A stretch of 64,000 bases of DNA, taken from contig NZ_BLXZ01000005.1 in the NCBI RefSeq assembly GCF_014193675.1, positions 310,001-374,000 on the forward strand, written 5' to 3'. This document shows positions 1-64,000 of the stretch, one piece after another. A program made the translations under genes and the position numbers. The notes under the pieces are model-generated. The model saw nothing but the letters and a program-made list of their open reading frames with translations, had not been told where the DNA came from and did not search any database. The stretch comes from Geomonas limicola. Lineage in GTDB: Bacteria; Desulfobacterota; Desulfuromonadia; Geobacterales; Geobacteraceae. Within the stretch, counting starts at the first letter, position 1; each line of letters opens with the position of its first letter.

Positions 1-1361
1 CCTTGAAGGATGCCCGGCGCAGGGGAGTTGCCTATGCTCCCTCGGTGTTGCGCGACGACCCGGTCCTCGCCGGTCTGGCCGGAAAACTTGCCGACCTGCA
101 GGTGCTCAAGAAGTCGCGGCTTTCCGAGAGTACCGAGAACCACCCCGCGGTGCAGGCGATCCAGGCGCAGATTGACGAGACCGAGCGCAAGATCCAGAGC
201 ACCTACGAAACCACCATCAAAAACGCCCAGGCTCAGGAACGGGCGCTGGCGGCGCAGATCGCCCAGAGCGATGCGCAGCTCAAAAAGCTCCCCGCCGCCG
301 AGCGGGACCTGGCGCGCCTGATGCGGGTGACCAAGGTTAACGCGAGCATCTACACCTTCCTGTTGCAAAAGCACGAGGAGGCCCGGATCGCCAAGGCTTC
401 CACCATCAACAACATCAGCGTGGTGGACCCCGCAATTGCAGCCGAGAGGCCGGTCACCCCGAAGAAGGCCAAGAACCTCCTCCTGGGAGTCGTGGTCGGC
501 CTTATGTGCGGCATGGGGCTCTGCTTCTTCCGCGAATACCTGGACGACACGCTGAAGGACCCCGAAGCCGCCCGCAAGACGCTTGCCTTGCCGCTTTTGT
601 CGGTCATCCCCTTCATCCAGGACAAGGAAGGGGGGCAGGCTGCCCTCATCGCCCACAATCTGCCGAAGGCACCGGCCTCCGAGGCCTTCCGCTCGCTGCG
701 CACCGCGCTGCACTTCTGTGCCGTCAACAAGGACAACAAGGTACTCCTGGTAACCAGTACCTTCTCCGGGGAGGGGAAGTCGACCGTCGCTTCCAACCTC
801 GCCATCACCCTGGCCCAGACCGGGGTTCCCGTACTGATCATCGACTGCGACCTGCGCCGCTCCACGCTGCACGAAAAGTTCGGGCTGGAGCGCGGCGAGG
901 GGCTCACCGGTCTGCTGGCCGGCGACCTCGAGGCCAAACGGGTGGTGCAGCGCACCGCCGTCGAGGGACTCGACATCGTGACGGCCGGGATTGTCCCCCC
1001 CAACCCTTCCGAACTCCTTGGGTCCGAGGCCATGGGGCGTTTCATTCAGCAGATGCGCGAGAAGTACACCCATGTCGTCATCGACGCCCCACCGGTCCTT
1101 GCCGTGACCGACGCACCGCTGCTTACCAGGCTTGCCGACCTGGTCGTCATGGTGGTTGAGGTCGGGCGGGTGCCGGTCAAAGCTGCCCAGCGCACCAGGG
1201 ATACCCTCATTGCGGTTTCGGCACCGGTCGCCGGACTCGTGGTCTCCGACCGTTCCAGCCGGGCGGCCGGTTACGGCTACGGCTATGGTTACGGCTATGG
1301 CTACGGTTACGGACTGGAAGACGAGGCTCCCAAGCCGTGGTGGAAATTCGGCAAGAAGTAG
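1..1361 (+). CDS. Wzc-type polysaccharide co-polymerase / tyrosine autokinase (5' truncated)
   Basis: Inner-membrane protein that controls exopolysaccharide chain length and export through tyrosine autophosphorylation. The frame is open to the left edge, so the N-terminus is outside the window. Visible in order: coiled-coil periplasmic part (first ~150 residues), one membrane segment (~158-176), then a cytoplasmic BY-kinase domain with Walker A SGEGKST (~254), Walker A' VLIIDCDLRRS (~277) and Walker B VVIDAPP (~357). The C-terminus has an alternating Tyr-Gly run, the usual autophosphorylation cluster, encoded by a nearly exact GGTTACGGCTAC repeat at 1269-1313. It belongs functionally with the polysaccharide locus at 9.0-26.9 kb. 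Kinase plus polymerase-like regions in one chain is the proteobacterial Wzc arrangement. The family is certain; which polymer it controls is inferred. Confidence 0.93.
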   Translation, partial: LKDARRRGVAYAPSVLRDDPVLAGLAGKLADLQVLKKSRLSESTENHPAVQAIQAQIDETERKIQSTYETTIKNAQAQERALAAQIAQSDAQLKKLPAAERDLARLMRVTKVNASIYTFLLQKHEEARIAKASTINNISVVDPAIAAERPVTPKKAKNLLLGVVVGLMCGMGLCFFREYLDDTLKDPEAARKTLALPLLSVIPFIQDKEGGQAALIAHNLPKAPASEAFRSLRTALHFCAVNKDNKVLLVTSTFSGEGKSTVASNLAITLAQTGVPVLIIDCDLRRSTLHEKFGLERGEGLTGLLAGDLEAKRVVQRTAVEGLDIVTAGIVPPNPSELLGSEAMGRFIQQMREKYTHVVIDAPPVLAVTDAPLLTRLADLVVMVVEVGRVPVKAAQRTRDTLIAVSAPVAGLVVSDRSSRAAGYGYGYGYGYGYGYGLEDEAPKPWWKFGKK

Positions 1362-1392
1362 CCAGCTCGAACACTCAGTGACGATTCCTGAA

Positions 1393-1430
1393 AACGCCGA
1401 GGTACCTAACAGGTATCCCGGCGTTTTTTT
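1393..1430 (+). terminator. Rho-independent terminator after the Wzc-type gene
   Basis: Stem AACGCCGAGGTACC pairs imperfectly with GGTATCCCGGCGTT across a short loop and is followed by seven T. It starts about 30 bases after the stop codon. Confidence 0.85.
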
Positions 1431-1940
1431 GCCTTTCCGATTCCCCTTCGCCCTGCACTCCTCCCTCAACGCCATTCCCGCGCTCACGACGAACCTCTGG
1501 TCCCCCATTCAGAATCTTCTGCGGATGGTCAGATTTCGCCGCCCATAATCGGCAAAGGTGCCCTCACGTCCCCCCCTTTGGAAAAGGGGGGACAGGGGGA
1601 TTCGCCTTTATCACCCTATTTAGACCTGAAGTCCGGTCGACAGCCGACAACTTAGCTGCCGGTTATCCCGATATGCGCTGCATCCTGCCCACTGCTGTTC
1701 AGGCTCATAGTAGTCATCCGTCTGGTTCACTCTCTCCGCACGGCGAACGCCCCCGGTAAACTCCTCATGATTGGGGCCTCTCAGCTTTCCTCACGGGTAC
1801 CCGCAGTTCAATCCTCCCACAGTGACTGGTCAGTGGCTGCACATTACCAGCCGGAAAACCATTTTCACTATCAAACGTGATCCTGGTAAAAGTGACGTAG
1901 ATACAAAGCATTGAATGCTGTTTTAATGAAATTCAAACTC
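1431..1940. other. Intergenic region with one dispersed hairpin repeat
   Basis: No convincing gene. At 1568-1603 a CCCCCC...GGGGGG hairpin resembles the short dispersed C-rich/G-rich hairpins seen again near 29.45 and 32.97 kb. Nothing else is recognisable. Confidence 0.5.
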
Positions 1941-1956
1941 TGGCATTGACGTTGTA
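1941..1956 (+). promoter_or_regulatory. Possible sigma-54 promoter
   Basis: TGGCA at 1941-1945 and TTGTA at 1952-1956 have the exact -24/-12 spacing of RpoN promoters, but the -12 element carries GT where GC is expected. It lies 42 bases before the lipoprotein start. Confidence 0.35.
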
Positions 1957-1997
1957 ACCGTGTGGTCAGCAGGTCGCTCACACGGGAGGCAACGAAC

Positions 1998-2945
1998 ATG
2001 CTCAACATACATCGGATCAACAAGACTTCGCGTACCACTTTGGTTGCCGTCCTGGCACTCTCCCTGGCTCTGCTTCCCGGGTGCGGCGGTGGCGGTGGCG
2101 CGGGTGCTCCGACCGCAGTAAGTTCCTCCCAGGGAAGCACACCTCCCTCGACACACGTTTCAGCAAAGCTCAGCATCAAGCAGGGTGAACTGCTCAACGC
2201 GGTCTGCTTCGGCAATGGCTACCACGTGGCCGTTGGCGATGCCGGCAAGGTCCTGATGACCTCAGATCAGCTGACCTGGACCGCGGCCAGTTCCGGCAGC
2301 GATGCGGCGCTCTACGGGGTGACTTACGGGCAGGGCAAATTCCTCGCCGTCGGCGCCGATGGCAGCATCCTGGTCTCCTCCAATGCAAGCACCTGGCAGA
2401 AGGTCGACTCGGGAAACAGCGAGATGCTCTATGGCGCAGCCTACGGCAACGGGCGGTTCGTGGTAACCGGTACCAACGGTACCATCCTGAACTCGAGCGA
2501 CGGGGTCACCTGGACCGCGGCTACTTCCCCGACCAGCAACTGGATCTACAGTGTTTCTTGGTGCAAGGACCGCTTCCTGGCGACGGGAGAGGGTGGGGCA
2601 CTTTTTGCTTCGAGCGACGGCAGCACCTGGTCCGCAGTCAACTCCGGTGTTACTACCTGGCTCTTTTCGGTTTGCTACGCCAACGGCCTCTTCGTGGCGG
2701 TGGGCGAGGGGGGCACGGTGCGTATCTCCGCTGACGGTCTTACCTGGCAGGGGGTTGCTTCTGGCGTAGATCAGGCCCTGATGTGTGTGGCGTTCGACGG
2801 CAATGAATTCCTGGCTCTTGGTGAGGGGGGAACTATCCTTACCTCTGTCAATGGTGTTTCCTGGGCGGCAGGAACGAACTCCGGCAGTGACTGGCTCTAC
2901 GGGGCGGCCGTTGGTTCAGGAACCGTCATTACTGTTGGAATATAA
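1998..2945 (+). CDS. Exported lipoprotein with six-plus 39-residue propeller-like repeats
   Basis: Predicted lipoprotein: signal peptide ending in the lipobox LLPG-C (Cys29), then a glycine run. ATG 1998 is chosen because GGGAGG lies 8 bases upstream; an upstream GTG in frame would add twelve polar residues before the signal. The mature protein is six full repeats plus a partial one of about 39 residues, each like LYGVTYGQGKFLAVG..G.I..S.....TW. This resembles the short blades of YCF48/BNR-type beta-propellers. A surface or periplasmic scaffolding or binding role is inferred; no catalytic motif is visible. It stands alone between a possible sigma-54 promoter and a terminator. Confidence 0.8.
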   Translation: MLNIHRINKTSRTTLVAVLALSLALLPGCGGGGGAGAPTAVSSSQGSTPPSTHVSAKLSIKQGELLNAVCFGNGYHVAVGDAGKVLMTSDQLTWTAASSGSDAALYGVTYGQGKFLAVGADGSILVSSNASTWQKVDSGNSEMLYGAAYGNGRFVVTGTNGTILNSSDGVTWTAATSPTSNWIYSVSWCKDRFLATGEGGALFASSDGSTWSAVNSGVTTWLFSVCYANGLFVAVGEGGTVRISADGLTWQGVASGVDQALMCVAFDGNEFLALGEGGTILTSVNGVSWAAGTNSGSDWLYGAAVGSGTVITVGI

Positions 2946-2970
2946 GCTTTAACTCATAGAGGTGGAAGAG

Positions 2971-2998
2971 GGCCTGGTCATTTGACCAGGCCTTTTTT
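2971..2998 (+). terminator. Rho-independent terminator
   Basis: GGCCTGGTCA pairs with TGACCAGGCC around a short loop and is followed by six T, 25 bases after the lipoprotein stop. Confidence 0.92.
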
Positions 2999-3453
2999 GT
3001 TGTAGAGGAACATAAACATACTGAAACTCGCCGTTTATGTCATGGAGAAGAGGTAGCCGGCAACGCTGGTGAGATTAGTCGACAAATTGATACATATTTA
3101 CTTTTAATTTATGTGAAATGTGTCACAATGGAACCGGTTCTTTTCTTATTTTTGTGATGCTTAGGAGTGCACTGGCGATCGGTGCCCGAAATTCCCTTCG
3201 AGTGAAAAACCTACCAAAATGTTAAATCATGTAAAAAAGGCTACTTAGCACTGAAACAACCACCAGGTTGGTAATATTTCGCACCCCCGCTGGCTTAGCG
3301 ATACTGCCCGGGTGCCTGGTAATCTCAGTAATACCGGCAATTACCGGTAATTGAGCGATATGGTACAGATCTTGTTAAGGCAATGACGTGCGACGGACGC
3401 TGAGTACTGACTCAGTAAAGAAAGCACACCCATCCACCCCGAAAGGAGACGCA
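2999..3453. other. AT-rich upstream region of the FKBP gene
   Basis: About 450 bases without a gene. It holds a perfect palindrome (listed separately) and a small CGCT/AGCG hairpin near 3288-3300. I looked for a GEMM (cyclic dinucleotide) riboswitch, common in this group, and did not find its conserved core. Confidence 0.4.
3339..3352. promoter_or_regulatory. Perfect 14-bp palindrome, operator candidate
   Basis: AATTACCGGTAATT is fully self-complementary. A related ATACCGG half-site sits just upstream at 3331. It is about 100 bases before the FKBP start, where a dimeric repressor site would be expected. The regulator is unknown. Confidence 0.4.
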
Positions 3454-4176
3454 ATGCGACTGAAGATTACCCTGATTTGTGCAATGTTGGTCATTTCCAC
3501 TGCCAGTGTGCAGGCGGAGGAGGCTGCTCAGCTGAGCAGCAAGTCAGATGTTCTCAATTACAGTATCGGTGTCGAGACTGCTCGCAATCTGAAGAAGCAA
3601 GGCGTTGACATCAACCTCGAGATGATCATGAAGGGGATGAAGGATGGCCTGTCCGGAGAAAAAATCCTGATCCCCGAAAAGGTTCTGAAAAAGACCATGA
3701 CCGACCTGCAGACCGACGTGCGGCGCAAGCAGCAGGTAAGCAGGAAAGAGCGTGGCGAGGACAACAAGAAACGAGGCGAGGCCTTCCTGGCGGCAAACAA
3801 GGCGAAAGAAGGCGTGGTAGCACTCCCCTCGGGTCTTCAGTACCGTATCCTGCGTGCGGGGTCTGGTGCCAAGCCGCTGGATCAGGACATGATCGAAGTG
3901 AACTACCGCGGCACGCTTCTGGACGGTACCGAATTCGATGCCTCCCAGGAGGGAAAACCGGCCCTTCTCGCCATGAAATCCACCATCCCCGGGTGGCGCG
4001 AGGCGCTCAGAAACATGCCTGTCGGTTCCAAGTGGCAGCTCTTCATCCCCCCGCACCTCGCTTACGGGGCGCGCGGGGCGGGCAAGGAGATCGGTCCCAA
4101 CGAGACCTTGCTCTTCGACGTTGAGCTCACTGCCGTAAATCCACACAGAAAAGAGGTTACTGGAAACTCCAAGTAA
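3454..4176 (+). CDS. Periplasmic FKBP-type peptidyl-prolyl isomerase (FkpA/Mip-like)
   Basis: Catalyses cis-trans isomerisation of prolyl bonds in exported proteins. The 240-residue product has a signal peptide (MRLKITLICAMLV..., cleavage near VQA-EE), an N-terminal helical dimerisation domain (~30-120, SYSIG-like motif seen as LNYSIGVETARNL) and a C-terminal FKBP domain (~140-230) with VNYRGTLLDGTEFDAS and the GW motif IPGWREAL. ATG 3454 follows AAAGGAGA with ideal spacing; an upstream ATG frame would spoil the signal peptide. It is followed on the same strand by the large multicopper oxidase, so it may help fold exported proteins encoded nearby; that link is inference. Confidence 0.93.
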   Translation: MRLKITLICAMLVISTASVQAEEAAQLSSKSDVLNYSIGVETARNLKKQGVDINLEMIMKGMKDGLSGEKILIPEKVLKKTMTDLQTDVRRKQQVSRKERGEDNKKRGEAFLAANKAKEGVVALPSGLQYRILRAGSGAKPLDQDMIEVNYRGTLLDGTEFDASQEGKPALLAMKSTIPGWREALRNMPVGSKWQLFIPPHLAYGARGAGKEIGPNETLLFDVELTAVNPHRKEVTGNSK

Positions 4177-4415
4177 CCGTTATAGGTAGCGCAGAAGCTT
4201 CCTCTTAACTTCGCCTATTGGCGGCTGAGCCCAGAGCCGCTTTCATCTACAGCAGTGTGTGAATTAACTGAAATGTCGTAGTTATGTCGTAATTGAATAC
4301 TGTGATAGTGACGGAAAAACAATTTCAGAAAAGGAGGTGTGATCGTAGAGCACCGTTTTTTGGAACGTCATCGCAGCAACCGTGTAATGCAAGTTGCAAT
4401 AAAAGGAGACCCATC

Positions 4416-7400
4416 ATGAAAAGACGCAGTATGTTTAACCTCATGCGTCTGCTGCTGCTGTTAGCCTCGATCCCCTTGGGCGCCCACCTGGCCCATGCCG
4501 GGGCCGGTATCGGCTACAGCACGTACAGCAGCGGATCCACCAAGGTCGTCCCGACCTACTACGCCAACAGTGTCAGCATCCCCGACGCCACCGGCAAAAG
4601 CGCCCAGTACATGAGGAAGTTCGTCGATACCCTGCCCGGGCTCGGCTCCGCGAACGCCAACACGCTCGGCCAGTACCTCCCCGTGGCGGTAGCCGAGAAG
4701 TGGGTGAACGGCAACGGTGTGACCACCAACGACGATTACTACGAGATCGGCATCGTTGAGTACACCGAGCAGATGCACCGCGACCTGCCCAAGCCGACCA
4801 CCCTGCGTGGCTACGTGCAGCTTGAGACCCCGGGTCTTTTGGCTGCCGGCAAGAGCGCCCACATCCAGCTCTTTTACCCCGACAAAACCCCGATCAAGGA
4901 TAACAAGGGGCAGCTGGTCTACGCGGTCGACAACCCGCACTACCTGGGACCGATCATCGTTGCTACCCGCAACGTAGCGGTGCGCATCAAGTACTCCAAC
5001 CTGCTCCCTACCGGTGGCTTCAACGCGACCACCGGTCAGCGTAACGGCGACCTGTTCCTTCCGGTTGACAAGACCCTTATGGGTGCCGGCATCGGCCCCG
5101 ACGGTATCAACAGCTACACCGAAAACCGCGCCGAGATCCACCTGCACGGCGGCGACAACCCCTGGATCTCCGACGGTACCCCGCACCAGTGGATAACCCC
5201 GGCCGGCGAGAACACCCCCTACACCCAGGGCGCCTCCTTCGTCAATGTCCCGGATATGCCCGATCCGGGTCCGGGTTCCGGCACCCTGTACTACCCTAAC
5301 GGTGACAGCGCGCGTCTCATGTTCTACCACGACCACGTAGCCGGCCTTACCCGTCTCAACGTCTATGCCGGTGAGGCTGCCGGTTACCTGTTGACCGATC
5401 CCGCCGGGACCGGCGAGCACACCTTGCCGCTGCCGACCACCCAGATCCCCCTGGTTATCCAGGAGCGTACCTTCGTGCCGACCGACATCGCAACCCAGGA
5501 TGCCCTGTGGGATACCACGCACTGGGGTCAGCCGGGCGACCTGTGGTTCCCGCACGTGTACGAGACCAACCAGGATCCGACTTCCTTTGACGGCACCAAC
5601 CCGGTTGGCCGTTGGGATTACGGTCCCTGGTTCTGGCCCATCTTCCCGGTCAGCCTCGACCTCCCCACCGGTGCCTACGGCGACGTAACCACCACTCCGG
5701 AGGCCTTCGGCGACACCCCGATCATCAACGGTTCCGCCTATCCGGTCCTGAACGTCGATCCGACAGCGTACCGTTTCCGCGTCCTGAACGCGAGCAACGA
5801 CCGCATGTTCAACCTGAGCCTGTTCGTGGCTGATCCGACCGTCGTGACCGACGACAACCGGACCAATACCGAGGTGCGCATGGTGCCCTCCGCGCCGCCG
5901 ACCTCGACCTCCGTCCCGCGTGCCTGCAAGTCTACCGATCCGGTCAACCCGGCAACCGGTCTGCAGGTATCCGCTATCGACGAAACCATCGGCGGCGTGC
6001 TGGTTCCTGCTGGCACCGCTTGCTGGCCGGCCACCTGGCCCACCGACGGTCGTGACGGCGGCGTACCCGATCCGCGCGCTGCCGGTCCGAAGATGCTGCA
6101 CATCGGCACCGAGGCGGGTCTTGCCCCGCAGGTGTCCGTCATTCCGGCCAACCCGACCAACTACGAGTACATGCGTCGCAGCGTGACTGTACTGAACGTC
6201 CTCGACCACGCCCTGTACCTGGCTCCGGCCGAGCGTGCCGACGTGGTGGTGGACTTCTCGCAGTACGCTGGTCAGACCCTCATCCTGTACAACGACATGG
6301 CAGCTCCGGTACCGGCGTTTGACGCTCGTATCGATTACTACACCGACGATCCGGATCAGACCGCGAATGGCGGCTGGTTCACCACCCTGGCCGGTTATGG
6401 CCCGAATACCCGTACCCTGATGCAGATCAACGTGAGCGGCACCCCGGGTGTTAACGGCACCCCGTACGACGAGGCAGCCCTCACCGCGGCACTGCCGGCA
6501 GTCTTTGCCGCTACCCAGCCCAAGCCGATCGTGGCTGAGCCTGCATTCAACGCAGCATTGGGGACCAACACCACCAAAGGGCAGTACGCTAAGATCTTCA
6601 CCGGTTCCGCGAACCAGCACACCTTCAACTTCGTGGCCGCCGACACCTTCAGCTACTATCCGGAAAACTCCACCTCCATGGTAACCGTCAACCCGGGTCA
6701 GGTCGCCCAGGTACCGGTACTCAACAAAGCGATCCAGGAACTCTTCGACCCGCGTGGCCGTATGAACGCTACCCTGGGTGTCGAGATCCCCTTCACCGGT
6801 GCTAACATCCAGACCACCGTACCGTTGGGCTACATCGATCCGGCTACCGAGAGCATCGGTGACGGCGAGACCCAGGTATGGAAGATCACCCACAACGGCG
6901 TTGACACCCACCCGGTACACTTCCACCTGGTCAACGTGCAGGTAGTAAACCGCATTGGTTGGGACGGCACCGTGAAGCCGCCGGCAGACTTTGAAGTAGG
7001 TTGGAAAGAGACCGTCAGGATGAACCCGCTGGAAGACATCGTCGTCATCGTGCGCGCCAAGAAGCCGACCTTGCCTGGTTTCGGCCTGCCGACCAGCCAG
7101 CGTCTGCTCGACCCGACCCAGCCGGTGAACTCCACCATGGGCTTCAGCAACCTGGATCCCTTGACCGGTAACGCCTTCCCTGCGGCACAGGCCGTGAAGA
7201 ACGTCATGACCGACTTCGGTTGGGAGTACGTGTGGCATTGCCACATCCTGGGCCACGAAGAGAACGACTTCATGCGTCCGTTCATCTTCAAGGTCACCGA
7301 GCCGGCTGCTGCTGCACCGACCAACCTCACCTACAGCTACATCGGCGCGCAGGTTCAGCTGAAGTGGACTGACGCGGCAATCAACGAGTACAGCTACATC

Positions 7401-8696
7401 ATCCAGCGTGCAACCGGCCTTACTGGCGGCAGCTTCGCGCAGATCGGCACTGCACTTGCCAATGCAACCACCTTTACCGACACCACCGCTGCAGCTGGTG
7501 GCATCTATCGGTACAACGTCATCGCAGTCAGCGCAGGCGGCAACGGTACTGCCAGCATTACGGTTGCACCGCTTACTGTCTCTACGACGAGTCTGCCCGC
7601 AGGTGGGGTCAACACCCCTTATAACTTTGGTGTCGTTGCTTTTGGTGGTATTCCTGGCTACAGCTGGTCGGCAACCGGCCTGCCCAGTGGTCTCAGCATT
7701 AACTCCACCACGGGTGTTATCAGCGGCACACCGGGCAATATTACTCCTTCCCTTACCAGCCAGAACTATTCTGTATCGGTGACGGTAACGGATGCAGTCT
7801 CGACCTCGGTGATTAAAAACTTCACCCTGAAGATTAACCAGACCGCACCTGCGGCCCCTACCTCTCTTACGGCTTCTGCTACGCAGGTCAAGGTGACCCT
7901 TAACTGGGTGAACAATGCGAACAATGCTTTAGGTGTAGAGATCCAGCGGGCTACCAACAGCACCTTCACCTCGGGACTTACCAAAGTACAGGTCTATGGC
8001 CCGACATTATCCACCTACACTGACACCACGGTTACTCCTGGAAAAATTTACTACTACAGGGTCAGAACCTACAACACCGTGTTGGTGTCCTCTTTCTCCA
8101 ACACCGTAACGGTAACCACTTCAGCGGCACTTGGAATTACCACCGCCGCCCTTGCTGACGCAGGTGTTAATACCCCCTACAGTCAGGCCGTCACTGCGGT
8201 AGCTGGTTTGGCACCCTATACTTGGTCTGCAACCGGGCTGCCCTCAGGTCTGTCGATCAACGCTTCTACGGGTGTAATCAGCGGAACTCCTGCTAACGTC
8301 GTGCCCCTTGCCGCAACTTCGGCCACCTTTGCCGTCAGCATAACCGTGAATGATAGTGCATTGCCGCAGGCGACAGCCAGCACTACGTTGAATCTGAAGG
8401 TCAACCAAACTGCTCCGGCTGCACCTACTGGCTTGGCAGCAACTCCTTCGACTGGGCAGGTACTCCTGACCTGGACTAACACTGCGAACAACGCTGTTGG
8501 TGTCGAGATTCAGCGAGCAACCAACAACACGTTCACGACTGGATTGACCAAGGTACAGGCTTTTGGGCCTACCCTCAGTACCTACACCGACAAGTCGGTT
8601 ATCGCAGGAACGGTCTATTTCTACAGGGTACGCACCTATAACACGGTGCTCTTCTCGACCAGTTTCTCCAACGTTGTTAGTGTTACTGCTCAATAA
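4416..8696 (+). CDS. Large exported multicopper oxidase with duplicated Ig/FN3 modules
   Basis: Predicted extracellular or periplasmic multicopper oxidase of 1426 residues, more than twice a normal laccase or CotA-type enzyme. ATG 4416 follows AAAAGGAGA and gives a clear signal peptide ending near AHA-GA. Copper motifs: HLHGGD (~241), YHDH (~303), HPVHFH (~831) and HCHILGHEENDFM (~938; type 1 Cys with Met axial ligand), so all four copper sites look complete. The C-terminal ~480 residues are two copies of a putative-Ig (He_PIG-like, motif LPSGLSIN..TGVISGTP) plus FN3-like pair, probably surface attachment or spacing domains. Related secreted multicopper proteins of Geobacter (OmpB/OmpC) take part in Fe(III)/Mn(IV) oxide reduction; the same role here is inferred. 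The stop is a TAATGA double stop. Confidence 0.92.
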   Translation: MKRRSMFNLMRLLLLLASIPLGAHLAHAGAGIGYSTYSSGSTKVVPTYYANSVSIPDATGKSAQYMRKFVDTLPGLGSANANTLGQYLPVAVAEKWVNGNGVTTNDDYYEIGIVEYTEQMHRDLPKPTTLRGYVQLETPGLLAAGKSAHIQLFYPDKTPIKDNKGQLVYAVDNPHYLGPIIVATRNVAVRIKYSNLLPTGGFNATTGQRNGDLFLPVDKTLMGAGIGPDGINSYTENRAEIHLHGGDNPWISDGTPHQWITPAGENTPYTQGASFVNVPDMPDPGPGSGTLYYPNGDSARLMFYHDHVAGLTRLNVYAGEAAGYLLTDPAGTGEHTLPLPTTQIPLVIQERTFVPTDIATQDALWDTTHWGQPGDLWFPHVYETNQDPTSFDGTNPVGRWDYGPWFWPIFPVSLDLPTGAYGDVTTTPEAFGDTPIINGSAYPVLNVDPTAYRFRVLNASNDRMFNLSLFVADPTVVTDDNRTNTEVRMVPSAPPTSTSVPRACKSTDPVNPATGLQVSAIDETIGGVLVPAGTACWPATWPTDGRDGGVPDPRAAGPKMLHIGTEAGLAPQVSVIPANPTNYEYMRRSVTVLNVLDHALYLAPAERADVVVDFSQYAGQTLILYNDMAAPVPAFDARIDYYTDDPDQTANGGWFTTLAGYGPNTRTLMQINVSGTPGVNGTPYDEAALTAALPAVFAATQPKPIVAEPAFNAALGTNTTKGQYAKIFTGSANQHTFNFVAADTFSYYPENSTSMVTVNPGQVAQVPVLNKAIQELFDPRGRMNATLGVEIPFTGANIQTTVPLGYIDPATESIGDGETQVWKITHNGVDTHPVHFHLVNVQVVNRIGWDGTVKPPADFEVGWKETVRMNPLEDIVVIVRAKKPTLPGFGLPTSQRLLDPTQPVNSTMGFSNLDPLTGNAFPAAQAVKNVMTDFGWEYVWHCHILGHEENDFMRPFIFKVTEPAAAAPTNLTYSYIGAQVQLKWTDAAINEYSYIIQRATGLTGGSFAQIGTALANATTFTDTTAAAGGIYRYNVIAVSAGGNGTASITVAPLTVSTTSLPAGGVNTPYNFGVVAFGGIPGYSWSATGLPSGLSINSTTGVISGTPGNITPSLTSQNYSVSVTVTDAVSTSVIKNFTLKINQTAPAAPTSLTASATQVKVTLNWVNNANNALGVEIQRATNSTFTSGLTKVQVYGPTLSTYTDTTVTPGKIYYYRVRTYNTVLVSSFSNTVTVTTSAALGITTAALADAGVNTPYSQAVTAVAGLAPYTWSATGLPSGLSINASTGVISGTPANVVPLAATSATFAVSITVNDSALPQATASTTLNLKVNQTAPAAPTGLAATPSTGQVLLTWTNTANNAVGVEIQRATNNTFTTGLTKVQAFGPTLSTYTDKSVIAGTVYFYRVRTYNTVLFSTSFSNVVSVTAQ

Positions 8697-8738
8697 TGAG
8701 ATAATGATTCGCTAATTGTAACTTTTGTTGAAGATAAT

Positions 8739-8774
8739 CCCCCCCGGTGCAGTTTCAGGCCGGGGGTTTTTTTT
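8739..8774 (+). terminator. Rho-independent terminator after the multicopper oxidase
   Basis: CCCCCGG pairs with CCGGGGG and is followed by eight T. The rest of the gap, up to 9008, holds nothing I recognise beyond the ribosome site of the next gene. Confidence 0.92.
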
Positions 8775-9008
8775 GGCTGTTGAGGTAGGTTGTCTTACAA
8801 CACAAAAAGCTTCAAATGTGCGGCAGTTATGTTGACTAAATTGGGGCAACATGTTAAGACTGCCTAAGTTCCAAATGGCGCTCTGTGTCTGCTGCTGATA
8901 GGGTTTTTGTGTTGATTGGACGTTGAAGCTTGACTGCTGCAATGTCGGGATTTGTAGCCGTAATGGGTCAGGCCGGCAATCAGTCGGAGGGGGACCTAGG
9001 GAGGGGTT

Positions 9009-9863
9009 ATGAGAAGGATCGTTCTTGCTATTTGCACAGCCTTCGTCTTCGGTACGGTAGTAAACGCTCATGCTGTAAATGTCGGCATGTACGGACTGAC
9101 GGTTGCCGACAGTGCCGACGAGTTCATGCAGATAACTAAGAGTAACGGCTTCGGTCTCATCTACTCGGGTTACGATATTGCTTCGCTTAACAAGGCACAG
9201 ACTTACGGCCTCAAGTGCTTGGTCAACTTCAACGTATCCGCATCAATGGCCTCTGACGAGACCCAATGGAAAGCTTTCCTGAATTTGTTAAGGTCCAAGG
9301 TGACAGAGCTTAAATCTCATCCAGCAATCTATGCGTGGTATCCGGTCGACGAACCTGACGGCCAAAGGATCTCTCCTGCAAAGATCAAGGAGATGGTAAA
9401 TATCATCCGCTCTGTTGATACCAGTCACCCAATTATGACCGTAGTTTACGACTCGACCAGATGGGGTAATTACCTTTCGTACTTTGACATAATCGGTGTT
9501 GACCCTTATTTAAAGCTCACTCGTAGAGGCGACTATGAAAAACCTGAAGTGGTAGCCACTGTTCTCAAAAAGCTTAAGTCTGATCTGAATAAGCTTAAAC
9601 TGAGGAAGCGGGTGTGGTCTGTCCTTGGTGCTTTTGATCTTCAGCCGAAGGACTCGGACGTTGTTCCTCCTTATAGAAAACCTACTCCTGAGGAATTTAA
9701 TGCTATGCTGAAAATGGCTATTGATGAAAAAGTAGATGGTATTTTGGTGTACAGTTTGTACGCCGCCAAAGACAATCCGACCTACAAAAGATGGAACCTA
9801 CCGGTGGACGATCCCAATCTGTGGCAGGCCGTAAGGAAGGTTCCACAGGTTGTCAACAAGTAG
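9009..9863 (+). CDS. Exported glycoside-hydrolase-like TIM-barrel protein
   Basis: 284 residues with a signal peptide (cleavage near AHA-VN). The body looks like a clan GH-A barrel: HPAIYAWYPVDEPDG (~103-117), where the Glu of DEP sits as the acid/base does in such hydrolases, then IMTVVYDS and YFDIIGVDPYL later in the barrel. I cannot assign a GH family or confirm the second catalytic Glu. It opens the polysaccharide operon and runs straight into the flippase gene, so trimming or releasing the polymer, as periplasmic glycosidases do in other exopolysaccharide systems, is the likely role (inference). The start is preceded by a G-rich ribosome site. Confidence 0.7.
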   Translation: MRRIVLAICTAFVFGTVVNAHAVNVGMYGLTVADSADEFMQITKSNGFGLIYSGYDIASLNKAQTYGLKCLVNFNVSASMASDETQWKAFLNLLRSKVTELKSHPAIYAWYPVDEPDGQRISPAKIKEMVNIIRSVDTSHPIMTVVYDSTRWGNYLSYFDIIGVDPYLKLTRRGDYEKPEVVATVLKKLKSDLNKLKLRKRVWSVLGAFDLQPKDSDVVPPYRKPTPEEFNAMLKMAIDEKVDGILVYSLYAAKDNPTYKRWNLPVDDPNLWQAVRKVPQVVNK

Positions 9864-9879
9864 ACAAGCCTTCATCGTA

Positions 9880-11331
9880 ATGTTGAGGAAAATCCTAAAC
9901 CGGATAACCAACAACAATTTATTCCTGAAAAATGTACTGGTCATGGCTGGTGGAACTCTGCTTGGGCAGGGGCTTGTCATCATAAGCTCCCCCGTGCTAA
10001 CCCGGCTTTACTCACCGGATGATTTTGGCGTTCAGGCCTCCTATGTCGCGGTGATCTCCGTTATCTCCGTGATCGCCTCCCTGCATTACGAACTCGCCAT
10101 ACCACTTCCTAAAGACGATGAGTCTGCGTTTAATGTCGTTATCTTGGCCCTCGGAATTGTTGCCGTCCTCTCCGTAGGGGTTTCGGTTGGCCTCATTCTT
10201 TTCGGGCAACAGTTCTTTGAACTTATGCATGCCCCGATGTTGCGCGGATTTCAATGGCTATTTCCCTTAACTCTTCTGGGTACCGGCATATATCAGGTTT
10301 TTAGTTACTGGGCCATACGAAAAAACAACTATTCGCTTACCTCGAAAACTAAAGTGAGCCAAGGTTTTGGTCAGGTTGGTATCCAGGTAGGGTTGAGTTT
10401 TTTCAAATCAGGTCCTTTCGGCCTGATATTGGGGCAGGTTTTTGGGCAGGTGCTTGGTGCAGGTGTGCTGGCCCGGTTCGCCTGGAACGACGAAAAGAGG
10501 CTGTACCGCTCCGTTAGTCTGGATAAGCTGAGATCGGTAGGCTACCAGTATCGAAAATTTCCTTTGTACGCTTCTTGGTCAAGCCTAGTAAATGCCGTAA
10601 ATTCGCAGGCACCAGTTTTTATTTTGAATTACCTCTATGGAAGTCATGTTACTGGCTACTACGCCTTAGGGTACCGGGTCTTGCAGATTCCATTGCGGCT
10701 TCTGGGGCAATCCATCTCACAGGTCTTCTTCAATTCCACAGCCCAGGCGCACCGAGATGGTAAGGTTGACGAAATTACGCGAAACGTTTTTGGGGAGATG
10801 GTGCAGTACAGTGTTCCAGTTTTTCTTGTCCTAGGACTTGTTGCACCGGAACTTTTCGCAATCTGCTTTGGGCCAAAGTGGGGTGACGCCGGCGTTTACG
10901 GACAGATTTTACTGCCCTGGATGTTTCTTGTATTCATCTCAACCCCACTTTCGATGTTGGTTAGTGTCCTGCAAAAGCAAGGTGTTGAACTTGTCTTTCA
11001 GATTTCCTTTCTGCTGCTCATGGTTGCCTCATTTTTTGTAGCAAAACAACTGGATGGCGCGTATGCGCTAATTGCACTCATCAGTGGAGCAGGTTCTTTG
11101 TGTATGGCGGTTAAAGTAGGTTGGCTGATCAAAATTTCCGGCAACTCCCTCTATGCCGGGTTGCTCCAGATAGCCAAGTCTTTTGTATTCAGTCTCCCTG
11201 TCGTTATTTTAACACTTGTGGCTAAAAACCTTCATATATACGTTGTTACGATTACCGTTGCGTTTCTGTCTCTTGCGCTTGCGTTATTTGTACGCTACTC
11301 AAGCGCTGTCAAAAAAAGACCAGTACATTGA
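9880..11331 (+). CDS. Wzx-type oligosaccharide flippase
   Basis: Polytopic inner-membrane protein of 483 residues (about 12-14 hydrophobic segments) of the MOP/MATE-like polysaccharide transporter superfamily. It translocates undecaprenyl-linked repeat units across the membrane. The N-terminal sequence NVLVMAGGTLLGQGLVIISSPVLTRLYSP is typical, with GGT followed by the PVLTRLYSP motif. ATG 9880 gives the family-like start; an in-frame TTG 30 bases earlier, inside the previous gene, is the alternative. Its stop overlaps the next start by four bases, so translation is coupled along the cluster. Confidence 0.92.
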   Translation: MLRKILNRITNNNLFLKNVLVMAGGTLLGQGLVIISSPVLTRLYSPDDFGVQASYVAVISVISVIASLHYELAIPLPKDDESAFNVVILALGIVAVLSVGVSVGLILFGQQFFELMHAPMLRGFQWLFPLTLLGTGIYQVFSYWAIRKNNYSLTSKTKVSQGFGQVGIQVGLSFFKSGPFGLILGQVFGQVLGAGVLARFAWNDEKRLYRSVSLDKLRSVGYQYRKFPLYASWSSLVNAVNSQAPVFILNYLYGSHVTGYYALGYRVLQIPLRLLGQSISQVFFNSTAQAHRDGKVDEITRNVFGEMVQYSVPVFLVLGLVAPELFAICFGPKWGDAGVYGQILLPWMFLVFISTPLSMLVSVLQKQGVELVFQISFLLLMVASFFVAKQLDGAYALIALISGAGSLCMAVKVGWLIKISGNSLYAGLLQIAKSFVFSLPVVILTLVAKNLHIYVVTITVAFLSLALALFVRYSSAVKKRPVH

Positions 11332-12503
11332 AAAAAGTACTCTTCATATCAGAGCAAATTCCTTTCAGGCAGAATGCCGGTCACAGGGTCCGCATCTTCA
11401 ATCTACTCAGGTGCCTAGAGGGATCCGTGCAATTGCACTGTGTCTCGCTTGAGGCCGTCGAACCGTCTAGCTGCGAACTCGACATCAAATGTGAATTACA
11501 CCATGTGCGACTGCAGCGTCCCAAGTTACTCAAGAGCTTTGCTAACCTGTGGCGTCGGTTGATGCCTTATGCCTCAGAACGAAAGGCCATAAACCAACTT
11601 ATAGATCTGGTAACACCCGACGTGGTATGGCTTGAATTTGGGTTCCTTGGGCACCTGATCCCGATGATACGACGGAAAGAGATTCCTGTCGTTATGTCAA
11701 CCCACAATGTTGAATCCTATCTTTACCAGATGGAGTGGCTAAAGTCCTTTTCCGCGTTTCAGAGGATCGTGCGACTGCCCTTCCTGGCTTTGAACCGGTT
11801 CCACGAACGGTACTTCTTCAGACTGGCTGACAAGGTTGTAGCGATAAGCGAAAAAGACTGCATGTACTACCGGCATTTCATACCCGAAGGGCGACTGTCT
11901 GTCGTTCCAAATTTCAGAATCAACGACTTCGGTGCGGTGCCAAAATTAGAAGCGCCAAGTCCCTATTTGTGCATTGTAGGGAGTCTTGGTGCTTTCCAAA
12001 ACTATCAGGGTGTTGTCTATTTTGTCCAATCGGTATGGCCTCGTCTCAAACTTCGCTATCCTGAACTTTTACTGTACATAGTAGGGGCGCCACCGCGACA
12101 GGACACGCCACAGGCAACTGCGTTGCGGGATTTGGCAACCGGTTCTCCTGGTGTAATCATGACAGGGGAGGTCGATTCGACCATTCCCTATGTAAAAGGA
12201 GCTATAGCTTCGGTAGTGCCAATCTTTGACGGGAGTGGTACTCGTACAAAGGTTGTTGAAAGTGTCGCCTGTGGTGTTCCTGTAGTGAGTACCACAATCG
12301 GAGCCGAAGGACTTCCTTTTGAAAACGGTCAAAGTATCCTCATCGCGAATTCTGTCCAAAGTTTTGTTGATTCGCTAGTTGCACTTATTGAGAATCCCGA
12401 ACTCGGAGAGAGTATTGCGGCGCGTGCTTATAAACTTTACGAGAAGGATCTTGGCTATGAAGCCAACAAAGCAAGGCTGGAGTTACTGTTGGGGGTAAGG
12501 TGA
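11328..12503 (+). CDS. Glycosyltransferase, GT4 family
   Basis: 391-residue GT-B glycosyltransferase using a TTG start that overlaps the flippase stop. The C-terminal half has the donor-binding stretch DGSGTRTKVVESVACGVPVV (~298-317) with the family glutamate, and an N-terminal acceptor half including VMSTHNVESYLYQ. It adds a sugar to the lipid-linked repeat unit on the cytoplasmic side. Donor and acceptor cannot be read from sequence. The next gene starts inside its stop codon (GTGA). Confidence 0.88.
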   Translation: MKKVLFISEQIPFRQNAGHRVRIFNLLRCLEGSVQLHCVSLEAVEPSSCELDIKCELHHVRLQRPKLLKSFANLWRRLMPYASERKAINQLIDLVTPDVVWLEFGFLGHLIPMIRRKEIPVVMSTHNVESYLYQMEWLKSFSAFQRIVRLPFLALNRFHERYFFRLADKVVAISEKDCMYYRHFIPEGRLSVVPNFRINDFGAVPKLEAPSPYLCIVGSLGAFQNYQGVVYFVQSVWPRLKLRYPELLLYIVGAPPRQDTPQATALRDLATGSPGVIMTGEVDSTIPYVKGAIASVVPIFDGSGTRTKVVESVACGVPVVSTTIGAEGLPFENGQSILIANSVQSFVDSLVALIENPELGESIAARAYKLYEKDLGYEANKARLELLLGVR

Positions 12504-13744
12504 AGAATACAGGGCTTTTCTCTAACAGTTTTATAGCTACGATATTACTTTGTTCCGTATTAGCCTTGTTTGGGCTGAGTGTGCCTCTGTACTCATACTT
12601 GGTCTTGTTTTTGTTCGGGTTTTCACTTTTTGCACAAATTTGCGTTCGAAAAAGAGGCCTTGTCTTTGGTGATAAAAAGTTTTTGGTACTGTCACTGTTT
12701 TCAATCAGCTACTATACAATCTTGCTAGTTCACGGTTTTATTGAACCTTTCCCTGCTATTCAGTGTGTGCTGGCTATAAATCTTGCTTACCTCATTGGGT
12801 TTAATTCGGGAGACGATACCATCGCATCATGGCCACATGGTTTATGCTGGGTTTTCCTTGCCATGATAATGGGCCCTACCATTTTTTCTCTGCTCAGTAC
12901 TCAGACTTCACTTGATTACTATAGCTCATTTGAAACATTCGACCGCGAGATTCCCGGGTATTGGCTAGATGCTGGCAAAATCACCACAACAATTTTCGGT
13001 ACAATGACAGCTCCAGCGTGCTGCCTTCTGTCAGTTACGCTGCTCGGATTCAAGGAATCTTCAAAAACAGACAAATATAAGTTGATGTTTTTTTGCGGCA
13101 TTTTTAGTCTTGTTGGAATCTATGTTAATTTGATTCTGCAGAACAGGATGCCTCTCGTGACGATGGCCTTTGTCATTATTCTAGCTTTTGTTTATTACAT
13201 TTTCACTGACCGGAAGAACTATCGGACCGTTTTTTATGCCCTGTCTCTTTTCTTGATCAGCGCGACGGTATACTACTATTTTCAAGACTATATTCAGGAC
13301 TTTTCCATCATGAACCGCTTCAAGGAGGAAAAGTTCGACAACCCGCGCTACTCTGCCTGGTTCACCATGCTGTCCGGTGGATTATTTAATGTATTCGGGG
13401 GCAGAACTGCGGACCTTGGAAAACTGAAGTATGCCCACAATTTGTGGCTTGATGTTTCTTATGACGCCGGAATCGTTCCATTTCTTCTCCTGCTTGGATT
13501 CTATCTAGCCCACTGCAGGTCAGTTTTCACTGTATTCCGGAGCAACTTACCGAACCTCGTGACCCTTTTTATTTTCGTAATTTGGGCGTCAACGCTAGCC
13601 AGTTATTTTTTTGAGCCCGTCATCCAGGCTTCGCCGATTTTTTTCGCTCTTAACAGCTTCTTTTTCGGCGTTATCTCAAGACTTGAAATCCTTGCGCATG
13701 GCACAGAACCCTGTGTTCTAGCTTATCGGAACGGTGGTAATTGA
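12500..13744 (+). CDS. Multi-spanning O-antigen polymerase/ligase-like protein
   Basis: 414 residues with about ten hydrophobic segments, weak sequence signature and a larger polar loop around residues 265-310 (SAWFTMLSGGLFNVFGG...YAHNLWLDVSYDAG). An H-N-x-x-L/W motif in the last large loop with a following D-x-G is seen in Wzy/WaaL-type proteins. In a Wzx-containing cluster the expected missing function is the polymerase Wzy, so that is my call. GTG start overlapping the previous stop. Its lower GC and AT-rich codon use than the flanking housekeeping genes is typical for Wzy genes. Confidence 0.78.
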   Translation: MKNTGLFSNSFIATILLCSVLALFGLSVPLYSYLVLFLFGFSLFAQICVRKRGLVFGDKKFLVLSLFSISYYTILLVHGFIEPFPAIQCVLAINLAYLIGFNSGDDTIASWPHGLCWVFLAMIMGPTIFSLLSTQTSLDYYSSFETFDREIPGYWLDAGKITTTIFGTMTAPACCLLSVTLLGFKESSKTDKYKLMFFCGIFSLVGIYVNLILQNRMPLVTMAFVIILAFVYYIFTDRKNYRTVFYALSLFLISATVYYYFQDYIQDFSIMNRFKEEKFDNPRYSAWFTMLSGGLFNVFGGRTADLGKLKYAHNLWLDVSYDAGIVPFLLLLGFYLAHCRSVFTVFRSNLPNLVTLFIFVIWASTLASYFFEPVIQASPIFFALNSFFFGVISRLEILAHGTEPCVLAYRNGGN

Positions 13745-14524
13745 ATGCTCAGTATAATCACTCCTGTTTTGAACTCAGCCGAGTACATCGAAGAAAACAT
13801 CAGGGCCATTTCCAAACTGCCTTTTGAACATGAACACATCATTGTTGATGGAGGATCGACAGACGGTACACTGGAAATTCTGGATAATCATCGAACAAAT
13901 ATTCGGCTACTCAGCCAGTCGAAAAACAACGGCATGTATGGGGCCATAGACGAGGGTTTCAAATGTGCAAAGGGGAAATACATCACCTATGTGAATGCTG
14001 ATGACCGTCCGTTATCCGACGGCTATATAGCTATGTATGCCGAGATTACCTCTGAACGTTGCGATTTCGTTTACGGAGATTCGATACTTTACTTTAAGAA
14101 TGAACGACGATTGCAACGTTTTCACGGGAAGCACTTCGGAAAATTCCTTCTTAAAAACGGGGTAATGCCTTTCGTGCAACCAAGTTCGATGTACACAAGG
14201 GAACTCTACGAAGAGGTGGGCGGCTTCAATCACGAAACGTTCAGAATAATCGGTGATCGTGATCTTTTTCAGAGAATGGCCTTAACCCAGGCACGTTTTA
14301 GATATCTTCCTGTTGACGCCTCCATTTTTTTGAAATATGGAGCGTCCTTGGCTGATAGAAGTCGTGACCGACATCTGATTGAAAGGAACTTTTGCATTAA
14401 AAATAACGATAGGGGAATGTGTCGGGTCGTTTTTCATATTTCCTCTCTGTATTCCCGGTTGGTCAGGTCAGGTCGGAACCAAGGAGGAGATCTTCTGCAA
14501 CTCTATTCAGACGGGCAGCGATGA
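13745..14524 (+). CDS. Glycosyltransferase, GT2 family
   Basis: 259-residue GT-A fold transferase: N-terminal LSIITPVLNSAEYIEENI, nucleotide-binding DGGSTDGT (~37), and a metal-binding NADD motif (~92) in place of DxD. Starts directly after the preceding stop with no gap. Similar small GT2 proteins transfer hexoses or amino sugars onto lipid-linked acceptors. The specific sugar is unknown. Confidence 0.9.
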   Translation: MLSIITPVLNSAEYIEENIRAISKLPFEHEHIIVDGGSTDGTLEILDNHRTNIRLLSQSKNNGMYGAIDEGFKCAKGKYITYVNADDRPLSDGYIAMYAEITSERCDFVYGDSILYFKNERRLQRFHGKHFGKFLLKNGVMPFVQPSSMYTRELYEEVGGFNHETFRIIGDRDLFQRMALTQARFRYLPVDASIFLKYGASLADRSRDRHLIERNFCIKNNDRGMCRVVFHISSLYSRLVRSGRNQGGDLLQLYSDGQR

Positions 14525-14574
14525 CTCAGGGAGGCTGCCGTGTTAAGTGGTTCCACAGTTTAAGGTAATCTATC

Positions 14575-15735
14575 TTGAAAGTATTGCTCAATGCACTTAG
14601 CGCTCGTCGTGGCGGTTCAAGGGTCTTTGTCACAAATCTTGTACCCGCCTTGGCTGCACTCGACTCTGAACTCCAGATCCTGGTCATCTTACCTGAATCG
14701 GAGGCAACCTATTTCCCTGTTCCATTGCCATCCAATGTCACCGTTCTGCATTCTGAGAATGTTATAGGCGTCCGGAGGCTATTTTACGAACATCTTCGGG
14801 TACCTCTTTTGTACGCTCAACATCGGTGCGACTGCTATTTTCAGGCGGATGACACCCTCCCTCCACTCATTTATCCCTTGGCGCGAAAGTCCATAGCCGT
14901 ATTCCACGAAACGCTCACCTTGCTGCTGCCAAAACTTGCCGGTGATAGCATGTTGAAGCTGGGCTACTGGCGCCTTCTCAAAAGCCTTGCCTTGAAATGG
15001 GCAAGCGTTCCCGTTGCCATGTCTTATTGCGAGAAGGGGGAATTAGCACGTGGCAACGGCAAGGTCTTCAGAAAAACACGTGTTATTTACCATGGCATTG
15101 ATGTTAGTAAGTTTCACTGCCGGACGTCGCAGCTTTTGGCTGATGCCGGAGATGAAGAGCCCAAAAATCTTCCATCTTCCTTTATTTTATCTGTCTCGAC
15201 TAGGAACCCACACAAGAACTACTATCGGGTGGTCAAGGCGTACGCGCTGTTGCGAAGTCAGGGCAAGATCAATGAACATCTCGTATTGATTGGAAGTCCG
15301 GTGTGGGCGAGTGAAGAAAAACGGATTCAACAGCTCATAGAAACTGCAGGGATTTCTGAGTACGTGCATCTATTTGATAAGTTGGATAACAAACTGCTCC
15401 CTGCGGTATATCAACGGGCGCGCGCATACGTATATGCGTCCTTATACGATTCGTTCGGGTTTACACCACTGGAGGCAATGGCCTGTGGAGTCCCGTGCGC
15501 CGTATCTCGTTTCAGTGCGCTCCCCGAAATTTGTGGCAGTGCCGCTGAGTACTTCGATCCGTTTAATGTTGAGGACATGGCTGAGGCTATTGCAAACATA
15601 CTTAATAACGAGGACAGACGCAGACAACTGATTTCATCAGGACTTGAACAGAGCTCCCAGTTCTCATGGCAAAAAGCAGCACAACAATACCATTCTCTCC
15701 TGACTGCAGATATGTCTTGCGATCGCTGTGTATGA
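14575..15735 (+). CDS. Glycosyltransferase, GT4 family
   Basis: 386 residues, TTG start after an AAGGTAA ribosome site. N-terminus MKVLLNALSARRGGSRVF has the glycine-rich acceptor loop of GT4 enzymes; the C-terminal donor site is SLYDSFGFTPLEAMACGVPC with the E-x7-E type glutamates, and STRNPHKNY marks the linker region. These features fit the mannosyl- or rhamnosyl-transferase-like branch of GT4, though the sugar cannot be assigned. The stop overlaps the next gene's ATG (ATGA). Confidence 0.9.
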   Translation: MKVLLNALSARRGGSRVFVTNLVPALAALDSELQILVILPESEATYFPVPLPSNVTVLHSENVIGVRRLFYEHLRVPLLYAQHRCDCYFQADDTLPPLIYPLARKSIAVFHETLTLLLPKLAGDSMLKLGYWRLLKSLALKWASVPVAMSYCEKGELARGNGKVFRKTRVIYHGIDVSKFHCRTSQLLADAGDEEPKNLPSSFILSVSTRNPHKNYYRVVKAYALLRSQGKINEHLVLIGSPVWASEEKRIQQLIETAGISEYVHLFDKLDNKLLPAVYQRARAYVYASLYDSFGFTPLEAMACGVPCAVSRFSALPEICGSAAEYFDPFNVEDMAEAIANILNNEDRRRQLISSGLEQSSQFSWQKAAQQYHSLLTADMSCDRCV

Positions 15736-16910
15736 GTAAACACACCCAGGCAATCAGAACTCTCATTTCCCAGATCGTCCGAAAGGAGCTATCACCTTTT
15801 CTGCCGCTTTTCAATCGGCCGCTTCGCAAAGATCCGGCTATAGCCGACAGTGCAATGTCGATAACAGATTTTTGGGAGATCGCCCAAAAAAACAAGCTGG
15901 CGCCTCTACTCGCTGAGAGCCTGTTGAGGATATCAGGCAACCTTGTCACGACAGCACAACGTACTGCCATGGAAGAACAGGGTGCGAAACTTAATCTGTA
16001 CCTGAACGAGTTACACGGCCTTTCCCTTGTTTTTCAAGAAGAAACCGTTTCGTTGATTGTTTTGGAGAATGGCGGCCTAGCCTTTGGTGTACATCCTGTC
16101 TCCACAAACTACAGTTTCGGAGACTTTGATCTATTGCTGGCCATCTCGGACCTACGTCGCGCTCACGAAATCTTGGTTCAGCGCGGTTACCGTTGCCTGA
16201 CTGCTTTTGATGCAGATAATTCGACAGGTTTTAATATGAGCAGTGGTCGGGTGCAATATAAGCGTGATATCGCCACTGGATTATCATTGAGCCTCAACAT
16301 ACAGACTACCTTTGTGGCCAGAAGGTGGTTATTCTCCGGCAATGAGCCTGACTTTGCCATGTTGCTACAAAGATCTCTTGGCCCGCATCCGGGTGGCGTA
16401 CGGATCCTCGGGCGCGAGGACTTCTTGCTTCAGTTGTGCGTACACAATGCTGCTCACAGCTACCTGCGCAATCCAGGGATCAGACTCCACCTTGACGTTG
16501 ACTGGTACCTTCGGTGTGTGGGCGAAGAAGTGAACTGGGATAATTTCATCGTGATGGCGACTGCATTAAAATTGAAAACTGTCGTCTATCTCTCACTGTT
16601 GATTCCTCAGGTTATTTTGGGGAGTCCGGTACCGCAAGTGGTTCTCACAGCGCTTGCTCCTGGACGCGTTAAGGGAGTCGTGCTTGCGAAGATTCTGAGT
16701 AAGGGAGATCTACTCGCACCGCAGAAAAGGCAATTCCACAAATCGTCATTTATCCTTTTCAATCTTCTGTTGCACGATGATCTAGCCTCCCTTGCAAAAT
16801 CGGTGATCCCGACACGCGAGCATCTTTTATCCTGTTGCGGCCTGACTCCGGGCGGTTCGCGAGCTAAGTTTCTCTTCAAGCACTACCTCAGGGGGGGGCA
16901 CACCAGATGA
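15732..16910 (+). CDS. Nucleotidyltransferase-like protein (NTP_transf_5 type)
   Basis: 392-residue protein of the uncharacterised nucleotidyltransferase family often found in polysaccharide and peptide-modification clusters. The likely metal-binding strand is NYSFGDFDLLLAISD (~138-152), with D-x-D spacing as in minimal nucleotidyltransferases. Start ATG 15732 is chosen because it forms an ATGA overlap with the preceding stop; a longer frame would overlap that gene by 70 bases. First of three translationally coupled genes with nucleotide- or phosphate-handling folds. Substrate unknown. Confidence 0.72.
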   Translation: MSKHTQAIRTLISQIVRKELSPFLPLFNRPLRKDPAIADSAMSITDFWEIAQKNKLAPLLAESLLRISGNLVTTAQRTAMEEQGAKLNLYLNELHGLSLVFQEETVSLIVLENGGLAFGVHPVSTNYSFGDFDLLLAISDLRRAHEILVQRGYRCLTAFDADNSTGFNMSSGRVQYKRDIATGLSLSLNIQTTFVARRWLFSGNEPDFAMLLQRSLGPHPGGVRILGREDFLLQLCVHNAAHSYLRNPGIRLHLDVDWYLRCVGEEVNWDNFIVMATALKLKTVVYLSLLIPQVILGSPVPQVVLTALAPGRVKGVVLAKILSKGDLLAPQKRQFHKSSFILFNLLLHDDLASLAKSVIPTREHLLSCCGLTPGGSRAKFLFKHYLRGGHTR

Positions 16911-17575
16911 AAAAATTTCCAACCCTCATAGTTTTCTCAGGTATCGACGGTGCCGGCAAGTCTACTCAGATTGCGAACCTCTCTTCCACTCTCTCCGAGA
17001 GAGGTAAAAGACCGGTGTGCCTATGGTCCCGGGGAGGTTATACCCCGGTTTTCCACGCGGCCAAAGTTTTTGCACGGAGGGTTCTTGGGAAAAAAGTTAT
17101 CCCGACCGGGAGAACCGAAGCGCGGTCCAAGACCTTGGGCAAGGGATGGGTTCAGACCGTTTGGCTCATCCTTGCCCTGGCCGACCTGGCGCTGCTCTAT
17201 GGCATTTACGTTCGCTGGCTTCGCTTGTCTGGACGAGTTGTGATAGCCGACAGGTACCTGTACGACACCTGGATCGATTTCACGCTTAACTTCCCGAATT
17301 CCAGGTTTCAGGAGTGGCTGCTCTGGAAGTTTGTAACGTGGGTGACTCCATCTCCAGATCACTCCTTTCTGCTACTCATTCCGGTCGAGGACTCTCTCGT
17401 TCGCTCGCGACAGAAGTTCGAGCCTTTTCCGGACTCCGAAGAAACCCTGCTTCAGCGGCTTACCCTCTATCATAAACTGAAGCAGAACGAGGCCTGGAGG
17501 ACAATCAACTGTCTACGCTCCATTGAAGATATCTCGGATGAGATTCGCCAGACAGTCTTTGCCGGTGAACAATGA
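16907..17575 (+). CDS. Thymidylate-kinase-like P-loop kinase
   Basis: 222 residues with a P-loop FSGIDGAGKSTQ (~10-21), a DRY-like motif (VIADRYLYDTWIDF, ~119) and a C-terminal lid region, as in dTMP kinase. It is longer than the usual ~205 and diverges in the thymidine pocket, and it lies inside a polysaccharide cluster, so a role on a sugar nucleotide or another small substrate is more likely than housekeeping dTMP phosphorylation (inference). ATGA overlaps at both ends couple it to its neighbours. Confidence 0.75.
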   Translation: MKKFPTLIVFSGIDGAGKSTQIANLSSTLSERGKRPVCLWSRGGYTPVFHAAKVFARRVLGKKVIPTGRTEARSKTLGKGWVQTVWLILALADLALLYGIYVRWLRLSGRVVIADRYLYDTWIDFTLNFPNSRFQEWLLWKFVTWVTPSPDHSFLLLIPVEDSLVRSRQKFEPFPDSEETLLQRLTLYHKLKQNEAWRTINCLRSIEDISDEIRQTVFAGEQ

Positions 17576-18771
17576 GAATTAGTGACCTAATGCAACGTGA
17601 ACCATTTGGTTCCATCCTCGAAAGCACCCTTACACACTTTTTCACGGTTCGGCAGGGGAGGGTGCATCACGTCACTTGGTGCTCACGAGACATTCGACAA
17701 GAAGCTGCGGGACAGAAGTGGCTGTGTAATCCGTACCTCAATATCATTTTCAGGCCTGATGTCGAAAAAGAACCGCTGTTGCCCGCTCGATATGAGTTTT
17801 CTAGGTCCACACGCCCTTGGCGTACGCCGCTTAACTATGTCTACTCGTTGCTGGCGACGAATCGGCTCTCCTCGCGACTGCTGGCTACTGCTATCGTCGA
17901 AATCGAACCGCCTCTTGCCAATGCTGAGCAGATGATCATCATTGGTGGGAATCACCACCTAAGGCTGCTGGATTACGGCCTGAATCGTTGTTTTGTAGTG
18001 GCTAAATGTGGAGCACCTACAGTCTTTCTGACCAATGAACTGGCCGTTCGTCACCGCTTCAGTTACTTGCCGATCCCAGACATCCTAGAGTCCGATGCTG
18101 ACAATGGCTGGTACAGCGAAAGACTCATTTTGGGTACCCCGATTAACCGGTTGCGGAATCGACAGATAGCTGCTCGTGCTATTCAACAGGTGATGGATCC
18201 CTTGTTTACCATGTACACAGAAACCCAGGAACTCTGCCCCAGGGACTGGTATAGAACAGAATTAATGGACAGGATCGCAGGGCTTATAAAAAAGAACACC
18301 CTCTTGGATGGCTCGACACGGGATCTCCTAGCCAACGCCTTACCGCGACTCTTCGCCAAAGTAGGGGGGCACGGCATAATCGCCACAACTCAGGCGCACG
18401 GTGATTTCCAACCGGCCAACATCCTAGTTGGAGAGGGAGGGCCTTGGTTGATTGATTGGGAATATACCTGCCGACGGCAGGCCGGCTACGATGCCTTGGT
18501 TCTGGGGTTACGAACCCGCCAGCCCATAGGTTTGCCCCTGAGGGTGAAGCAGGCTCTAGACGGGATGCTACCAGATGATGGGATACTGGCAGGTTGGCCG
18601 CCCACAGACTGGAAGGATGGCTCAAAACGCCCGGCAAACCTTGCTTTATTTCTTCTTGAAGAACTCGAGGGGAAATTGCTGGAGAACGACAATCGTAACT
18701 TTACCTCACTTGAACAAGGCTTGAGGCTGTTCATGGACAACCTGCTGCCGGTCCTGGAACTGCTTCACTAA
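17572..18771 (+). CDS. APH-fold small-molecule kinase-like protein
   Basis: 399 residues. The C-terminal half has the aminoglycoside/choline phosphotransferase catalytic signature HGDFQPANIL (~276) followed by WLIDWEYT (~291), giving the catalytic Asp, the Asn metal ligand and the DxD-like metal site. The N-terminal ~200 residues are not recognisable and do not show an obvious glycine-rich loop. Third member of the coupled nucleotidyltransferase/kinase/kinase set. Phosphorylation of a sugar or alcohol that decorates the polymer is a reasonable inference. Confidence 0.72.
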   Translation: MRISDLMQREPFGSILESTLTHFFTVRQGRVHHVTWCSRDIRQEAAGQKWLCNPYLNIIFRPDVEKEPLLPARYEFSRSTRPWRTPLNYVYSLLATNRLSSRLLATAIVEIEPPLANAEQMIIIGGNHHLRLLDYGLNRCFVVAKCGAPTVFLTNELAVRHRFSYLPIPDILESDADNGWYSERLILGTPINRLRNRQIAARAIQQVMDPLFTMYTETQELCPRDWYRTELMDRIAGLIKKNTLLDGSTRDLLANALPRLFAKVGGHGIIATTQAHGDFQPANILVGEGGPWLIDWEYTCRRQAGYDALVLGLRTRQPIGLPLRVKQALDGMLPDDGILAGWPPTDWKDGSKRPANLALFLLEELEGKLLENDNRNFTSLEQGLRLFMDNLLPVLELLH

Positions 18772-18806
18772 ATGTTTTTCAACCATGCTCTATAGCCGGA
18801 CACCCG

Positions 18807-19991
18807 ATGAGGGCAGAAATGATTTCAGGCCTTAAAATCCTGGTGCTAGCACCGTTCTACCATGAATCCAGCGCCAATCGTCCCCGTATCGTTGCCGAGG
18901 TCCTGGCCAAGTTCGGTGATGTTGATATTGTCACTACCGACTTTGACCATCTTACCAAGCGGAGATCGCTCCCCCTCGAGTACAAGGATTCCCGCTTTTT
19001 ACACCGTCTTCCGACCTTGCCTTATTACCATAACGTAAGTATCGCGAGGTTCGTTTCCCATTTCTGCTTTTCAATTAGAGCTTGGCTTTTTTCAGTCAGA
19101 TCGCGTCACACGTACGATGTCATCTATGCTTCTTTGCCACTCAATCTCATTGCGTGGCTGGTATTCAGGTCACACCGGCAGCAACTACGAATAGTGGATG
19201 TGGTAGACATCTGGCCTGATGTTTTGCCCTTCAAGGAAGTACATCGCAAGCTGCTTGGACCTTTGTTCCGGCTTTGGAAAACATTTTTCATCGGTGCCGT
19301 GTCTAAGGCCGATCTGCTTCTTTCGGTCTCCGACCGGTTTCTTGCGGACTCTCTTCCTTTTTTCAGAGCTCCCGCTTCCTGTGCGGCGAGAGTGTATATC
19401 GGCTGCGAGGGGCTTCCCAAGGGGAAGCGGTTGGGCGGTGATCTGCTAACGCTTGCCTACATTGGTAACATAGGCCATGTCTACGACTTCGAAACACTTT
19501 TGGACGTGATGATTGAAAAAAAAGGTTCAATGAGGCTATTTATCGTCGGTGATGGGGACCGACGTGAGTGGCTGATTACTCGGCTGCAAGAACACCAGTT
19601 ACCCCATAAATATTTCGGTCCGGTCTATGACCCGTCTCTGTTGTCAGAGATTTTTGCTCAGTGTGACGCTGGGTTTAACGGATATAAGAATACCAGCGCA
19701 GCATTCTCTTATAAGGCCAATTCCTATTTTGCAGCAGGGCTTCCAATTTTGAACTCCATGACCGGGGACCTTGAGACACTCGTGGCTGAGCAGGGACTAG
19801 GATTCAACTATAATTCTGGTGACGTCGCATCCCTTGCGAAGGCTGTGGCAAATTTGACTGAGGGAGATAGCCAATTCCTGAGGCGGAACGTAGCAACCTT
19901 TTTTGAGTCTGAACTAGATCTAGATCGGGTGAAGGAAAGCCTTGAAAACTTTTTCAGGATTCACTTTTCCGGTTTGCAACGGCCTCAATGA
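18807..19991 (+). CDS. Glycosyltransferase, GT4-like family
   Basis: 394 residues, GT-B organisation: acceptor half beginning GLKILVLAPFYHESSANRPR, donor half with TLAYIGNIGHVYDFETLLDVM and FSYKANSYFAAGLPIL. The canonical E-x7-E is replaced by a less conserved stretch, as in WcaI/WbuB-type transferases. Alternative ATGs lie 12 bases downstream. It restarts after a 35-base gap, so it may have its own ribosome loading. Confidence 0.85.
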   Translation: MRAEMISGLKILVLAPFYHESSANRPRIVAEVLAKFGDVDIVTTDFDHLTKRRSLPLEYKDSRFLHRLPTLPYYHNVSIARFVSHFCFSIRAWLFSVRSRHTYDVIYASLPLNLIAWLVFRSHRQQLRIVDVVDIWPDVLPFKEVHRKLLGPLFRLWKTFFIGAVSKADLLLSVSDRFLADSLPFFRAPASCAARVYIGCEGLPKGKRLGGDLLTLAYIGNIGHVYDFETLLDVMIEKKGSMRLFIVGDGDRREWLITRLQEHQLPHKYFGPVYDPSLLSEIFAQCDAGFNGYKNTSAAFSYKANSYFAAGLPILNSMTGDLETLVAEQGLGFNYNSGDVASLAKAVANLTEGDSQFLRRNVATFFESELDLDRVKESLENFFRIHFSGLQRPQ

Positions 19992-20028
19992 CGAATGAAC
20001 TTCTTGCCAAGTTTTACCGAGACAGACT

Positions 20029-21228
20029 ATGAATGATGTTTTGATAACGTATGGTTGGGTGCGTTCCTCTTATGCTGCGCTGAGGAATCTTGCCGCGCAT
20101 GGTCTCAGAGTCACCGTCTCGGACAGCCACCGCTTCGGCATGTGTCAAAGTTCCCGGTTAAAAAGCGGTTTCGTGAACTACCCCTCGCACTACGAGGATG
20201 AAGAAGCCTTTGTAGATGCCATCGCTGGGCACTGCAAAGAGTTGAACGTCCGCCTGTTGATGCCATCGCACAACGAGACAGAGGTTCTGGCGCGCCACCG
20301 GGAGCGGTTCCCGGGTGTGCTCGGCTCGCTGCTCCCGGATGCCCGGCACTGCGCCATTTTCAACAACAAGGCTCGCTCCTACGACCTCGCCGACTCCGCA
20401 GGCCTCAGCACCGCCGCACGCATTAGTTACCTGGATCCGGCCGAACTTGCCGGCTCAATCAAAGCTGCCGGCATCGGAAAAACTGTGATCAAGCTGCTGA
20501 CCGGCAACTCGGCCAAGGGCGTCTTCTATGCCGAGACTCCTGAGGAAGCTCAACGGACCGTCCAGAGGCTGATCCGGGAGTACGACCTGGAACCTTCCCG
20601 GTACCCACAGGTCGAGGAGCGTATCTACGGAGAGGGGTGGGGCTGCTCTGCGCTTTACTGGCACGGTCAGCCGATCACCTTTTTCTGCCACCGCAGACTT
20701 CGTGAAAAAATTGCCACCGGTGGTACCAGCACCTTCAGGGAGTCGGCTCATAACGAACAGTTGGTTCAATTCACCGCGGCGCTGCTCGGCAAAATTGGCT
20801 GGCACGGACTTGCCATGGTCGAGTACAAGGTTTGCCCAATAACCGGAAAGATATGGTTCATAGAGGTTAACCCGCGACTGTGGGGTTCCATCCCTCTCGC
20901 CATCAGCGCAGGGGCCGAATTCCCCTACTTGGCTTGGCTCTGCGCTACAGAGGGACCGGATGCTGCGCTGAAGTACCACCAAGACGACAGGGTTCTCATG
21001 CACTGGCGAGGTCGCTGGTTTCTTGGTGATCTTATGCTAGCAGCGACGCAGACGCTCCAAGGAAAGCCGCTACAAGCATTGAGTACAGTGTGCTCCGGTA
21101 AAACAGACGCATTTGACGATCTTTTTCTCGATGATCCCCTTGCCTTTGTGGGTGAAATACTTCACTATGGGAGCCGTTTTGTCGCCTCGCGCAGCCTTAA
21201 TCCAGCAGAAAAAGGAATGGTTGGTTAG
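20029..21228 (+). CDS. ATP-grasp ligase-like enzyme
   Basis: 399-residue ATP-grasp protein resembling the carbamoyl-phosphate-synthase-like branch. Seen: N-terminal Rossmann-like pre-ATP-grasp region (DVLITYGWVRSSYAALRNLA), the lysine strand KTVIKLLTGNSAKGVFY, and the Mg-binding motif WFIEVNPRLWGS (~285). Such enzymes join a carboxylate to an amine or thiol through an acyl phosphate. In a polysaccharide cluster this could attach an amino acid to an amino sugar (inference). One base separates it from the HAD phosphatase that follows. Confidence 0.82.
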   Translation: MNDVLITYGWVRSSYAALRNLAAHGLRVTVSDSHRFGMCQSSRLKSGFVNYPSHYEDEEAFVDAIAGHCKELNVRLLMPSHNETEVLARHRERFPGVLGSLLPDARHCAIFNNKARSYDLADSAGLSTAARISYLDPAELAGSIKAAGIGKTVIKLLTGNSAKGVFYAETPEEAQRTVQRLIREYDLEPSRYPQVEERIYGEGWGCSALYWHGQPITFFCHRRLREKIATGGTSTFRESAHNEQLVQFTAALLGKIGWHGLAMVEYKVCPITGKIWFIEVNPRLWGSIPLAISAGAEFPYLAWLCATEGPDAALKYHQDDRVLMHWRGRWFLGDLMLAATQTLQGKPLQALSTVCSGKTDAFDDLFLDDPLAFVGEILHYGSRFVASRSLNPAEKGMVG

Positions 21229-21229
21229 G

Positions 21230-21874
21230 ATGCAGCGCCTTATTTTTGATTTTGACGGAACGATAACTTCGCGGGACACTACCAGGTTCCTGGTTGCTGA
21301 ACTTCTGCGTGCCCGCCCTTGGAAAACTCCGGTGGTCGCCGCTCAGTTGGCCCCGCTCATTGCTGGCAGGTCAACTGATGCCATTCAGTCATGCAAGCTG
21401 CGCTGCATCGGGGAGGCCATTCGTGGTACAACAGAACAGCAGCTCTCTTCTGCCTTGGATCGTTTCGCGAGCAGGGTCCGTGCGCTTTTTAGGCCGGAAC
21501 TGATAAAGACCATTGAGCAGCACCGGGAGGCGGGGGGCGAGGTCATTCTCGCCAGCGCCTCTCCTGGCTTCGCACTCCGGCCGCTTTTTGCCGAATATGG
21601 CCTGACCGTTATTGCTACCGAGTTCGAGTGCCGAAACGGCATCTTTACCGGGCGAACCATCGGTTCTTCCTGCTTTGGGGAGGCAAAGGCTGAAGCGGTT
21701 CGTAACTACCTTCATAGCACAGGCGATAGGGAAGTTGCTGCTGCCTGGTCTGATTCAATAACCGATTTGCCGGTCATGCTATTGGCCCGCGACCGGGTGT
21801 GGTATTGCTCAGCGGACCACGCGCAGAAGATGCGCCAGGCGGACCCCGAAGGTAACTTCGTGATCAGCCCCTGA
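21230..21874 (+). CDS. HAD-superfamily phosphatase (phosphoserine-phosphatase-like)
   Basis: 214 residues. Motif I DFDGTITSRD (nucleophile Asp at ~7), motif II serine in LASASPG, and motif IV DSITDLPVM place it in HAD subclass IB with phosphoserine phosphatase and its relatives. Start ATG 21230 lies one base after the ATP-grasp stop; earlier in-frame starts lie inside that gene. It probably acts with its neighbour, hydrolysing a phosphomonoester in sugar or amino-acid precursor synthesis; the substrate is not determinable. Confidence 0.85.
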   Translation: MQRLIFDFDGTITSRDTTRFLVAELLRARPWKTPVVAAQLAPLIAGRSTDAIQSCKLRCIGEAIRGTTEQQLSSALDRFASRVRALFRPELIKTIEQHREAGGEVILASASPGFALRPLFAEYGLTVIATEFECRNGIFTGRTIGSSCFGEAKAEAVRNYLHSTGDREVAAAWSDSITDLPVMLLARDRVWYCSADHAQKMRQADPEGNFVISP

Positions 21875-21899
21875 ATTTTGAAATTGCCGGAGTCCCCGC

Positions 21900-23069
21900 A
21901 TGAATCCCCTTGTTGATACTATCGTAGCCGCTCTGGCCGCAGTTCTTGAGAACCCGGCCAACTTCGTACCGCTTCATATCCCAGAGTTCTCCGGAAACGA
22001 GAAGGCTTACCTCGCCGATTGTATCGACTCCAATTTCGTCTCCTCCGTCGGGGCCTACGTCGACCGGTTCGAGGAGATGCTTGCGGAGTTCACTGGTGTG
22101 AAGAAGGCGATCGTCACGGTCAACGGTACGGCCGCCCTGCATGCCTGCCTGCACCTGGCGGGTGTGGAGCCGGGCGATGAGGTGATGGTACCGACCTTCA
22201 CCTTTATCGCCACCGCGAACGCCGTCTGGTACTGCGGCGCCACCTCGCATTTCGTCGATGTGAGTGAGGAGACCCTGGGGCTGGACCCGTTCCGGCTCAG
22301 AACCTACCTTGAAGAGATTGCCCAAGTGCAGGGTGGCGTCTGTCGCAACAGGAAGACTGGTGCACGTATCCGCGCCGTCGTCCCCATGCACAGTTTCGGG
22401 CACCCGGTCGACCTCGATCCTTTGGTGCAGCTGTGCGAAGAGTTCCAGTTGGTGCTCATCGAAGACGCAGCAGAATCTCTCGGCTCCTACTACAAAGGCG
22501 TTCACACCGGCAGCTTCGGGGCCTGCGCAGCTCTTAGTTTCAACGGCAACAAGATCATCACCACCGGAGGCGGCGGGGCTATTCTGACCAACGACGAGGA
22601 ACTCGGCCGGCTCGCCAAGCACGTCACTACCACGGCGAAGGTGCCGCACCGCTGGGAGTTCAACCACGACCGGGTCGGCTTCAACTACCGGATGCCCGCG
22701 CTTAACGCTGCCCTTGGTTGTGCCCAGCTCGAACAGGTCCCCGGATTCCTCGCTCGTAAGCGAGTGCTGGCCGCCAAGTACCAGGAACAGTTCGCTGGGA
22801 TCAATGGTGTCAGGTTTTTCACGGAGCCCGGCTTCGCGACCAGCAATTACTGGCTTAACGCCCTGGTTCTCGAGGAAGAGCGCGCCGAGTTGCGGGATTG
22901 CCTCTTGGAGCAGACCAACGAACGCGGCTTGATGACCCGACCGGCCTGGACTCTGATGCACCGGCTCCCGATGTTTTCCAAGAATCCTCGAATGGATCTC
23001 TTTGTTGCTGAAAGTCTGGAGCGTCGCTTGGTGAACATTCCGAGCAGCGCCTACCTTGCCGGAGCCTGA
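21900..23069 (+). CDS. LegC/PglE-type sugar aminotransferase (DegT/DnrJ family)
   Basis: PLP enzyme that transaminates the 4-keto group of UDP-4-keto-6-deoxy-GlcNAc-type sugars. 389 residues with the family landmarks VNGTAALHACLHLAGV, PTFTFIATANAV, IEDAAESLG, and the PLP lysine in SFNGNKIITTGGGG. The N-terminal extension FVPLHIPEFSGNEKAYL is characteristic of the LegC subgroup. The next gene is a 4,6-dehydratase that would supply its substrate, so the pair makes a 4-amino-4,6-dideoxy sugar as in bacillosamine or legionaminic acid routes. No partner acetyltransferase is in the window. Confidence 0.93.
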   Translation: MNPLVDTIVAALAAVLENPANFVPLHIPEFSGNEKAYLADCIDSNFVSSVGAYVDRFEEMLAEFTGVKKAIVTVNGTAALHACLHLAGVEPGDEVMVPTFTFIATANAVWYCGATSHFVDVSEETLGLDPFRLRTYLEEIAQVQGGVCRNRKTGARIRAVVPMHSFGHPVDLDPLVQLCEEFQLVLIEDAAESLGSYYKGVHTGSFGACAALSFNGNKIITTGGGGAILTNDEELGRLAKHVTTTAKVPHRWEFNHDRVGFNYRMPALNAALGCAQLEQVPGFLARKRVLAAKYQEQFAGINGVRFFTEPGFATSNYWLNALVLEEERAELRDCLLEQTNERGLMTRPAWTLMHRLPMFSKNPRMDLFVAESLERRLVNIPSSAYLAGA

Positions 23070-23136
23070 CGGGGGAGAGGGGACCAAAACTTGCTATCGG
23101 GTACCGCGCCATGCGGGGCCTTACCGGAGAGGGAAC

Positions 23137-24324
23137 ATGGACATCCTAGATCTTATCGGCAGACGTGAGGAGCTTTTCGTTCAAGATATCGCCAGCCACG
23201 AAGCCGAGCTTACTTCACTCGTACAACAATCTTCCTTCCTTATCCTCGGCGGCGCCGGATCCATCGGCCAAGAGGTGGTCAAGCAGATCTTCAGACGGAG
23301 TCCGCAGCGGCTGCATGTCGTTGATATCAGCGAAAACAACATGGTGGAACTTGTCCGGGATGTGCGCAGTTCCCTTGGATATATCCCCGGAGACTTCCAA
23401 ACCCTCGCTCTGGACTCGGGGTCCCCGGAATTTGAGGCCTTTCTCGCCACCCAAAATAGCTACGATTACGTCCTGAACCTCTCTGCTCTCAAGCACGTGC
23501 GGAGCGAGAAGGACCCCTTCACTCTGATGCGCCTTGTGAATGTGAATATCTTCAACACCGATACCTCACTGCAGCAGGCTATCCGCATGGGAGCCAAAAA
23601 ATATTTCTGCGTCTCCACCGACAAGGCTGCCAATCCCGTTAACATGATGGGTGCCTCGAAACGGATCATGGAGATGTTCCTGATGAGGCGCAGCCTGGAA
23701 ATCCCGGTTTCCACGGCGCGGTTTGCCAACGTTGCTTTCTCGGATGGCAGCCTTCTGCATGGCTTCAATCAGCGCATCATGAAGCGCCAGCCGTTGTCGG
23801 CCCCACAGGACGTGAAGCGCTACTTCGTTACTCCAGAAGAGTCTGGTGAGCTTTGCCTGCTCTCCTGTTTGCTGGGGGAGAACCGGGACATTTTTTTCCC
23901 AAAACTGAGCGAACGGCTGCACCTGATAACCTTCGCGGAAATCGCTGTGAAGTACCTGGAACAAAGAGGCTATACCCCTTTCCTTTGTTCGACCGAGGAC
24001 GAGGCACGCGAACGCGTCACCGAGCTTTCCGTGCAAGGAAAGTGGCCTTGCTACTTTTTCGACAGCGATACCACTGGCGAAAAGGATTTTGAGGAGTTTT
24101 TCATGGCTGATGAGCATCTCGACCTACAGCGCTTCCAGTCTATCGGAATCGTGAAGAACGAGGCGCTTTTCGATCCGGCGTTGCTTGACCTTTTCGTAGA
24201 GAAGATTGCACTTCTAAAAAAACGCGGGATGTGGACCAAGGAAGAGATGGTGCAACTCTTCACTGTCATGATCCCTGAGTTTGGCCACAAAGAGACGGGG
24301 AAATACCTCGACGGACGGATGTAA
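23137..24324 (+). CDS. UDP-N-acetylhexosamine 4,6-dehydratase-like SDR (LegB/PglF/CapE type)
   Basis: 395 residues. NAD(P) site FLILGGAGSIGQ (~34-45), and the active-site region STDKAANPVNMMGASK, with the Met-for-Tyr substitution typical of the FlaA1/PglF-type dehydratases. Converts a UDP-GlcNAc-type nucleotide sugar to the 4-keto-6-deoxy form. ATG 23137 follows GGAGAGGG; a longer frame from 23056 has 27 non-family residues and overlaps the preceding gene. The C-terminal ~100 residues extend beyond the core domain. Forms a pathway pair with the upstream aminotransferase. Confidence 0.9.
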   Translation: MDILDLIGRREELFVQDIASHEAELTSLVQQSSFLILGGAGSIGQEVVKQIFRRSPQRLHVVDISENNMVELVRDVRSSLGYIPGDFQTLALDSGSPEFEAFLATQNSYDYVLNLSALKHVRSEKDPFTLMRLVNVNIFNTDTSLQQAIRMGAKKYFCVSTDKAANPVNMMGASKRIMEMFLMRRSLEIPVSTARFANVAFSDGSLLHGFNQRIMKRQPLSAPQDVKRYFVTPEESGELCLLSCLLGENRDIFFPKLSERLHLITFAEIAVKYLEQRGYTPFLCSTEDEARERVTELSVQGKWPCYFFDSDTTGEKDFEEFFMADEHLDLQRFQSIGIVKNEALFDPALLDLFVEKIALLKKRGMWTKEEMVQLFTVMIPEFGHKETGKYLDGRM

Positions 24325-24327
24325 ACC

Positions 24328-25005
24328 ATGAAACGATTAGTCGATCTTGCTTGTTCGCTGGCTGCACTTTTGGTCCTCTCACCTCTGTTCATCCCGGTTA
24401 TGATCATCCTGCGTTGCACCGGGGAGGGCGAGATCTTCTACCGCCAGGAGCGGATCGGCTTGGGCGGCAAGCCCTTTGGGCTCTACAAGTTTGCCACGAT
24501 GTTGAAGGACAGTCCGAACTTGGGAAAAGGGCTCTTCACCACCGAAGGTGACCCGCGCATTCTTCCTTTTGGACGGTTTCTTCGTGCCACGAAGATCAAC
24601 GAGTTGCCCCAACTCCTCAATATCGCAATTGGGGATATGAGCATCATTGGTCCCCGTCCTCTGGTTCCTTCCCAGTTTGCCATGTACGCGCCCGAGGTGC
24701 GTGCGGACCTTAGCCGGGTACGCCCGGGTCTCTCGGGTATCGGATCCATCGTCTTCCGCGACGAGGAAGCTATCCTTACCAAGAGCCCGAAGGGATACTT
24801 GCGGTGCTTTAAAGAAGACATCACCCCATACAAGGGTGCTCTTGAACAGTGGTACATCGAGAGACAAACAGTTTTTCTTGATCTGCTCCTCATTGCGTTG
24901 ACGGTTGCTGCTGTGTTGGCGCCGTCCAGCAATCTCTTTCAAAAAATTCTCAAGGACTTACCGGACCCTCCCTCTGAACTAAAATGTCTGTTGGCAACAG
25001 AATAG
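24328..25005 (+). CDS. Phosphoglycosyl transferase, PglC/WcaJ-type (monotopic)
   Basis: Initiates polymer assembly by transferring a sugar-1-phosphate from UDP-sugar to undecaprenyl phosphate. 225 residues: one N-terminal re-entrant hydrophobic helix (LVDLACSLAALLVLSPLFIP), the KFATM...LRATKINELPQLLN core and GDMSIIGPRPLVP, all hallmarks of the bacterial sugar transferase family. The short PglC-like form and its position after the dehydratase and aminotransferase suggest the 4-amino-6-deoxy sugar is the first residue. A second hydrophobic stretch near the C-terminus (~188-205) is unusual for PglC. Confidence 0.92.
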   Translation: MKRLVDLACSLAALLVLSPLFIPVMIILRCTGEGEIFYRQERIGLGGKPFGLYKFATMLKDSPNLGKGLFTTEGDPRILPFGRFLRATKINELPQLLNIAIGDMSIIGPRPLVPSQFAMYAPEVRADLSRVRPGLSGIGSIVFRDEEAILTKSPKGYLRCFKEDITPYKGALEQWYIERQTVFLDLLLIALTVAAVLAPSSNLFQKILKDLPDPPSELKCLLATE

Positions 25006-25216
25006 GCCGCACCTGCGAGCTACCGCTTTGTCCGTCTCCATTCTAATGGTCAGGAGACACCTGCCCGCCAGCCACTGTCGTACCAACCGCGTTGCTTTGA
25101 CAGTTATCTCCTACCGCGCCAGTCAGGACAATCCCATCTTCTCTCAATACATGTGAACGAGTTAAATGATTTGTCAGTTGACCTAGAAAAATATGGTATT
25201 CTCAGTGTGCTGACAT

Positions 25217-25222
25217 TATAAT
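25217..25222 (+). promoter_or_regulatory. Putative -10 box before the WecA-like gene
   Basis: Perfect TATAAT 46 bases before the start codon in an AT-rich stretch. The -35 at 17-bp spacing (TGGTAT) is poor, so an activator or an extended context would be needed. Confidence 0.4.
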
Positions 25223-25267
25223 GCACCAAAACCAGCCTCTACCGATCGTGCAGCACCTTGGTATGAA

Positions 25268-26932
25268 ATGCCATCCATCTACGTCTTTTACATATTTCTC
25301 ACGTCATTATTTACCTCGCTCGTTTTGATCCCCAACATCTCGCGTCTTGCCGTCTCCATTGGTATCTTCGACGAGATCAACGAGCGGAAGACCCACACTG
25401 GGGCCGTGCCGCGTCTGGGGGGGATTGCTATTTTCTTTGCGCTCCTTCTGGGGGTCATTCTCTTCACCGAGATTGACCGCGGGATGCGGGGGTTCCTGGC
25501 TGGCGGCCTCGTCGTCTTCCTCACTGGCCTCACTGACGATCTGGAGCAGATTACCGCGGAAAAGAAATTCCTCGGCGAGGTGATGGCTGCCCTCATCGTT
25601 ACCGTTGTCGGTGACATCCGCGTCACCAGCATCGGCGACCTTTTTGGCAACGGGGAGATCCTCCTCGGCTTCTTTTCAATACCTTTCACCATCTTTGTCA
25701 TCGTGGGGGTGATCAACTCCATCAACCTCCTGGACGGGCTCGATGGCCTGGCCGGAGGAGTTACCGCCATTGCCGCGGCGGCCTTTGGATTCCTGTCGTA
25801 CATCGCAGGGGATAACATGATGGTCGGCGTGAGTGCGGCGCTGCTTGGTGCGGTGGTGGGGTTCTTGAAGTTCAACAGCTACCCGGCCCGCATTTTCATG
25901 GGGGACGGCGGAAGCCTCTTTCTTGGCTACTGCCTCGCCGTACTGTCGGTGCACCTGGTGCAGCACAACTATATGTCGGGGGTGGGGTCGGAACTGACCC
26001 CCTTGATCATCCTGGCCGTGCCGGTATTCGATACCCTGTTCGTCATGGGGAAGCGACTGGTCAACGGCAAGAAGATGTTCAGCCCGGACCGCTCTCACAT
26101 CCACCACCGCTTCATGGACCTGGGCCTAGGACACAAGACGACGGTGATCCTGGTCTACGGGTTGAGCTATTTCCTGGCGACCTACGCCGTCATGTTCCGC
26201 CTGCTGCCGGACCGTGTGCAACTGATCAACCTGGTCCTGCTCCTGGTGTTCTTCTGCCTGGCCAACTGGGCCCTCGCCAAGCTCCTGGAAGGGAAAGACC
26301 ACCGGTTCCTGCGCGACGACCACGCCTTGATAAATGCCTTCTCCTACCGCTGGATGGTAAAGTACTCCCATTACTTCCTGCTTACGGTACGCTACCTGAT
26401 TCTCGTTATCCTGTTGCTGCCGCTTTTCATCATCACCGGTCCCTCCAATCTTGCCAATTCCTCGGTGGCCTGGCTCCTGATCGTTGCGACCGTGGTTCTT
26501 TTCCTGCAGACGGCTGATCAGGGAAACTTCTTCCTGCAGATCCTCATCTACTTCAACGGAGCCTTTCTCATTTACGTGGTGGAAAACAGCGGGCGCGAGG
26601 TCGAGCTGCTCGATGTCCCGGTGACGTTCGTCTCGAACTTCCTGTTTGCCATGGTCCTGGTCTGCGTGCTCATTCTGCTCATGCTGCGGAAAAAGACCAA
26701 GTTCCTGATGGACTCGCCGTTGGAGTACTTCATCCTGTTTATCGCAGTCACCATTCCCCTGCTGCCTACCTCGTTCATTGCGCCGGTGCACCTTCTGAGT
26801 GTGGCCGGGAAGTCGATGATTCTCTTCCTGGGGCTCAAGATGGTGGTGCTCCTCGAGGCTCGGCGCAACCGGAAAATCCTTGCCGCGACCATATTGAGCC
26901 TGTTTTCCTTGGCGGTGAAAAGTTTTCTGTAG
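25268..26932 (+). CDS. WecA/TagO-type polyprenyl-phosphate sugar-1-phosphate transferase with long C-terminal extension
   Basis: Polytopic membrane enzyme that loads an N-acetylhexosamine-1-phosphate on undecaprenyl phosphate. Catalytic signatures: GLTDDLEQI (DDxxD-like), NLLDGLDGLAGG, FMGDGGSLFLG and the HIHHRFMDLGL loop. 554 residues against ~330-370 for WecA: the last ~200 residues add about six further hydrophobic segments without a motif I can name. The gene is separated by 262 bases from the PglC-type gene and has its own -10 box, so it may serve a second glycan pathway. Confidence 0.9.
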   Translation: MPSIYVFYIFLTSLFTSLVLIPNISRLAVSIGIFDEINERKTHTGAVPRLGGIAIFFALLLGVILFTEIDRGMRGFLAGGLVVFLTGLTDDLEQITAEKKFLGEVMAALIVTVVGDIRVTSIGDLFGNGEILLGFFSIPFTIFVIVGVINSINLLDGLDGLAGGVTAIAAAAFGFLSYIAGDNMMVGVSAALLGAVVGFLKFNSYPARIFMGDGGSLFLGYCLAVLSVHLVQHNYMSGVGSELTPLIILAVPVFDTLFVMGKRLVNGKKMFSPDRSHIHHRFMDLGLGHKTTVILVYGLSYFLATYAVMFRLLPDRVQLINLVLLLVFFCLANWALAKLLEGKDHRFLRDDHALINAFSYRWMVKYSHYFLLTVRYLILVILLLPLFIITGPSNLANSSVAWLLIVATVVLFLQTADQGNFFLQILIYFNGAFLIYVVENSGREVELLDVPVTFVSNFLFAMVLVCVLILLMLRKKTKFLMDSPLEYFILFIAVTIPLLPTSFIAPVHLLSVAGKSMILFLGLKMVVLLEARRNRKILAATILSLFSLAVKSFL

Positions 26933-26953
26933 GCTGTTCAAATCCTGCACAAA

Positions 26954-26995
26954 AGAAAAACGGCAAGGCCATAGAGGCCTTGCCGTTTTTCTTTT
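26954..26995. terminator. Bidirectional rho-independent terminator
   Basis: AAAAACGGCAAGGCC pairs with GGCCTTGCCGTTTTT around ATAGA. It closes the polysaccharide locus on + and the small membrane gene on -. Confidence 0.95.
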
Positions 26996-27020
26996 CGTGG
27001 TACTGTCGTGGTTGCGGAGT

Positions 27021-27251
27021 CTAATCCCCAGGAGGGACCGAGATCAGCACCGTACGTGCGCTCAGATGACGACTGCTCATGAGCAGCAGCGAGAAGAGTA
27101 GCAACAGCCCGAAGAAGAGGACCGAGGTAGCGATACCCCCGGCCAGCGCAAGCAGGCTCGCCAGGATCAACAGGCACCAGATCGGCAGGTTCGCCATGCT
27201 GAGGTTTAGTGCCGAAGCGGTGGTCGGTGCGATGGTCGTCGTATCCTTCAT
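27021..27251 (-). CDS. Small two-helix membrane protein, unknown function
   Basis: 76 residues with two adjacent hydrophobic helices (LPIWCLLILASLLALAGG and SVLFFGLLLLFSLLLMSS). ATG 27251 is chosen because AAGGAG lies 8 bases upstream; an in-frame GTG at 27332 would give 103 residues with a basic N-terminal arm. Not recognised. It converges on the bidirectional terminator shared with the WecA-like gene. Confidence 0.6.
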   Translation of the reverse strand: MKDTTTIAPTTASALNLSMANLPIWCLLILASLLALAGGIATSVLFFGLLLLFSLLLMSSRHLSARTVLISVPPGD

Positions 27252-27654
27252 GGGGTGGCTCCTTGGATTGTGATTGTCCCGGTCCTTCTTCGGCCCGGCG
27301 TGGAAAAACTTGAACAGTTTTTTTAGATCCACGTCACTCGCCCCCTTTTGGAGCAAGTATAACCACCCATTCAAAATGCGCACCTCTTTGGCGCCTTATT
27401 CAGGAATTTCCTAACTGTAGAATAACGCGAATTAAATCTGGCACGGTAGGGTATGCCGAGACTCCGAATGGAGTGAAATGGGCTGTTCGGAACTTGCGCA
27501 GTGTTTAGATGTTGAACAGCGATCGCTGACAATTAGTTTTTCGGCCGGTGCGCTGGGGTTCCGTCCAGGGACCTGAGAGAACCCGCCCCTGTTTTTCTAC
27601 GAAGATCTCCACGTTCTCACCAAACCTCCTCCAGGCCATTTCATAAAACCCGCG

Positions 27655-28350
27655 ACCAGGCTGTTGCCGAGGTGTTCAGGCAGAAATCCTCAAGGTTATG
27701 CTTGTTGGTCCTATTGTTAAGCTGAACCCCTCGCCGGTAAAAGCTATACGTGATCGTCATCAAGCTAAAATCGGCGCTGGTAGGCTGCACGAGGTCGTCC
27801 TTAAACTAAGATTCTCCCGGGTAAGCTGAAAGGGGGCGTCCTTAACCTAGCTTCGCCCGTAGGTAAGCTACCCGGCGTGAAATTAGCCAAGGTGACGCCT
27901 GCGTAAGCTCGCACGGGGTGGAGTTTCGTTTCGCAGGGGCTTAGCTAAGCTAACGCAGGGGAAGATAAGCTAAGTGTGGTGGCAGTTAAGCTAAGTAAGA
28001 TCGTAGTTAAGCTAACTGCGACCGTGTTTAAGCAATACGCGCCTTTCATTTGAGGGAGGAGTCGCGTTGGGTAAGCAAAACCGACCTGGTTTTTCACTAA
28101 GTGAGGGGATCGGAAGAAATATCGTGGGGTGAAAATGCTTATTCTCCGGTTTTTTATGCTGAATCAGGGGACGATTTGGAGCAACGAGGCTCGCATCGGC
28201 TTATCTGCACCTCACGCTCGGCTGTGAAGCGCTTTTTTAAGCTAACATCGAGGCCACTTAGCTTAACGTGACCCTCACATTAGTTAACGCACCCCTTACT
28301 TAAGAATAAGCAGGTCATGAATAGCTTAAATCGGGAAGATTAAAGAAGTA
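27655..28350. repeat. Phased array of TTAAGCTAA-like motifs, period about 20.8 bp
   Basis: A non-coding ~700-bp tract in which a degenerate core near TTAAGCTAA recurs at almost constant spacing. Cores (position of the central GC or its substitute): 27721, 27743, 27764, 27784, 27805, 27825, 27846, 27867, 27886, 27907, 27949, 27969, 27990, 28011, 28032, 28075, 28096, 28137, 28158, 28241, 28261, 28283, 28304, 28324. Steps are 19-22 bp or twice that. The sequence between cores is not conserved. From 28261 onward some cores read in reverse (TTAGCTTAA). The frame is not preserved and no ORF runs through, so it is not a heptad-encoding gene. Alternatives are an operator, iteron or transposase-site array, or a structured RNA. 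Confidence 0.75.
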
Positions 28351-28383
28351 GCTCGGGGAAGGGCGGGGTTCAAAGCCGGGACG

Positions 28384-28432
28384 AAAAAGATCCGGCAGTC
28401 CAGTCCCCTAATCAAGGGGTGGAACTGCCGGA
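28384..28432 (-). terminator. Rho-independent terminator of the 125-residue gene
   Basis: On the - strand a long stem (TCCGGCAGT...ACTGCCGGA with an inner CCCC/GGGG step) is followed by TCTTTTT. It separates the gene at 28497-28874 from the phased array. Confidence 0.85.
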
Positions 28433-28496
28433 GAGAGAGGCATGGAGCAAGAAACTACGAGGGCAGGTGGGGCAGGGGGAGGCAAGGTTCCTGCGG

Positions 28497-28874
28497 CTAG
28501 GTGGCCGGAGCGGGCTTCAGGGTTCTACGCGCACGGGTCTTGGACTTTTTGGTTACCACGCCGGTATTCAGCAACAACTGGATATCGCTTTGGTCGGCAA
28601 AGATCGCCAGGTAGGAGAGGATCTTCTGGATCATGACGTTGAGCGCCTTGCGCGCCTCCTTGCGAGACGCTATGTCGATTCGGTTGCCCGTGATACCCCC
28701 TTCGAAGGAACGGCGGTACCCGTCGTAAGCATTTTGCAACGCGCTCTGCGATCCGAGTTCGTCGCGCCAGCTGTTTTTGAAGATACCCAGGGTGAACAAG
28801 GTCGTTAAAAAGACGTTGCTGTTGGCGAGAATTTTTGCGTCGGTCCCGGTTGTGTCAAACTTGTACGCGTCCAT
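28497..28874 (-). CDS. Unrecognised 125-residue protein
   Basis: Not recognised. ATG 28874 is fixed by a strong AAAGGAGGT ribosome site six bases upstream. The protein begins MDAYKFDTTGTDAKILANSN, has a moderately hydrophobic segment (VFLTTLFTLGIF, ~21-32), a central polar region, a helix-rich part (KEARKALNVMIQKILSYLAIFADQSDIQLLL) and a very basic, Pro/Thr-rich tail (KKSKTRARRTLKPAP). No signal peptide. The basic tail would suit nucleic-acid binding (inference). It has a good ribosome site and its own terminator, so I take it as real. The phased array lies just beyond that terminator. Confidence 0.7.
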   Translation of the reverse strand: MDAYKFDTTGTDAKILANSNVFLTTLFTLGIFKNSWRDELGSQSALQNAYDGYRRSFEGGITGNRIDIASRKEARKALNVMIQKILSYLAIFADQSDIQLLLNTGVVTKKSKTRARRTLKPAPAT

Positions 28875-29350
28875 GACGTACCTCCTTTTAGGTGGGTGTG
28901 AATTTGTATCGTTGGAAACGCCTAATCCAATAACGGTGCCAATTCCCCCGTAAGGCATGCCAGAGCGTCGTAGTGCCGCGGTTTTGTTTATCCTTTACTG
29001 TTTTCTGCCCAGATGGGACACGATGTCTGTTCTACCCTCTGTTGCACCTTGCCTGAACATCTTTTCACCACACGATTGGCTATATGGTTGGAAATAATTA
29101 ACATGCAAGGTTTGAACAGCGTGATCAAGGGTGCTCCACGCTGTCACCCCAGAGGAAAATCAAAGGCGGGGAAACATAAAAAGTGGGATTTGCCACGGAG
29201 CGACCAAGGGCACGAAGAAAGGCGCTGCTCTGGAGCGGTCGCCGGCAGAGAGGAAAGGAGAGGAAAGGAGACGAAACCACCACAACGGGTTCCGGCCCTA
29301 ATGCTAGCGGTACAAGGCGGAGACCAGTCTTGAGGGAGTCTTTCCTCGCT
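28875..29350. other. Gene-poor stretch
   Basis: No supported gene. The only sizable frames are Arg/Lys-rich and lack a ribosome site. Contains purine-rich runs (29160-29290) and leads into the 180-bp tandem repeats. Confidence 0.4.
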
Positions 29351-29900
29351 GTTGGTCTTCCTCTGCGAACCTCTGTGGTGAGCGGGTTAGGTTTGCCAAG
29401 CTATGTGGGAGCAGCTGAGGCTCGAACCTTTGCCCCATCCCCACCCCGCCCCTCCCCTTGAAGGGGAGGGGGAGTTTCTTCGAGCGGATGACTGGCGTTA
29501 ATCAGCCAAGGTTTCAGCGGTTTACTCCGCCGTTGCTCTTCCTTTGCGAACCTCTGTGGTGAGCGGGTTAGGTTTGCCAGGCTATGTGGGAGCAGCTGAG
29601 GCTGGAAGCTTTGCCCATCCCACCCTGGCCCTCCCCTTGAAGGGGAGGGGGAGTCTTTTCGAGCGGATGGCTGGCGTTAATCAGCTAAGGTTCTAGCTGT
29701 TTCCACCGCCGGTGGTTTTCCTTTGCGAACCTTTGTTGGTGAGCGGGTTAGGTTTGCCAAGCTATGTGGGAGCAGCTGAGGCTGGATGCTTTGCCCATCC
29801 CCACCCTGGCCCTCCCCTTGAATGGGAGGGGGAGTTTCTTCGAGCGGATGACTGGCGTTAGCCAGCTAAGGTTTAGCGGTTTCCTCCGCCGTTTGTCCTC
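29351..29900. repeat. Three tandem ~180-bp non-coding repeats plus a degenerate fourth start
   Basis: Units begin at about 29351, 29532 and 29711, with a decayed start of a fourth at 29891. Each carries GTGAGCGGGTTAGGTTTGCC, then GTGGGAGCAGCTGAGGCT, a CTCCCCTTGAAGGGGAG hairpin, GAGCGGATG and ACTGGCGTTA. Units differ by scattered substitutions, so the amplification is not recent. The central hairpin belongs to the dispersed family also found near 32.97 kb. Confidence 0.88.
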
Positions 29901-29941
29901 TGTGAAGCTCTGTGTCCACTGTGGTTAGCTGTTTTGGGTAT

Positions 29942-29977
29942 AAAAAAGGGGGAGGCGGCTGGTGCCGGCTCCCCCTT
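29942..29977 (-). terminator. Rho-independent terminator of the first chemoreceptor gene
   Basis: On the - strand GGGGGAG pairs with CTCCCCC and is followed by six T. Confidence 0.88.
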
Positions 29978-30013
29978 GGCCCCGGCGCACCGGGGCTGGT
30001 ACTGGTTGAACTG

Positions 30014-31609
30014 CTAGAAATGAAACTTGCTGATCTGCTCCCTGAGGCTCCCTGCCAGCTGGTTCAAACGGTCGACGGCCGCCATGGACTCGCGGTTCGC
30101 CTGGGCGGCACCCTGCATGCTGCCGGTGATCTGGTGCACGTTGTTGCTGATCTCGCGACTGGTCGCACTCTGCTCCTCGGCCGCGGTGGCGATCTGCCCG
30201 ATCTGCATGGTCACGGAATTGATCTGGTTCAGGATCTCCTTGAGGCTCGCGCCGGATTTCTCGGCATCTGCGGTGCCGCGATGCACACCCTCGGCGCTCT
30301 CCTGCATGATGACTACGGATCGCGCGGTCTCGGCCTGGATGAAGCGGATGGTGGCCTCGACCTCCTTGGTCGCCTCGGTGGTACGCTCGGCCAGCCGGCG
30401 CACCTCGTCGGCCACCACGGCGAAGCCGCGTCCCTGTTCGCCGGCGCGCGCCGCCTCGATGGCGGCGTTCAGGGCGAGCAGGTTGGTCTGGTCGGCGATG
30501 TCCTGGATGGTGCCGATGATGGCACCGATCTCCTCGGACTTGGCTCCCAACCCGGAGATGCTCTGGTAGGTGGCGTCGACCTTGCCGTTGATGCGCTGCA
30601 TGTCGCGGATGCTGCGCTCCACGTCGGTCACACCCAGGCTCGCCAGCTCGCAGGCGTGCTCGGCGCTGCTCACCGCGCGCTGGCAGGAAAGGGAGATGTC
30701 TGACGAGGTGGCGGCCATCTCTTCGCCGGCCGTCGAGACGGTCACGGTCTGCTCGGCGACGTCCTCGGTGGTCTGGGCCACCCGGCCGGCGCTCGACTTG
30801 AGCTCACCGCTGGCAATGGCCACCTGGTCGCTGCTGTGCGCCACGCTGACCACGATCGCCTGAACCCGCTCGATAAACACGTTGAAGAGCCGGCTCGCTA
30901 CCCCGATTTCGTCGGGGCTCACCTCGAGACGGTGGGTGAGGTCACCGTCACCCTCGGCCACGTTCTCCAGGGTCGCGATCAGCTTGCGCAGCGGCACCAG
31001 TGCCCTTTGCAACACCAGGTAGGCGACCAGGGAGAGTACCCCGGCCAGGACAAAGGAGATGAACATGGCCCAGTTCTCCATGCTGTCGAACACGGCCAGG
31101 TATTCCGACTTCTTCTCGCCCACGAACAACACGCCGATGACCTCGTTCTTGTCGTCCTTGAGGGGGAGGTAGCTCGTGAAGTGCGGCGTACCCAGAATGG
31201 GAGCCTCGCCGGAATAGGGGACGCCGCGGGTGATCACCGGCTCGTAGGCCGGGCCCTGCAGGGTGGTCCCGACGGCACGGCTGCCGTCCCCCTTCTTGAT
31301 GGTGGTTGCGACCCGCACGTCTTTCTGAAATATTGTCGCCTCGCCGCCGAAGAGCTCCTTCATCTTGTCGGCCAGGTCGTTGTTCCCTTGCAGGGGGAGA
31401 TCGCCGGCCATCAGTTTGCCGTTCACGACCCGGATGGGCCCCTTGCTCCCCACCAGCTCACGGAACGCCTTGCTGCGCGAGGTAAGCGAGTTGTTCACTT
31501 GGCGCGCTATTTCCCGCTTGGTCACATGCAGGGTGATGGTCGAGGTGACGAAGGTTGCGGCGAGGACGATGGCGACGTTGGCAGTGAAGATCTTCTTGCT
31601 TATGTTCAT
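30014..31609 (-). CDS. Methyl-accepting chemotaxis protein with Cache-type sensor
   Basis: 531-residue transmembrane chemoreceptor: N-terminal membrane helix (~8-28), periplasmic Cache-like domain (~30-190, including [25 protein letters not shown]), second membrane helix (~200-222), HAMP (~223-280), and a signalling domain whose hairpin tip carries [29 protein letters not shown]. It relays ligand occupancy to CheA/CheW. No C-terminal NWETF-type pentapeptide. ATG 31609 follows AAGGAAG; the upstream in-frame extension is not family-like. A sigma-28-type promoter lies ~100 bases upstream, which fits regulation with flagellar genes. Ligand unknown. Confidence 0.94.
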
Positions 31610-31713
31610 TTCTGCTTCCTTTCGTGGGGGCGCCTTCATTGCGAGCTGAAGCGGAGGCTCGCTGAAGCCGTCTTCCGGAGATCGAGCGGTTTCTACGTCG
31701 TGCTTCAATGAGG

Positions 31714-31740
31714 CTATCGGTTTCTCTGCGGTAATCTTGA
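31714..31740 (-). promoter_or_regulatory. Sigma-28 (FliA) type promoter
   Basis: On the - strand TCAAGATT, 11-base spacer, ACCGATAG: six of eight matches to each half of TAAAGTTT-N11-GCCGATAA with exact spacing. Start of transcription would be near 31707, leaving about 100 bases of leader. Confidence 0.6.
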
Positions 31741-32112
31741 GTCAAAAATACACAAAAGTACCCTTTTTTTCGGTCTTTCCGGAATGATTAATGAGTAAAG
31801 GTTGCCTCAGGGGAAGAGCCGGCTTCCTCCGTCCGTCGCGCAAGGCGTTGTAGGTGAGAGTCGTACGAGTTTGGCCGCCTTTGTCGAGGGAGGGAACCCG
31901 GATGGTGCTGCCCCGGTCATGATGGGGCAGTCGAAAGCTACGATAGGTGTGAAAGGTTCGATCCCTGTGGCTAAAGGGGAGGGGGTGCCGCGTTTTTCTG
32001 GAGCGGCGACACTGTAAATAATCCCGACAGTTGACGGATTCCTTTACATTTATCGGTGTGACGCCGATGACACACTGTGCTGGAACTTACTGAATTCACA
32101 GTTAAAAAACTC
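31741..32112. other. Intergenic region, GC-rich with possible RNA structure
   Basis: No supported gene; a 71-codon frame at 31802-32017 lacks a ribosome site and family likeness. Some self-complementary G/C runs (CTGCCCC/GGGGCAG near 31911-31930), but no riboswitch class I can name. Confidence 0.35.
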
Positions 32113-32128
32113 TGGCAAGTATATTGCT
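32113..32128 (+). promoter_or_regulatory. Sigma-54 promoter of the PEP-CTERM gene
   Basis: TGGCAAG at 32113-32119 and TTGCT at 32124-32128, with exact -24/-12 spacing and both invariant GG and GC pairs. Transcription would start near 32140, 40 bases before the ATG. PEP-CTERM genes in other bacteria are driven by RpoN with the PrsK/PrsR system. Confidence 0.75.
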
Positions 32129-32178
32129 TTATTTATGTCAGGTGATAACGCAGCAGATCGGGTGGCAGCGGAGTATTT

Positions 32179-32817
32179 ATGCGAAAACATCTGATAATCC
32201 TGGTAATGACGATGGCCTGGCTTTTAGCGCTCGGCGTCCCTGCGTCTCTGGCGCTCCCCAACCTGGTTACCAACGGCGGTTTCGAAAACGGCAGTTTTGC
32301 CGGTTGGACGCACTCCGGGAACTCCGGCGCTACCGTGGTCGAATCGACGGTGCTGCACGACGGCAACTTCGCGGCGGCCCTCGGGCCGGTGGGGTCGAAC
32401 GGAACGCTTTCCCAGGTTCTGAACACCATCGTCGGCGATACCTATCAGATTTCCTTCTGGTTCCTGGAACCTAAGAGCGACAAATTCAATCCTTTTCACC
32501 GGTCCGCGCCTGCCGCCAACCTGTTCACCGCGAGTTTCGAGGGTGAGCACCTGCTGACCCGTCGCAACACCAGGAACACTTCCCCCGCCTGGATCGAGTA
32601 CGTGTACGAGATCACCGCGACCTCCACCACCTCGCTGCTGGAGTTCTCCTTCCGGGATGACCCGGGGTACGAGTACCTGGACGAGGTATCGGTCTGCGAC
32701 TTGACCCCGCCGCCCCCCCCGGCTCCCGCACCGGTCCCGGAACCTGGCTCCATGCTGCTCTTGGGTTCGGGTGTCCTGGCCCTGGCGGTCTATACTAAGA
32801 GGCGCCGGGAAAGGTGA
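32179..32817 (+). CDS. PEP-CTERM exported protein
   Basis: 212 residues: signal peptide (cleavage near SLA-LP), a beta-sandwich carbohydrate-binding-like domain (LVTNGGFENGSFAGWTHSG...YEYLDEVSV, ~28-178), a Pro-rich linker, and a C-terminal PEP-CTERM tail: VPEPGSMLLLGSG followed by a hydrophobic helix and KRRRER. The tail is the sorting signal cut by exosortase; such proteins accompany exopolysaccharide production. No exosortase is in the window, so it must be encoded elsewhere. Single gene between a sigma-54 promoter and a terminator. Confidence 0.92.
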   Translation: MRKHLIILVMTMAWLLALGVPASLALPNLVTNGGFENGSFAGWTHSGNSGATVVESTVLHDGNFAAALGPVGSNGTLSQVLNTIVGDTYQISFWFLEPKSDKFNPFHRSAPAANLFTASFEGEHLLTRRNTRNTSPAWIEYVYEITATSTTSLLEFSFRDDPGYEYLDEVSVCDLTPPPPPAPAPVPEPGSMLLLGSGVLALAVYTKRRRER

Positions 32818-32840
32818 CACCGGCACCGGAATGAATGACA

Positions 32841-32877
32841 AGAGGCGACCCCACTAGCGGGGCCGCCTCTTTTTTTC
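32841..32877 (+). terminator. Rho-independent terminator after the PEP-CTERM gene
   Basis: AGAGGCGACCCC pairs with GGGGCCGCCTCT around a short loop, then seven T. Nearly the same hairpin recurs at 33187-33213. Confidence 0.92.
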
Positions 32878-32948
32878 TCTGCCATTCTGCGAGTGCGCCT
32901 CTCACCTGGGGATGACGGGGTTGGATATACGCCGTGCCTGTGTTTGAC

Positions 32949-33110
32949 CCATCCCCACCCCGACCCTCCCCTTGAAGGGGAGGGGGCTTTGGGGCGAGCG
33001 GGACATGGACGTTAATCAGGTTCTCTTTGACTTTCGTCCAGGCGTGGCGGGTGTCACGTGGCAGCCTGGCCCTGTTGGCGTGTGTCGCCTGGCAGCCTGG
33101 GCCCTGTTCC
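32949..33110. repeat. Dispersed hairpin repeat and a short direct duplication
   Basis: A CCTCCCC-TTGAA-GGGGAGG hairpin at 32965-32983 belongs to the dispersed family of the 29.4-29.9 kb units. At 33059-33076 and 33090-33108 the segment TGGCAGCCTGG(G)CCCTGTT is duplicated. No gene. Confidence 0.6.
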
Positions 33111-33180
33111 CCCTTGTGCGACGTGGGGGACGTGCGACGGGCTGTGGCGCTTCGTGGACTGAATGTTGGGGACTCAAAGG

Positions 33181-33221
33181 AAAAAAGAGGCGACCCCGCT
33201 GTGGGGCCGCCTCTTTTTTTT
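33181..33221. terminator. Bidirectional rho-independent terminator
   Basis: AAAAAAGAGGCGACCCC pairs with GGGGCCGCCTCTTTTTTT. It ends the second chemoreceptor gene on the - strand. Confidence 0.93.
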
Positions 33222-33245
33222 GATCTCCGTCGCTGCAACGACAGG

Positions 33246-34823
33246 CTAGGGGAGCTGGAAGCGCTTTACCAGGCCCTGGAGATCCTGGGCCTGCCGCGAG
33301 AGCTGGGCGGCCGCTTCGGCGGTGGCTACGGCGCCGGTTGCGGTCTGGGCCACTACATCGGTAATCTGCTGCACCTTGGTGGTCACCTCGCAGGTGGTCG
33401 CGGTCTGCTCCTCGGCGGCGGTGGCAATCTGGTGGATCTGGTTGGCAACTTCGTTGATCTTGCTCAGGATGTCGTCCAGGGCCTGGCCGGAACGCTGCGA
33501 GGAAACGGCTCCGCGTTCCACCTCGCGCACTCCGTCCTCCATGGCTTTCACCGCCTCGGCGGTTTCGTTCTGGATGGCCCGGATCATCTCGCTGATCTCG
33601 CGGGTCGCCTTGGTGGTGCGCTCGGCCAAGGCCCGCACCTCGTCGGCAACCACGGCAAAACCACGCCCTTGCTCGCCGGCACGGGCCGCCTCGATGGCAG
33701 CGTTCAAGGCGAGCAGGTTGGTCTGGTCCGCGATGTCCTCGATGGTCCCCACGATCTCGCCGATCTGCTGGGAGCGCGAACCGAGAGCCTGGATGGTCTG
33801 GGAGGTCTGGGTGACCCGCTCGGCGATGATGCTCATGCCGGCGATGGTCTCCTGAACCACGCGTGCCCCCGCGCTCGCTGCGTTGGTGGAGTTCTGGGAA
33901 GCGTCGGCCGCCAAGGTGCAGTTGCTGGCAATCTCGGAACTGGTGGCGGACATCTCTTCGCTGGCCGTGGCGACCACTTCGGTCTGGCTCGCCACGCTCT
34001 CGGCACCCTGGGCGATCTGGGCCGAGGTGCCGTGCAACTGGCAGGACGCCTCGGCAATCTCGTTGGAGATCTGCACGGTCTGGGAGATCACCAGGCGCAG
34101 GTTCGTCACCATCTCCGCCATGGCTACCATCAACTGGCCGACTTCGTCGCTGCTCTTGGCTACCACCTGGATGCGCAGGTCACCCTCGGAAAGTGCGTGA
34201 GCCACGCTGACTGCCTCCTTGAGCGGTTTGGTGAGCGCCTTGGAGGCCACCAGCGCGGCCAGAGCGCCGACCACCAAAAGGATCAGTCCCAACCCCACCA
34301 TGACCCCCACATTGCGTGCGAGGACCTGCGAGATGCGGGTGTCGTTCACCGCCAATAGCAGGTAGGCGTTCTGCAGCTGGTCGTTGGCGGTCACATCCAC
34401 CTTGACGGCCAGGTAGCTCAGGGAGCCCGTTTCGAGATAGGCGGTGTCCGTCTTCTGGGCCGGCGGGTGAGCCGCCAGGCGTTTTAGCTGGGGATCCAGC
34501 TTGAGGGACTCGTACCCCTTGGCGGATTTCTGCGCAATGACGGCCAGGTCCCCTTTAGGCGGCTGGACCACCACCGCCACGGCACTGACATCGGCATCGG
34601 TTCCCACCAACTGGCCGAGCACCTTTTCGGCATCTTCCTTGACGCTGTACTGTACTGCGGGCTTGAGCACCTCGGCGGTCATCATGGCGAGGCTGGATCC
34701 CTTGTCCTTGAGGGAGCGGGACCCCAGGGTGCGTACCTCGAGAATGGAGCTGATGGTGAGCGCGACGGTCAGCACCACCGAAATGGCAACGATACACAAC
34801 GTTATCTTGTGGTTTATCTTCAC
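33246..34823 (-). CDS. Methyl-accepting chemotaxis protein
   Basis: 525-residue chemoreceptor: membrane helix (~8-28), periplasmic sensor (~30-185) with [19 protein letters not shown] and [17 protein letters not shown], second helix (~190-212), HAMP (~213-265) and the conserved tip [35 protein letters not shown]. The sensor resembles double-Cache-type folds but I cannot name its ligand. It lies 88 bases downstream of a free periplasmic Cache protein on the same strand, so the pair probably forms one transcription unit and may sense together. Confidence 0.93.
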
Positions 34824-34876
34824 GGGCTTCTCCTTTGTTCCTCGGCAGGCTGCGAGCCTTGCTCACCCGGCACCGG

Positions 34877-34905
34877 GGCCCCCGAAGCTGAGGGCTTCGG
34901 GGGCC
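34877..34905. other. Strong intercistronic hairpin without T-run
   Basis: GGCCCCCGAAGC pairs with GCTTCGGGGGCC around TGAGG. It has no U-tract on either strand. It lies between the Cache gene and the chemoreceptor gene and may set their relative expression or protect the upstream message. Confidence 0.6.
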
Positions 34906-34911
34906 TGCGGG

Positions 34912-35382
34912 CTACTTGCCGTAGATGCCGCAGCCGATGACCATGCCATCGACCAGTTCGACGAAGGAGGATTTGTCCAGAATCTTGTTCTTGTCGGCGG
35001 GGTTGTATTCCTTGTAGGTGGTCCAGCCGCTGCCGCTTTTCTGCACCAGTTCGGTCCAGTCGCGCACCCAGTGCTTGCCGTCCGGGTCCTTGTCGTTCCA
35101 GCGGTTTTTGCCGGTCAGCTCGAGACGCACCCCGTGGGCCAACACGGTACCTTTCTCGTCGTAGACGAAGATGTAGAGCCCTTTCTTGGTCCCTTCCTGG
35201 AAGTGGAACTTGCCGGTGGAGCCGCGTACCTCGGAGAAGAATTTCTCCTTACCGTTGGCCTTGTAGAAGCTTACGGCCTGTTTGACCATGGCCTTGGCGT
35301 CTGCCTTGGTGGGCGCCTCGCTCGCGAGGACGGTGGAAGCGGAGAAGACCAGGAGAGTGAAAAGCAGAATCAGATAACGCAT
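34912..35382 (-). CDS. Free-standing periplasmic Cache-domain protein
   Basis: 156 residues with a signal peptide (cleavage near VLA-SE) and a single-Cache domain: FYKANGKEKFFSEV, GLYIFVYDEKGTVLAHG, WVRDWTELVQKSGSGWTTYKEYNP, ending VIGCGIYGK. The same fold usually sits inside chemoreceptors and kinases; here it is a secreted module without transducing domains. It precedes a chemoreceptor gene in the same orientation, so it could bind a small acid and present it to that receptor (inference). ATG 35382 follows AAGGGGG. Confidence 0.85.
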   Translation of the reverse strand: MRYLILLFTLLVFSASTVLASEAPTKADAKAMVKQAVSFYKANGKEKFFSEVRGSTGKFHFQEGTKKGLYIFVYDEKGTVLAHGVRLELTGKNRWNDKDPDGKHWVRDWTELVQKSGSGWTTYKEYNPADKNKILDKSSFVELVDGMVIGCGIYGK

Positions 35383-35433
35383 GTGAAACCCCCTTGTTGA
35401 ATGTGCCGGCACCGGGTGCCTTTGTTGAGTTGC

Positions 35434-35461
35434 AATTCGGCAGAAGGGGTAAAGTGCTTTA
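35434..35461 (-). promoter_or_regulatory. Sigma-28-like promoter for the Cache/chemoreceptor unit
   Basis: On the - strand TAAAG, then GCCGAATT, with 16 bases between TAAA and GCCG (15 in the consensus). It lies 52 bases before the start codon. Less certain than the one at 31714. Confidence 0.4.
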
Positions 35462-35652
35462 GGATAAATCTTACACTCCTACAGAAACTAAGGAAAATCG
35501 AAAGGAGATCCAATCCTACGCGGCGAGTGTGGGAAGCAAGGAGGGCATGACCGGGTGCTGCCGGCAAGAGCTAGCAACAGAACGGCCGTAGCTGCCCGAA
35601 AAACCTGGGAAGCCGGTAGGAAACGAGTATGGAAATTGAATGGATGACGCAG

Positions 35653-35751
35653 CTATTTAAACGTGGTGGGCCAATTGAGCGAAGAGTGAGGTATTCTGAG
35701 GACCTGGTACCTGCCGTGAACTACTCGATAGACGGGGGAGCCATTCGACAT
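35653..35751 (-). pseudogene. Possible remnant of a RelE/ParE-type toxin
   Basis: A 32-codon frame begins with ATG directly after the antitoxin stop codon. Its middle, VYRVVHGRYQVLR, resembles the YRxRxGDYRVLY strand pair of RelE/ParE toxins, but the N-terminal helices and the rest of the fold are missing. Could be chance. Confidence 0.2.
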
Positions 35752-36078
35752 TCAAGAAACAATCCCCTTCTTCTTGGTGCGCCTGTCCCCTTGCTCACTG
35801 TTGAAGCGTTTCATCACGTCACCGTGTGGAGTAAAGACGGTCTCCGGATCGTCCGCTTTGGCGACAGCGCTCTCCACTTGTCGCCTGAACCACGCGTCAT
35901 GAGCTTCGGAAGCCTCCTCGGGAAGTTTTACTTTGAAAGGAAGCCCCTTTTCCAGGATGACCTGGTTGATGAACAACCGGATTGCGTCACTTGTCGATAA
36001 ACCCAGTGCACCAAGAATTGCCTCAACTTCCACCTTTTTAGCCGCATCGATTCTTGAACGAACAATCGCCTCTTTCAT
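35752..36078 (-). CDS. RelB/DinJ-family antitoxin (apparently without toxin)
   Basis: 108 residues. The N-terminal ribbon-helix-helix part fits the RelB/DinJ family: VRSRIDAAKKVEVEAILGALGLSTSDAIRLFINQVILEKGLPF. The C-terminal half should wrap a YafQ/RelE toxin and is a little longer than usual (DinJ is ~86). No toxin gene of normal length lies on either side, only a short possible remnant after the stop. It may now act as an orphan regulator or as an anti-addiction element. Confidence 0.82.
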   Translation of the reverse strand: MKEAIVRSRIDAAKKVEVEAILGALGLSTSDAIRLFINQVILEKGLPFKVKLPEEASEAHDAWFRRQVESAVAKADDPETVFTPHGDVMKRFNSEQGDRRTKKKGIVS

Positions 36079-36165
36079 CTCACACCTCCGCTGACCGATT
36101 GTAGCACACTAAGGCTACAGCAAGTAGTTACCATTGGCTGGAAGGTTGAATCACCTGTGCGCCCA

Positions 36166-38754
36166 TCAGGGGAGGGTGAAGTAGAAGGTGGCACCGGCCT
36201 CCGGGGCGGCCTCGGCCCAGACCTCGCCGCCGTGGCGGTCGATGATCCGCTTCACGGTGGCAAGCCCGATGCCGGTCCCTTCGTACTCCTCGCCGTGCAG
36301 GCGCTGGAAGGCCCCGAAGAGCTTGTCGCGGTAGGCCATGTCGAAACCGGCACCGTTGTCCCGGACGTAGAAGGTGCGGCCGGAGCCTGTCAGGGTGGTG
36401 CCGAAGCTGAGCCTGGCCCCCTCGCGGCGCGCGGTGTACTTCCAGGCATTCCCCAAAAGGTTCTCCAGCACCTGCCCCAAGAGGATCTTGTCTCCCAGCG
36501 CCTTGATGCCGGGGGTGATCTCGACCTCGACCCGGCGCGCCGGGTCGCTCTCGCGCAGCGACGCTGTTATGTCCGCTGCCAGTGCGCTGAGGTTCACGGT
36601 CTGCTTCACGAGCTTGGAGCGGCTTACCCGGGAAAGCTCCAAAAGGTCGTCGATCAGGTGCCCCATCTTGATGCTCGCCTGGCGCGAGCGCCGCAGGAAG
36701 TCGAGCGCCGCCTCGGGGAGCTGCTGGCCGGACTCCTCCTGCAACAGGGCGAGGTAGCTGTTGATATGGCGCAACGGGCTCCTGAGGTCGTGGGAGACCG
36801 AGTAGCTGAAGGCCTCCTGCTCGGCGACCGCCCGCTCGAGCTGCGCGGTGCGCTCCTGGACGCGCTGCTCGAGGCAGGACTGCAACAGCAGGATCTCCTG
36901 TTCGGCCCTGGTGCGGTCGGTGATGTCGTCGTAGAGCGCCAGGACGTAGTCGACGCTGCCGTCGTAGCGGCGCACGCAGCCGATGGACATGATGAAAAAC
37001 AAGGTGGACCCGTCGCGGCGCAGGTAGCGCTTTTCGATCACGTACTCGTCGATCTCCCCGGTAAGCATCAGGTCGAAGTATTCCCGGCTCTTCTCCAGGT
37101 CGTCGGGGTGGGTGAGATCCTCCCAGGACTTCTCGGAGAGTTCCTGGGCGCTGTACCCCAAGAGGTGCTGCAGCCTGGCGTTGGTCTGGAGCCAGCGTTT
37201 GTCGGGGCCGGTGATCGCCATCCCCACCACCTGGCGCTCGAAGAAGAGCCGCATGCGTTCCTGGTTCTCCTTGCGCTCGGTGATGTCGAGGATGCAGGCG
37301 GTATTGCCGTCCCAGTGTCCCGGCTCGCTGGGGATCCGCTCGACGAAGAGAACCACGTGCACCACGTCCCCCCCCTTGGTGAGGTAGCGCTTCTCGAGGG
37401 TGTAGCGCGGCACCTCTCCGCACACCATGGCCGAATGCATCTGCTGGCTGAGCGGTAGGTCGTCGGGGTGGGTGACCTGGAGAAAATCCATCACGCCGAC
37501 CAGTTCGTCGGCCTGGTAGCCCAGGAGCTGGCAAAAGGTATCGTTGACCCGGACAAACCGGTTGTCGGGCCCCACCGCCACCATCCCGAACAGGGAGTTC
37601 TCGAATAATGACCGGTAGCGGTTCTCGGAGCGGCGCTGCGCCTGCTCGGCCAGGTCCCGCTCCCGTTCGCGCGCCTCGAGTTGTTGCGCCATCTCGTCGA
37701 AGCTCCTCCCCAGCTGCCCCAGGTCCCCCCCGACCAGCAGATTGGAAACCCGGACCTTCAGGTCGCCATCGGCCAGGCGTTGCGACGCGGCACGCAGTAC
37801 CGCGACCCGGTTCACAATGGAGTGCTTGCCGATGAGCCAGGCCACCCCCAGGGCGCAGGTGAGGCTTGAGATGAACAGGATCAGGTTGCGTCCCAGCATG
37901 GCGTTCACCTGGGCGAGGGTGGTCGCTACCGGGACGCCGGTGCGGACATAGAGGTAGGGACGGGACTCTCCCTTCAGGGTGAGCCGCCGGTAGGAAAAGG
38001 CGCGCTCGGCATGGTCGGCACCCGTGGCGATGAAGAACCCCTGGTCCTCGGTCCCCTGCATGCGCGCCAGGGCTCCCGGCGGGTCGGAGGTGCCGAGCTT
38101 CCCCTCGGGGGGATAGCTGCGTGCCAGAACGACACCGCGGTGATCCAAAAGGACGTAGCGGCAGGAGTCTCCCTGTGGCTGGGGCACCGCGTGAGCCAAC
38201 CGGTCCAGGTCGAAGGCGATGGTGAGGGCACCCAAAAGGGTCCCGGTGGCATCCTGGTAGGGGTAGCACAGGTTGAGGGTGGGGCGCCCTGCCATCCGGC
38301 TTACGATGTACTCACCCGAGGAGAACTGCCCGCTGGCCAGGGCGTTGCGGAAGTAGCGCCGGTCGGCTACCGAGACCTGCTGGTTGGTGATGGCCGAGGC
38401 CCAGACGGTACCGTCCAGGTCCAGCGCGGAGATGTTCAGGTAGGCAGGGTTGGTGCTGAGGATATCGCGCAGGATCGCTCGGGTCTTCTCGCCCCGGTGC
38501 CTTCGGATATCCGGGAGTTGCGCGAGGGTCTTCAAAAGCTGTTCGGCGGAATCGGCGGCCTGCTGCTGCTCGTTGGCGATGACGTTGGTGATGCTGCGAA
38601 TTTCTTGCGCGGCGGCGTTCATGGCGGCTTCGCGGAGTCTGAGACCCGAGACGAGGATGATGCCGGCTGTCGGCAGAACCAGAATCAGGGCCATGAGGCT
38701 GATCTGCGCACCGATGGAGAGCGCCAGCAGCCTGGACATCACCCCTTTACCCAT
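36166..38754 (-). CDS. Membrane sensor histidine kinase: Cache, HAMP, two PAS, HisKA, HATPase
   Basis: 862 residues. Two membrane helices enclose a large periplasmic double-Cache sensor (~35-290; NPAYLNISALDLDGTVWAS, YPYQDATGTLLGALTIAFD). HAMP (~310-350) follows, then two PAS/PAC domains (~365-480 and ~490-605), and a kinase core with the phospho-acceptor in SHDLRSPLRH (His ~655), N box LLGNAWKYT, G1 DNGAGFD and G2 GTGIGLATVKRIIDRHGG. ATG 38754 follows GGAGG. No response regulator is adjacent, so its partner is elsewhere. The HDLRSPL H-box with a bacteriophytochrome-like core suggests a response-regulator-only output. Confidence 0.93.
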   Translation of the reverse strand: MGKGVMSRLLALSIGAQISLMALILVLPTAGIILVSGLRLREAAMNAAAQEIRSITNVIANEQQQAADSAEQLLKTLAQLPDIRRHRGEKTRAILRDILSTNPAYLNISALDLDGTVWASAITNQQVSVADRRYFRNALASGQFSSGEYIVSRMAGRPTLNLCYPYQDATGTLLGALTIAFDLDRLAHAVPQPQGDSCRYVLLDHRGVVLARSYPPEGKLGTSDPPGALARMQGTEDQGFFIATGADHAERAFSYRRLTLKGESRPYLYVRTGVPVATTLAQVNAMLGRNLILFISSLTCALGVAWLIGKHSIVNRVAVLRAASQRLADGDLKVRVSNLLVGGDLGQLGRSFDEMAQQLEARERERDLAEQAQRRSENRYRSLFENSLFGMVAVGPDNRFVRVNDTFCQLLGYQADELVGVMDFLQVTHPDDLPLSQQMHSAMVCGEVPRYTLEKRYLTKGGDVVHVVLFVERIPSEPGHWDGNTACILDITERKENQERMRLFFERQVVGMAITGPDKRWLQTNARLQHLLGYSAQELSEKSWEDLTHPDDLEKSREYFDLMLTGEIDEYVIEKRYLRRDGSTLFFIMSIGCVRRYDGSVDYVLALYDDITDRTRAEQEILLLQSCLEQRVQERTAQLERAVAEQEAFSYSVSHDLRSPLRHINSYLALLQEESGQQLPEAALDFLRRSRQASIKMGHLIDDLLELSRVSRSKLVKQTVNLSALAADITASLRESDPARRVEVEITPGIKALGDKILLGQVLENLLGNAWKYTARREGARLSFGTTLTGSGRTFYVRDNGAGFDMAYRDKLFGAFQRLHGEEYEGTGIGLATVKRIIDRHGGEVWAEAAPEAGATFYFTLP

Positions 38755-39332
38755 GGTGCCCCTCCAAAGAACACACCTCAGCAGGGGAACACGGGAGAAA
38801 AGGCGTACCGGTCCCGATGCGATGCGGCAGTAGTCTGCGTGCAGGCGCATATGTCGACGGTGTTCCCATCGGTGGCGCTTCTCTCATAACGGTAACAATC
38901 CCCCTGGCGGCAACTCTCTCTGGTTGCCTCAAGACCCTGCCTCTGCCAGTACAGTAACCTCTCAGTTACACAACATACATAAACAGTGGCATATTAACTA
39001 ATGCAAAGATATAGATGCGCCAATACCTTGTCAACCATTTTAAGGTGCGTCCATGGCCTGGTGCGTGGGGCGCTCTGTGCAAAATCTGGCGGTGGCCCGG
39101 ATTGGGACGAGCGGGGGTAAGTCTCTGGAATTTCGTATGGTAGGGCCGCGGCGAGGGGCGGCGGGTGTGCAGGCAGACGGCAGGAGGGTTCTGATAGAGG
39201 TTTTCAAGACAACCCCGCTACGGAGGTGAAAAGGACCGGCATCACACTGGGTTAGCGCTCTTTGCAGGAAAATGTTCGGAATTGGAGTGGAAGTTGAAGT
39301 CCCCCGGGTAACTGCCGACAAGGGGGACAGTC
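38755..39332. other. Divergent intergenic region
   Basis: About 580 bases between divergent genes. AT-rich around 38950-39030, where promoters are likely, but no element matches a consensus well. No supported gene. Confidence 0.4.
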
Positions 39333-40136
39333 ATGAACGCTTCCGATACACGCTTCAGTTCGCTGCTTTTTGCCGTAGCACTTTTCCTGGTGCTGATAGG
39401 TGGATCCACGGTGGCGCAGGCCGGGGAGGTTTCGGTGTATCTCAAGTCCGGCTATTTTACCTGGGACGAGAAGCTGAACGGTGCCAGCTTCGTCAAGGAG
39501 ACCGGCGCTATGTTCGGGGCTGGTGTCGCGCACCAGGGGGAGGTCGCTGGGCTGAAGCTTGCCGAACTGGCAGAGGTCTGGGGTGGCAATCTGAACTACG
39601 ACGGTCACGATCTCACCAATACCACCAAGATAGATTCCGATACTTCCTACCTCGGGACCCGCGAGGAGGGCTCCCTGGGGATCCGGCTCCCGTTGCCTGC
39701 CGGCTTCTCCGTCGAACCCTTCGTGGGGATGGGGCACAAGTTCTGGATCCGCACCCGCTCCGGGGAGGATTGGAACACCATTTACGCCAAGGTGGGGGTA
39801 GGCTCCGACGTCGCCATCGGGGAGAGCACGGTATTCGCCAAGGCCGGGCTCTTGATGCCGCTGTACACGAGGAACCACGTGAGCCTGGCCTCTGCAGGGT
39901 ACAGCGACGTGGTGACCGAGCCCAAGTCGCTCCCCTCCGCGTTTGCCGAGGCGGGGGTGAAACGGGGGGCGTTCGCGCTGAGTGTCGAATACGAAGGGAT
40001 GCGCTTCGGCGAATCCGACAAGGTCCCGACCTCCCGGCTGGCCGGCAATCCCGGTGCCGTGATCCAGAACAACCAGGCCTTCCAGCCCGACTCCGAGGCG
40101 CACCTTTTCTCCCTGAAACTGGCCTACAGCTTCTGA
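39333..40136 (+). CDS. Outer-membrane beta-barrel protein, unknown function
   Basis: 267 residues: signal peptide ending AQA-GE, then alternating amphipathic strands throughout (EVSVYLKSGYFTWDE, GSLGIRLPLPAGFSVEPFVGMGHKFWIRT, FSLKLAYSF), ending with a C-terminal Phe as porins and OmpW/OmpA-like barrels do. Estimated 8-12 strands. I cannot name the family or substrate. It has its own terminator, so it is not cotranscribed with the molybdate genes downstream. Confidence 0.75.
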   Translation: MNASDTRFSSLLFAVALFLVLIGGSTVAQAGEVSVYLKSGYFTWDEKLNGASFVKETGAMFGAGVAHQGEVAGLKLAELAEVWGGNLNYDGHDLTNTTKIDSDTSYLGTREEGSLGIRLPLPAGFSVEPFVGMGHKFWIRTRSGEDWNTIYAKVGVGSDVAIGESTVFAKAGLLMPLYTRNHVSLASAGYSDVVTEPKSLPSAFAEAGVKRGAFALSVEYEGMRFGESDKVPTSRLAGNPGAVIQNNQAFQPDSEAHLFSLKLAYSF

Positions 40137-40160
40137 TTCACCGGCTGACTCCGAAAAAAG

Positions 40161-40195
40161 AACCGGCATCCCGCTTTCGTGGTGCCGGTTTTTTT
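40161..40195 (+). terminator. Rho-independent terminator
   Basis: AACCGGCATC pairs with GGTGCCGGTT around a small loop, followed by seven T counted from the stem end. Confidence 0.9.
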
Positions 40196-40281
40196 GTGTT
40201 TCTGCTCCGATTGTGATATCAACGAGTTTCCTGCCGACCGGCACGGACAACGCTTTGCCAGGCAAAGGCGGATCTTCCTCG

Positions 40282-40965
40282 ATGCTGACACTCACCCCTG
40301 CAGATTTCGGCGCCATTGCGCTTTCCATCAAGGTCGCCGTGGTAGCCACCGCGCTGAGCCTTCCCCTGGGCTTTCTCTATGCCTACCTGCTCACCTATCG
40401 CACCTTTCGGGGGAAGGTCATCCTCGAGGTGCTGGTCAACCTGCCGCTCACCCTGCCGCCGGTGGTGATCGGCTACCTGCTCCTGATCTCCCTGGGGAGA
40501 AACGGTTTCCTGGCGCCCCTGTGCGACCTTTTTGGCCTGAGGCTCATCTTTACCTGGAAGGCGGCGGTGCTCGCTTCGGCGGTGGTCGGCTTTCCGCTTT
40601 TGGTGCGCTCGATCCGGATCGGCATGGAGGGGATCGACCCGCAGTTGATCCAGGCCTCCCGCACCCTGGGGGCAGGCGGCATCGACACCCTGTTCACCGT
40701 GATCCTGCCGCTTTCGGTGCGCGGCATCCTGGCGGGGTCCTCGCTCATGCTGGCCCGCAGCCTGGGGGAGTTCGGCGCCACCATCATCATCGCCGGCAAC
40801 ATCCCCGGTGTCACCCAGACCATTCCCCTGGCCATCTACGACTACGCGAGTTCCCCCGGCAGCGAGCGTGCCGCGCTGGCACTCTGCCTGGTGGCCGTGG
40901 CGCTCTCCGTCCTGGTCCTCTTCTGCCACGAGGCGCTGGGGAGCAGACTTTCCCGGAGGGATTGA
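40282..40965 (+). CDS. modB: Molybdate ABC transporter permease
   Basis: 227-residue inner-membrane permease with about five helices and the ABC-coupling EAA-type loop around LIQASRTLGAGGIDTLFTVILPLS. GEFGATIIIAGNIPGVTQTIPLAIY is diagnostic of ModB/CysT-like permeases, and the pairing with a TOBE-bearing ATPase favours molybdate or tungstate. ATG 40282 gives a normal ModB N-terminus; a GTG at 40213 would add 23 polar residues. Ribosome site weak. No periplasmic ModA is nearby, although the complex needs one. Confidence 0.88.
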   Translation: MLTLTPADFGAIALSIKVAVVATALSLPLGFLYAYLLTYRTFRGKVILEVLVNLPLTLPPVVIGYLLLISLGRNGFLAPLCDLFGLRLIFTWKAAVLASAVVGFPLLVRSIRIGMEGIDPQLIQASRTLGAGGIDTLFTVILPLSVRGILAGSSLMLARSLGEFGATIIIAGNIPGVTQTIPLAIYDYASSPGSERAALALCLVAVALSVLVLFCHEALGSRLSRRD

Positions 40966-40966
40966 G

Positions 40967-42022
40967 ATGGAACTCAGGATGGCGGTAACCAAGCGCTTCG
41001 GTGCCTTCGACCTTGAAACCGACTTCACGACGAGCGGCGAGGCGATCGGCGTTTTCGGCCAGTCCGGCAGCGGCAAGTCGACCCTGGTGAGTCTCTTGGC
41101 GGGGCTGGCCCAGCCCGACGCCGGGGAGATCTGGCTGGACGGCGAGTGCCTTTACAGCTCGAGCCGGCGCATCGACCTCCCGCCGCAGCGGCGCCGGGTG
41201 GGGATCGTGTTCCAGAACGCCTGTCTTTTCCCGCACCTCGACGTGGAGGCGAACCTGCTCTACGGCTACCGGCGCTGTGCCCCGGAAAACCGCAGCATCG
41301 ACTTCAAGACCCTGATCGGCGTGCTGAGGCTGGAGGAGCTTTTGAAGCGAGGGGTGAACCGGCTCTCCGGCGGTGAGCGCCAGCGGGTGGCCCTGGGGCG
41401 TGCCATCCTCGCCAACCCCCGGCTGCTCTTGATGGACGAGCCGCTCTCGGCGCTGGACGACTCGCTCAAGTTTCAGATCATCACCTACCTGAAGAGCGCC
41501 AGCGAGGAGTTTCGCATCCCCTACCTGTTCATCTCGCACTCGCTCATCGAGGTCCGCCTCATGACGGAAAAGGTGCTGGCGGTGGCGGGGGGGCGCATTA
41601 CCGGCCAGATGACGCCGGAACAGCTCGCCCGGCAGCGCATGGGGCAGAGTCAGGTGGGGTACATAAATCTCCTGGACGTGGAGTTGAAGCGGAGGCTGGG
41701 GGGGCTGTACGCCTACCGGTGGGGTGATACGGAACTCTTCGTTTCCGCGGGGGACGATGCCCCGCGTGCCGTCTTCGAGCTTTCCTCGCGGGACATCATC
41801 CTCTTCAAGAAGCACCCCGAGGCGATCAGCGCGCGGAACCTCTTGAAGTGCACCGTGCTGGACACCTTTCCCTCGGGGAACAAGGTCGGGGTGGAACTTG
41901 GCTGCGGCGGCCGCAAACTGGTGGCCGAGGTGGTGGTGCAGGCGGCCGACGAATTGGCCATCCAGGCGCGCAGCGAGATCTACGCGGTGGTCAAGGCCGC
42001 CTCGTTTAGGCGGCTGGGTTGA
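40967..42022 (+). CDS. modC: Molybdate ABC transporter ATPase
   Basis: 351 residues. Walker A GQSGSGKST (~30), Q-loop VFQNACLFPHL, signature LSGGERQRVALGRA, Walker B LLLMDEPLSALDD, H-loop FISHS. The C-terminal ~70 residues form a molybdate-binding-like TOBE/Mop domain (ISARNLLKCTVLDTFPSGNKVGVELGCGG). It powers ModB. One base separates its ATG from the ModB stop, and GGAGGG serves as ribosome site. Confidence 0.92.
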   Translation: MELRMAVTKRFGAFDLETDFTTSGEAIGVFGQSGSGKSTLVSLLAGLAQPDAGEIWLDGECLYSSSRRIDLPPQRRRVGIVFQNACLFPHLDVEANLLYGYRRCAPENRSIDFKTLIGVLRLEELLKRGVNRLSGGERQRVALGRAILANPRLLLMDEPLSALDDSLKFQIITYLKSASEEFRIPYLFISHSLIEVRLMTEKVLAVAGGRITGQMTPEQLARQRMGQSQVGYINLLDVELKRRLGGLYAYRWGDTELFVSAGDDAPRAVFELSSRDIILFKKHPEAISARNLLKCTVLDTFPSGNKVGVELGCGGRKLVAEVVVQAADELAIQARSEIYAVVKAASFRRLG

Positions 42023-42098
42023 ATCTCTTTAAAGGCTACGGTCAACCGGGGCGAGCCTTCGCAAAGGCCACCGGGCCGAGGCTTACGCAACACCGAGG

Positions 42099-43190
42099 CT
42101 AGGGTGCACCCGGGAGGATCCAGGCTCCGCCGACTACGCGGTCGCCGTCGTAGAGTACCACGGCTTGACCCGGGGTCACCGAGTGCTGGGGTTCCCGGAA
42201 CTCGACCTTGAGCCGGCCGTCCGCCAAAAGCTCTGCCGTGCAGGGGAAGGGCTTCTGCCGGTAGCGGATGGCGCAACTCCCCTCGAAGACGCCGGACAAC
42301 GGGCCGGCAGTCCAGGTGCACTGGTCGGCAAGAAGGGAGCTGCGCAGGAGTTCCGGGCGCGCTCCGACCGTGACGCGGGCCGTCCCGGCGTCGAGCGAGG
42401 TGACGTAGAGCGGCTCGCGCCAGGCGATCCCCAGGCCGCGGCGCTGCCCCACCGTGAAGTGGTGGATGCCGTCGTGGCTCCCCAGGCGGGTGCCGGCGGC
42501 GTCCACGATCTCTCCGGCACGCGCGGGAATCCCGTTATCTTCCAGGAAGCGGACGTAGTCGTCGTCGGGGATGAAGCAGATCTCCTGGCTTTCCTGCTTG
42601 CGGGCGGTGGGGAGGTTGAAACGCTCGGCCAGTTCGCGCACCCGGGGTTTCTCCAGGTGACCCACCGGGAAGATGGTGCGGGCCAGGTGCTCCTGCTGCA
42701 TCCCGAAGAGGAAGTAGGTCTGGTCCTTGCCGGGGTCGAGCCCCTTTCTGAGCTGAAAGATTCCCCGGGGATCCCGCTCGATGCGGGCGTAGTGGCCGGT
42801 GGCCAGGAGGTCGGCGCCCAGCCCGGCGAGCATCTCGAAGAGGATGCCGAACTTGATCCTCTCGTTGCAACGGGCGCAGGGGTTGGGGGTGCGGCCGGCG
42901 CGGTATTCCTCGACAAAGTTGTCCATCACCAGTTCCTTGAAGCGCTGGCGAAGATCGATCACCTCGAAGGGGATGCCGAGACGCTTGGCGACCCGGGCCG
43001 CGTCCAGCACGTCGGTAAGCGAGCAGCAGGTGCGCCCGCCGGTCGGTGCCGACTCGGGGCGCTCGTAGAGCTGCAGCGACACCCCCATCACCTCGTGTCC
43101 CTGTTCTTTTAAAAGCGCGGCGCTGACCGAGGAGTCGACGCCGCCGCTCATGGCTACCAGAACCCGCTTTTTTTCAGCTGTGACTGACAT
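42099..43190 (-). CDS. mnmA: tRNA-specific 2-thiouridylase
   Basis: Adds sulfur at C2 of the wobble uridine of Lys, Glu and Gln tRNAs, using persulfide sulfur and ATP. 363 residues: PP-loop SGGVDSSVSAALL (~17), the cysteine motif TPNPCARCNERIKF, GHYARI, the GKDQTYFLF loop, and the second catalytic Cys in QEICFIPDDDY. ATG 43190 chosen; an upstream GTG would add a 14-residue Ala/Lys arm. It sits downstream of TusA on the same strand, which can supply its sulfur as in E. coli, although no TusBCDE relay genes are here. Confidence 0.96.
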   Translation of the reverse strand: MSVTAEKKRVLVAMSGGVDSSVSAALLKEQGHEVMGVSLQLYERPESAPTGGRTCCSLTDVLDAARVAKRLGIPFEVIDLRQRFKELVMDNFVEEYRAGRTPNPCARCNERIKFGILFEMLAGLGADLLATGHYARIERDPRGIFQLRKGLDPGKDQTYFLFGMQQEHLARTIFPVGHLEKPRVRELAERFNLPTARKQESQEICFIPDDDYVRFLEDNGIPARAGEIVDAAGTRLGSHDGIHHFTVGQRRGLGIAWREPLYVTSLDAGTARVTVGARPELLRSSLLADQCTWTAGPLSGVFEGSCAIRYRQKPFPCTAELLADGRLKVEFREPQHSVTPGQAVVLYDGDRVVGGAWILPGAP

Positions 43191-43271
43191 GGCTACTGCT
43201 TCCTTCGCTGCTGCCGCCGCCTTCAGGGTCACCTGGACCCAAGGGAACAGCCGTTCGGGAAAGGGGAGGGG

Positions 43272-43493
43272 CTACTCTCCCTTTTCCAGGGTCAACACGT
43301 AGTAGCCGTCAGTTTCTTTCAGACCGAGGAGCTTGTGCCCGTCGGCCTTGAGGCTTCTCGGCACGTTTTTCACCGGTTCGCCGTCATCCAGCAGGAACTC
43401 CACCGTCTCTCCCACCTCGATGTCCTCCAGCGCCAGCTTTGCCTTCACAAAATTGGTAGGGCAGGTCACCCCACGCAGGTCTACCGTTTCCAT
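43272..43493 (-). CDS. tusA: TusA/SirA-family sulfur carrier
   Basis: 73 residues, a two-layer alpha/beta sulfur-transfer protein carrying a persulfide on its single Cys (METVDLRGVTCPTNFVKAKLAL). The family motif is usually CPxP; here it is CPTN, lacking the second Pro. Lies 15 bases after the sulfite reductase stop and before mnmA, so it could pass sulfur either into homocysteine formation or to tRNA thiolation. Confidence 0.92.
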   Translation of the reverse strand: METVDLRGVTCPTNFVKAKLALEDIEVGETVEFLLDDGEPVKNVPRSLKADGHKLLGLKETDGYYVLTLEKGE

Positions 43494-43508
43494 CTGTTCT
43501 CCTTATCC

Positions 43509-44450
43509 TTACCCCTTGAGCGGGAGTTGGGTGTCGACGATCTGCGGCGGGATGGTGCTCGCCAGGATGTACTCCGGGAAATCCACGCGCAGCCTCTCGA
43601 GCAGGGACGCGGTCCCCTCCTTGTGGATGATGTCGCCCAGGCGGACCCGGCCCGCGCCTTCGGCCTTCTCCTGGTACCAGGCGAGTACGGTGGCGATGAA
43701 ATCTACCGCCTTCTCCTCGGGGAGGAAGGTCGCGTAGAGGGTGCCGATCAGGGGGCGGCGCCCCCACTTGCCGCCGATGCGCACCGAGTAGCCGCGCTTG
43801 GCCACCTGCCAGGCCGAGGTGGGGCAGACCTTGACGCAGTCGCCGCAGTAGATGCAGTTTTCTGCGCTGAACACCGGTTTGCCGTCCTCGCCCATGGCGA
43901 GCGCCCCCTCGGTGCAGGACTTGGCGCACAGACCGCAGCTGATGCAGGCATCGGCGTCGAGCGTGGGCCAGATGGCACCCTGGAAACCGACGTCGTTGAT
44001 GGCCGACTTGGGGCAGTCGAAGGGGCAGCCGGCAAAGCAGACCTTGAACTTGTGGTGGCCGGTGGCGGTGCCGAAGAGCTTCGCGTCCACCTCGAGGGCC
44101 GAGGCCTGGGTGTCCACCAGGCCGTTGGGGTTGTACTCGCAGCCGCCGCAGGCGGTAGGGACGCGCACCCGGGCGCCGCAGGAGGCAACCTTCTGCTGCT
44201 CCTCGCCCAGTTCGGCGACCACCTGGTCGAAGTCGGCGAAGTTGATGTTGATGAGCTCGATGGACTGGCGCACCGACAGGTGCACGTACCCCTTGCCGTA
44301 CTTCTGGGCGACCTCGGCGATTTTCGCCAGCCGGTCCACCGCGAGCCGGCCGCCCGGGACGCGCAGGCGGACCGTGAAGAGGTCCTTGCCGCGCTCCTTG
44401 ATGAAGCCGCCGGCTTTCAGGTTTTTCAGATCGATTTTCGGGTTGGCCAC
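43509..44450 (-). CDS. sir: Siroheme/4Fe-4S sulfite reductase with two ferredoxin clusters
   Basis: 313 residues. An N-terminal ferredoxin-like domain (GFIKERGKDLFTVRLRVPGG) and siroheme-binding region with cysteines in ACGGCEYN and CFAGC, then two 4Fe-4S ferredoxin motifs CISCGLCAKSC and CIYCGDCVKVC, then a C-terminal siroheme half. It reduces sulfite to sulfide with six electrons. The first-half cysteines are spaced CxxC rather than the usual Cx5C. In the protein-thiocarboxylate methionine cluster of Wolinella a sulfite reductase (Sir) supplies sulfide to HcyS; the context here is the same. Confidence 0.88.
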   Translation of the reverse strand: MANPKIDLKNLKAGGFIKERGKDLFTVRLRVPGGRLAVDRLAKIAEVAQKYGKGYVHLSVRQSIELININFADFDQVVAELGEEQQKVASCGARVRVPTACGGCEYNPNGLVDTQASALEVDAKLFGTATGHHKFKVCFAGCPFDCPKSAINDVGFQGAIWPTLDADACISCGLCAKSCTEGALAMGEDGKPVFSAENCIYCGDCVKVCPTSAWQVAKRGYSVRIGGKWGRRPLIGTLYATFLPEEKAVDFIATVLAWYQEKAEGAGRVRLGDIIHKEGTASLLERLRVDFPEYILASTIPPQIVDTQLPLKG

Positions 44451-44551
44451 GTGGTGCCCTCCTGGTCATGAAAGATAATGGTCATTTCTGGGGGGACTGG
44501 CTCGCAGGTGCCGGTCCCCCTGGTTTTGGCGTCACCTCAGCGTTTCCCAAC

Positions 44552-44956
44552 TTACCCCGCAGCGATAGTGATTTCCGCCGCTTCGACCACCCCGTCACTG
44601 ATGGAGAAGGCCTTGGCGACCGGTTGCTCCCGGTCCAAAAGCGACACGATCAGGTGGTAGACGTTGGGGGTGAACGCCAGCCGGATGTCCTCCTCGGAGG
44701 GGCGGGCCGGAGACTCCGGGTGCGAGTGGTAGATGGCGACCATCTCCTGACCCTCGGCGCGCAGCGCCTTCACCACGGAGAACTGTTCCCTGGGTTCCAT
44801 GGTGAAGTGTTCGTTGCTGGCATCGGTATTGGTCATCGGGAAGTGGCTCTTGACGCAGCCATCGGTTCCACCCAGGATGCCGCAGACTTCCAGGGGAAAC
44901 CCCTGACGCGCGTGCTCGAGGACCGCGCGGTGGATCGCTTCTGGTATGGTCAGCAT
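44552..44956 (-). CDS. hcyD: JAMM/MPN metalloprotease for the sulfur carrier (HcyD-like)
   Basis: 134-residue Mov34/MPN zinc peptidase. The JAMM centre is complete: Glu23 (PLEVCG), His77 and His79 (HSHPES), Ser87 and Asp90 (PSEED). In the Wolinella pathway HcyD first trims the residue after the diglycine of HcyS and later releases homocysteine from the carrier. It starts one base after the HcyF stop, and the neighbouring carrier carries just such a blocked tail. It ends 101 bases before the sulfite reductase. Confidence 0.92.
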   Translation of the reverse strand: MLTIPEAIHRAVLEHARQGFPLEVCGILGGTDGCVKSHFPMTNTDASNEHFTMEPREQFSVVKALRAEGQEMVAIYHSHPESPARPSEEDIRLAFTPNVYHLIVSLLDREQPVAKAFSISDGVVEAAEITIAAG

Positions 44957-44957
44957 G

Positions 44958-45770
44958 TCAGTGCCCCAGGTCGCACACGGTCAGGGCGTCGACCTCGTCC
45001 TTAAGTTCGCTGATGCTGGGGTGCTCGCCGCAGATCGGGCACTTGGCGCTCTGCTTGATCGGGATCTCCCGGAACTTCATGCGCAGCGCGCTGTAGGTAA
45101 GCAGGCGCCCGGTCAAGAGGTCGCCGGCTCCCAACAGGTACTTGATCGCCTCGGTCGCCTGCAGGGTGCCCAGGACACCCGGCAGCACCCCGATGACGCC
45201 AGCCTGCGAACAGGTCGGGATGGCGTCCTTGGGGGGCGGTTCCGGGAAGATGCAGCGGTAACAGGGGGATTGACCCGGCAGCACCGTCATGGTCTGGCCG
45301 TCGAACTGGAGGATCCCGCCGTGGGAGTAGGGTTTGCCGGCCAGGACGCAGGCGTCGTTGATCAGGAACTTGGCGGCGAAGTTGTCGGTGCCGTCGATGA
45401 CGAAGTCGTACTCGGCGATCATCCCGGCGATGTTCTCGGCGGTGACCCAGGTGTCGTAGGTGACGACGTTGAGCTCCGGGTTGATGGCGATCATCTTTTC
45501 GCGGGCCGAGAGTACCTTGGGCTTGCCGATATCCGGGGTGAAGTGGATCACCTGGCGCTGCAGGTTGGAGAGATCCACGTTGTCCGCGTCCGCTATGCCG
45601 ATGGTGCCGACGCCGGCTGCCGCGAGGTAGAGGGCGATCGGAGCGCCCAGTCCGCCGGCGCCGATGATGAGCACGCGGCCGTTCAACAGCTTTTGCTGCC
45701 CTTTGCCCCCCACCTCCTTGAGCAGGATGTGACGCGAGTAGCGGGTGATCTGGTCCTCGGTCAGCTTCAT
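44958..45770 (-). CDS. hcyF: E1-like carrier-activating enzyme (HcyF; MoeB/ThiF family)
   Basis: 270 residues. Adenylates the C-terminal glycine of the sulfur carrier with ATP. Nucleotide motif GAGGLGAP (~37), the Arg-rich activating helix (NLQRQVIHF), the DGTDNF motif, and two CxxC zinc pairs (CYRC, CPIC). GGILQFDGQ and CSQAGVIGVLPGV are standard for the family. Overlaps the carrier gene by four bases (ATGA), so the two are translationally coupled. ThiF or MoeB roles are possible, but the MetY/HcyD/Sir context points to homocysteine synthesis. Confidence 0.94.
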   Translation of the reverse strand: MKLTEDQITRYSRHILLKEVGGKGQQKLLNGRVLIIGAGGLGAPIALYLAAAGVGTIGIADADNVDLSNLQRQVIHFTPDIGKPKVLSAREKMIAINPELNVVTYDTWVTAENIAGMIAEYDFVIDGTDNFAAKFLINDACVLAGKPYSHGGILQFDGQTMTVLPGQSPCYRCIFPEPPPKDAIPTCSQAGVIGVLPGVLGTLQATEAIKYLLGAGDLLTGRLLTYSALRMKFREIPIKQSAKCPICGEHPSISELKDEVDALTVCDLGH

Positions 45771-45982
45771 TGGGCGCCCCCGCCCATGAAGTAGAGGAAC
45801 TCGACGGTGTCGCCGTCCTTCACGGTGGTTGTCGAGAAAAGCTCGCGTTCGACGATGTCGCCGTTTACTTCGACGGTTACGTACTCTTTCTGGGCCACGT
45901 TCAAAGCGTCCAGCAACCCGTTCACCGAGAGGGTCGCTGTCTCGGCGACGCTCGCTGCTTTTCCGTTCACGGTAAGGTTCAT
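45767..45982 (-). CDS. hcyS: Ubiquitin-like sulfur carrier with masked C-terminus (HcyS)
   Basis: 71-residue beta-grasp protein of the ThiS/MoaD type. It ends GGG-Ala-Gln: a diglycine at 68-69 followed by two extra residues, so it must be processed before activation, which explains the adjacent JAMM protease. ThiS and MoaD end in GG without a tail; CysO of mycobacteria and HcyS of Wolinella have tails. A HcyS with a single Ala tail is known; the tail here is two residues. First gene after MetY, 36 bases away. Confidence 0.93.
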   Translation of the reverse strand: MNLTVNGKAASVAETATLSVNGLLDALNVAQKEYVTVEVNGDIVERELFSTTTVKDGDTVEFLYFMGGGAQ

Positions 45983-46018
45983 GTCTTCTCCTGATTCGTC
46001 TGGTGCTCGTGCAGTAAA

Positions 46019-47272
46019 TTAAGCCTTAGCGAGTGCCGCGGCAAAGTCTTCCAGGATGTCCTCGATGTCTTCAATCCCCACCGACACGCGAACCTGTTCC
46101 TCGCTTACTCCCATGAGGGCCTTGGTCGGCGCGTCGTAATCCGCACAGATGGTGCTCGCCGGGTGGATCACCAGCGTCTTGGTGTCGCCGATGTTGGCGA
46201 GGTTCTTGGCCAACTGCAGGGCGTTGATGACCCTGAATGCCGCGGCCTTGTCGGCCAGCCCGAAGGTGAGGAGACCGCCGAAGCGCCCCTGGAACTGGCG
46301 CGCCGCCACCTCGTGAAAGGGGGAGTCGGGAAGACCGGGATAGTTCACCCACTGCACCTTTTCATGACCTTTGAGGAACCGTGCGAGTTTCAGGGCGCTG
46401 GTGCAGTGGCGCTCCATCCGGAGCCCCAGGGTGTCGAGTCCCTCGCCGTGCAGGAAGGCGTTGAGCGGTGCGGCGCAGGCGCCTATATCCTTGTGGATCA
46501 GCTTCCGGGTGCGGGCGGTGAAGGCGAAGTTGCGGTACTTGCGGTAGAACTGCGCGAAGTGCGGGAACTTGTCGCTGTTCCAGTCGAAACTGCCGCAGTC
46601 GATGATCGCCCCGCCGATGGAGTTGGCGGTGCCGTTTATGTATTTGCTGGTGGAGTGGATGACGATATCGGCGCCAAACTCCTTCATCCGCGCCAGGTAG
46701 GGGGTCGAGACGGTGGCGTCCACCATGAGCGGGATGCCGTGACGCCGTGCGATAGCGGCGAGGGCGGCGATATCGGGGACGTCGAGCTTCGGGTTGCCGA
46801 TGGTTTCCACGAAGATCAGGCGGGTCTTTTCGTTGACCGCGGCTGCCACCGCGTCCAGATCGACGGGATCTACGAAGCGCGAAAGGATGCCGTAGTTCTC
46901 AAAGGTGTCCTTGAAAAGGGAGTAGGTCCCGCCAAACAGCGACGAGGAGGAAAGAATTTCGTCGCCGCTTCTGACGATGGCGAGTACGGCAGTTGAGATG
47001 GCTGCCATTCCGGAGGAGGTGACGATGCCGCCGATGCCGCCCTCCACTGCAGTGAGCCGCTTCTCCAAACTCTCCAACGTCGGGTTCCCGATCCTGGTGT
47101 AAACCTGGCCGATAGCCCGTCCCTTGAAAATGTCTTCCAGTTCCTCGGCACTTTGATAGGCAAATGCGGAGGCCTGCACGATGGCGGCCTTGGTGGCGCC
47201 GGCCGGACCGGGGACGCTCCCTCCATGGACCAGCAAGGTGTCCAACTTAACTGCACTTCTGGTTTCTGCCAC
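46019..47272 (-). CDS. metY: O-acetylhomoserine sulfhydrylase
   Basis: 417-residue Cys/Met-metabolism PLP enzyme. PLP lysine in HSTSKYINGTANSIGG; also SSGMAAISTAVLAI, FVETIGNPKLDVPD and VDATVSTPYL. Makes homocysteine from O-acetylhomoserine and a sulfur donor, either free sulfide or, in this type of cluster, the thiocarboxylate of HcyS. Start: GTG 47272 is preferred because AGGAGG lies four bases upstream; an ATG at 47302 would place that site inside the gene. Leads a - strand operon running to tusA/mnmA and divergent from cysPTWA. Confidence 0.93.
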   Translation of the reverse strand: MAETRSAVKLDTLLVHGGSVPGPAGATKAAIVQASAFAYQSAEELEDIFKGRAIGQVYTRIGNPTLESLEKRLTAVEGGIGGIVTSSGMAAISTAVLAIVRSGDEILSSSSLFGGTYSLFKDTFENYGILSRFVDPVDLDAVAAAVNEKTRLIFVETIGNPKLDVPDIAALAAIARRHGIPLMVDATVSTPYLARMKEFGADIVIHSTSKYINGTANSIGGAIIDCGSFDWNSDKFPHFAQFYRKYRNFAFTARTRKLIHKDIGACAAPLNAFLHGEGLDTLGLRMERHCTSALKLARFLKGHEKVQWVNYPGLPDSPFHEVAARQFQGRFGGLLTFGLADKAAAFRVINALQLAKNLANIGDTKTLVIHPASTICADYDAPTKALMGVSEEQVRVSVGIEDIEDILEDFAAALAKA

Positions 47273-47366
47273 AACCCCTCCTGTTAAGCATTCAGCAGCC
47301 AACTACCAGTCGATGCAGCGTGTCTCTGTCAGTCAAACAGCCTCGTCTGGACCTGGAATGGGGCTG

Positions 47367-47395
47367 AGATTAGATACAATGAGTAATATTGTCAA
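47367..47395 (-). promoter_or_regulatory. Sigma-70-like promoter of the metY operon
   Basis: On the - strand TTGACA (47395-47390), 17-base spacer, TAATCT (47372-47367). The -35 is perfect, the -10 weak, about 95 bases before the metY start. The rest of this 570-base divergent gap has a TTGACA at 47580 on + but no matching -10 at good spacing, and no riboswitch I recognise. Confidence 0.55.
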
Positions 47396-47735
47396 GAAAT
47401 AAAAAGCTAAAACACATTGATGTGGTGTGCAAAGGCCTCCTGAGAGTACCTACATGATTGCTGTCCTGCTGGTAATTGGTATCCGAGGGGAGATAACCGG
47501 TACCGGCCTCTAAGATACTGGCATATAAGGGATGATGCGGTAAAGCCTACTTTAAAGGTCGTGAAAGTAAAAAATAAACTTGACACGTAAATGGTGTAAT
47601 GTTAGTTGTTAGCCCACAAAGTCTGTCGGCTAATGGGTAAAGAGAAGTCAGGGTCGGGCTCACAACCTTGATCTTCAAGGTGGCTGTACGATAATCCTTG
47701 TAAAAATGGAGGGTTGCACAAAGGTAGGCGGGACG

Positions 47736-47762
47736 CGGTATACCTCGAAAAATCCGGTATAC
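47736..47762 (+). promoter_or_regulatory. Direct repeat CGGTATAC x2, operator candidate for the sulfate transporter
   Basis: CGGTATAC at 47736-47743 and 47755-47762, 19 bases apart (about two helical turns), 83 bases before cysP. The arrangement fits a regulator binding side by side; the regulator is unknown. Confidence 0.35.
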
Positions 47763-47844
47763 TCTCTCATCGTTGGAAGACGCTAATTTTTTTGAAGCTT
47801 CAGACTATAAAAACTATAGACTAGCGAACGTCAAGGGGCTGCTG

Positions 47845-48867
47845 ATGAATAAAGGGGTAGCACTTATCAGGACAATCACCGTGGTAGCGTTGCTGGTCCT
47901 GTTGCCAGCCATGGCTGGGGCGCAGATGGAACTGCTGAACGTCTCGTACGATCCGACGCGCGAGCTGTACCAGGAGATCAACAAGTCCTTTTCCAAACAG
48001 TGGAAACAGAAAACCTCCCAGACGCTGGTGATCAAGCAGTCGCATGGCGGGTCGGGAAAGCAGGCGAGGGCAGTCATCGATGGGCTCGAGGCAGATGTGG
48101 TGACGCTGGCCCTGGCCTATGACGTTGACGAGATCCGGATGAAGGCTCGGCTGCTTCCGGAACACTGGCAGCGGCGCTTGCCCGGCAACAGTGCTCCGTA
48201 CACCTCGACCATCGTCTTCCTGGTTCGCAAGGGGAATCCGCAACGGATCCACGACTGGAACGACCTGGTGCGCCCCGGGGTGAAGGTGATCACTCCCAAC
48301 CCGAAAACCTCCGGCGGTGCACGCTGGAACTACCTGGCGGCGTGGGCCTACGCCCTGAGGCAGCAGGGTGGGAATGATGCCCGCGCCAGGGAGTTTGTTA
48401 CCCGACTCTACGGCAATGTGCCGGTACTGGATTCCGGGGCACGCGGGGCAACCACGACCTTCGTACAGCGCGGCATGGGGGATGTGCTGATTGCCTGGGA
48501 GAATGAAGCCTACCTCGCGGTGAACGAACTGGGTAAGGATCGCTTCCAGATCGTGGTTCCCTCGATCAGCATCCTTGCCGAACCTCCCGTGGCGCTGGTC
48601 GACAAGGTGGTGGACAGGAAGGGGACGCGCAAGGCGGCGGAGGAGTACTTGAAATTCCTCTATTCAGCCGAGGGACAGGAAATTGCGGCCCGGCACTACT
48701 ACCGTCCGTTCGACAAGAAGGTGGCTGCCAAGTATGCCGAGCGGTTTGCCAAGCTGAACCTGGTGACCATCGACGACATTTTTGGCGGTTGGTCCAAGGC
48801 CCAAAAGCACCACTTCGCCGATGGTGGCATCTTTGATCAGATCTTTGTGAAGCAATTGAAGAGGTGA
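47845..48867 (+). CDS. Periplasmic sulfate-binding protein of the ABC importer
   Basis: 340 residues with signal peptide (cleavage near AGA-QM). Sulfate/thiosulfate-binding family: [70 protein letters not shown] and [25 protein letters not shown], which line the oxyanion pocket. Delivers sulfate to CysT/CysW/CysA encoded downstream. ATG 47845 is used; 24 upstream codons in frame are not signal-like. Sbp versus CysP (sulfate versus thiosulfate preference) cannot be decided. Confidence 0.93.
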
Positions 48868-48955
48868 AGCAATTGACAGTTGACGATGAAATGCCGTGAA
48901 GCAGTTGAATGACGACGAAATGATGCGAGACGATTGAAGGCTATTGAATAGTAGA
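48866..48955. repeat. Degenerate TTGA-based short repeats
   Basis: Between cysP and cysT, units such as CAATTGACAGTTGACGATGA and later degenerate copies. Same family as at 49.83-50.04 kb. Confidence 0.55.
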
Positions 48956-48996
48956 CGGGGGCGCTGGAACGGGCGCGTGTTGTTAGAGGAAGGACT

Positions 48997-49830
48997 ATGG
49001 GACTGTTTCGAAGAAAACATGCGGTACTGCCTGGTTTCGGGCCGTCGCTCGGCTACACCATCTTTTATTTGAGTGTCGTCGTGCTGATTCCCCTGTCGGC
49101 GCTCTTTTTCAAAACGGCGACCTTGAGCTGGGATCAGTTTGTCACCGCCGTGGCAGCACCTCGGGTGCTCGCTTCCTACCGGGTGACCTTCGGCTCGGCG
49201 CTGGTTGCCGCGGCGGTGAATGGGGTGTTCGGCGTCTTGGTGGCCTGGGTGCTGGTCCGCTACCGGTTCCCCGGCAAAAAGCTAATCGATGCTTTGGTCG
49301 ATCTCCCCTTTGCCCTTCCAACCGCTGTCGCCGGCATCACCCTGGCGAGCATCTACTCGGCCAACGGCTGGCTCGGCTCCCGTCTGGAGCCACTCGGCAT
49401 CAAGGTGGCATTTACTCCCGTGGGGATCATGGTTGCCATGATCTTCATCGGCCTTCCTTTCGTGGTGCGCACGGTGCAACCGGTTCTTGAAGAGTTGGAC
49501 CAGGAGATCGAGGAGGCTGCGAGTTGCCTGGGAGCCAGCCGCTGGCAGACCTTTTACCGAGTGTTGTTCCCGACAATGTTGCCGGCAATCCTGACCGGGT
49601 TTGCGCTTGCCTTTGCCCGCGCGGTCGGCGAATACGGCTCGATCATCTTCATCGCCGGTAATATGCCGATGGAATCCGAGATCACGCCGCTTTTGATCAT
49701 CACCAAGCTGGAGCAGTACGATTACGCCGGTGCCACGGCAATTGCGACTGTCATGCTGCTGGTCTCCTTCTTACTGCTGCTGTCCATCAATATGCTGCAG
49801 AAGTGGAGCCGCAGGTTTGCAGACAATTGA
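48997..49830 (+). CDS. cysT: Sulfate ABC transporter permease
   Basis: 277-residue permease with about six helices and the EAA loop EEAASCLGASRWQTFYRVLFPTMLP. The segment GEYGSIIFIAGNMPMESEITPLLIITKLEQYDYAGATAIA is characteristic of CysT (CysU). Pairs with CysW to form the membrane channel. Its last codons and stop (GAC AAT TGA) lie inside the first copy of the TTGACAAT repeat that fills the following gap, so the repeat seems to have shaped the C-terminus. Confidence 0.94.
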   Translation: MGLFRRKHAVLPGFGPSLGYTIFYLSVVVLIPLSALFFKTATLSWDQFVTAVAAPRVLASYRVTFGSALVAAAVNGVFGVLVAWVLVRYRFPGKKLIDALVDLPFALPTAVAGITLASIYSANGWLGSRLEPLGIKVAFTPVGIMVAMIFIGLPFVVRTVQPVLEELDQEIEEAASCLGASRWQTFYRVLFPTMLPAILTGFALAFARAVGEYGSIIFIAGNMPMESEITPLLIITKLEQYDYAGATAIATVMLLVSFLLLLSINMLQKWSRRFADN

Positions 49831-50042
49831 CGGAACACAATGGACGATTGACAATTGACAATTGACGATGAGAAGAACGCCACAAGACAATTGACAATGG
49901 ACAGTTGACGATTGACAACGAGAAGCATGACACCTTTGATTAAAGATATGCACCGCACCGGTCAAACCAGTCTTTTCTGCTGTTAACTGTCAAATGTCCA
50001 CCGTCAATTTTCAGCCAGTTAAATAACTGTCAATCGCCAATT
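49821..50042. repeat. TTGACAAT tandem repeats with inverted counterparts
   Basis: From 49821 to about 49920, repeated units (A)CAATTGAC(A/G)ATTGAC with 7-base periodicity. From 49981 to 50042 the complementary form recurs (AACTGTCAA, CCGTCAATT, ACTGTCAATCG), so the transcript can fold into a long imperfect stem between cysT and cysW. Traces of the same unit occur after cysP and at 61508-61538. Confidence 0.75.
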
Positions 50043-50060
50043 GGTTTATGCGAGGTTTTT

Positions 50061-50942
50061 ATGAACGTAGCTGCGAACATGAACAGAACGAACGGCAAGA
50101 ACGGCTCGAATGTCTCTGAACCGGCCTGGGTGCGGGTGCTGCTGACGGCGGTGGCGCTGGGATTCATCGCGCTGTTTCTGCTGCTGCCGCTGGGAGCCGT
50201 GTTCGCCCAGGCGCTGGAGAAAGGGTGGGACGCTTACCTGGCTGCCCTGAAGGAACCGGATACCCTGTCCGCCATCCGGCTAACCCTGATAACCGCTGTC
50301 CTCTGCGTGCCGGTGAACCTCCTTTTTGGCATCATCGCAGCTTGGGCCATCGCCAAGTTCAGTTTCCCCGGCAAGAGCTTCCTGGTCACCCTGATCGACC
50401 TCCCGTTCTCGGTGTCGCCGGTGGTCTCGGGCCTCATCTACGTGCTGATCTTCGGCCTGCAGGGGTGGCTGGGACCCTGGCTGCAGGCCCACGATATCAA
50501 GATCATCTTCGCGGTCCCCGGAATCGTGCTGGCAACCGTCTTCGTGACCTTTCCCTTTGTGGCCCGTGAGCTGATCCCCCTCATGGAATCGCAGGGGCGC
50601 GACGAGGAGGAGGCGGCGCTCACCCTGGGTGCCGGCGGATTGCAGACCTTTTTCCGGGTCACCTTTCCCAACATCAAGTGGGGGGTGCTCTACGGCGTGA
50701 TCCTCTGTAACGCCCGCGCCATGGGGGAGTTCGGCGCCGTCTCGGTGGTCTCCGGCCACGTGCGCGGTGCGACCAATACCATCCCACTGCAGGTCGAGAT
50801 CCTTTACAACGAGTACAGCTACGCTGCGGCCTTTGCCGTCGCCTCGCTCCTCGCACTTCTGGCCCTGGTGACCCTGGCGGTCAAGTCGGTTGCCGAGTGG
50901 AAGATTAACCAAACCCTGGTCACGCCGGGCTCCGAAAGGTAA
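50061..50942 (+). CDS. cysW: Sulfate ABC transporter permease
   Basis: 293-residue permease, second channel subunit of the sulfate importer. EAA loop [31 protein letters not shown], followed by [31 protein letters not shown], a CysW signature. ATG 50061 follows GCGAGG; the first ~20 residues are polar before the first helix. Five bases separate it from cysA. Confidence 0.95.
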
Positions 50943-50947
50943 AAGAC

Positions 50948-52015
50948 ATGAGCATCGATATCGTTGGTATCAGCAAGAATTTCGGGAGTTTCACCGCTCT
51001 AGACCAGGTGAGTCTCACGGTGCCCTCCGGTGAACTGGTGGCGCTTTTGGGTCCTTCCGGATCCGGCAAGACCTCGCTGCTGCGCATCATCGCCGGCCTG
51101 GAAACCCCGGACAGCGGCCACATCCTCTTTAATGGCGAGGAGGCGACGGCGCGCCAGGTCCAGGAACGCAAGGTGGGCTTCGTGTTTCAGCACTACGCAC
51201 TGTTTCGCCACATGACGGTCTATGACAACATTGCCTTCGGGCTCACGGTAAAGCCGAAGAAAACGCGCCCCTCGAAACTGGACATCAGGGACAAGGTGTT
51301 CAACCTCTTGAAGCTGATCCAGCTGGAACAGCTGGCGGATCGCTACCCGGCACAACTTTCGGGGGGGCAGCGCCAAAGGGTCGCGTTGGCCCGCGCCTTG
51401 GCGGTGGAGCCCCAGGTACTTCTGCTGGACGAGCCGTTTGGCGCTCTCGATGCCAAAGTGCGCCTGGAGCTTCGACGCTGGCTCAGGCGTCTGCACGACG
51501 AGATCCACGTCACCAGCGTCTTCGTCACCCACGATCAAGAGGAGGCGCTCGAAGTTGCCGATCGGATCGTGGTAATGAACCAGGGACGCATCGAACAACA
51601 GGGGACACCATCCGAGGTGTACGATCATCCAGCCACCCCTTTTGTCTTCGATTTCCTGGGGAACGTGAACCTGTTCCAGGGGAGGGTACACGAAGGCAAG
51701 GCGCGGGTTGCGGGATTGGAACTGGCCACGCCGGAACATGCCGCGGCCAGAAATGCACCGGCGGTGGGCTACGTCCGCTCGCACGACATCGAGATCGAGC
51801 GCGATGCCCTGGACGTGAGTGCCCTGGAGGCCGAGGTACGTTACGTACTTTCGGTGGGCCCGCTGGTGCGGGTGAACCTGGCCTTGACCGATGGCCACGG
51901 CATCGAGGTGGATCTTGCGCGGGACGTTGCCGACCGGTTGAGCCTCAGCGTGGGAGAGCGGGTCTATGCGCGTCCGCGCAAGGTCCGGGTCTTTACGGAG
52001 GACTATCAGATCTAG
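50948..52015 (+). CDS. cysA: Sulfate ABC transporter ATPase
   Basis: 355 residues: Walker [10 protein letters not shown] (~38), Q-loop [14 protein letters not shown], signature [15 protein letters not shown], Walker [17 protein letters not shown]-loop [16 protein letters not shown], and a C-terminal TOBE-like domain (~240-350) that often mediates regulation. It energises CysTW. Last gene of the transporter operon, followed by cysK after 156 bases with its own promoter. Confidence 0.96.
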
Positions 52016-52038
52016 AAATTGTAAAACACAGTAGACAG

Positions 52039-52090
52039 GTCAAGTAAAAACCTAATTCTACTTGACAACTCCACAGGATAAATATAAAGA
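52039..52090 (+). promoter_or_regulatory. cysK promoter with overlapping inverted repeat
   Basis: TTGACA (52062-52067) and TATAAAGA (52083-52090) form a promoter with 15- to 17-base spacing. A perfect 8-base inverted repeat GTCAAGTA/TACTTGAC (52039-52046 and 52059-52066, 12-base spacer) covers the -35 box, as expected for a repressor or competing regulator. Confidence 0.55.
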
Positions 52091-52171
52091 TACAGAACAT
52101 CTCTCGTTAAAACTGCCGACCAGGCTCGCTATTTGCGCGGTTGAGACCCACATCTGAAAGGAGAACACGCC

Positions 52172-53125
52172 ATGTCCCGCATTTTCGAAGACAATTCCCA
52201 ATCTATCGGCAACACCCCGCTGGTGAAACTGAACCACGTCACCAAGGGAGCCCAGGCGACGGTGCTCGCCAAGATCGAAGGGCGCAATCCTGCCTACTCG
52301 GTTAAGTGCCGCATCGGTGCCAACATGATCTGGGATGCCGAGGCGCGCGGCGTGTTGAAACCCGGGGTCGAGATCGTCGAGCCGACCAGCGGCAACACCG
52401 GCATCGCGCTGGCCTACGTGGCCGCGGCACGCGGCTATAAGCTCACCCTGACCATGCCCGAGACCATGAGCATCGAGCGGCGTCGGGTGTTGGCTGCCCT
52501 GGGTGCGCAGCTCATCCTGACTCCGGGCTCCGCCGGCATGAAAGGGGCCGTTGCCAAGGCCGAGGAGATTGTCGCCTCCGACCCGCAGCGCTACTTCCTA
52601 CCGCAGCAGTTCAAGAACCCGGCTAACCCGGCCATCCACGAGAAAACCACCGGTCCCGAGATCTGGAACGACACCGAGGGCGCGGTCGACGTCATCGTTT
52701 CCGGGGTCGGCACCGGCGGCACCATCAGTGGCATCGCCCGCTACCTCAAAAAGGAAAAGGGGAAACAGATCATCGCGGTCGCCGTCGAGCCGAAGGAGAG
52801 CCCGGTGATCACCCAGAAGCTGGCCGGCCAGGAACTGAAGCCCGGCCCGCACAAGATCCAGGGGATCGGCGCCGGCTTCATCCCGGATACCCTCGACCTC
52901 TCGCTGGTGGATCGCGTCGAACAGGTCGACAGCAACGAAGCCCTCGAGTTCGCCCGTCGCCTGACCCGCGAGGAGGGGCTCCTGGTGGGGATCTCCAGCG
53001 GTGCTGCAGCGGCCGCCGCGGTGCGCCTCGCGAACCTGCCTGAGTTCGCCGGCAAGACCATCGTGGTGATCCTCCCCGACCTGGCCGAGCGCTACCTCTC
53101 CACGGCGCTGTTCGACGAAGCCTGA
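52172..53125 (+). CDS. cysK: Cysteine synthase (O-acetylserine sulfhydrylase)
   Basis: 317-residue beta-family PLP enzyme joining sulfide and O-acetylserine. PLP lysine in [11 protein letters not shown] (~45), substrate loop [15 protein letters not shown], phosphate-binding [10 protein letters not shown], and [15 protein letters not shown]. It competes with, or complements, the thiocarboxylate route for the sulfide produced in this region. Start ATG follows AAAGGAGA. Confidence 0.96.
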
Positions 53126-53150
53126 ACCGAGGCGGTAAACTGATGCGCAA

Positions 53151-53181
53151 AAAGCCCTGGCACTGCCGGGGCTTTTTTTTT
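53151..53181 (+). terminator. Rho-independent terminator after cysK
   Basis: AAAGCCCTGG pairs with CCGGGGCTTT around CACTG, followed by a run of nine T. Confidence 0.92.
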
Positions 53182-53281
53182 CGGTTCCCGGACAGGATAC
53201 GGCGTAGACCGGTTAACCTGCGGCTCCGGCGGGGGAGGGGAGTGCAGCCGAGTTATTTCGGTGATTTCCTGACAGGTAGTG

Positions 53282-53311
53282 TTGACAGTATGTCCTTTCC
53301 GCGGGTAATAT
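53282..53311 (+). promoter_or_regulatory. Sigma-70 promoter of the HybB-like gene
   Basis: TTGACA (53282-53287), 18-base spacer, TAATAT (53306-53311). Transcription would start about 16 bases before the start codon, giving a very short leader just holding AAGGAGG. Confidence 0.65.
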
Positions 53312-53333
53312 GCGCCGGAGTCAAGGAGGATTC

Positions 53334-54605
53334 ATGCTGGGGCGGAACAAGGGAAATTCCCGGAGGAACAGGCGCATCCTGACCAGGCCGTTTTTCGTGC
53401 TGCTCTGCCTGGCGCTGCTCGGCCTGTACTTCATGGGTGTCCGCTTCACCAAGGGCATCGGTGCCGTCTCGAACCTAAGCGACGGCTACCCTTGGGGGAT
53501 CTGGGTCGCCTACGACGTCGCCATCGGTACCGCTATCACCTGTGGAGGCTACGCGGTTGCCGTACTGCTCTACATCCGCAACAGCTGGCGCTTCCATCCG
53601 CTCATCAAGTCCGCAATTTTGATCAGTCTCTTCGGTTCCTGCCTCGCCGCCAGTTCGGTCATCGTCGACATCGGCCGCCCCTGGAACGCCTACGGTTTCT
53701 TCGTGCCGACGCATTCGCAGCCGACCTCGGCGCTGTTCCAGTTGGCCATCGGTATGCTCGGTTTTCTGGTGGCACAATGCCTCGAATACTTCCCCGGCCT
53801 GCTCCAACTGCTGGAACAGGGCAATCGCGAGAGCCTGTGGCACCGCCTGTTGTCCCGCGTGCTGATCGAGCGGTCCGAGCACCCCGCAGTCCCCGGCCGG
53901 GCGCTGGTCCGGCTGAACCACCTGCTGATCGGCGTGGTGGCGGTGGGGATCATCCTGCCGACCATCCACCAGTCGGCGCTCGGCTCCTTGATGCTGATCG
54001 CATCCACCAAGCTGCATCCCATCTGGCACACCGCCTTTCTGCCGCTGTTGTTCCTGATCAACTGCATCTACCTGGGGTACGGGATGGTGGTCCTCGAATC
54101 GCTGGTCGCCTCCCTGGTGCTCGAGCGCGACTACGACACCGACGAGTTGGCCCAACTGGCACGCCTGGTACCCTGGCTCACCGGCATCTGGTTGATGATT
54201 CGCGTCGGGGACCTGGTACAGCGCGACCAGGTCTCGGCAGTCTTTCACGGGGATTTCTACTCGGGATTCTTCCTGGCCGAGTTTTTCCTGCTCCTGGTGG
54301 GGGCGGCTCCGCTGTTCAGTGGCGAATACCGGCGTTCGCCGCGCTGGCTCTTCATCTCCGCGGCACTCATCCTTTTGGGTGGCGGGCTCTACCGTTTCAA
54401 CGTCTACCTGATCGGTTTCGATCCCGGGGCCGGATGGCACTACTTCCCGTCCTTCGCCGAGGTGATGATCCCGGTGGGGATCGTTTCCCTCGAGGTGCTC
54501 GGGTACCAGTTGCTGATCAAGATGTTGCCGGAGTTTCCCGAGTATCCCGCAGCTCAGCGCGAGATCGAACGGCAGGCGCGTGAAGCATTGCATTGCCGCA
54601 GGTGA
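53334..54605 (+). CDS. Orphan NrfD/HybB-family membrane subunit
   Basis: 423-residue integral membrane protein with about ten helices, close in layout to HybB (hydrogenase quinone-reactive subunit): FTKGIGAVSNLSDGYPWGIWVAYDVAIGTAITCGGYAVA, DIGRPWNAYGFFVPTHSQPTSALFQLA, FDPGAGWHYFPSFAEVMIPVGIVSLEVLGYQ. These subunits move electrons or protons between quinone and a periplasmic iron-sulfur partner. Here no ferredoxin or catalytic subunit accompanies it. ATG 53334 follows AAGGAGG. Partner probably encoded elsewhere, or the protein is solitary as some Geobacter paralogues are. Confidence 0.85.
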   Translation: MLGRNKGNSRRNRRILTRPFFVLLCLALLGLYFMGVRFTKGIGAVSNLSDGYPWGIWVAYDVAIGTAITCGGYAVAVLLYIRNSWRFHPLIKSAILISLFGSCLAASSVIVDIGRPWNAYGFFVPTHSQPTSALFQLAIGMLGFLVAQCLEYFPGLLQLLEQGNRESLWHRLLSRVLIERSEHPAVPGRALVRLNHLLIGVVAVGIILPTIHQSALGSLMLIASTKLHPIWHTAFLPLLFLINCIYLGYGMVVLESLVASLVLERDYDTDELAQLARLVPWLTGIWLMIRVGDLVQRDQVSAVFHGDFYSGFFLAEFFLLLVGAAPLFSGEYRRSPRWLFISAALILLGGGLYRFNVYLIGFDPGAGWHYFPSFAEVMIPVGIVSLEVLGYQLLIKMLPEFPEYPAAQREIERQAREALHCRR

Positions 54606-54646
54606 TTTGTTAGGATGGGCCTCGTTTCTATGCGGGTGGCATTCAG

Positions 54647-55249
54647 GTGGAGGGGTTTTTGATATTGGGGTTTTGTCGGACAATTCTTCTTCTCTGCCTT
54701 GTTCTCGCCGTGGCCGTTCCGGTTTTCGCCCAGCCTGAGGCTCCTCCCACTTCCGTCCTGGAAGGTCTGGTGGTCGGTATCTCCGAGGGGGACCTCATTA
54801 CGGTCAACTCCTACGGAAACGAGATCAAGGTCCGTCTCTACGGTATCGCCGCCCCCCAAACCGGCAAGGTCGACAAGTTCACCGGGTGGTCCAAACCCGG
54901 CCAGCCCTACGCCGATGAAGCCTTCCGGGCCCTTTCACTCAAGGTGCTGCACCAGCAGGTGAAGATCGACATCCGGCGTACCGTGGCCCTGCAGCAGGAC
55001 CGGGAACAGCGCCAGTACGCCCTCGCGGTGGTCTACCTGGAAGGGCGCAACATCAACCTGGAAATGGTCACCGAAGGGTGGGCCTGGGCCTACAAGAAGC
55101 TGATCACCCGTAATGATTTCCATGCCTATCTCTTCGCCGAACGCCGTGCCCGGACCCGCAAGCTCGGCCTCTGGAGCCAGGAATCTCCGCAGCCTCCCTG
55201 GGAGTACCAGCCCAAGCTGCGCATCAACCCCCGTCACTACTCCCCCTAG
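54647..55249 (+). CDS. Exported staphylococcal-nuclease-fold protein, likely impaired active site
   Basis: 200 residues, GTG start, signal peptide ending near VFA-QP. SNase (TNase) OB-fold domain ~36-170: VVGISEGDLITVNSYGNEIKVRLYGIAAPQ, ALAVVYLEGRNINLEMVTEGWAWAY, ARTRKLGLW. In active enzymes the loop reads RLxGIDAPE; here the Asp is Ala and the Glu is Gln (GIAAPQ), so the calcium-ligand and general-base positions are lost while the Arg before it remains. Binding without hydrolysis, or weak activity, is the likely outcome. Its stop overlaps the convergent ogt gene by four bases. Confidence 0.85.
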   Translation: MEGFLILGFCRTILLLCLVLAVAVPVFAQPEAPPTSVLEGLVVGISEGDLITVNSYGNEIKVRLYGIAAPQTGKVDKFTGWSKPGQPYADEAFRALSLKVLHQQVKIDIRRTVALQQDREQRQYALAVVYLEGRNINLEMVTEGWAWAYKKLITRNDFHAYLFAERRARTRKLGLWSQESPQPPWEYQPKLRINPRHYSP

Positions 55250-55743
55250 CTCTTTCTCGAGCAAGCCTCCAATTCGAGCAGCTGTACCTTGACCGAAATC
55301 CCCCCGGCGTACCCCCCGATGCCCCCGTCGCTGCGCACCACGCGGTGGCAGGGGACGATGATGGCGATCGGGTTGCGCCCGTTGGCGCTGCCGGTTGCGC
55401 GTACTGCACCTGCCGTACCGACTTCCCGGGCCTGGGCCTGGTAGCTTACGGTCGTCCCGTAGGGTATCCGGCGTAGTGCCTCCCAGGCCCTGAGTTGGAA
55501 CTCGGTCCCCTTCGGCGCTATCGGCACCGTGAAGGTCGTACGACTCCCCGCGAAGTATTCAGTCAACTCCCCGCACGCCAGTGTCAATATCGGGTTCTCC
55601 TCCAGGCGCGCCAGTGAACCGTTCAGGCGCAGCAGGATCGCTTCCAGGTTCTGGTCGAATGCCAGGCAGAGAAGGTGGTCGTCGTCGGCCAAAAGGTGCA
55701 GCGGTCCGACCGGGCTCAGCCAGGTGGTGCGATAGAGGTTCAT
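55246..55743 (-). CDS. ogt: Methylated-DNA--protein-cysteine methyltransferase
   Basis: 165 residues. Repairs O6-methylguanine by transferring the methyl group to its own cysteine, in IVPCHRVVRSDGGIGGYAGG. Helix-turn-helix part FQLRAWEALRRIPYGTTVSY binds DNA. Overlaps the end of the Ada-AlkA gene by four bases, so both are made from one message. Confidence 0.96.
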   Translation of the reverse strand: MNLYRTTWLSPVGPLHLLADDDHLLCLAFDQNLEAILLRLNGSLARLEENPILTLACGELTEYFAGSRTTFTVPIAPKGTEFQLRAWEALRRIPYGTTVSYQAQAREVGTAGAVRATGSANGRNPIAIIVPCHRVVRSDGGIGGYAGGISVKVQLLELEACSRKS

Positions 55744-57215
55744 GTCAGACTCCTTTCCGGCCCGCTGGCCGGCGAGGTGGTATCGTGTGCGTCGCCGGCT
55801 GTCTGGGCTTTCCAGAGGGCGAGGGCGAAATAACCGCGCCAGGGACGCAGCTCATCAGGACGAAACGGGGAGGCTGCCAGTGCCCGTGCCAGCACCAGGT
55901 CGGTGGCCGGGAAGGCGTCGGGGTCGCCCAGGCAGCGTAGCGCGATCATCTCTACCGTCCAGGGGCCGATCCCCCGGATCCGGGCCAGCGCCTGGCGCGT
56001 CGCGGCGAGATCGCAGCTGCGCGAGAGGGTGAGGCGCCCCTCGAGGAACGCGCGGGCCAGCTCGTTGATGGCCGCAGCGCGTACCTTGGTGAAACCGAGA
56101 ACGCTCAGGTCCTCGCGGGCCAGTATCTCGGCCGTTGGGAACCGGTGCGTCAACCGGGGATGCAGCGGGTTCGGCACCGGCGTTCCGAAGCGCTCCACCA
56201 ATTTCTGCAGGTTGCGTCGCCCCTGGACCGTCGAGACCAGCTGCCCGAGGATCACGGAAACCGCGATCTCCAGTGGATCGAAGGCACCAGGAATGCGGAT
56301 ACCTCCGGCAAGTGCTGCGAGGGCCGGAACCGATGCCTCAGCTGAGCCGGGAACGATCAGGAGCGGGTTGTGGTCCAGGTCGAAGGCGTCTCGCACCGCG
56401 GCCACCGTGGGGCGCAGGTCGGAGAAGCTGTGCAAGGTGAGGGATACCTCGAGACAGGCCTTTTCCGGCAGGTGCCGGACCCTGACCAGGCTCGGTCCCT
56501 GTGGCGTACCTAGTTGGCGCAGGTACCAGCCGTCCTCCACGACATCCGTGCCGAAGACCTCGTGGCGTGCGTAGTAGCGCAGCAGGGTGTTCCAGTCGTA
56601 AGGGGGGAGATAGGGGAGGTGCAGGGTGATGGTTTCGGGACATCCCGGTTGCTGGGGCGAGGCTTTACGGAATTCGCTGGGAGTCCGCTGGTAGGTTCCG
56701 GTAAAGGCGTCGTTGAAGCGCCTGAGCGAATTGAAACCGGAGGCGAGGGCGATGTCGGTGACGCTCAGCGAGGTCTGGCTCAAGAGCTGGCGGGCCAGGT
56801 GCAAGCGGCGCGAGATGGCTACTTCGATCGGTGAGGCACCCAGGTGCTCGCGGAAAAGCCGCCGAAGGTGACGGTCGCTGATCCCAAGGCGCTCCGCGAG
56901 AACTCCCAGAGAGTCGCTCTCAGTCGCTTCGCGTTCCATGATGGTAAGCGCCCGGGCGACCACCGCTGCGGTTCCCTGCCACTGGCTGCAACTGGGGGAG
57001 AGGTCAGGCCGGCATCTCAGGCACGGGCGGTAGCCGGCCCGTTCCGCCTCGGCCTTGCTCTTGAAAAAGCGCACGTGCTCCGGTTTGGGGCGTGCCGGGC
57101 AGACCGGGCGACAGTAGATGCCGGTCGTGGTGACCCCGTAGTAGAAACGCCCGTCGTGGCGGGGGTCCCGTGCAGTGAGCGCTTGGTGCAGTGCTGTTGC
57201 GAAAAGTTCATCCAT
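55740..57215 (-). CDS. Ada-type regulator fused to AlkA DNA glycosylase
   Basis: 491 residues in three parts. (1) Ada zinc domain ~10-75 with four cysteines in YCRPVCPARP and CLRCRPD; the first accepts methyl from phosphotriesters and acts as switch. (2) AraC-type helix-turn-helix ~90-185 (LGVLAERLGISDRHLRRLFREHLGASP). (3) AlkA 3-methyladenine glycosylase ~200-490 with helix-hairpin-helix IRGIGPWTVEMIALRCLGD and the catalytic Asp in FPATDLVLA. The O6-methylguanine transferase domain of classical Ada is absent and encoded instead by the overlapping ogt. Probably autoregulates the two-gene adaptive-response unit. Confidence 0.95.
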   Translation of the reverse strand: MDELFATALHQALTARDPRHDGRFYYGVTTTGIYCRPVCPARPKPEHVRFFKSKAEAERAGYRPCLRCRPDLSPSCSQWQGTAAVVARALTIMEREATESDSLGVLAERLGISDRHLRRLFREHLGASPIEVAISRRLHLARQLLSQTSLSVTDIALASGFNSLRRFNDAFTGTYQRTPSEFRKASPQQPGCPETITLHLPYLPPYDWNTLLRYYARHEVFGTDVVEDGWYLRQLGTPQGPSLVRVRHLPEKACLEVSLTLHSFSDLRPTVAAVRDAFDLDHNPLLIVPGSAEASVPALAALAGGIRIPGAFDPLEIAVSVILGQLVSTVQGRRNLQKLVERFGTPVPNPLHPRLTHRFPTAEILAREDLSVLGFTKVRAAAINELARAFLEGRLTLSRSCDLAATRQALARIRGIGPWTVEMIALRCLGDPDAFPATDLVLARALAASPFRPDELRPWRGYFALALWKAQTAGDAHDTTSPASGPERSLT

Positions 57216-57280
57216 GACCGCAGCATACGGGATTTCCTCCTCAGCCGCCAGCCATTTTCGGACTTCATCGAGGGAGGGCA

Positions 57281-57359
57281 GGGGCTAGGGGCTGGGGGCT
57301 GGGGGCTGGGGGCTGGGCGCTGGGGGCTGGGCGCTGGGCGCTGGGGCTGGGGCTGGGGA
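57281..57359. repeat. G-rich 7-base tandem tract
   Basis: About eleven copies of GGGGGCT/GGGCGCT/GGGGCT upstream of the Ada-AlkA gene. The + strand could form G-quadruplexes. The rest of the 57216-57686 gap holds no gene; an AT-rich stretch with an operator-like pair precedes psrA. Confidence 0.85.
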
Positions 57360-57534
57360 CAGGAGGGATATTTAAATTCCATCCGTTTGTGTAAAAAACT
57401 GTTTCGGTTCCACTGTAAAAGGCACACGAATTGTGCGGAAATGCTTGTGTTCTTGACCAGTTACTTGTTCTGGTTCTGGAAAAAACCTACTGTCCTTAGT
57501 AACTTAGCTAACCATCTTCACGTATTTAAATATT

Positions 57535-57561
57535 GATATATCCCGGTCGGTGTGATATATC
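57535..57561 (+). promoter_or_regulatory. Paired palindromes GATATATC, operator candidate for the psr operon
   Basis: The 8-base palindrome GATATATC occurs at 57535-57542 and 57554-57561, 19 bases apart, about 125 bases before psrA. Spacing of two helical turns suggests cooperative binding of a dimeric regulator. Confidence 0.4.
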
Positions 57562-57686
57562 GCTGGTGGCATGTCCTTGCCTGAGTCTCTGCTAACTCGA
57601 GGCGCCGTGTGGGCTCGAAGGGTCCGGTAGGAGCCATGTGGTGGTGTTGGAGCAACTGTCAGTTCAGCTCGTAAAGGAGGATCACC

Positions 57687-59885
57687 GTGAAATTCTCGCG
57701 TCGGACCTTTCTGAAGGCCAGCGGTGCAGCGGGGTGCAGTCTGGCCGCCTACGCCGCGCTTCCCGAGAAGTTCCTGCTCTGGGCCGAAGAACAGGGGATG
57801 CTCAAGGCGAGCTACGTCCCTACCTTTTGCGAGATCTGCTTCTGGAAGTGCGGAGCGGTTGCCAAGGTCCTCAACGGCCGCGTGGTAAAACTGGAGGGGA
57901 ACCCGGCCCATCCGGGTGCGCGCGGCAAGCTCTGCGCCCGCGGCAACGCCGGAGCGGGGCTCCTCTATGATCCCAACCGCCTGAAGACGCCGCTGATCCG
58001 TACCGGTGCCCGTGGGGAGCAGAAGTACCGCAAGGCGACCTGGGACGAGGCCCTCGACCTGATCGCCTCAAAAATGAAGCACATCAAGTCCGAGTTCGGC
58101 CCCGAATCCGTGGCGCTCTTCACCCACGGCACGCCGACCGATCATTTCCTGCCGCTGCTTTCCGCCTACGGCTCCCCCAACGTCGGGATGCCCTCCTTTG
58201 CCCAGTGCCGCGGCCCCCGCGACGTAGGGCTCGAACTCACCTTCGGCGAGGGGATCGGGTCTCCCGAGCGCGTCGACCTGACCCGCTCCAAGGTGCTGGT
58301 CCTCTTCGGCTCGCACCTGGGCGAGAACATGCACAACTCCCAGGTGCAGGACTTCGCCGATGCCCTTGCCATGGGGACCAAGCTGATCGTGGTCGATCCC
58401 CGCTTCTCCATCGCGGCCGGCAAGGCGCACAGCTGGCTCCCGATCCGTCCCGCCACCGACCTGGCCCTCATGCTCGCCTGGATCCACGTGATCATCAAGG
58501 AACAGCTCTACGACAAGGCGTACCTCGACGCCTACGCCAACGGCTTTACCGAACTCGCCGCGGCCGTTGCCGACTGCACCCCCGAATGGGCCGCGCACGA
58601 GACCGACCTGTCGGCCGAAAGTATCGTGGAGACGGCGCGTCTGCTCGGCCACAACGCCCCCAATGTCTGTCTCCATCCCGGGCGCCACGCCACCTGGTAT
58701 GGCGACGACGTGCAGCGCTCCCGCGCCATCGGTATCCTGGCGGCGCTGTTGGGGAGCTGGGGGAGGGAAGGGGGGTATTTCCTGGCCACCCGCACCTCGC
58801 TCCCCAAACCCGAATCGAAGCCGTTCCCCGAGCCGGCCAAGGCGCCGCTCAACCTGGGGAACTTCCCCTTTGCCGGGGCTGAAGGGGTCACCCAGGAGAT
58901 CCGCCGCGCCACTATTTCCGGCACACCTTATCCCATCAAGGGGTGGATCGTTACGGGCACCAACCTGATGAAGGCGATGCCCAACCAGAAGGAGACTATC
59001 GAGGCGATCAACAAGCTGGACCTCCTGGTGGTGGTCGACGTGATGCCGACCGACACGGCGATGATGGCCGACGTCATCCTCCCGGAGTGCAGCTACCTGG
59101 AGCGTCACGATGCTTTGGCGGTGGGGAAGGGGCGCTCGCTCAGCATTTCGCTGCGCCAGCCGGTGGTTCAGCCGCTTTACGACTCGAAACCGGGGTGGTG
59201 GATCGCCAAGCAGATCGCCAACCGGCTCGACCTGGCGGACTACTTCCCCTGGCAGAACCTGGAGGAGAAGATCCAGGCCCAGTGCGCGCTGTGGGGCGTC
59301 AACTACCAGGAGCTCAAGAAGGTCGGCACCATCACGATTCCCAACAGTGCCAACCCCTACATTACCGCGGAGGCACCGGCCGAGTTCAAGACCGGCTCCG
59401 GCAAGATCGAGCTGTACAGCAAGGAGCTCAAGGAGAAAGGGTTCGATCCGGTGCCGCGCTACACCAGGCATCCGGTGCCACGGCAAGGGGAATTCCGCCT
59501 GGTCTACGGGCGCAGCCCGGTGCATACCTTCAGCCGCACCGCGAACAACCCGGAACTGCACGAACTCTACCCGGAGAACGAGGTCTGGATCAACAGCGGG
59601 AAAGCGAAGGACCTCGGCGTCATAAACGGCGAATACGTGGTGCTGGTAAACCAGGACGGGGTGCGCTCGAACCGGATCAAGGCGAAGGTCACCCAGCGCA
59701 TCCGCACCGACTGCGTCTACGTGGTGCACGGTTTCGGTGCCGCCAGCAAGAGCCTCTCGCGCGCCTTTGCCAAGGGGGCCGACGACCAGGGGATGATCAC
59801 CAGGTACGCGGTGGATCCGATCTGTGGCAGCACCGGGATGCACGTCAACTTCGTGCGCGTGGAAAAGGAGGGCGTCCATGCCTAA
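57687..59885 (+). CDS. psrA: Tat-exported molybdopterin oxidoreductase, catalytic subunit (PsrA/PhsA-like)
   Basis: 732 residues, GTG start after AAAGGAGGA. Twin-arginine signal SRRTFLK, then a 4Fe-4S site in TFCEICFWKCG...LCARGNAG (~40-80). Next come molybdopterin-dinucleotide domains; the probable Mo ligand Cys is in SFAQCRGPRD, and MPTDTAMMADVILPECSYLER and the C-terminal MopB domain (RLVYGRSPVHTFSRTANNPELHELYPEN) are standard. Family members reduce polysulfide, thiosulfate, arsenate or tetrathionate in the periplasm; sequence alone does not settle the substrate. Operon: catalytic subunit, ferredoxin, NrfD-type anchor, the Psr/Phs order. Confidence 0.92.
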   Translation: MKFSRRTFLKASGAAGCSLAAYAALPEKFLLWAEEQGMLKASYVPTFCEICFWKCGAVAKVLNGRVVKLEGNPAHPGARGKLCARGNAGAGLLYDPNRLKTPLIRTGARGEQKYRKATWDEALDLIASKMKHIKSEFGPESVALFTHGTPTDHFLPLLSAYGSPNVGMPSFAQCRGPRDVGLELTFGEGIGSPERVDLTRSKVLVLFGSHLGENMHNSQVQDFADALAMGTKLIVVDPRFSIAAGKAHSWLPIRPATDLALMLAWIHVIIKEQLYDKAYLDAYANGFTELAAAVADCTPEWAAHETDLSAESIVETARLLGHNAPNVCLHPGRHATWYGDDVQRSRAIGILAALLGSWGREGGYFLATRTSLPKPESKPFPEPAKAPLNLGNFPFAGAEGVTQEIRRATISGTPYPIKGWIVTGTNLMKAMPNQKETIEAINKLDLLVVVDVMPTDTAMMADVILPECSYLERHDALAVGKGRSLSISLRQPVVQPLYDSKPGWWIAKQIANRLDLADYFPWQNLEEKIQAQCALWGVNYQELKKVGTITIPNSANPYITAEAPAEFKTGSGKIELYSKELKEKGFDPVPRYTRHPVPRQGEFRLVYGRSPVHTFSRTANNPELHELYPENEVWINSGKAKDLGVINGEYVVLVNQDGVRSNRIKAKVTQRIRTDCVYVVHGFGAASKSLSRAFAKGADDQGMITRYAVDPICGSTGMHVNFVRVEKEGVHA

Positions 59886-60435
59886 GTACGCCATGGTGGT
59901 CGATCAGAGGCGCTGTGTTGCCTGCATGGCCTGCGTGGTCGCCTGCAAGAAGGAGAACGAGGTTCCGCCCGGACAGTTCCGCACCCGGGTGGTGGAACAG
60001 GTCGAGGGGGAGTTCCCCAAGCTGCGCATGGAATTGCGTTCCGAACTTTGCAACCACTGCGACAATCCCCCCTGCGTCTACAACTGCCCGACCGGTGCCT
60101 CGTACAAGTCCCCGGACGGGATGGTGCTTCTGAAAAAGAACCGCTGCGTGGGGTGCAAGGCGTGCGTCGCCTCCTGCCCCTACGATGCCCGTTACATCAA
60201 CGAGGAGAAGGGCTTCGCCGACAAGTGCACCTTCTGCTCGCAGCGTATCGCCGAGGGTAAGCAGCCGGCCTGCGTCTCCACCTGCATCGGGAAGTCGCGC
60301 ATCTTCGGCGACCTGGAGGACCCGGCCAGTGCGGTAAGCGCCGCGCTGCGCGACAACCACCACGACGTGCTCCTGGCCAGCGCGGGTACCAATCCGCGGG
60401 TCTTCTACATCAAGAAATTCGGCAAGCCGGAATAG
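59878..60435 (+). CDS. psrB: Four-cluster ferredoxin subunit (PsrB-like)
   Basis: 185 residues with four cysteine motifs: CVACMACVVAC, CNHCDNPPCVYNC, CVGCKACVASC and CTFCSQRI...CVSTC, so four 4Fe-4S clusters wire the membrane subunit to the molybdoenzyme. No signal peptide of its own; it would travel through Tat with PsrA. ATG 59878 overlaps the psrA stop by eight bases; the long upstream frame lies within psrA. Confidence 0.93.
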   Translation: MPKYAMVVDQRRCVACMACVVACKKENEVPPGQFRTRVVEQVEGEFPKLRMELRSELCNHCDNPPCVYNCPTGASYKSPDGMVLLKKNRCVGCKACVASCPYDARYINEEKGFADKCTFCSQRIAEGKQPACVSTCIGKSRIFGDLEDPASAVSAALRDNHHDVLLASAGTNPRVFYIKKFGKPE

Positions 60436-60446
60436 GAGGCTCCTCA

Positions 60447-61415
60447 ATGGAAATCACGGTTACCGGAGTGAATGCGCTGGTTTCTCCCCACCTGCACGTC
60501 TGGGACTGGCGGGTCTCTTTGTACCTGTTCTTGGGAGGGCTTTCGGCGGGGCTTGCGGTGATGACCTCGGTACTGCACGTGCGCAAGGGTGGCGCGTTGG
60601 CAACCGGTGAACGAGCCGCATCGACTGCCGGGCTTTTGGTGCCGTTCATCCTGAGTATCGGGATGCTCTTCATCTTCCTTGACCTGGAGCGCAAGCTGAA
60701 CGTCTTCTGGTTCTACCTGACGGTGCAGCCCCTTTCCCCCATGTCCTGGGGTTCCTGGGGGCTCCTGGTCTTCTACCCGGTGAGCATCCTCTATGCTCTG
60801 GCCGCCTTTCCCGAGGAGCGCCGCCCGCAGTTGCGGCTCCCGGTCCTGATCCGGCTCTCGGAGTGGTTGAGTGCCTGGCGCCTGCAGCTTGCCGCCGCCA
60901 ATTTCGGGATGGGGATCTTCATCGGTGTCTACACCGGGGTGCTGCTGAGCTCCTTCGTGGCACGCCCCTTGTGGAACTCTGCGATCCTGCCGATCCTGTT
61001 TTTGACCTCCGCGCTTTCCGCCGGGGCTGCCTTCATGATCATGATTGCCGATCAGAAGAAGGTGAAGCTCTTCTTCACCAAGGTGGATATCTGGCTCATC
61101 CTGGCCGAGATGGTGATGCTCCCCTTGTTCTTCTACGGCCAGTACACCTCTTCGGGTGCGCACCGTGACTCGATCATGCCCTTTTTCACCCTGAGCCACG
61201 ACTATTTCTGGTACGGTCTGGGGCTGTTGCTCCTGGTGGTGATCTTTCCCATCGCCGTGGTGCTCAAGTTCCTGGAGGTGCGTGAGGACCATGGCGACGA
61301 ATTGACCGGGCAGGAGCTGATGCGGATGAACCTGAGTGCCCTGATGGTGCTCTTGGGTGGTCTCATCATCCGGCTTTCCTTCGTCTACGCCGGCCAATTA
61401 AGCCGCCTGAGCTAG
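60447..61415 (+). CDS. psrC: NrfD/PsrC-type quinol-oxidising membrane anchor
   Basis: 322 residues, about eight membrane helices (WRVSLYLFLGGLSAGLAVMTSVLHV, FYLTVQPLSPMSWGSWGLLVFYPVSILYALA, NFGMGIFIGVYTGVLLSSFVARPLWNSAILPILFLTSALSAGAAF). Third gene of the psr operon; takes electrons from quinol and passes them to PsrB. Eleven bases after psrB with GGAGG between. Confidence 0.93.
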   Translation: MEITVTGVNALVSPHLHVWDWRVSLYLFLGGLSAGLAVMTSVLHVRKGGALATGERAASTAGLLVPFILSIGMLFIFLDLERKLNVFWFYLTVQPLSPMSWGSWGLLVFYPVSILYALAAFPEERRPQLRLPVLIRLSEWLSAWRLQLAAANFGMGIFIGVYTGVLLSSFVARPLWNSAILPILFLTSALSAGAAFMIMIADQKKVKLFFTKVDIWLILAEMVMLPLFFYGQYTSSGAHRDSIMPFFTLSHDYFWYGLGLLLLVVIFPIAVVLKFLEVREDHGDELTGQELMRMNLSALMVLLGGLIIRLSFVYAGQLSRLS

Positions 61416-61593
61416 GAGTCGGCCAACTGGACGGTCGGCCTCCACCGTACCTGTCCTAGGGTCAGTGACTTTCCGGGTGAGCCGTCCGTTGCCAGTTGCT
61501 TGTGCGGGTCAGTCGTCAATTATCCATCGTCAATTGCTTCTAAAGTTTTTCCGGCCCACACGGGTCGTTATTCCATGTAAGGAGGAGTATCCG

Positions 61594-61818
61594 ATGAAGC
61601 GTATGGCAACCCTGTTGGTAGCGGCACTGGTGGCGCTGAGCCTGTCCGGTCTGGCTTTTGCTGAAGAGACCAAGCCGGCGGCGGAGAAGAAGGAGACCAC
61701 CGAGGCCAAGCCGGAAAAGAAAGCCAAGAAGGCCAAGAAAGAGAAGAAGGACGAGGCAGCTGACGCCAAGAAAGAGGGGAAACCTGCCAAGAAGAAGAAA
61801 GAGATGGCCGGCTGCTAG
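61594..61818 (+). CDS. Small exported lysine/alanine-rich protein
   Basis: 74 residues: strong ribosome site AAGGAGGAG, a clean signal peptide (cleavage near AFA-EE), then about 50 residues made almost only of Lys, Glu, Ala, ending AGC with a single C-terminal cysteine. Histone-like or unstructured, positively charged. Not recognised as a family. It lies between psrABC and the rhodanese gene, so a link to periplasmic sulfur handling through the lone Cys is possible but unproven. Confidence 0.75.
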   Translation: MKRMATLLVAALVALSLSGLAFAEETKPAAEKKETTEAKPEKKAKKAKKEKKDEAADAKKEGKPAKKKKEMAGC

Positions 61819-61855
61819 TCGCTTGCGACTACCCAGATCTGGCTGCACTGGAGCC

Positions 61856-61892
61856 AAAAAGAAAGGCACCCCTGAAACGGGGTGCCTTTTTT
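61856..61892. terminator. Bidirectional rho-independent terminator
   Basis: AAAGGCACCCC pairs with GGGGTGCCTTT around TGAAAC; T-runs follow on both strands. Ends the small + gene and the convergent rhodanese gene. Confidence 0.92.
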
Positions 61893-61925
61893 CGTTGGCG
61901 GGCGTGGCGCGCAGCCGGGCCGCTC

Positions 61926-63203
61926 TTACTCGCTCACCTTGTAGCTGCCGTCTTCCTTGAACTCGACGTTGGCGTTCAGGAATTTCACCGCGTACTCCTT
62001 GCCCTGCACCATGTCGTAGGCCATTTCGGCGCGGGTGCCGGTGTTGCAGTAGAAGACCACCGGTTTCCCCTTGGGGAGTTCGGCAAAGCGCTTGGCTATC
62101 TGCTCGGTGGGAATGTTGATCGCGTTGGGCAGCCGCTCCTTTTTGAACTCCTCGGGAGTCCGCACATCGACCAGGACGGTACCGGCGGGGAGCCCCTTTA
62201 AGAAGTCGTTGGAGCCGAGTTCGTTGGGGCCGAGCTTTTTGCGGTACACGATGCGGTCCGGGGTCGAGCCGCCCTGGAGCTGGAAACCTGCCTTGCGCCA
62301 CTCCTCGATCCCGCCGGGGAAACCGGTCACGTTGGAGTAACCCCAGTCGCGCGCCGTGGAAACTGCGGCTTCCACGTCTTTTTCAGCGGTGCCATAGAAA
62401 ACCAGCTGCGCGCTTTTGGTGCTCGGGAAACGATTTTCCCACTGCTCCAGCTGGGCCAGGGGGACGTTTATCGCCCCGGGAATGTGGCCAGCCGCTACCG
62501 CTTTCGCATCGCGCAGGTCGATGATCACCGCGTTACCGTCGCTGAGGAATGCGGCGCTGGGGATGGTGTAGTGCTCGGCCTTCTTCCACCCCGGTTCACC
62601 TGCAGTGAAGACGCTCACGTTAAGGTAACCGAGACTGTGGGCGATCTGTGCCGATTTGTGGCTCAGGCCGCAGGAAACGCCGCCACAGTAAAAGATCAAC
62701 GGGGTCTCCTTAACCGCCGGCAGCAGCTTGGTCCCCTCCAGTTCGAGGGTGGGGAGCGGGATGGAGATCGCGTGCGGCAGGTGCCCACTGGCGTACTTCG
62801 TGACCGGCCGCGCATCGATGATGACAGCGTCAGGGGCCGGGCGCTCCAGGAGCGCTTCCATCTCCTTGAGCGGCACTTCCTGGACCCCCTCCGGGAGCTT
62901 CGGGATCATCTTGGTGATCCTGGTCGCCACGAGGTCGTCACCATCGCGCTGGTAATCGATGGAGACGTTCTCGCCGGGGAGGATGTCCTTGGTACCTGCA
63001 GCGTTGACGAAGCTGGTCTTGTCGTCGAACCGCAGGACCAGCGCCTTCTTGTTGGCCTGATCCAGTGCGATGGTCTTCGACTTGTTGGCCAGAGCCCTCA
63101 CCGGTCCCGTAACACTCAACATCTCGCCGGCCCAGGCGATACTGCCGCCGCACAAAAACGCAACGAGCGCAAGCCGTGCCACCCTTCCTGCCGATCTGCT
63201 CAT
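61926..63203 (-). CDS. Periplasmic protein with three rhodanese domains
   Basis: 425 residues, signal peptide (cleavage near AWA-GE), a small N-terminal beta domain (~28-100), then three rhodanese domains. Domain 1 (~110-210) has the active cysteine loop YCGGVSCGLS. Domain 2 (~215-310) has FYGTAEKDVEA, no cysteine, so it is inactive. Domain 3 (~320-415) has YCNTGTRAEMA. Rhodaneses carry sulfane sulfur as persulfide; near a polysulfide/thiosulfate-reductase-like operon this may feed or collect sulfane sulfur in the periplasm (inference). Confidence 0.9.
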   Translation of the reverse strand: MSRSAGRVARLALVAFLCGGSIAWAGEMLSVTGPVRALANKSKTIALDQANKKALVLRFDDKTSFVNAAGTKDILPGENVSIDYQRDGDDLVATRITKMIPKLPEGVQEVPLKEMEALLERPAPDAVIIDARPVTKYASGHLPHAISIPLPTLELEGTKLLPAVKETPLIFYCGGVSCGLSHKSAQIAHSLGYLNVSVFTAGEPGWKKAEHYTIPSAAFLSDGNAVIIDLRDAKAVAAGHIPGAINVPLAQLEQWENRFPSTKSAQLVFYGTAEKDVEAAVSTARDWGYSNVTGFPGGIEEWRKAGFQLQGGSTPDRIVYRKKLGPNELGSNDFLKGLPAGTVLVDVRTPEEFKKERLPNAINIPTEQIAKRFAELPKGKPVVFYCNTGTRAEMAYDMVQGKEYAVKFLNANVEFKEDGSYKVSE

Positions 63204-63370
63204 GCTGTCAACCTCCTGTTCACCTGATAATTTCCCGCCGGAACCGAAAAATCGGAGCCTGCGGTCAACTGCGGCGGGAGCGACTCGTGCTGTCGCCCCC
63301 GCCGCGGAAGGGGAAGCTACGTCATGGGCATCCTCTATATCATATATTCCACAAGCTGCATAGCAGCGAA

Positions 63371-64000
63371 TCAGAAACGGTAGCTGAGCGAGCCGTAGAT
63401 GTTCCTGCCGTTTTCCGGAACCCGCACGCCGCTTTGGAAGGGATCCCGGGCGTAGGAGAGATGGCTGAAGTACTGCTTGTCCAAAAGGTTACTCACCCCG
63501 ACGCTGACGGTGAAACGCTCGATGGTGTAGCCCGCCTTGAGGTCGGTGGTGGCCCACCCCGAGGTGCGCTGCTCGAGCAGCCCGGTATCGACCCGGTCCT
63601 GTTCGCGGGTCAGGTTTTCCAGAGCCTCGACGAACAGGTGTCCGTCGTCGTAGCGCACCGACAGGGTCCCTTTAAGCGGCGGTATCTCGGAGAGCGGCCG
63701 GTTGCCGGTCTCGTTTTGCCCCTCGACGTAGGAGAGCGTTCCCCTCAAAAAGATGTTGTAGTCCAGGGCGAGCTGGCTTCCCAGTTCGGCGCCCCACATG
63801 GTGGCATGGACGTTCTGGTAGCTCTTCTCGAACAGGCCGGGGACCTGGTAGAAGTTGATGTAGTCCTGGAGGTCCGAGTAGAAGAGCGAGGCGTTCAGGT
63901 AGAAACGGTCGGTGGCGTACTTGGCGCCGAGGTCGGCCTGGTGGTTCACGGTCGACTTCAACCCGGAGTTGCCGTGCCAGTACGGTGAATTGAGCGTGGG
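63371..64000 (-). CDS. TonB-dependent receptor, C-terminal part (gene runs off the window)
   Basis: The frame is open to the right edge; about 209 residues are visible. Outer-membrane barrel strands: NHQADLGAKYATDRFYLNASLFYSDLQDYINF, GAELGSQLALDYNIFLRGTLSYVEGQ, and the terminal TonB-receptor motif ISVGVSNLLDKQYFSHLSYARDPF-like (NLLDKQY) ending SYRF. Imports a metal complex or cofactor using TonB energy; substrate not readable here. It is separated from the rhodanese gene by 167 bases containing a G/C-rich leader. Confidence 0.92.
   Translation of the reverse strand, partial: PTLNSPYWHGNSGLKSTVNHQADLGAKYATDRFYLNASLFYSDLQDYINFYQVPGLFEKSYQNVHATMWGAELGSQLALDYNIFLRGTLSYVEGQNETGNRPLSEIPPLKGTLSVRYDDGHLFVEALENLTREQDRVDTGLLEQRTSGWATTDLKAGYTIERFTVSVGVSNLLDKQYFSHLSYARDPFQSGVRVPENGRNIYGSLSYRF

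Follow-up and report, generated by a model that had tools for sequence, protein, structure and literature searches.

A helically phased repeat array and a neighboring gene for a small helical protein as a candidate two-part chromosomal locus in Geomonas limicola

Plasmid iterons are direct repeats spaced about two helical turns apart and bound by an initiator protein that is encoded nearby. In ParR-parC, which belongs to the type II (ParMRC) systems, a small protein is encoded beside direct repeats, and the protein families each have their own repeat sequence (PMC9426499). According to the sections of that account on these systems, some parC repeats measure 10, 11, or 20 bp, lengths close to a single or double turn of the helix, and a higher-order body forms as the DNA wraps around the protein; ParR, typically of the ribbon-helix-helix type, acts together with ParM, a filament protein, and the usual position of parC on plasmids is ahead of parM (PMC9426499). 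In Geobacter bemidjiensis, from the same bacterial family as Geomonas, intergenic direct-repeat families of 6 to 42 nucleotides occur throughout the genome, with implications that "remain to be elucidated," and the available text of the report gives neither a period rule nor a tie to a protein family (PMC2996986). By analogy, and as far as that text describes them, some of these repeats are very likely the same kind of array as the one described here. The heptamer TAACTGA forms intergenic direct repeats in Beggiatoaceae, Cyanobacteria, and Bacteroidetes, with long arrays in some Bacteroidetes; in the main species, it lies mostly just before start codons, for which translational regulation was suggested, and helical phasing or a partner gene family is not mentioned in the available part of the report (PMC4679880). 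Within the open-licence PubMed Central literature, judged by title and the start of the abstract, no paper on a pairing of array and protein was found; no described system there ties such proteins to such arrays, and no named family was found.

The locus examined here lies in a window of 64,000 nucleotides (C5:310001-374000) of the 5.23-Mb Geomonas-type genome (G000, the own genome). It resembles ParMRC in that a direct-repeat array adjoins the gene of a small protein, P0001. It differs in that the Geomonas and other Geobacterales loci are chromosomal and multiple, the arrays lie mostly behind the gene, and no ribbon-helix-helix family was recognized. The five ORFs flanking the window locus were assigned by Pfam to Bac_transf and Glycos_transf_4 (sugar transferases) and to MCPs (two chemotaxis receptors), with one falling into no family; neither an actin-like ParM gene nor a replication initiator gene was among these five. 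Since no ParM-like gene was present in these ORFs and P0001 had no ribbon-helix-helix match in Pfam, which a divergent member could escape, membership in ParMRC is not supported, and ParR-parC would serve as the nearest working analogy for how the locus operates. Unlike plasmid iterons, the arrays are several per genome and differ in their units. Given four like arrays in the genome, the families of the five flanking ORFs, and the failure of the searches run to find relatives of P0001 in plasmids, phages, or viral contigs, no support was found for a relic iteron origin or for transposase-end sites, two options raised in an earlier, sequence-only reading of this DNA. That reading had also excluded CRISPR and coding repeats, and rightly so: the cores are degenerate 9-bp motifs with 12-bp intervals and orientation flips, and the periods of 20.8 bp here and of 22, 41, and 43 bp in relatives are not the frame-keeping multiples of 3 expected of protein-coding heptad repeats. 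A known structured RNA was likewise rejected, as no Rfam 15 match reached the gathering score in the window.

The array occupies positions 27655-28350. Its self-match at lag 21 was 0.360. Over 2000 dinucleotide shuffles, the value was 0.251 (sd 0.017), which puts the tract at z 6.5, and no shuffle came up to it. Self-match at lags 20, 41, 42, 62, and 83 also lay above all 2000 shuffles, which is the comb expected from a 20.8-bp period, so that the period proposed from reading the letters was borne out. Ten TTAAGCTAA cores with at most one mismatch were found in the tract, compared with a mean of 0.53 and a maximum of 4 in 500 shuffles. For the seventeen non-overlapping core sites with at most two mismatches, the fitted period was 20.80 bp and the phase coherence 0.905, whereas the highest coherence among 2000 random site placements was 0.821. 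The helical phasing and the non-coding nature that had been claimed for the tract are supported. The former count of 25 to 30 copies was generous, with 17 sites standing at this threshold and the remainder too decayed for single-site scoring.

The direct-repeat part, with TTAAGCTAA-like cores about 20.8 bp apart, spans 27717..28036 on the plus strand. It is followed by a core-poor stretch (28037..28236, no strand) with recognizable cores at 28071 and 28154. The interval from the core at 28007 to that at 28237 is 230 bp, or 11.0 x 20.9 bp, and the phase is therefore kept across this stretch. An inverted pair, TTAAGCTAA-N12-TTAGCTTAA, then occupies 28237..28266 (no strand), and a tail of decayed, mostly inverted copies on the minus strand runs over 28267..28329, with the final core at 28321. 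The change of orientation, previously put near 28261 together with a tolerance of either orientation, was confirmed and placed at 28258, in phase with the period.

Pattern searches of the own genome returned three further TTAAGCTAA-core arrays, at C4:114 kb (21 bp, 12.0 copies by TRF), C4:517 kb (5.2 copies), and C6:161 kb (5.4 copies). The tract seen alone at the outset is one member of a broader class. When up to three mismatches were allowed, the direct-pair pattern gave 36 matches in this genome versus 1 for the control. All four arrays carry the inverted pair, in the form TTAAGCTAA-N12-TT(A/T)GCTTA(A/T), with 0 to 1 mismatches. The distance from the last close direct copy to the inverted pair was 230, 208, and 230 bp in three of them and 146+83 bp in the other, where one copy lies inside the gap; in three relatives, the interval before the inverted pair was 252, 187, and 293 bp. 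Divided by 20.9 bp, these intervals give 11.0, 9.95, 11.0, 6.99, 3.97, 12.06, 8.95, and 14.02, all within 0.06 of whole multiples, and the phase is thus kept through the gaps.

When 869 kb of the own genome was scanned with an HMM, 7 ORFs of the P0001 family and 16 periodic clusters were identified. Five of the seven ORFs had an array within approximately 1 kb, four downstream and one upstream (C3:190 kb); within the 869 kb scanned, no array was found at C10:200 kb, which encodes a 58% identical paralogue, or at C3:574 kb. The upstream case is a 21-bp array of 12.7 copies at G000:C3:190960-191226 (L155 2461-2726), beside a distant family member. Arrays lacking an adjacent family gene were those at C4:114 kb, C4:517 kb, C6:161 kb, C3:504 kb, and C3:580 kb, and searches for gene remnants beside such arrays gave scattered short matches alone (best E 0.19). 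The array at G000:C3:504620-504860 (in L272) has a GATAGGCTATC-like core in approximately 10 copies of 21 bp, and that at G000:C3:580180-580650 (in L276) has GCCGATAACTATTTC-like units in approximately 19 copies of about 20 bp; no family gene was found beside either.

The partner gene in the window (28497..28874, minus strand) points its 3' end towards the array and encodes P0001, a 125-residue helical protein with a basic tail. Direct inspection of the sequence revealed a ribosome-binding-like AAGGAGGT before the ATG (28880..28887, minus strand). Between gene and array lies a terminator-like hairpin with a T-run in the sense of the gene (28383..28432, minus strand), called by our own finder, which admits loops up to 35. 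The stock terminator scan, limited to loops up to 8, found 2 hairpins in 27380-29000 versus 2.2 in shuffles, and this one was not among them. With our own finder, a terminator-like hairpin was present within 200 bp after the stop codon in 38/47 members of the P0001 branch; shuffling left 3, and the 200 bp upstream gave 7. For the fibronectin-III-like branch described below, the count was 10/28.

The mean net charge of the last 22 residues is +4.4 over 46 members (range 1 to 8), and P0001 reaches +7. The structure model of P0001, built with 46 sequences, is a helical bundle (mean pLDDT 81.6, pTM 0.72) with a low-confidence C-terminus. P0001 matched no entry at E 0.001 or the curated cut-off in Pfam, NCBIfam, PADLOC, or PHROGs, the best Pfam match being TPR-S at E 0.12, below the cut-off. 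Of four proteins compared with PADLOC-DB 2.0.0, P0001 and two others had no match up to E 1, and the fourth matched a methyltransferase model at E 0.033, which was taken as chance. No convincing sequence relative was found in the PDB (best E 0.69), and Foldseek gave no match at E 0.001 for the model of either the Geobacterales or the Bacteroidota protein. VIA-align returned many helical bundles at Z 5.5-8.5, including Avd- and S23-like ones, a range expected for any bundle. Hence, Pfam, Foldseek, and VIA-align provided no recognized DNA-binding fold for P0001.

Homologues were sought in 48 genomes of the bacterial family of P0001, and 50 places in 21 genomes were obtained at E up to 0.001, all of which were examined. 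In a core-specific search of the same 48 genomes, TTAAGCTAA pairs were found in only 6; a core-based scan therefore misses most arrays, and a core-free test was used instead, in which periodicity at 20-22 or 41-44 bp had to exceed a cut within 1.2 kb of the gene. The lower cut was set at the highest value among 200 overlapping chunks of the window; the stricter cut was 0.2. At the lower cut, an array was present downstream of the stop codon in 45/50 homologues and upstream in 1/50 (Fisher p 3e-21), with several of the 45 lying near the cut and three having 458-672 bp of downstream sequence. At 0.2, the counts were 32/50 and 1/50. As background, contig C3, outside the neighborhood of family genes, supplied 591 separate chunks of 1.2 kb, of which 13 passed the lower cut and 4 passed 0.2; these four were an apparently coding repeat, a microsatellite, and two of the gene-less arrays. 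The suggestion that the basic-tailed neighbor belongs with the array was thus upheld by its recurrence in homologous loci. The five loci below the cut downstream were L153, L187, L188, L191, and L213; L187 still has TTAAGCTAA copies with steps of 20, 20, and 21 bp, and L213 has its array upstream instead. A profile (A1) of 46 of the 50 homologues, omitting one fragment and three fibronectin-III-like members, was run against 395 genomes of the phylum and matched the own genome alone, and the basic-tail branch therefore looks narrow.

The period was constant over units that differ from locus to locus. TRF was run on the regions behind 77 family genes, with periods up to 200 and no period filter, and returned rows at 21 bp (43), 22 bp (6), 20 bp (2), and 40-44 bp (27); most others were higher multiples, and four lay at 7-16 bp, while 31/77 regions had no row of score 80 or above. 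In a fractional period fit over the range 18-25 bp, 53 regions passed the score cut, with a median of 20.95 bp and a mean of 21.06 bp, and 52 of them fell between 20.25 and 21.95 bp. Repeat units were common to close relatives only: over 946 pairs, the mean share of 9-mers between units was 0.003 at less than 40% protein identity and 0.064 at 80-90%, a trend for which common descent alone could suffice. Palindromic units were considered as a general rule and rejected, as 3/44 Geobacterales and 6/19 Bacteroidota units passed at 0.05.

When 12 orthologous loci were aligned, the place and phase of the array were kept, as judged by eye, and the letters diverged. Flanking DNA was common to seven of the 12, the window locus shared its upstream flank with one more, and three shared none. 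Conservation of the cores was then measured by defining them in one species and reading them in its sister (G000 and G024, in two directions), with gapped positions left out. In the gene-linked array, 63/76 and 57/63 core positions were kept, against 199/396 and 186/372 in spacers (Fisher p 7e-8 and 3e-10). In a gene-less array before hppA, the corresponding counts were 71/84 and 63/72 for cores and 220/317 and 228/329 for spacers (Fisher p 0.006 and 0.001), and the larger gaps of that alignment resembled whole units by eye (~84, 42, and 20 bp). The cores are thus conserved above the spacers between sister species, to which copy exchange or aligner preference could contribute. Periodicity above shuffled sequence and retention of position and phase in relatives, the two points on which the sequence-only reading could have fallen, were therefore both found.

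In a second branch, homologous to that of P0001 (profile comparison 98.4%, E 4e-15), the C-terminal part is fibronectin-III-like and takes the place of the basic tail, which was absent in the members aligned. The Pfam fn3 model passed its cut-off for one Bacteroidota member, and neither of the two Geobacterales members scanned matched it. This branch gave 257 matches in 22 of the 48 family genomes, and its profile (A2) matched in 3 of 19 genomes of mixed phyla. Thirty of the 257 matches, those with loci, were tested; two had less than 100 bp downstream, and three were also among the 50 above. At the lower cut, an array lay downstream in 16/30 and upstream in 4. In the L084 genome, 21-bp arrays lie upstream of fibronectin-III-like genes at L320, L323, and L324, three of six tested (seven found), and the fibronectin-III-like member of the L049 genome had no array.

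An initial pattern scan, which selects for the TTAAGCTAA core, had returned three records with 21-bp arrays, two from Bacteroidetes and one from an "uncultured bacterium." In the L049 genome, the array adjoins a gene of a different helical family (model mean pLDDT 82.3), and no homology between the Geobacterales and Bacteroidota families was detectable by profile comparison. An alignment of the latter (A3; 10 of 13 places, with three fragments left out) was searched against 60 genomes of the order of L049, giving 34 places in 11 genomes, of which 30 had loci and were tested. At the 0.2 cut, an array was present on one side in 16/30 (8 downstream and 8 upstream), made up of 4/7 in the L049 genome, where the family was first noticed, and 12/23 outside it; among loci with at least 600 bp on both sides, 9/20 had an array. 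The null was 5/108 chunks of other Bacteroidota-labelled loci, counted per chunk, whereas each locus offers two sides. On these counts and the L084 arrays, the pairing of an array with a small helical protein recurs in at least two phyla, by descent or convergence, and is less complete than the 45/50 of the P0001 branch. A GC-rich 21-bp array of approximately 20 units lies downstream of a Bacteroidota-type family gene at L308 (G445, Pedobacter kyungheensis), and phased AT-rich cores therefore cannot be the general principle. At L314 and L319 (G440), TTTGCAAA units recur every 10 to 11 bp, a single helical turn, between two divergent family genes.

Taken together, the tract and the gene at 28497-28874 probably form one two-part chromosomal locus, consisting of a small helical protein and a satellite-like array with units two helical turns apart. 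Unrelated units all keep to two B-DNA turns, and the spacing survives gaps and flips, which argues for contacts on a single face of double-stranded DNA; the recurrence of one protein family beside the arrays points to the neighboring protein as the one that makes or governs the contact. The array would then be read as double-stranded DNA by a protein contacting one face every 21 bp and packing cooperatively. The neighboring protein is the best candidate binder, and it may dock by its helical bundle with the basic tail acting as a clamp; the same protein would probably occupy in trans the three same-core arrays that have no family gene. The leading suggestion for the resulting nucleoprotein patch would be chromosome organization, by anchoring, segregation, or insulation, which is the least certain step and a doubtful one. 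Against the two-part reading stands the incompleteness of the pairing, with 5/50 loci below the cut, 2/7 own-genome ORFs without an array, and several arrays without a family gene, and also the side of the array, which varies between lineages (the fibronectin-III-like, L084, and Bacteroidota loci). The lack of a recognized DNA-binding fold, of a basic tail in the aligned fibronectin-III-like members, and of detectable homology between the Geobacterales and Bacteroidota helical families likewise counts against it.

Part of this evidence would also fit a general factor, such as a nucleoid protein or transcription regulator, that binds the array, the small protein being a neighbor that is controlled by the factor or is hitchhiking. 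The five gene-less arrays and the occurrence of arrays on either side of the gene are in its favor, but under a general factor a single motif would be expected to persist, and here one protein family is found at the array in 45/50 loci despite differing units; moreover, the array of the P0001 branch follows the gene, in most cases after a terminator-like hairpin, and is not in the promoter. We regard this explanation as unlikely. Quite improbable is a role of the array as a transcribed, repetitive RNA, a sponge or scaffold bound by the neighboring protein, although the pairing itself is also compatible with an RNA-protein couple and the fold of the L193 array is far superior to that of shuffled sequence on either strand (z -6.7 and -7.6). 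Of the ten array stretches folded (two L308 stretches off the array were left out of this count), eight had no such signal (z -1.9 to +2.6). The whole window has no Rfam match, the cores change strand while staying in phase, a behavior that would not be expected of a repeat acting as single-stranded RNA, and a period of two B-DNA turns would have no obvious reason in RNA. The terminator-like hairpin also separates gene and array in most P0001-branch loci, though in a minority of the other branch.

The arrays could, finally, be satellites, neutral or selfish, that expand through slippage and recombination, with a period that reflects copying and not a binding partner. Strict arrays such as that at L184, with 21 units that are 95% alike, look freshly amplified, and the array before hppA is present in only 2/19 genomes of the genus, from which it follows that arrays come and go. 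Yet decayed arrays hold their phase through long gaps, cores are conserved above spacers between species (although copy exchange may add to this), and neutral satellites need neither one period over unrelated units nor tracking of one gene family; this origin is accordingly very unlikely.

If the reading of a protein-array locus is extended to the other lineages, an unrecognized class of protein-satellite pairs may tentatively be proposed, with rather less conviction than the two-part locus itself. In Geobacterales and Bacteroidota, small helical proteins from two or more families without apparent kinship would coat adjacent two-turn arrays, and one Geomonas protein would also dress several distant arrays of the same core; the arrays, changing fast in sequence at a constant period, would be bacterial analogues of fast-evolving centromeric satellites and would act as anchors of the chromosome or as marks for its segregation. 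If the two-part reading is right, a testable function falls to a family whose tested Geobacterales members have no accepted match in Pfam, NCBIfam, PHROGs, or PADLOC, and the scattered 21-bp repeats of these genomes gain an explanation. The loci would also offer a natural series of protein/DNA-array pairs in which the sequence changes and the helical period holds, suited to studies of cooperative coating, DNA-protein co-evolution, and bacterial satellite evolution.

Other features were observed around the locus. On the opposite side of the array, a 120-residue ORF with hydrophobic stretches (window 27021-27383, minus strand) had no Pfam family at E 0.001. Next to the locus, at 29341-29891, lies a 181-bp tandem repeat of about three copies. 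The window further contains 7-bp microsatellites at 49837-49918 and 57281-57358 (ACAATTG and GGGGCTG), and similar 7-bp repeats occur on contig C3 at 590-591 kb and 490.8 kb.
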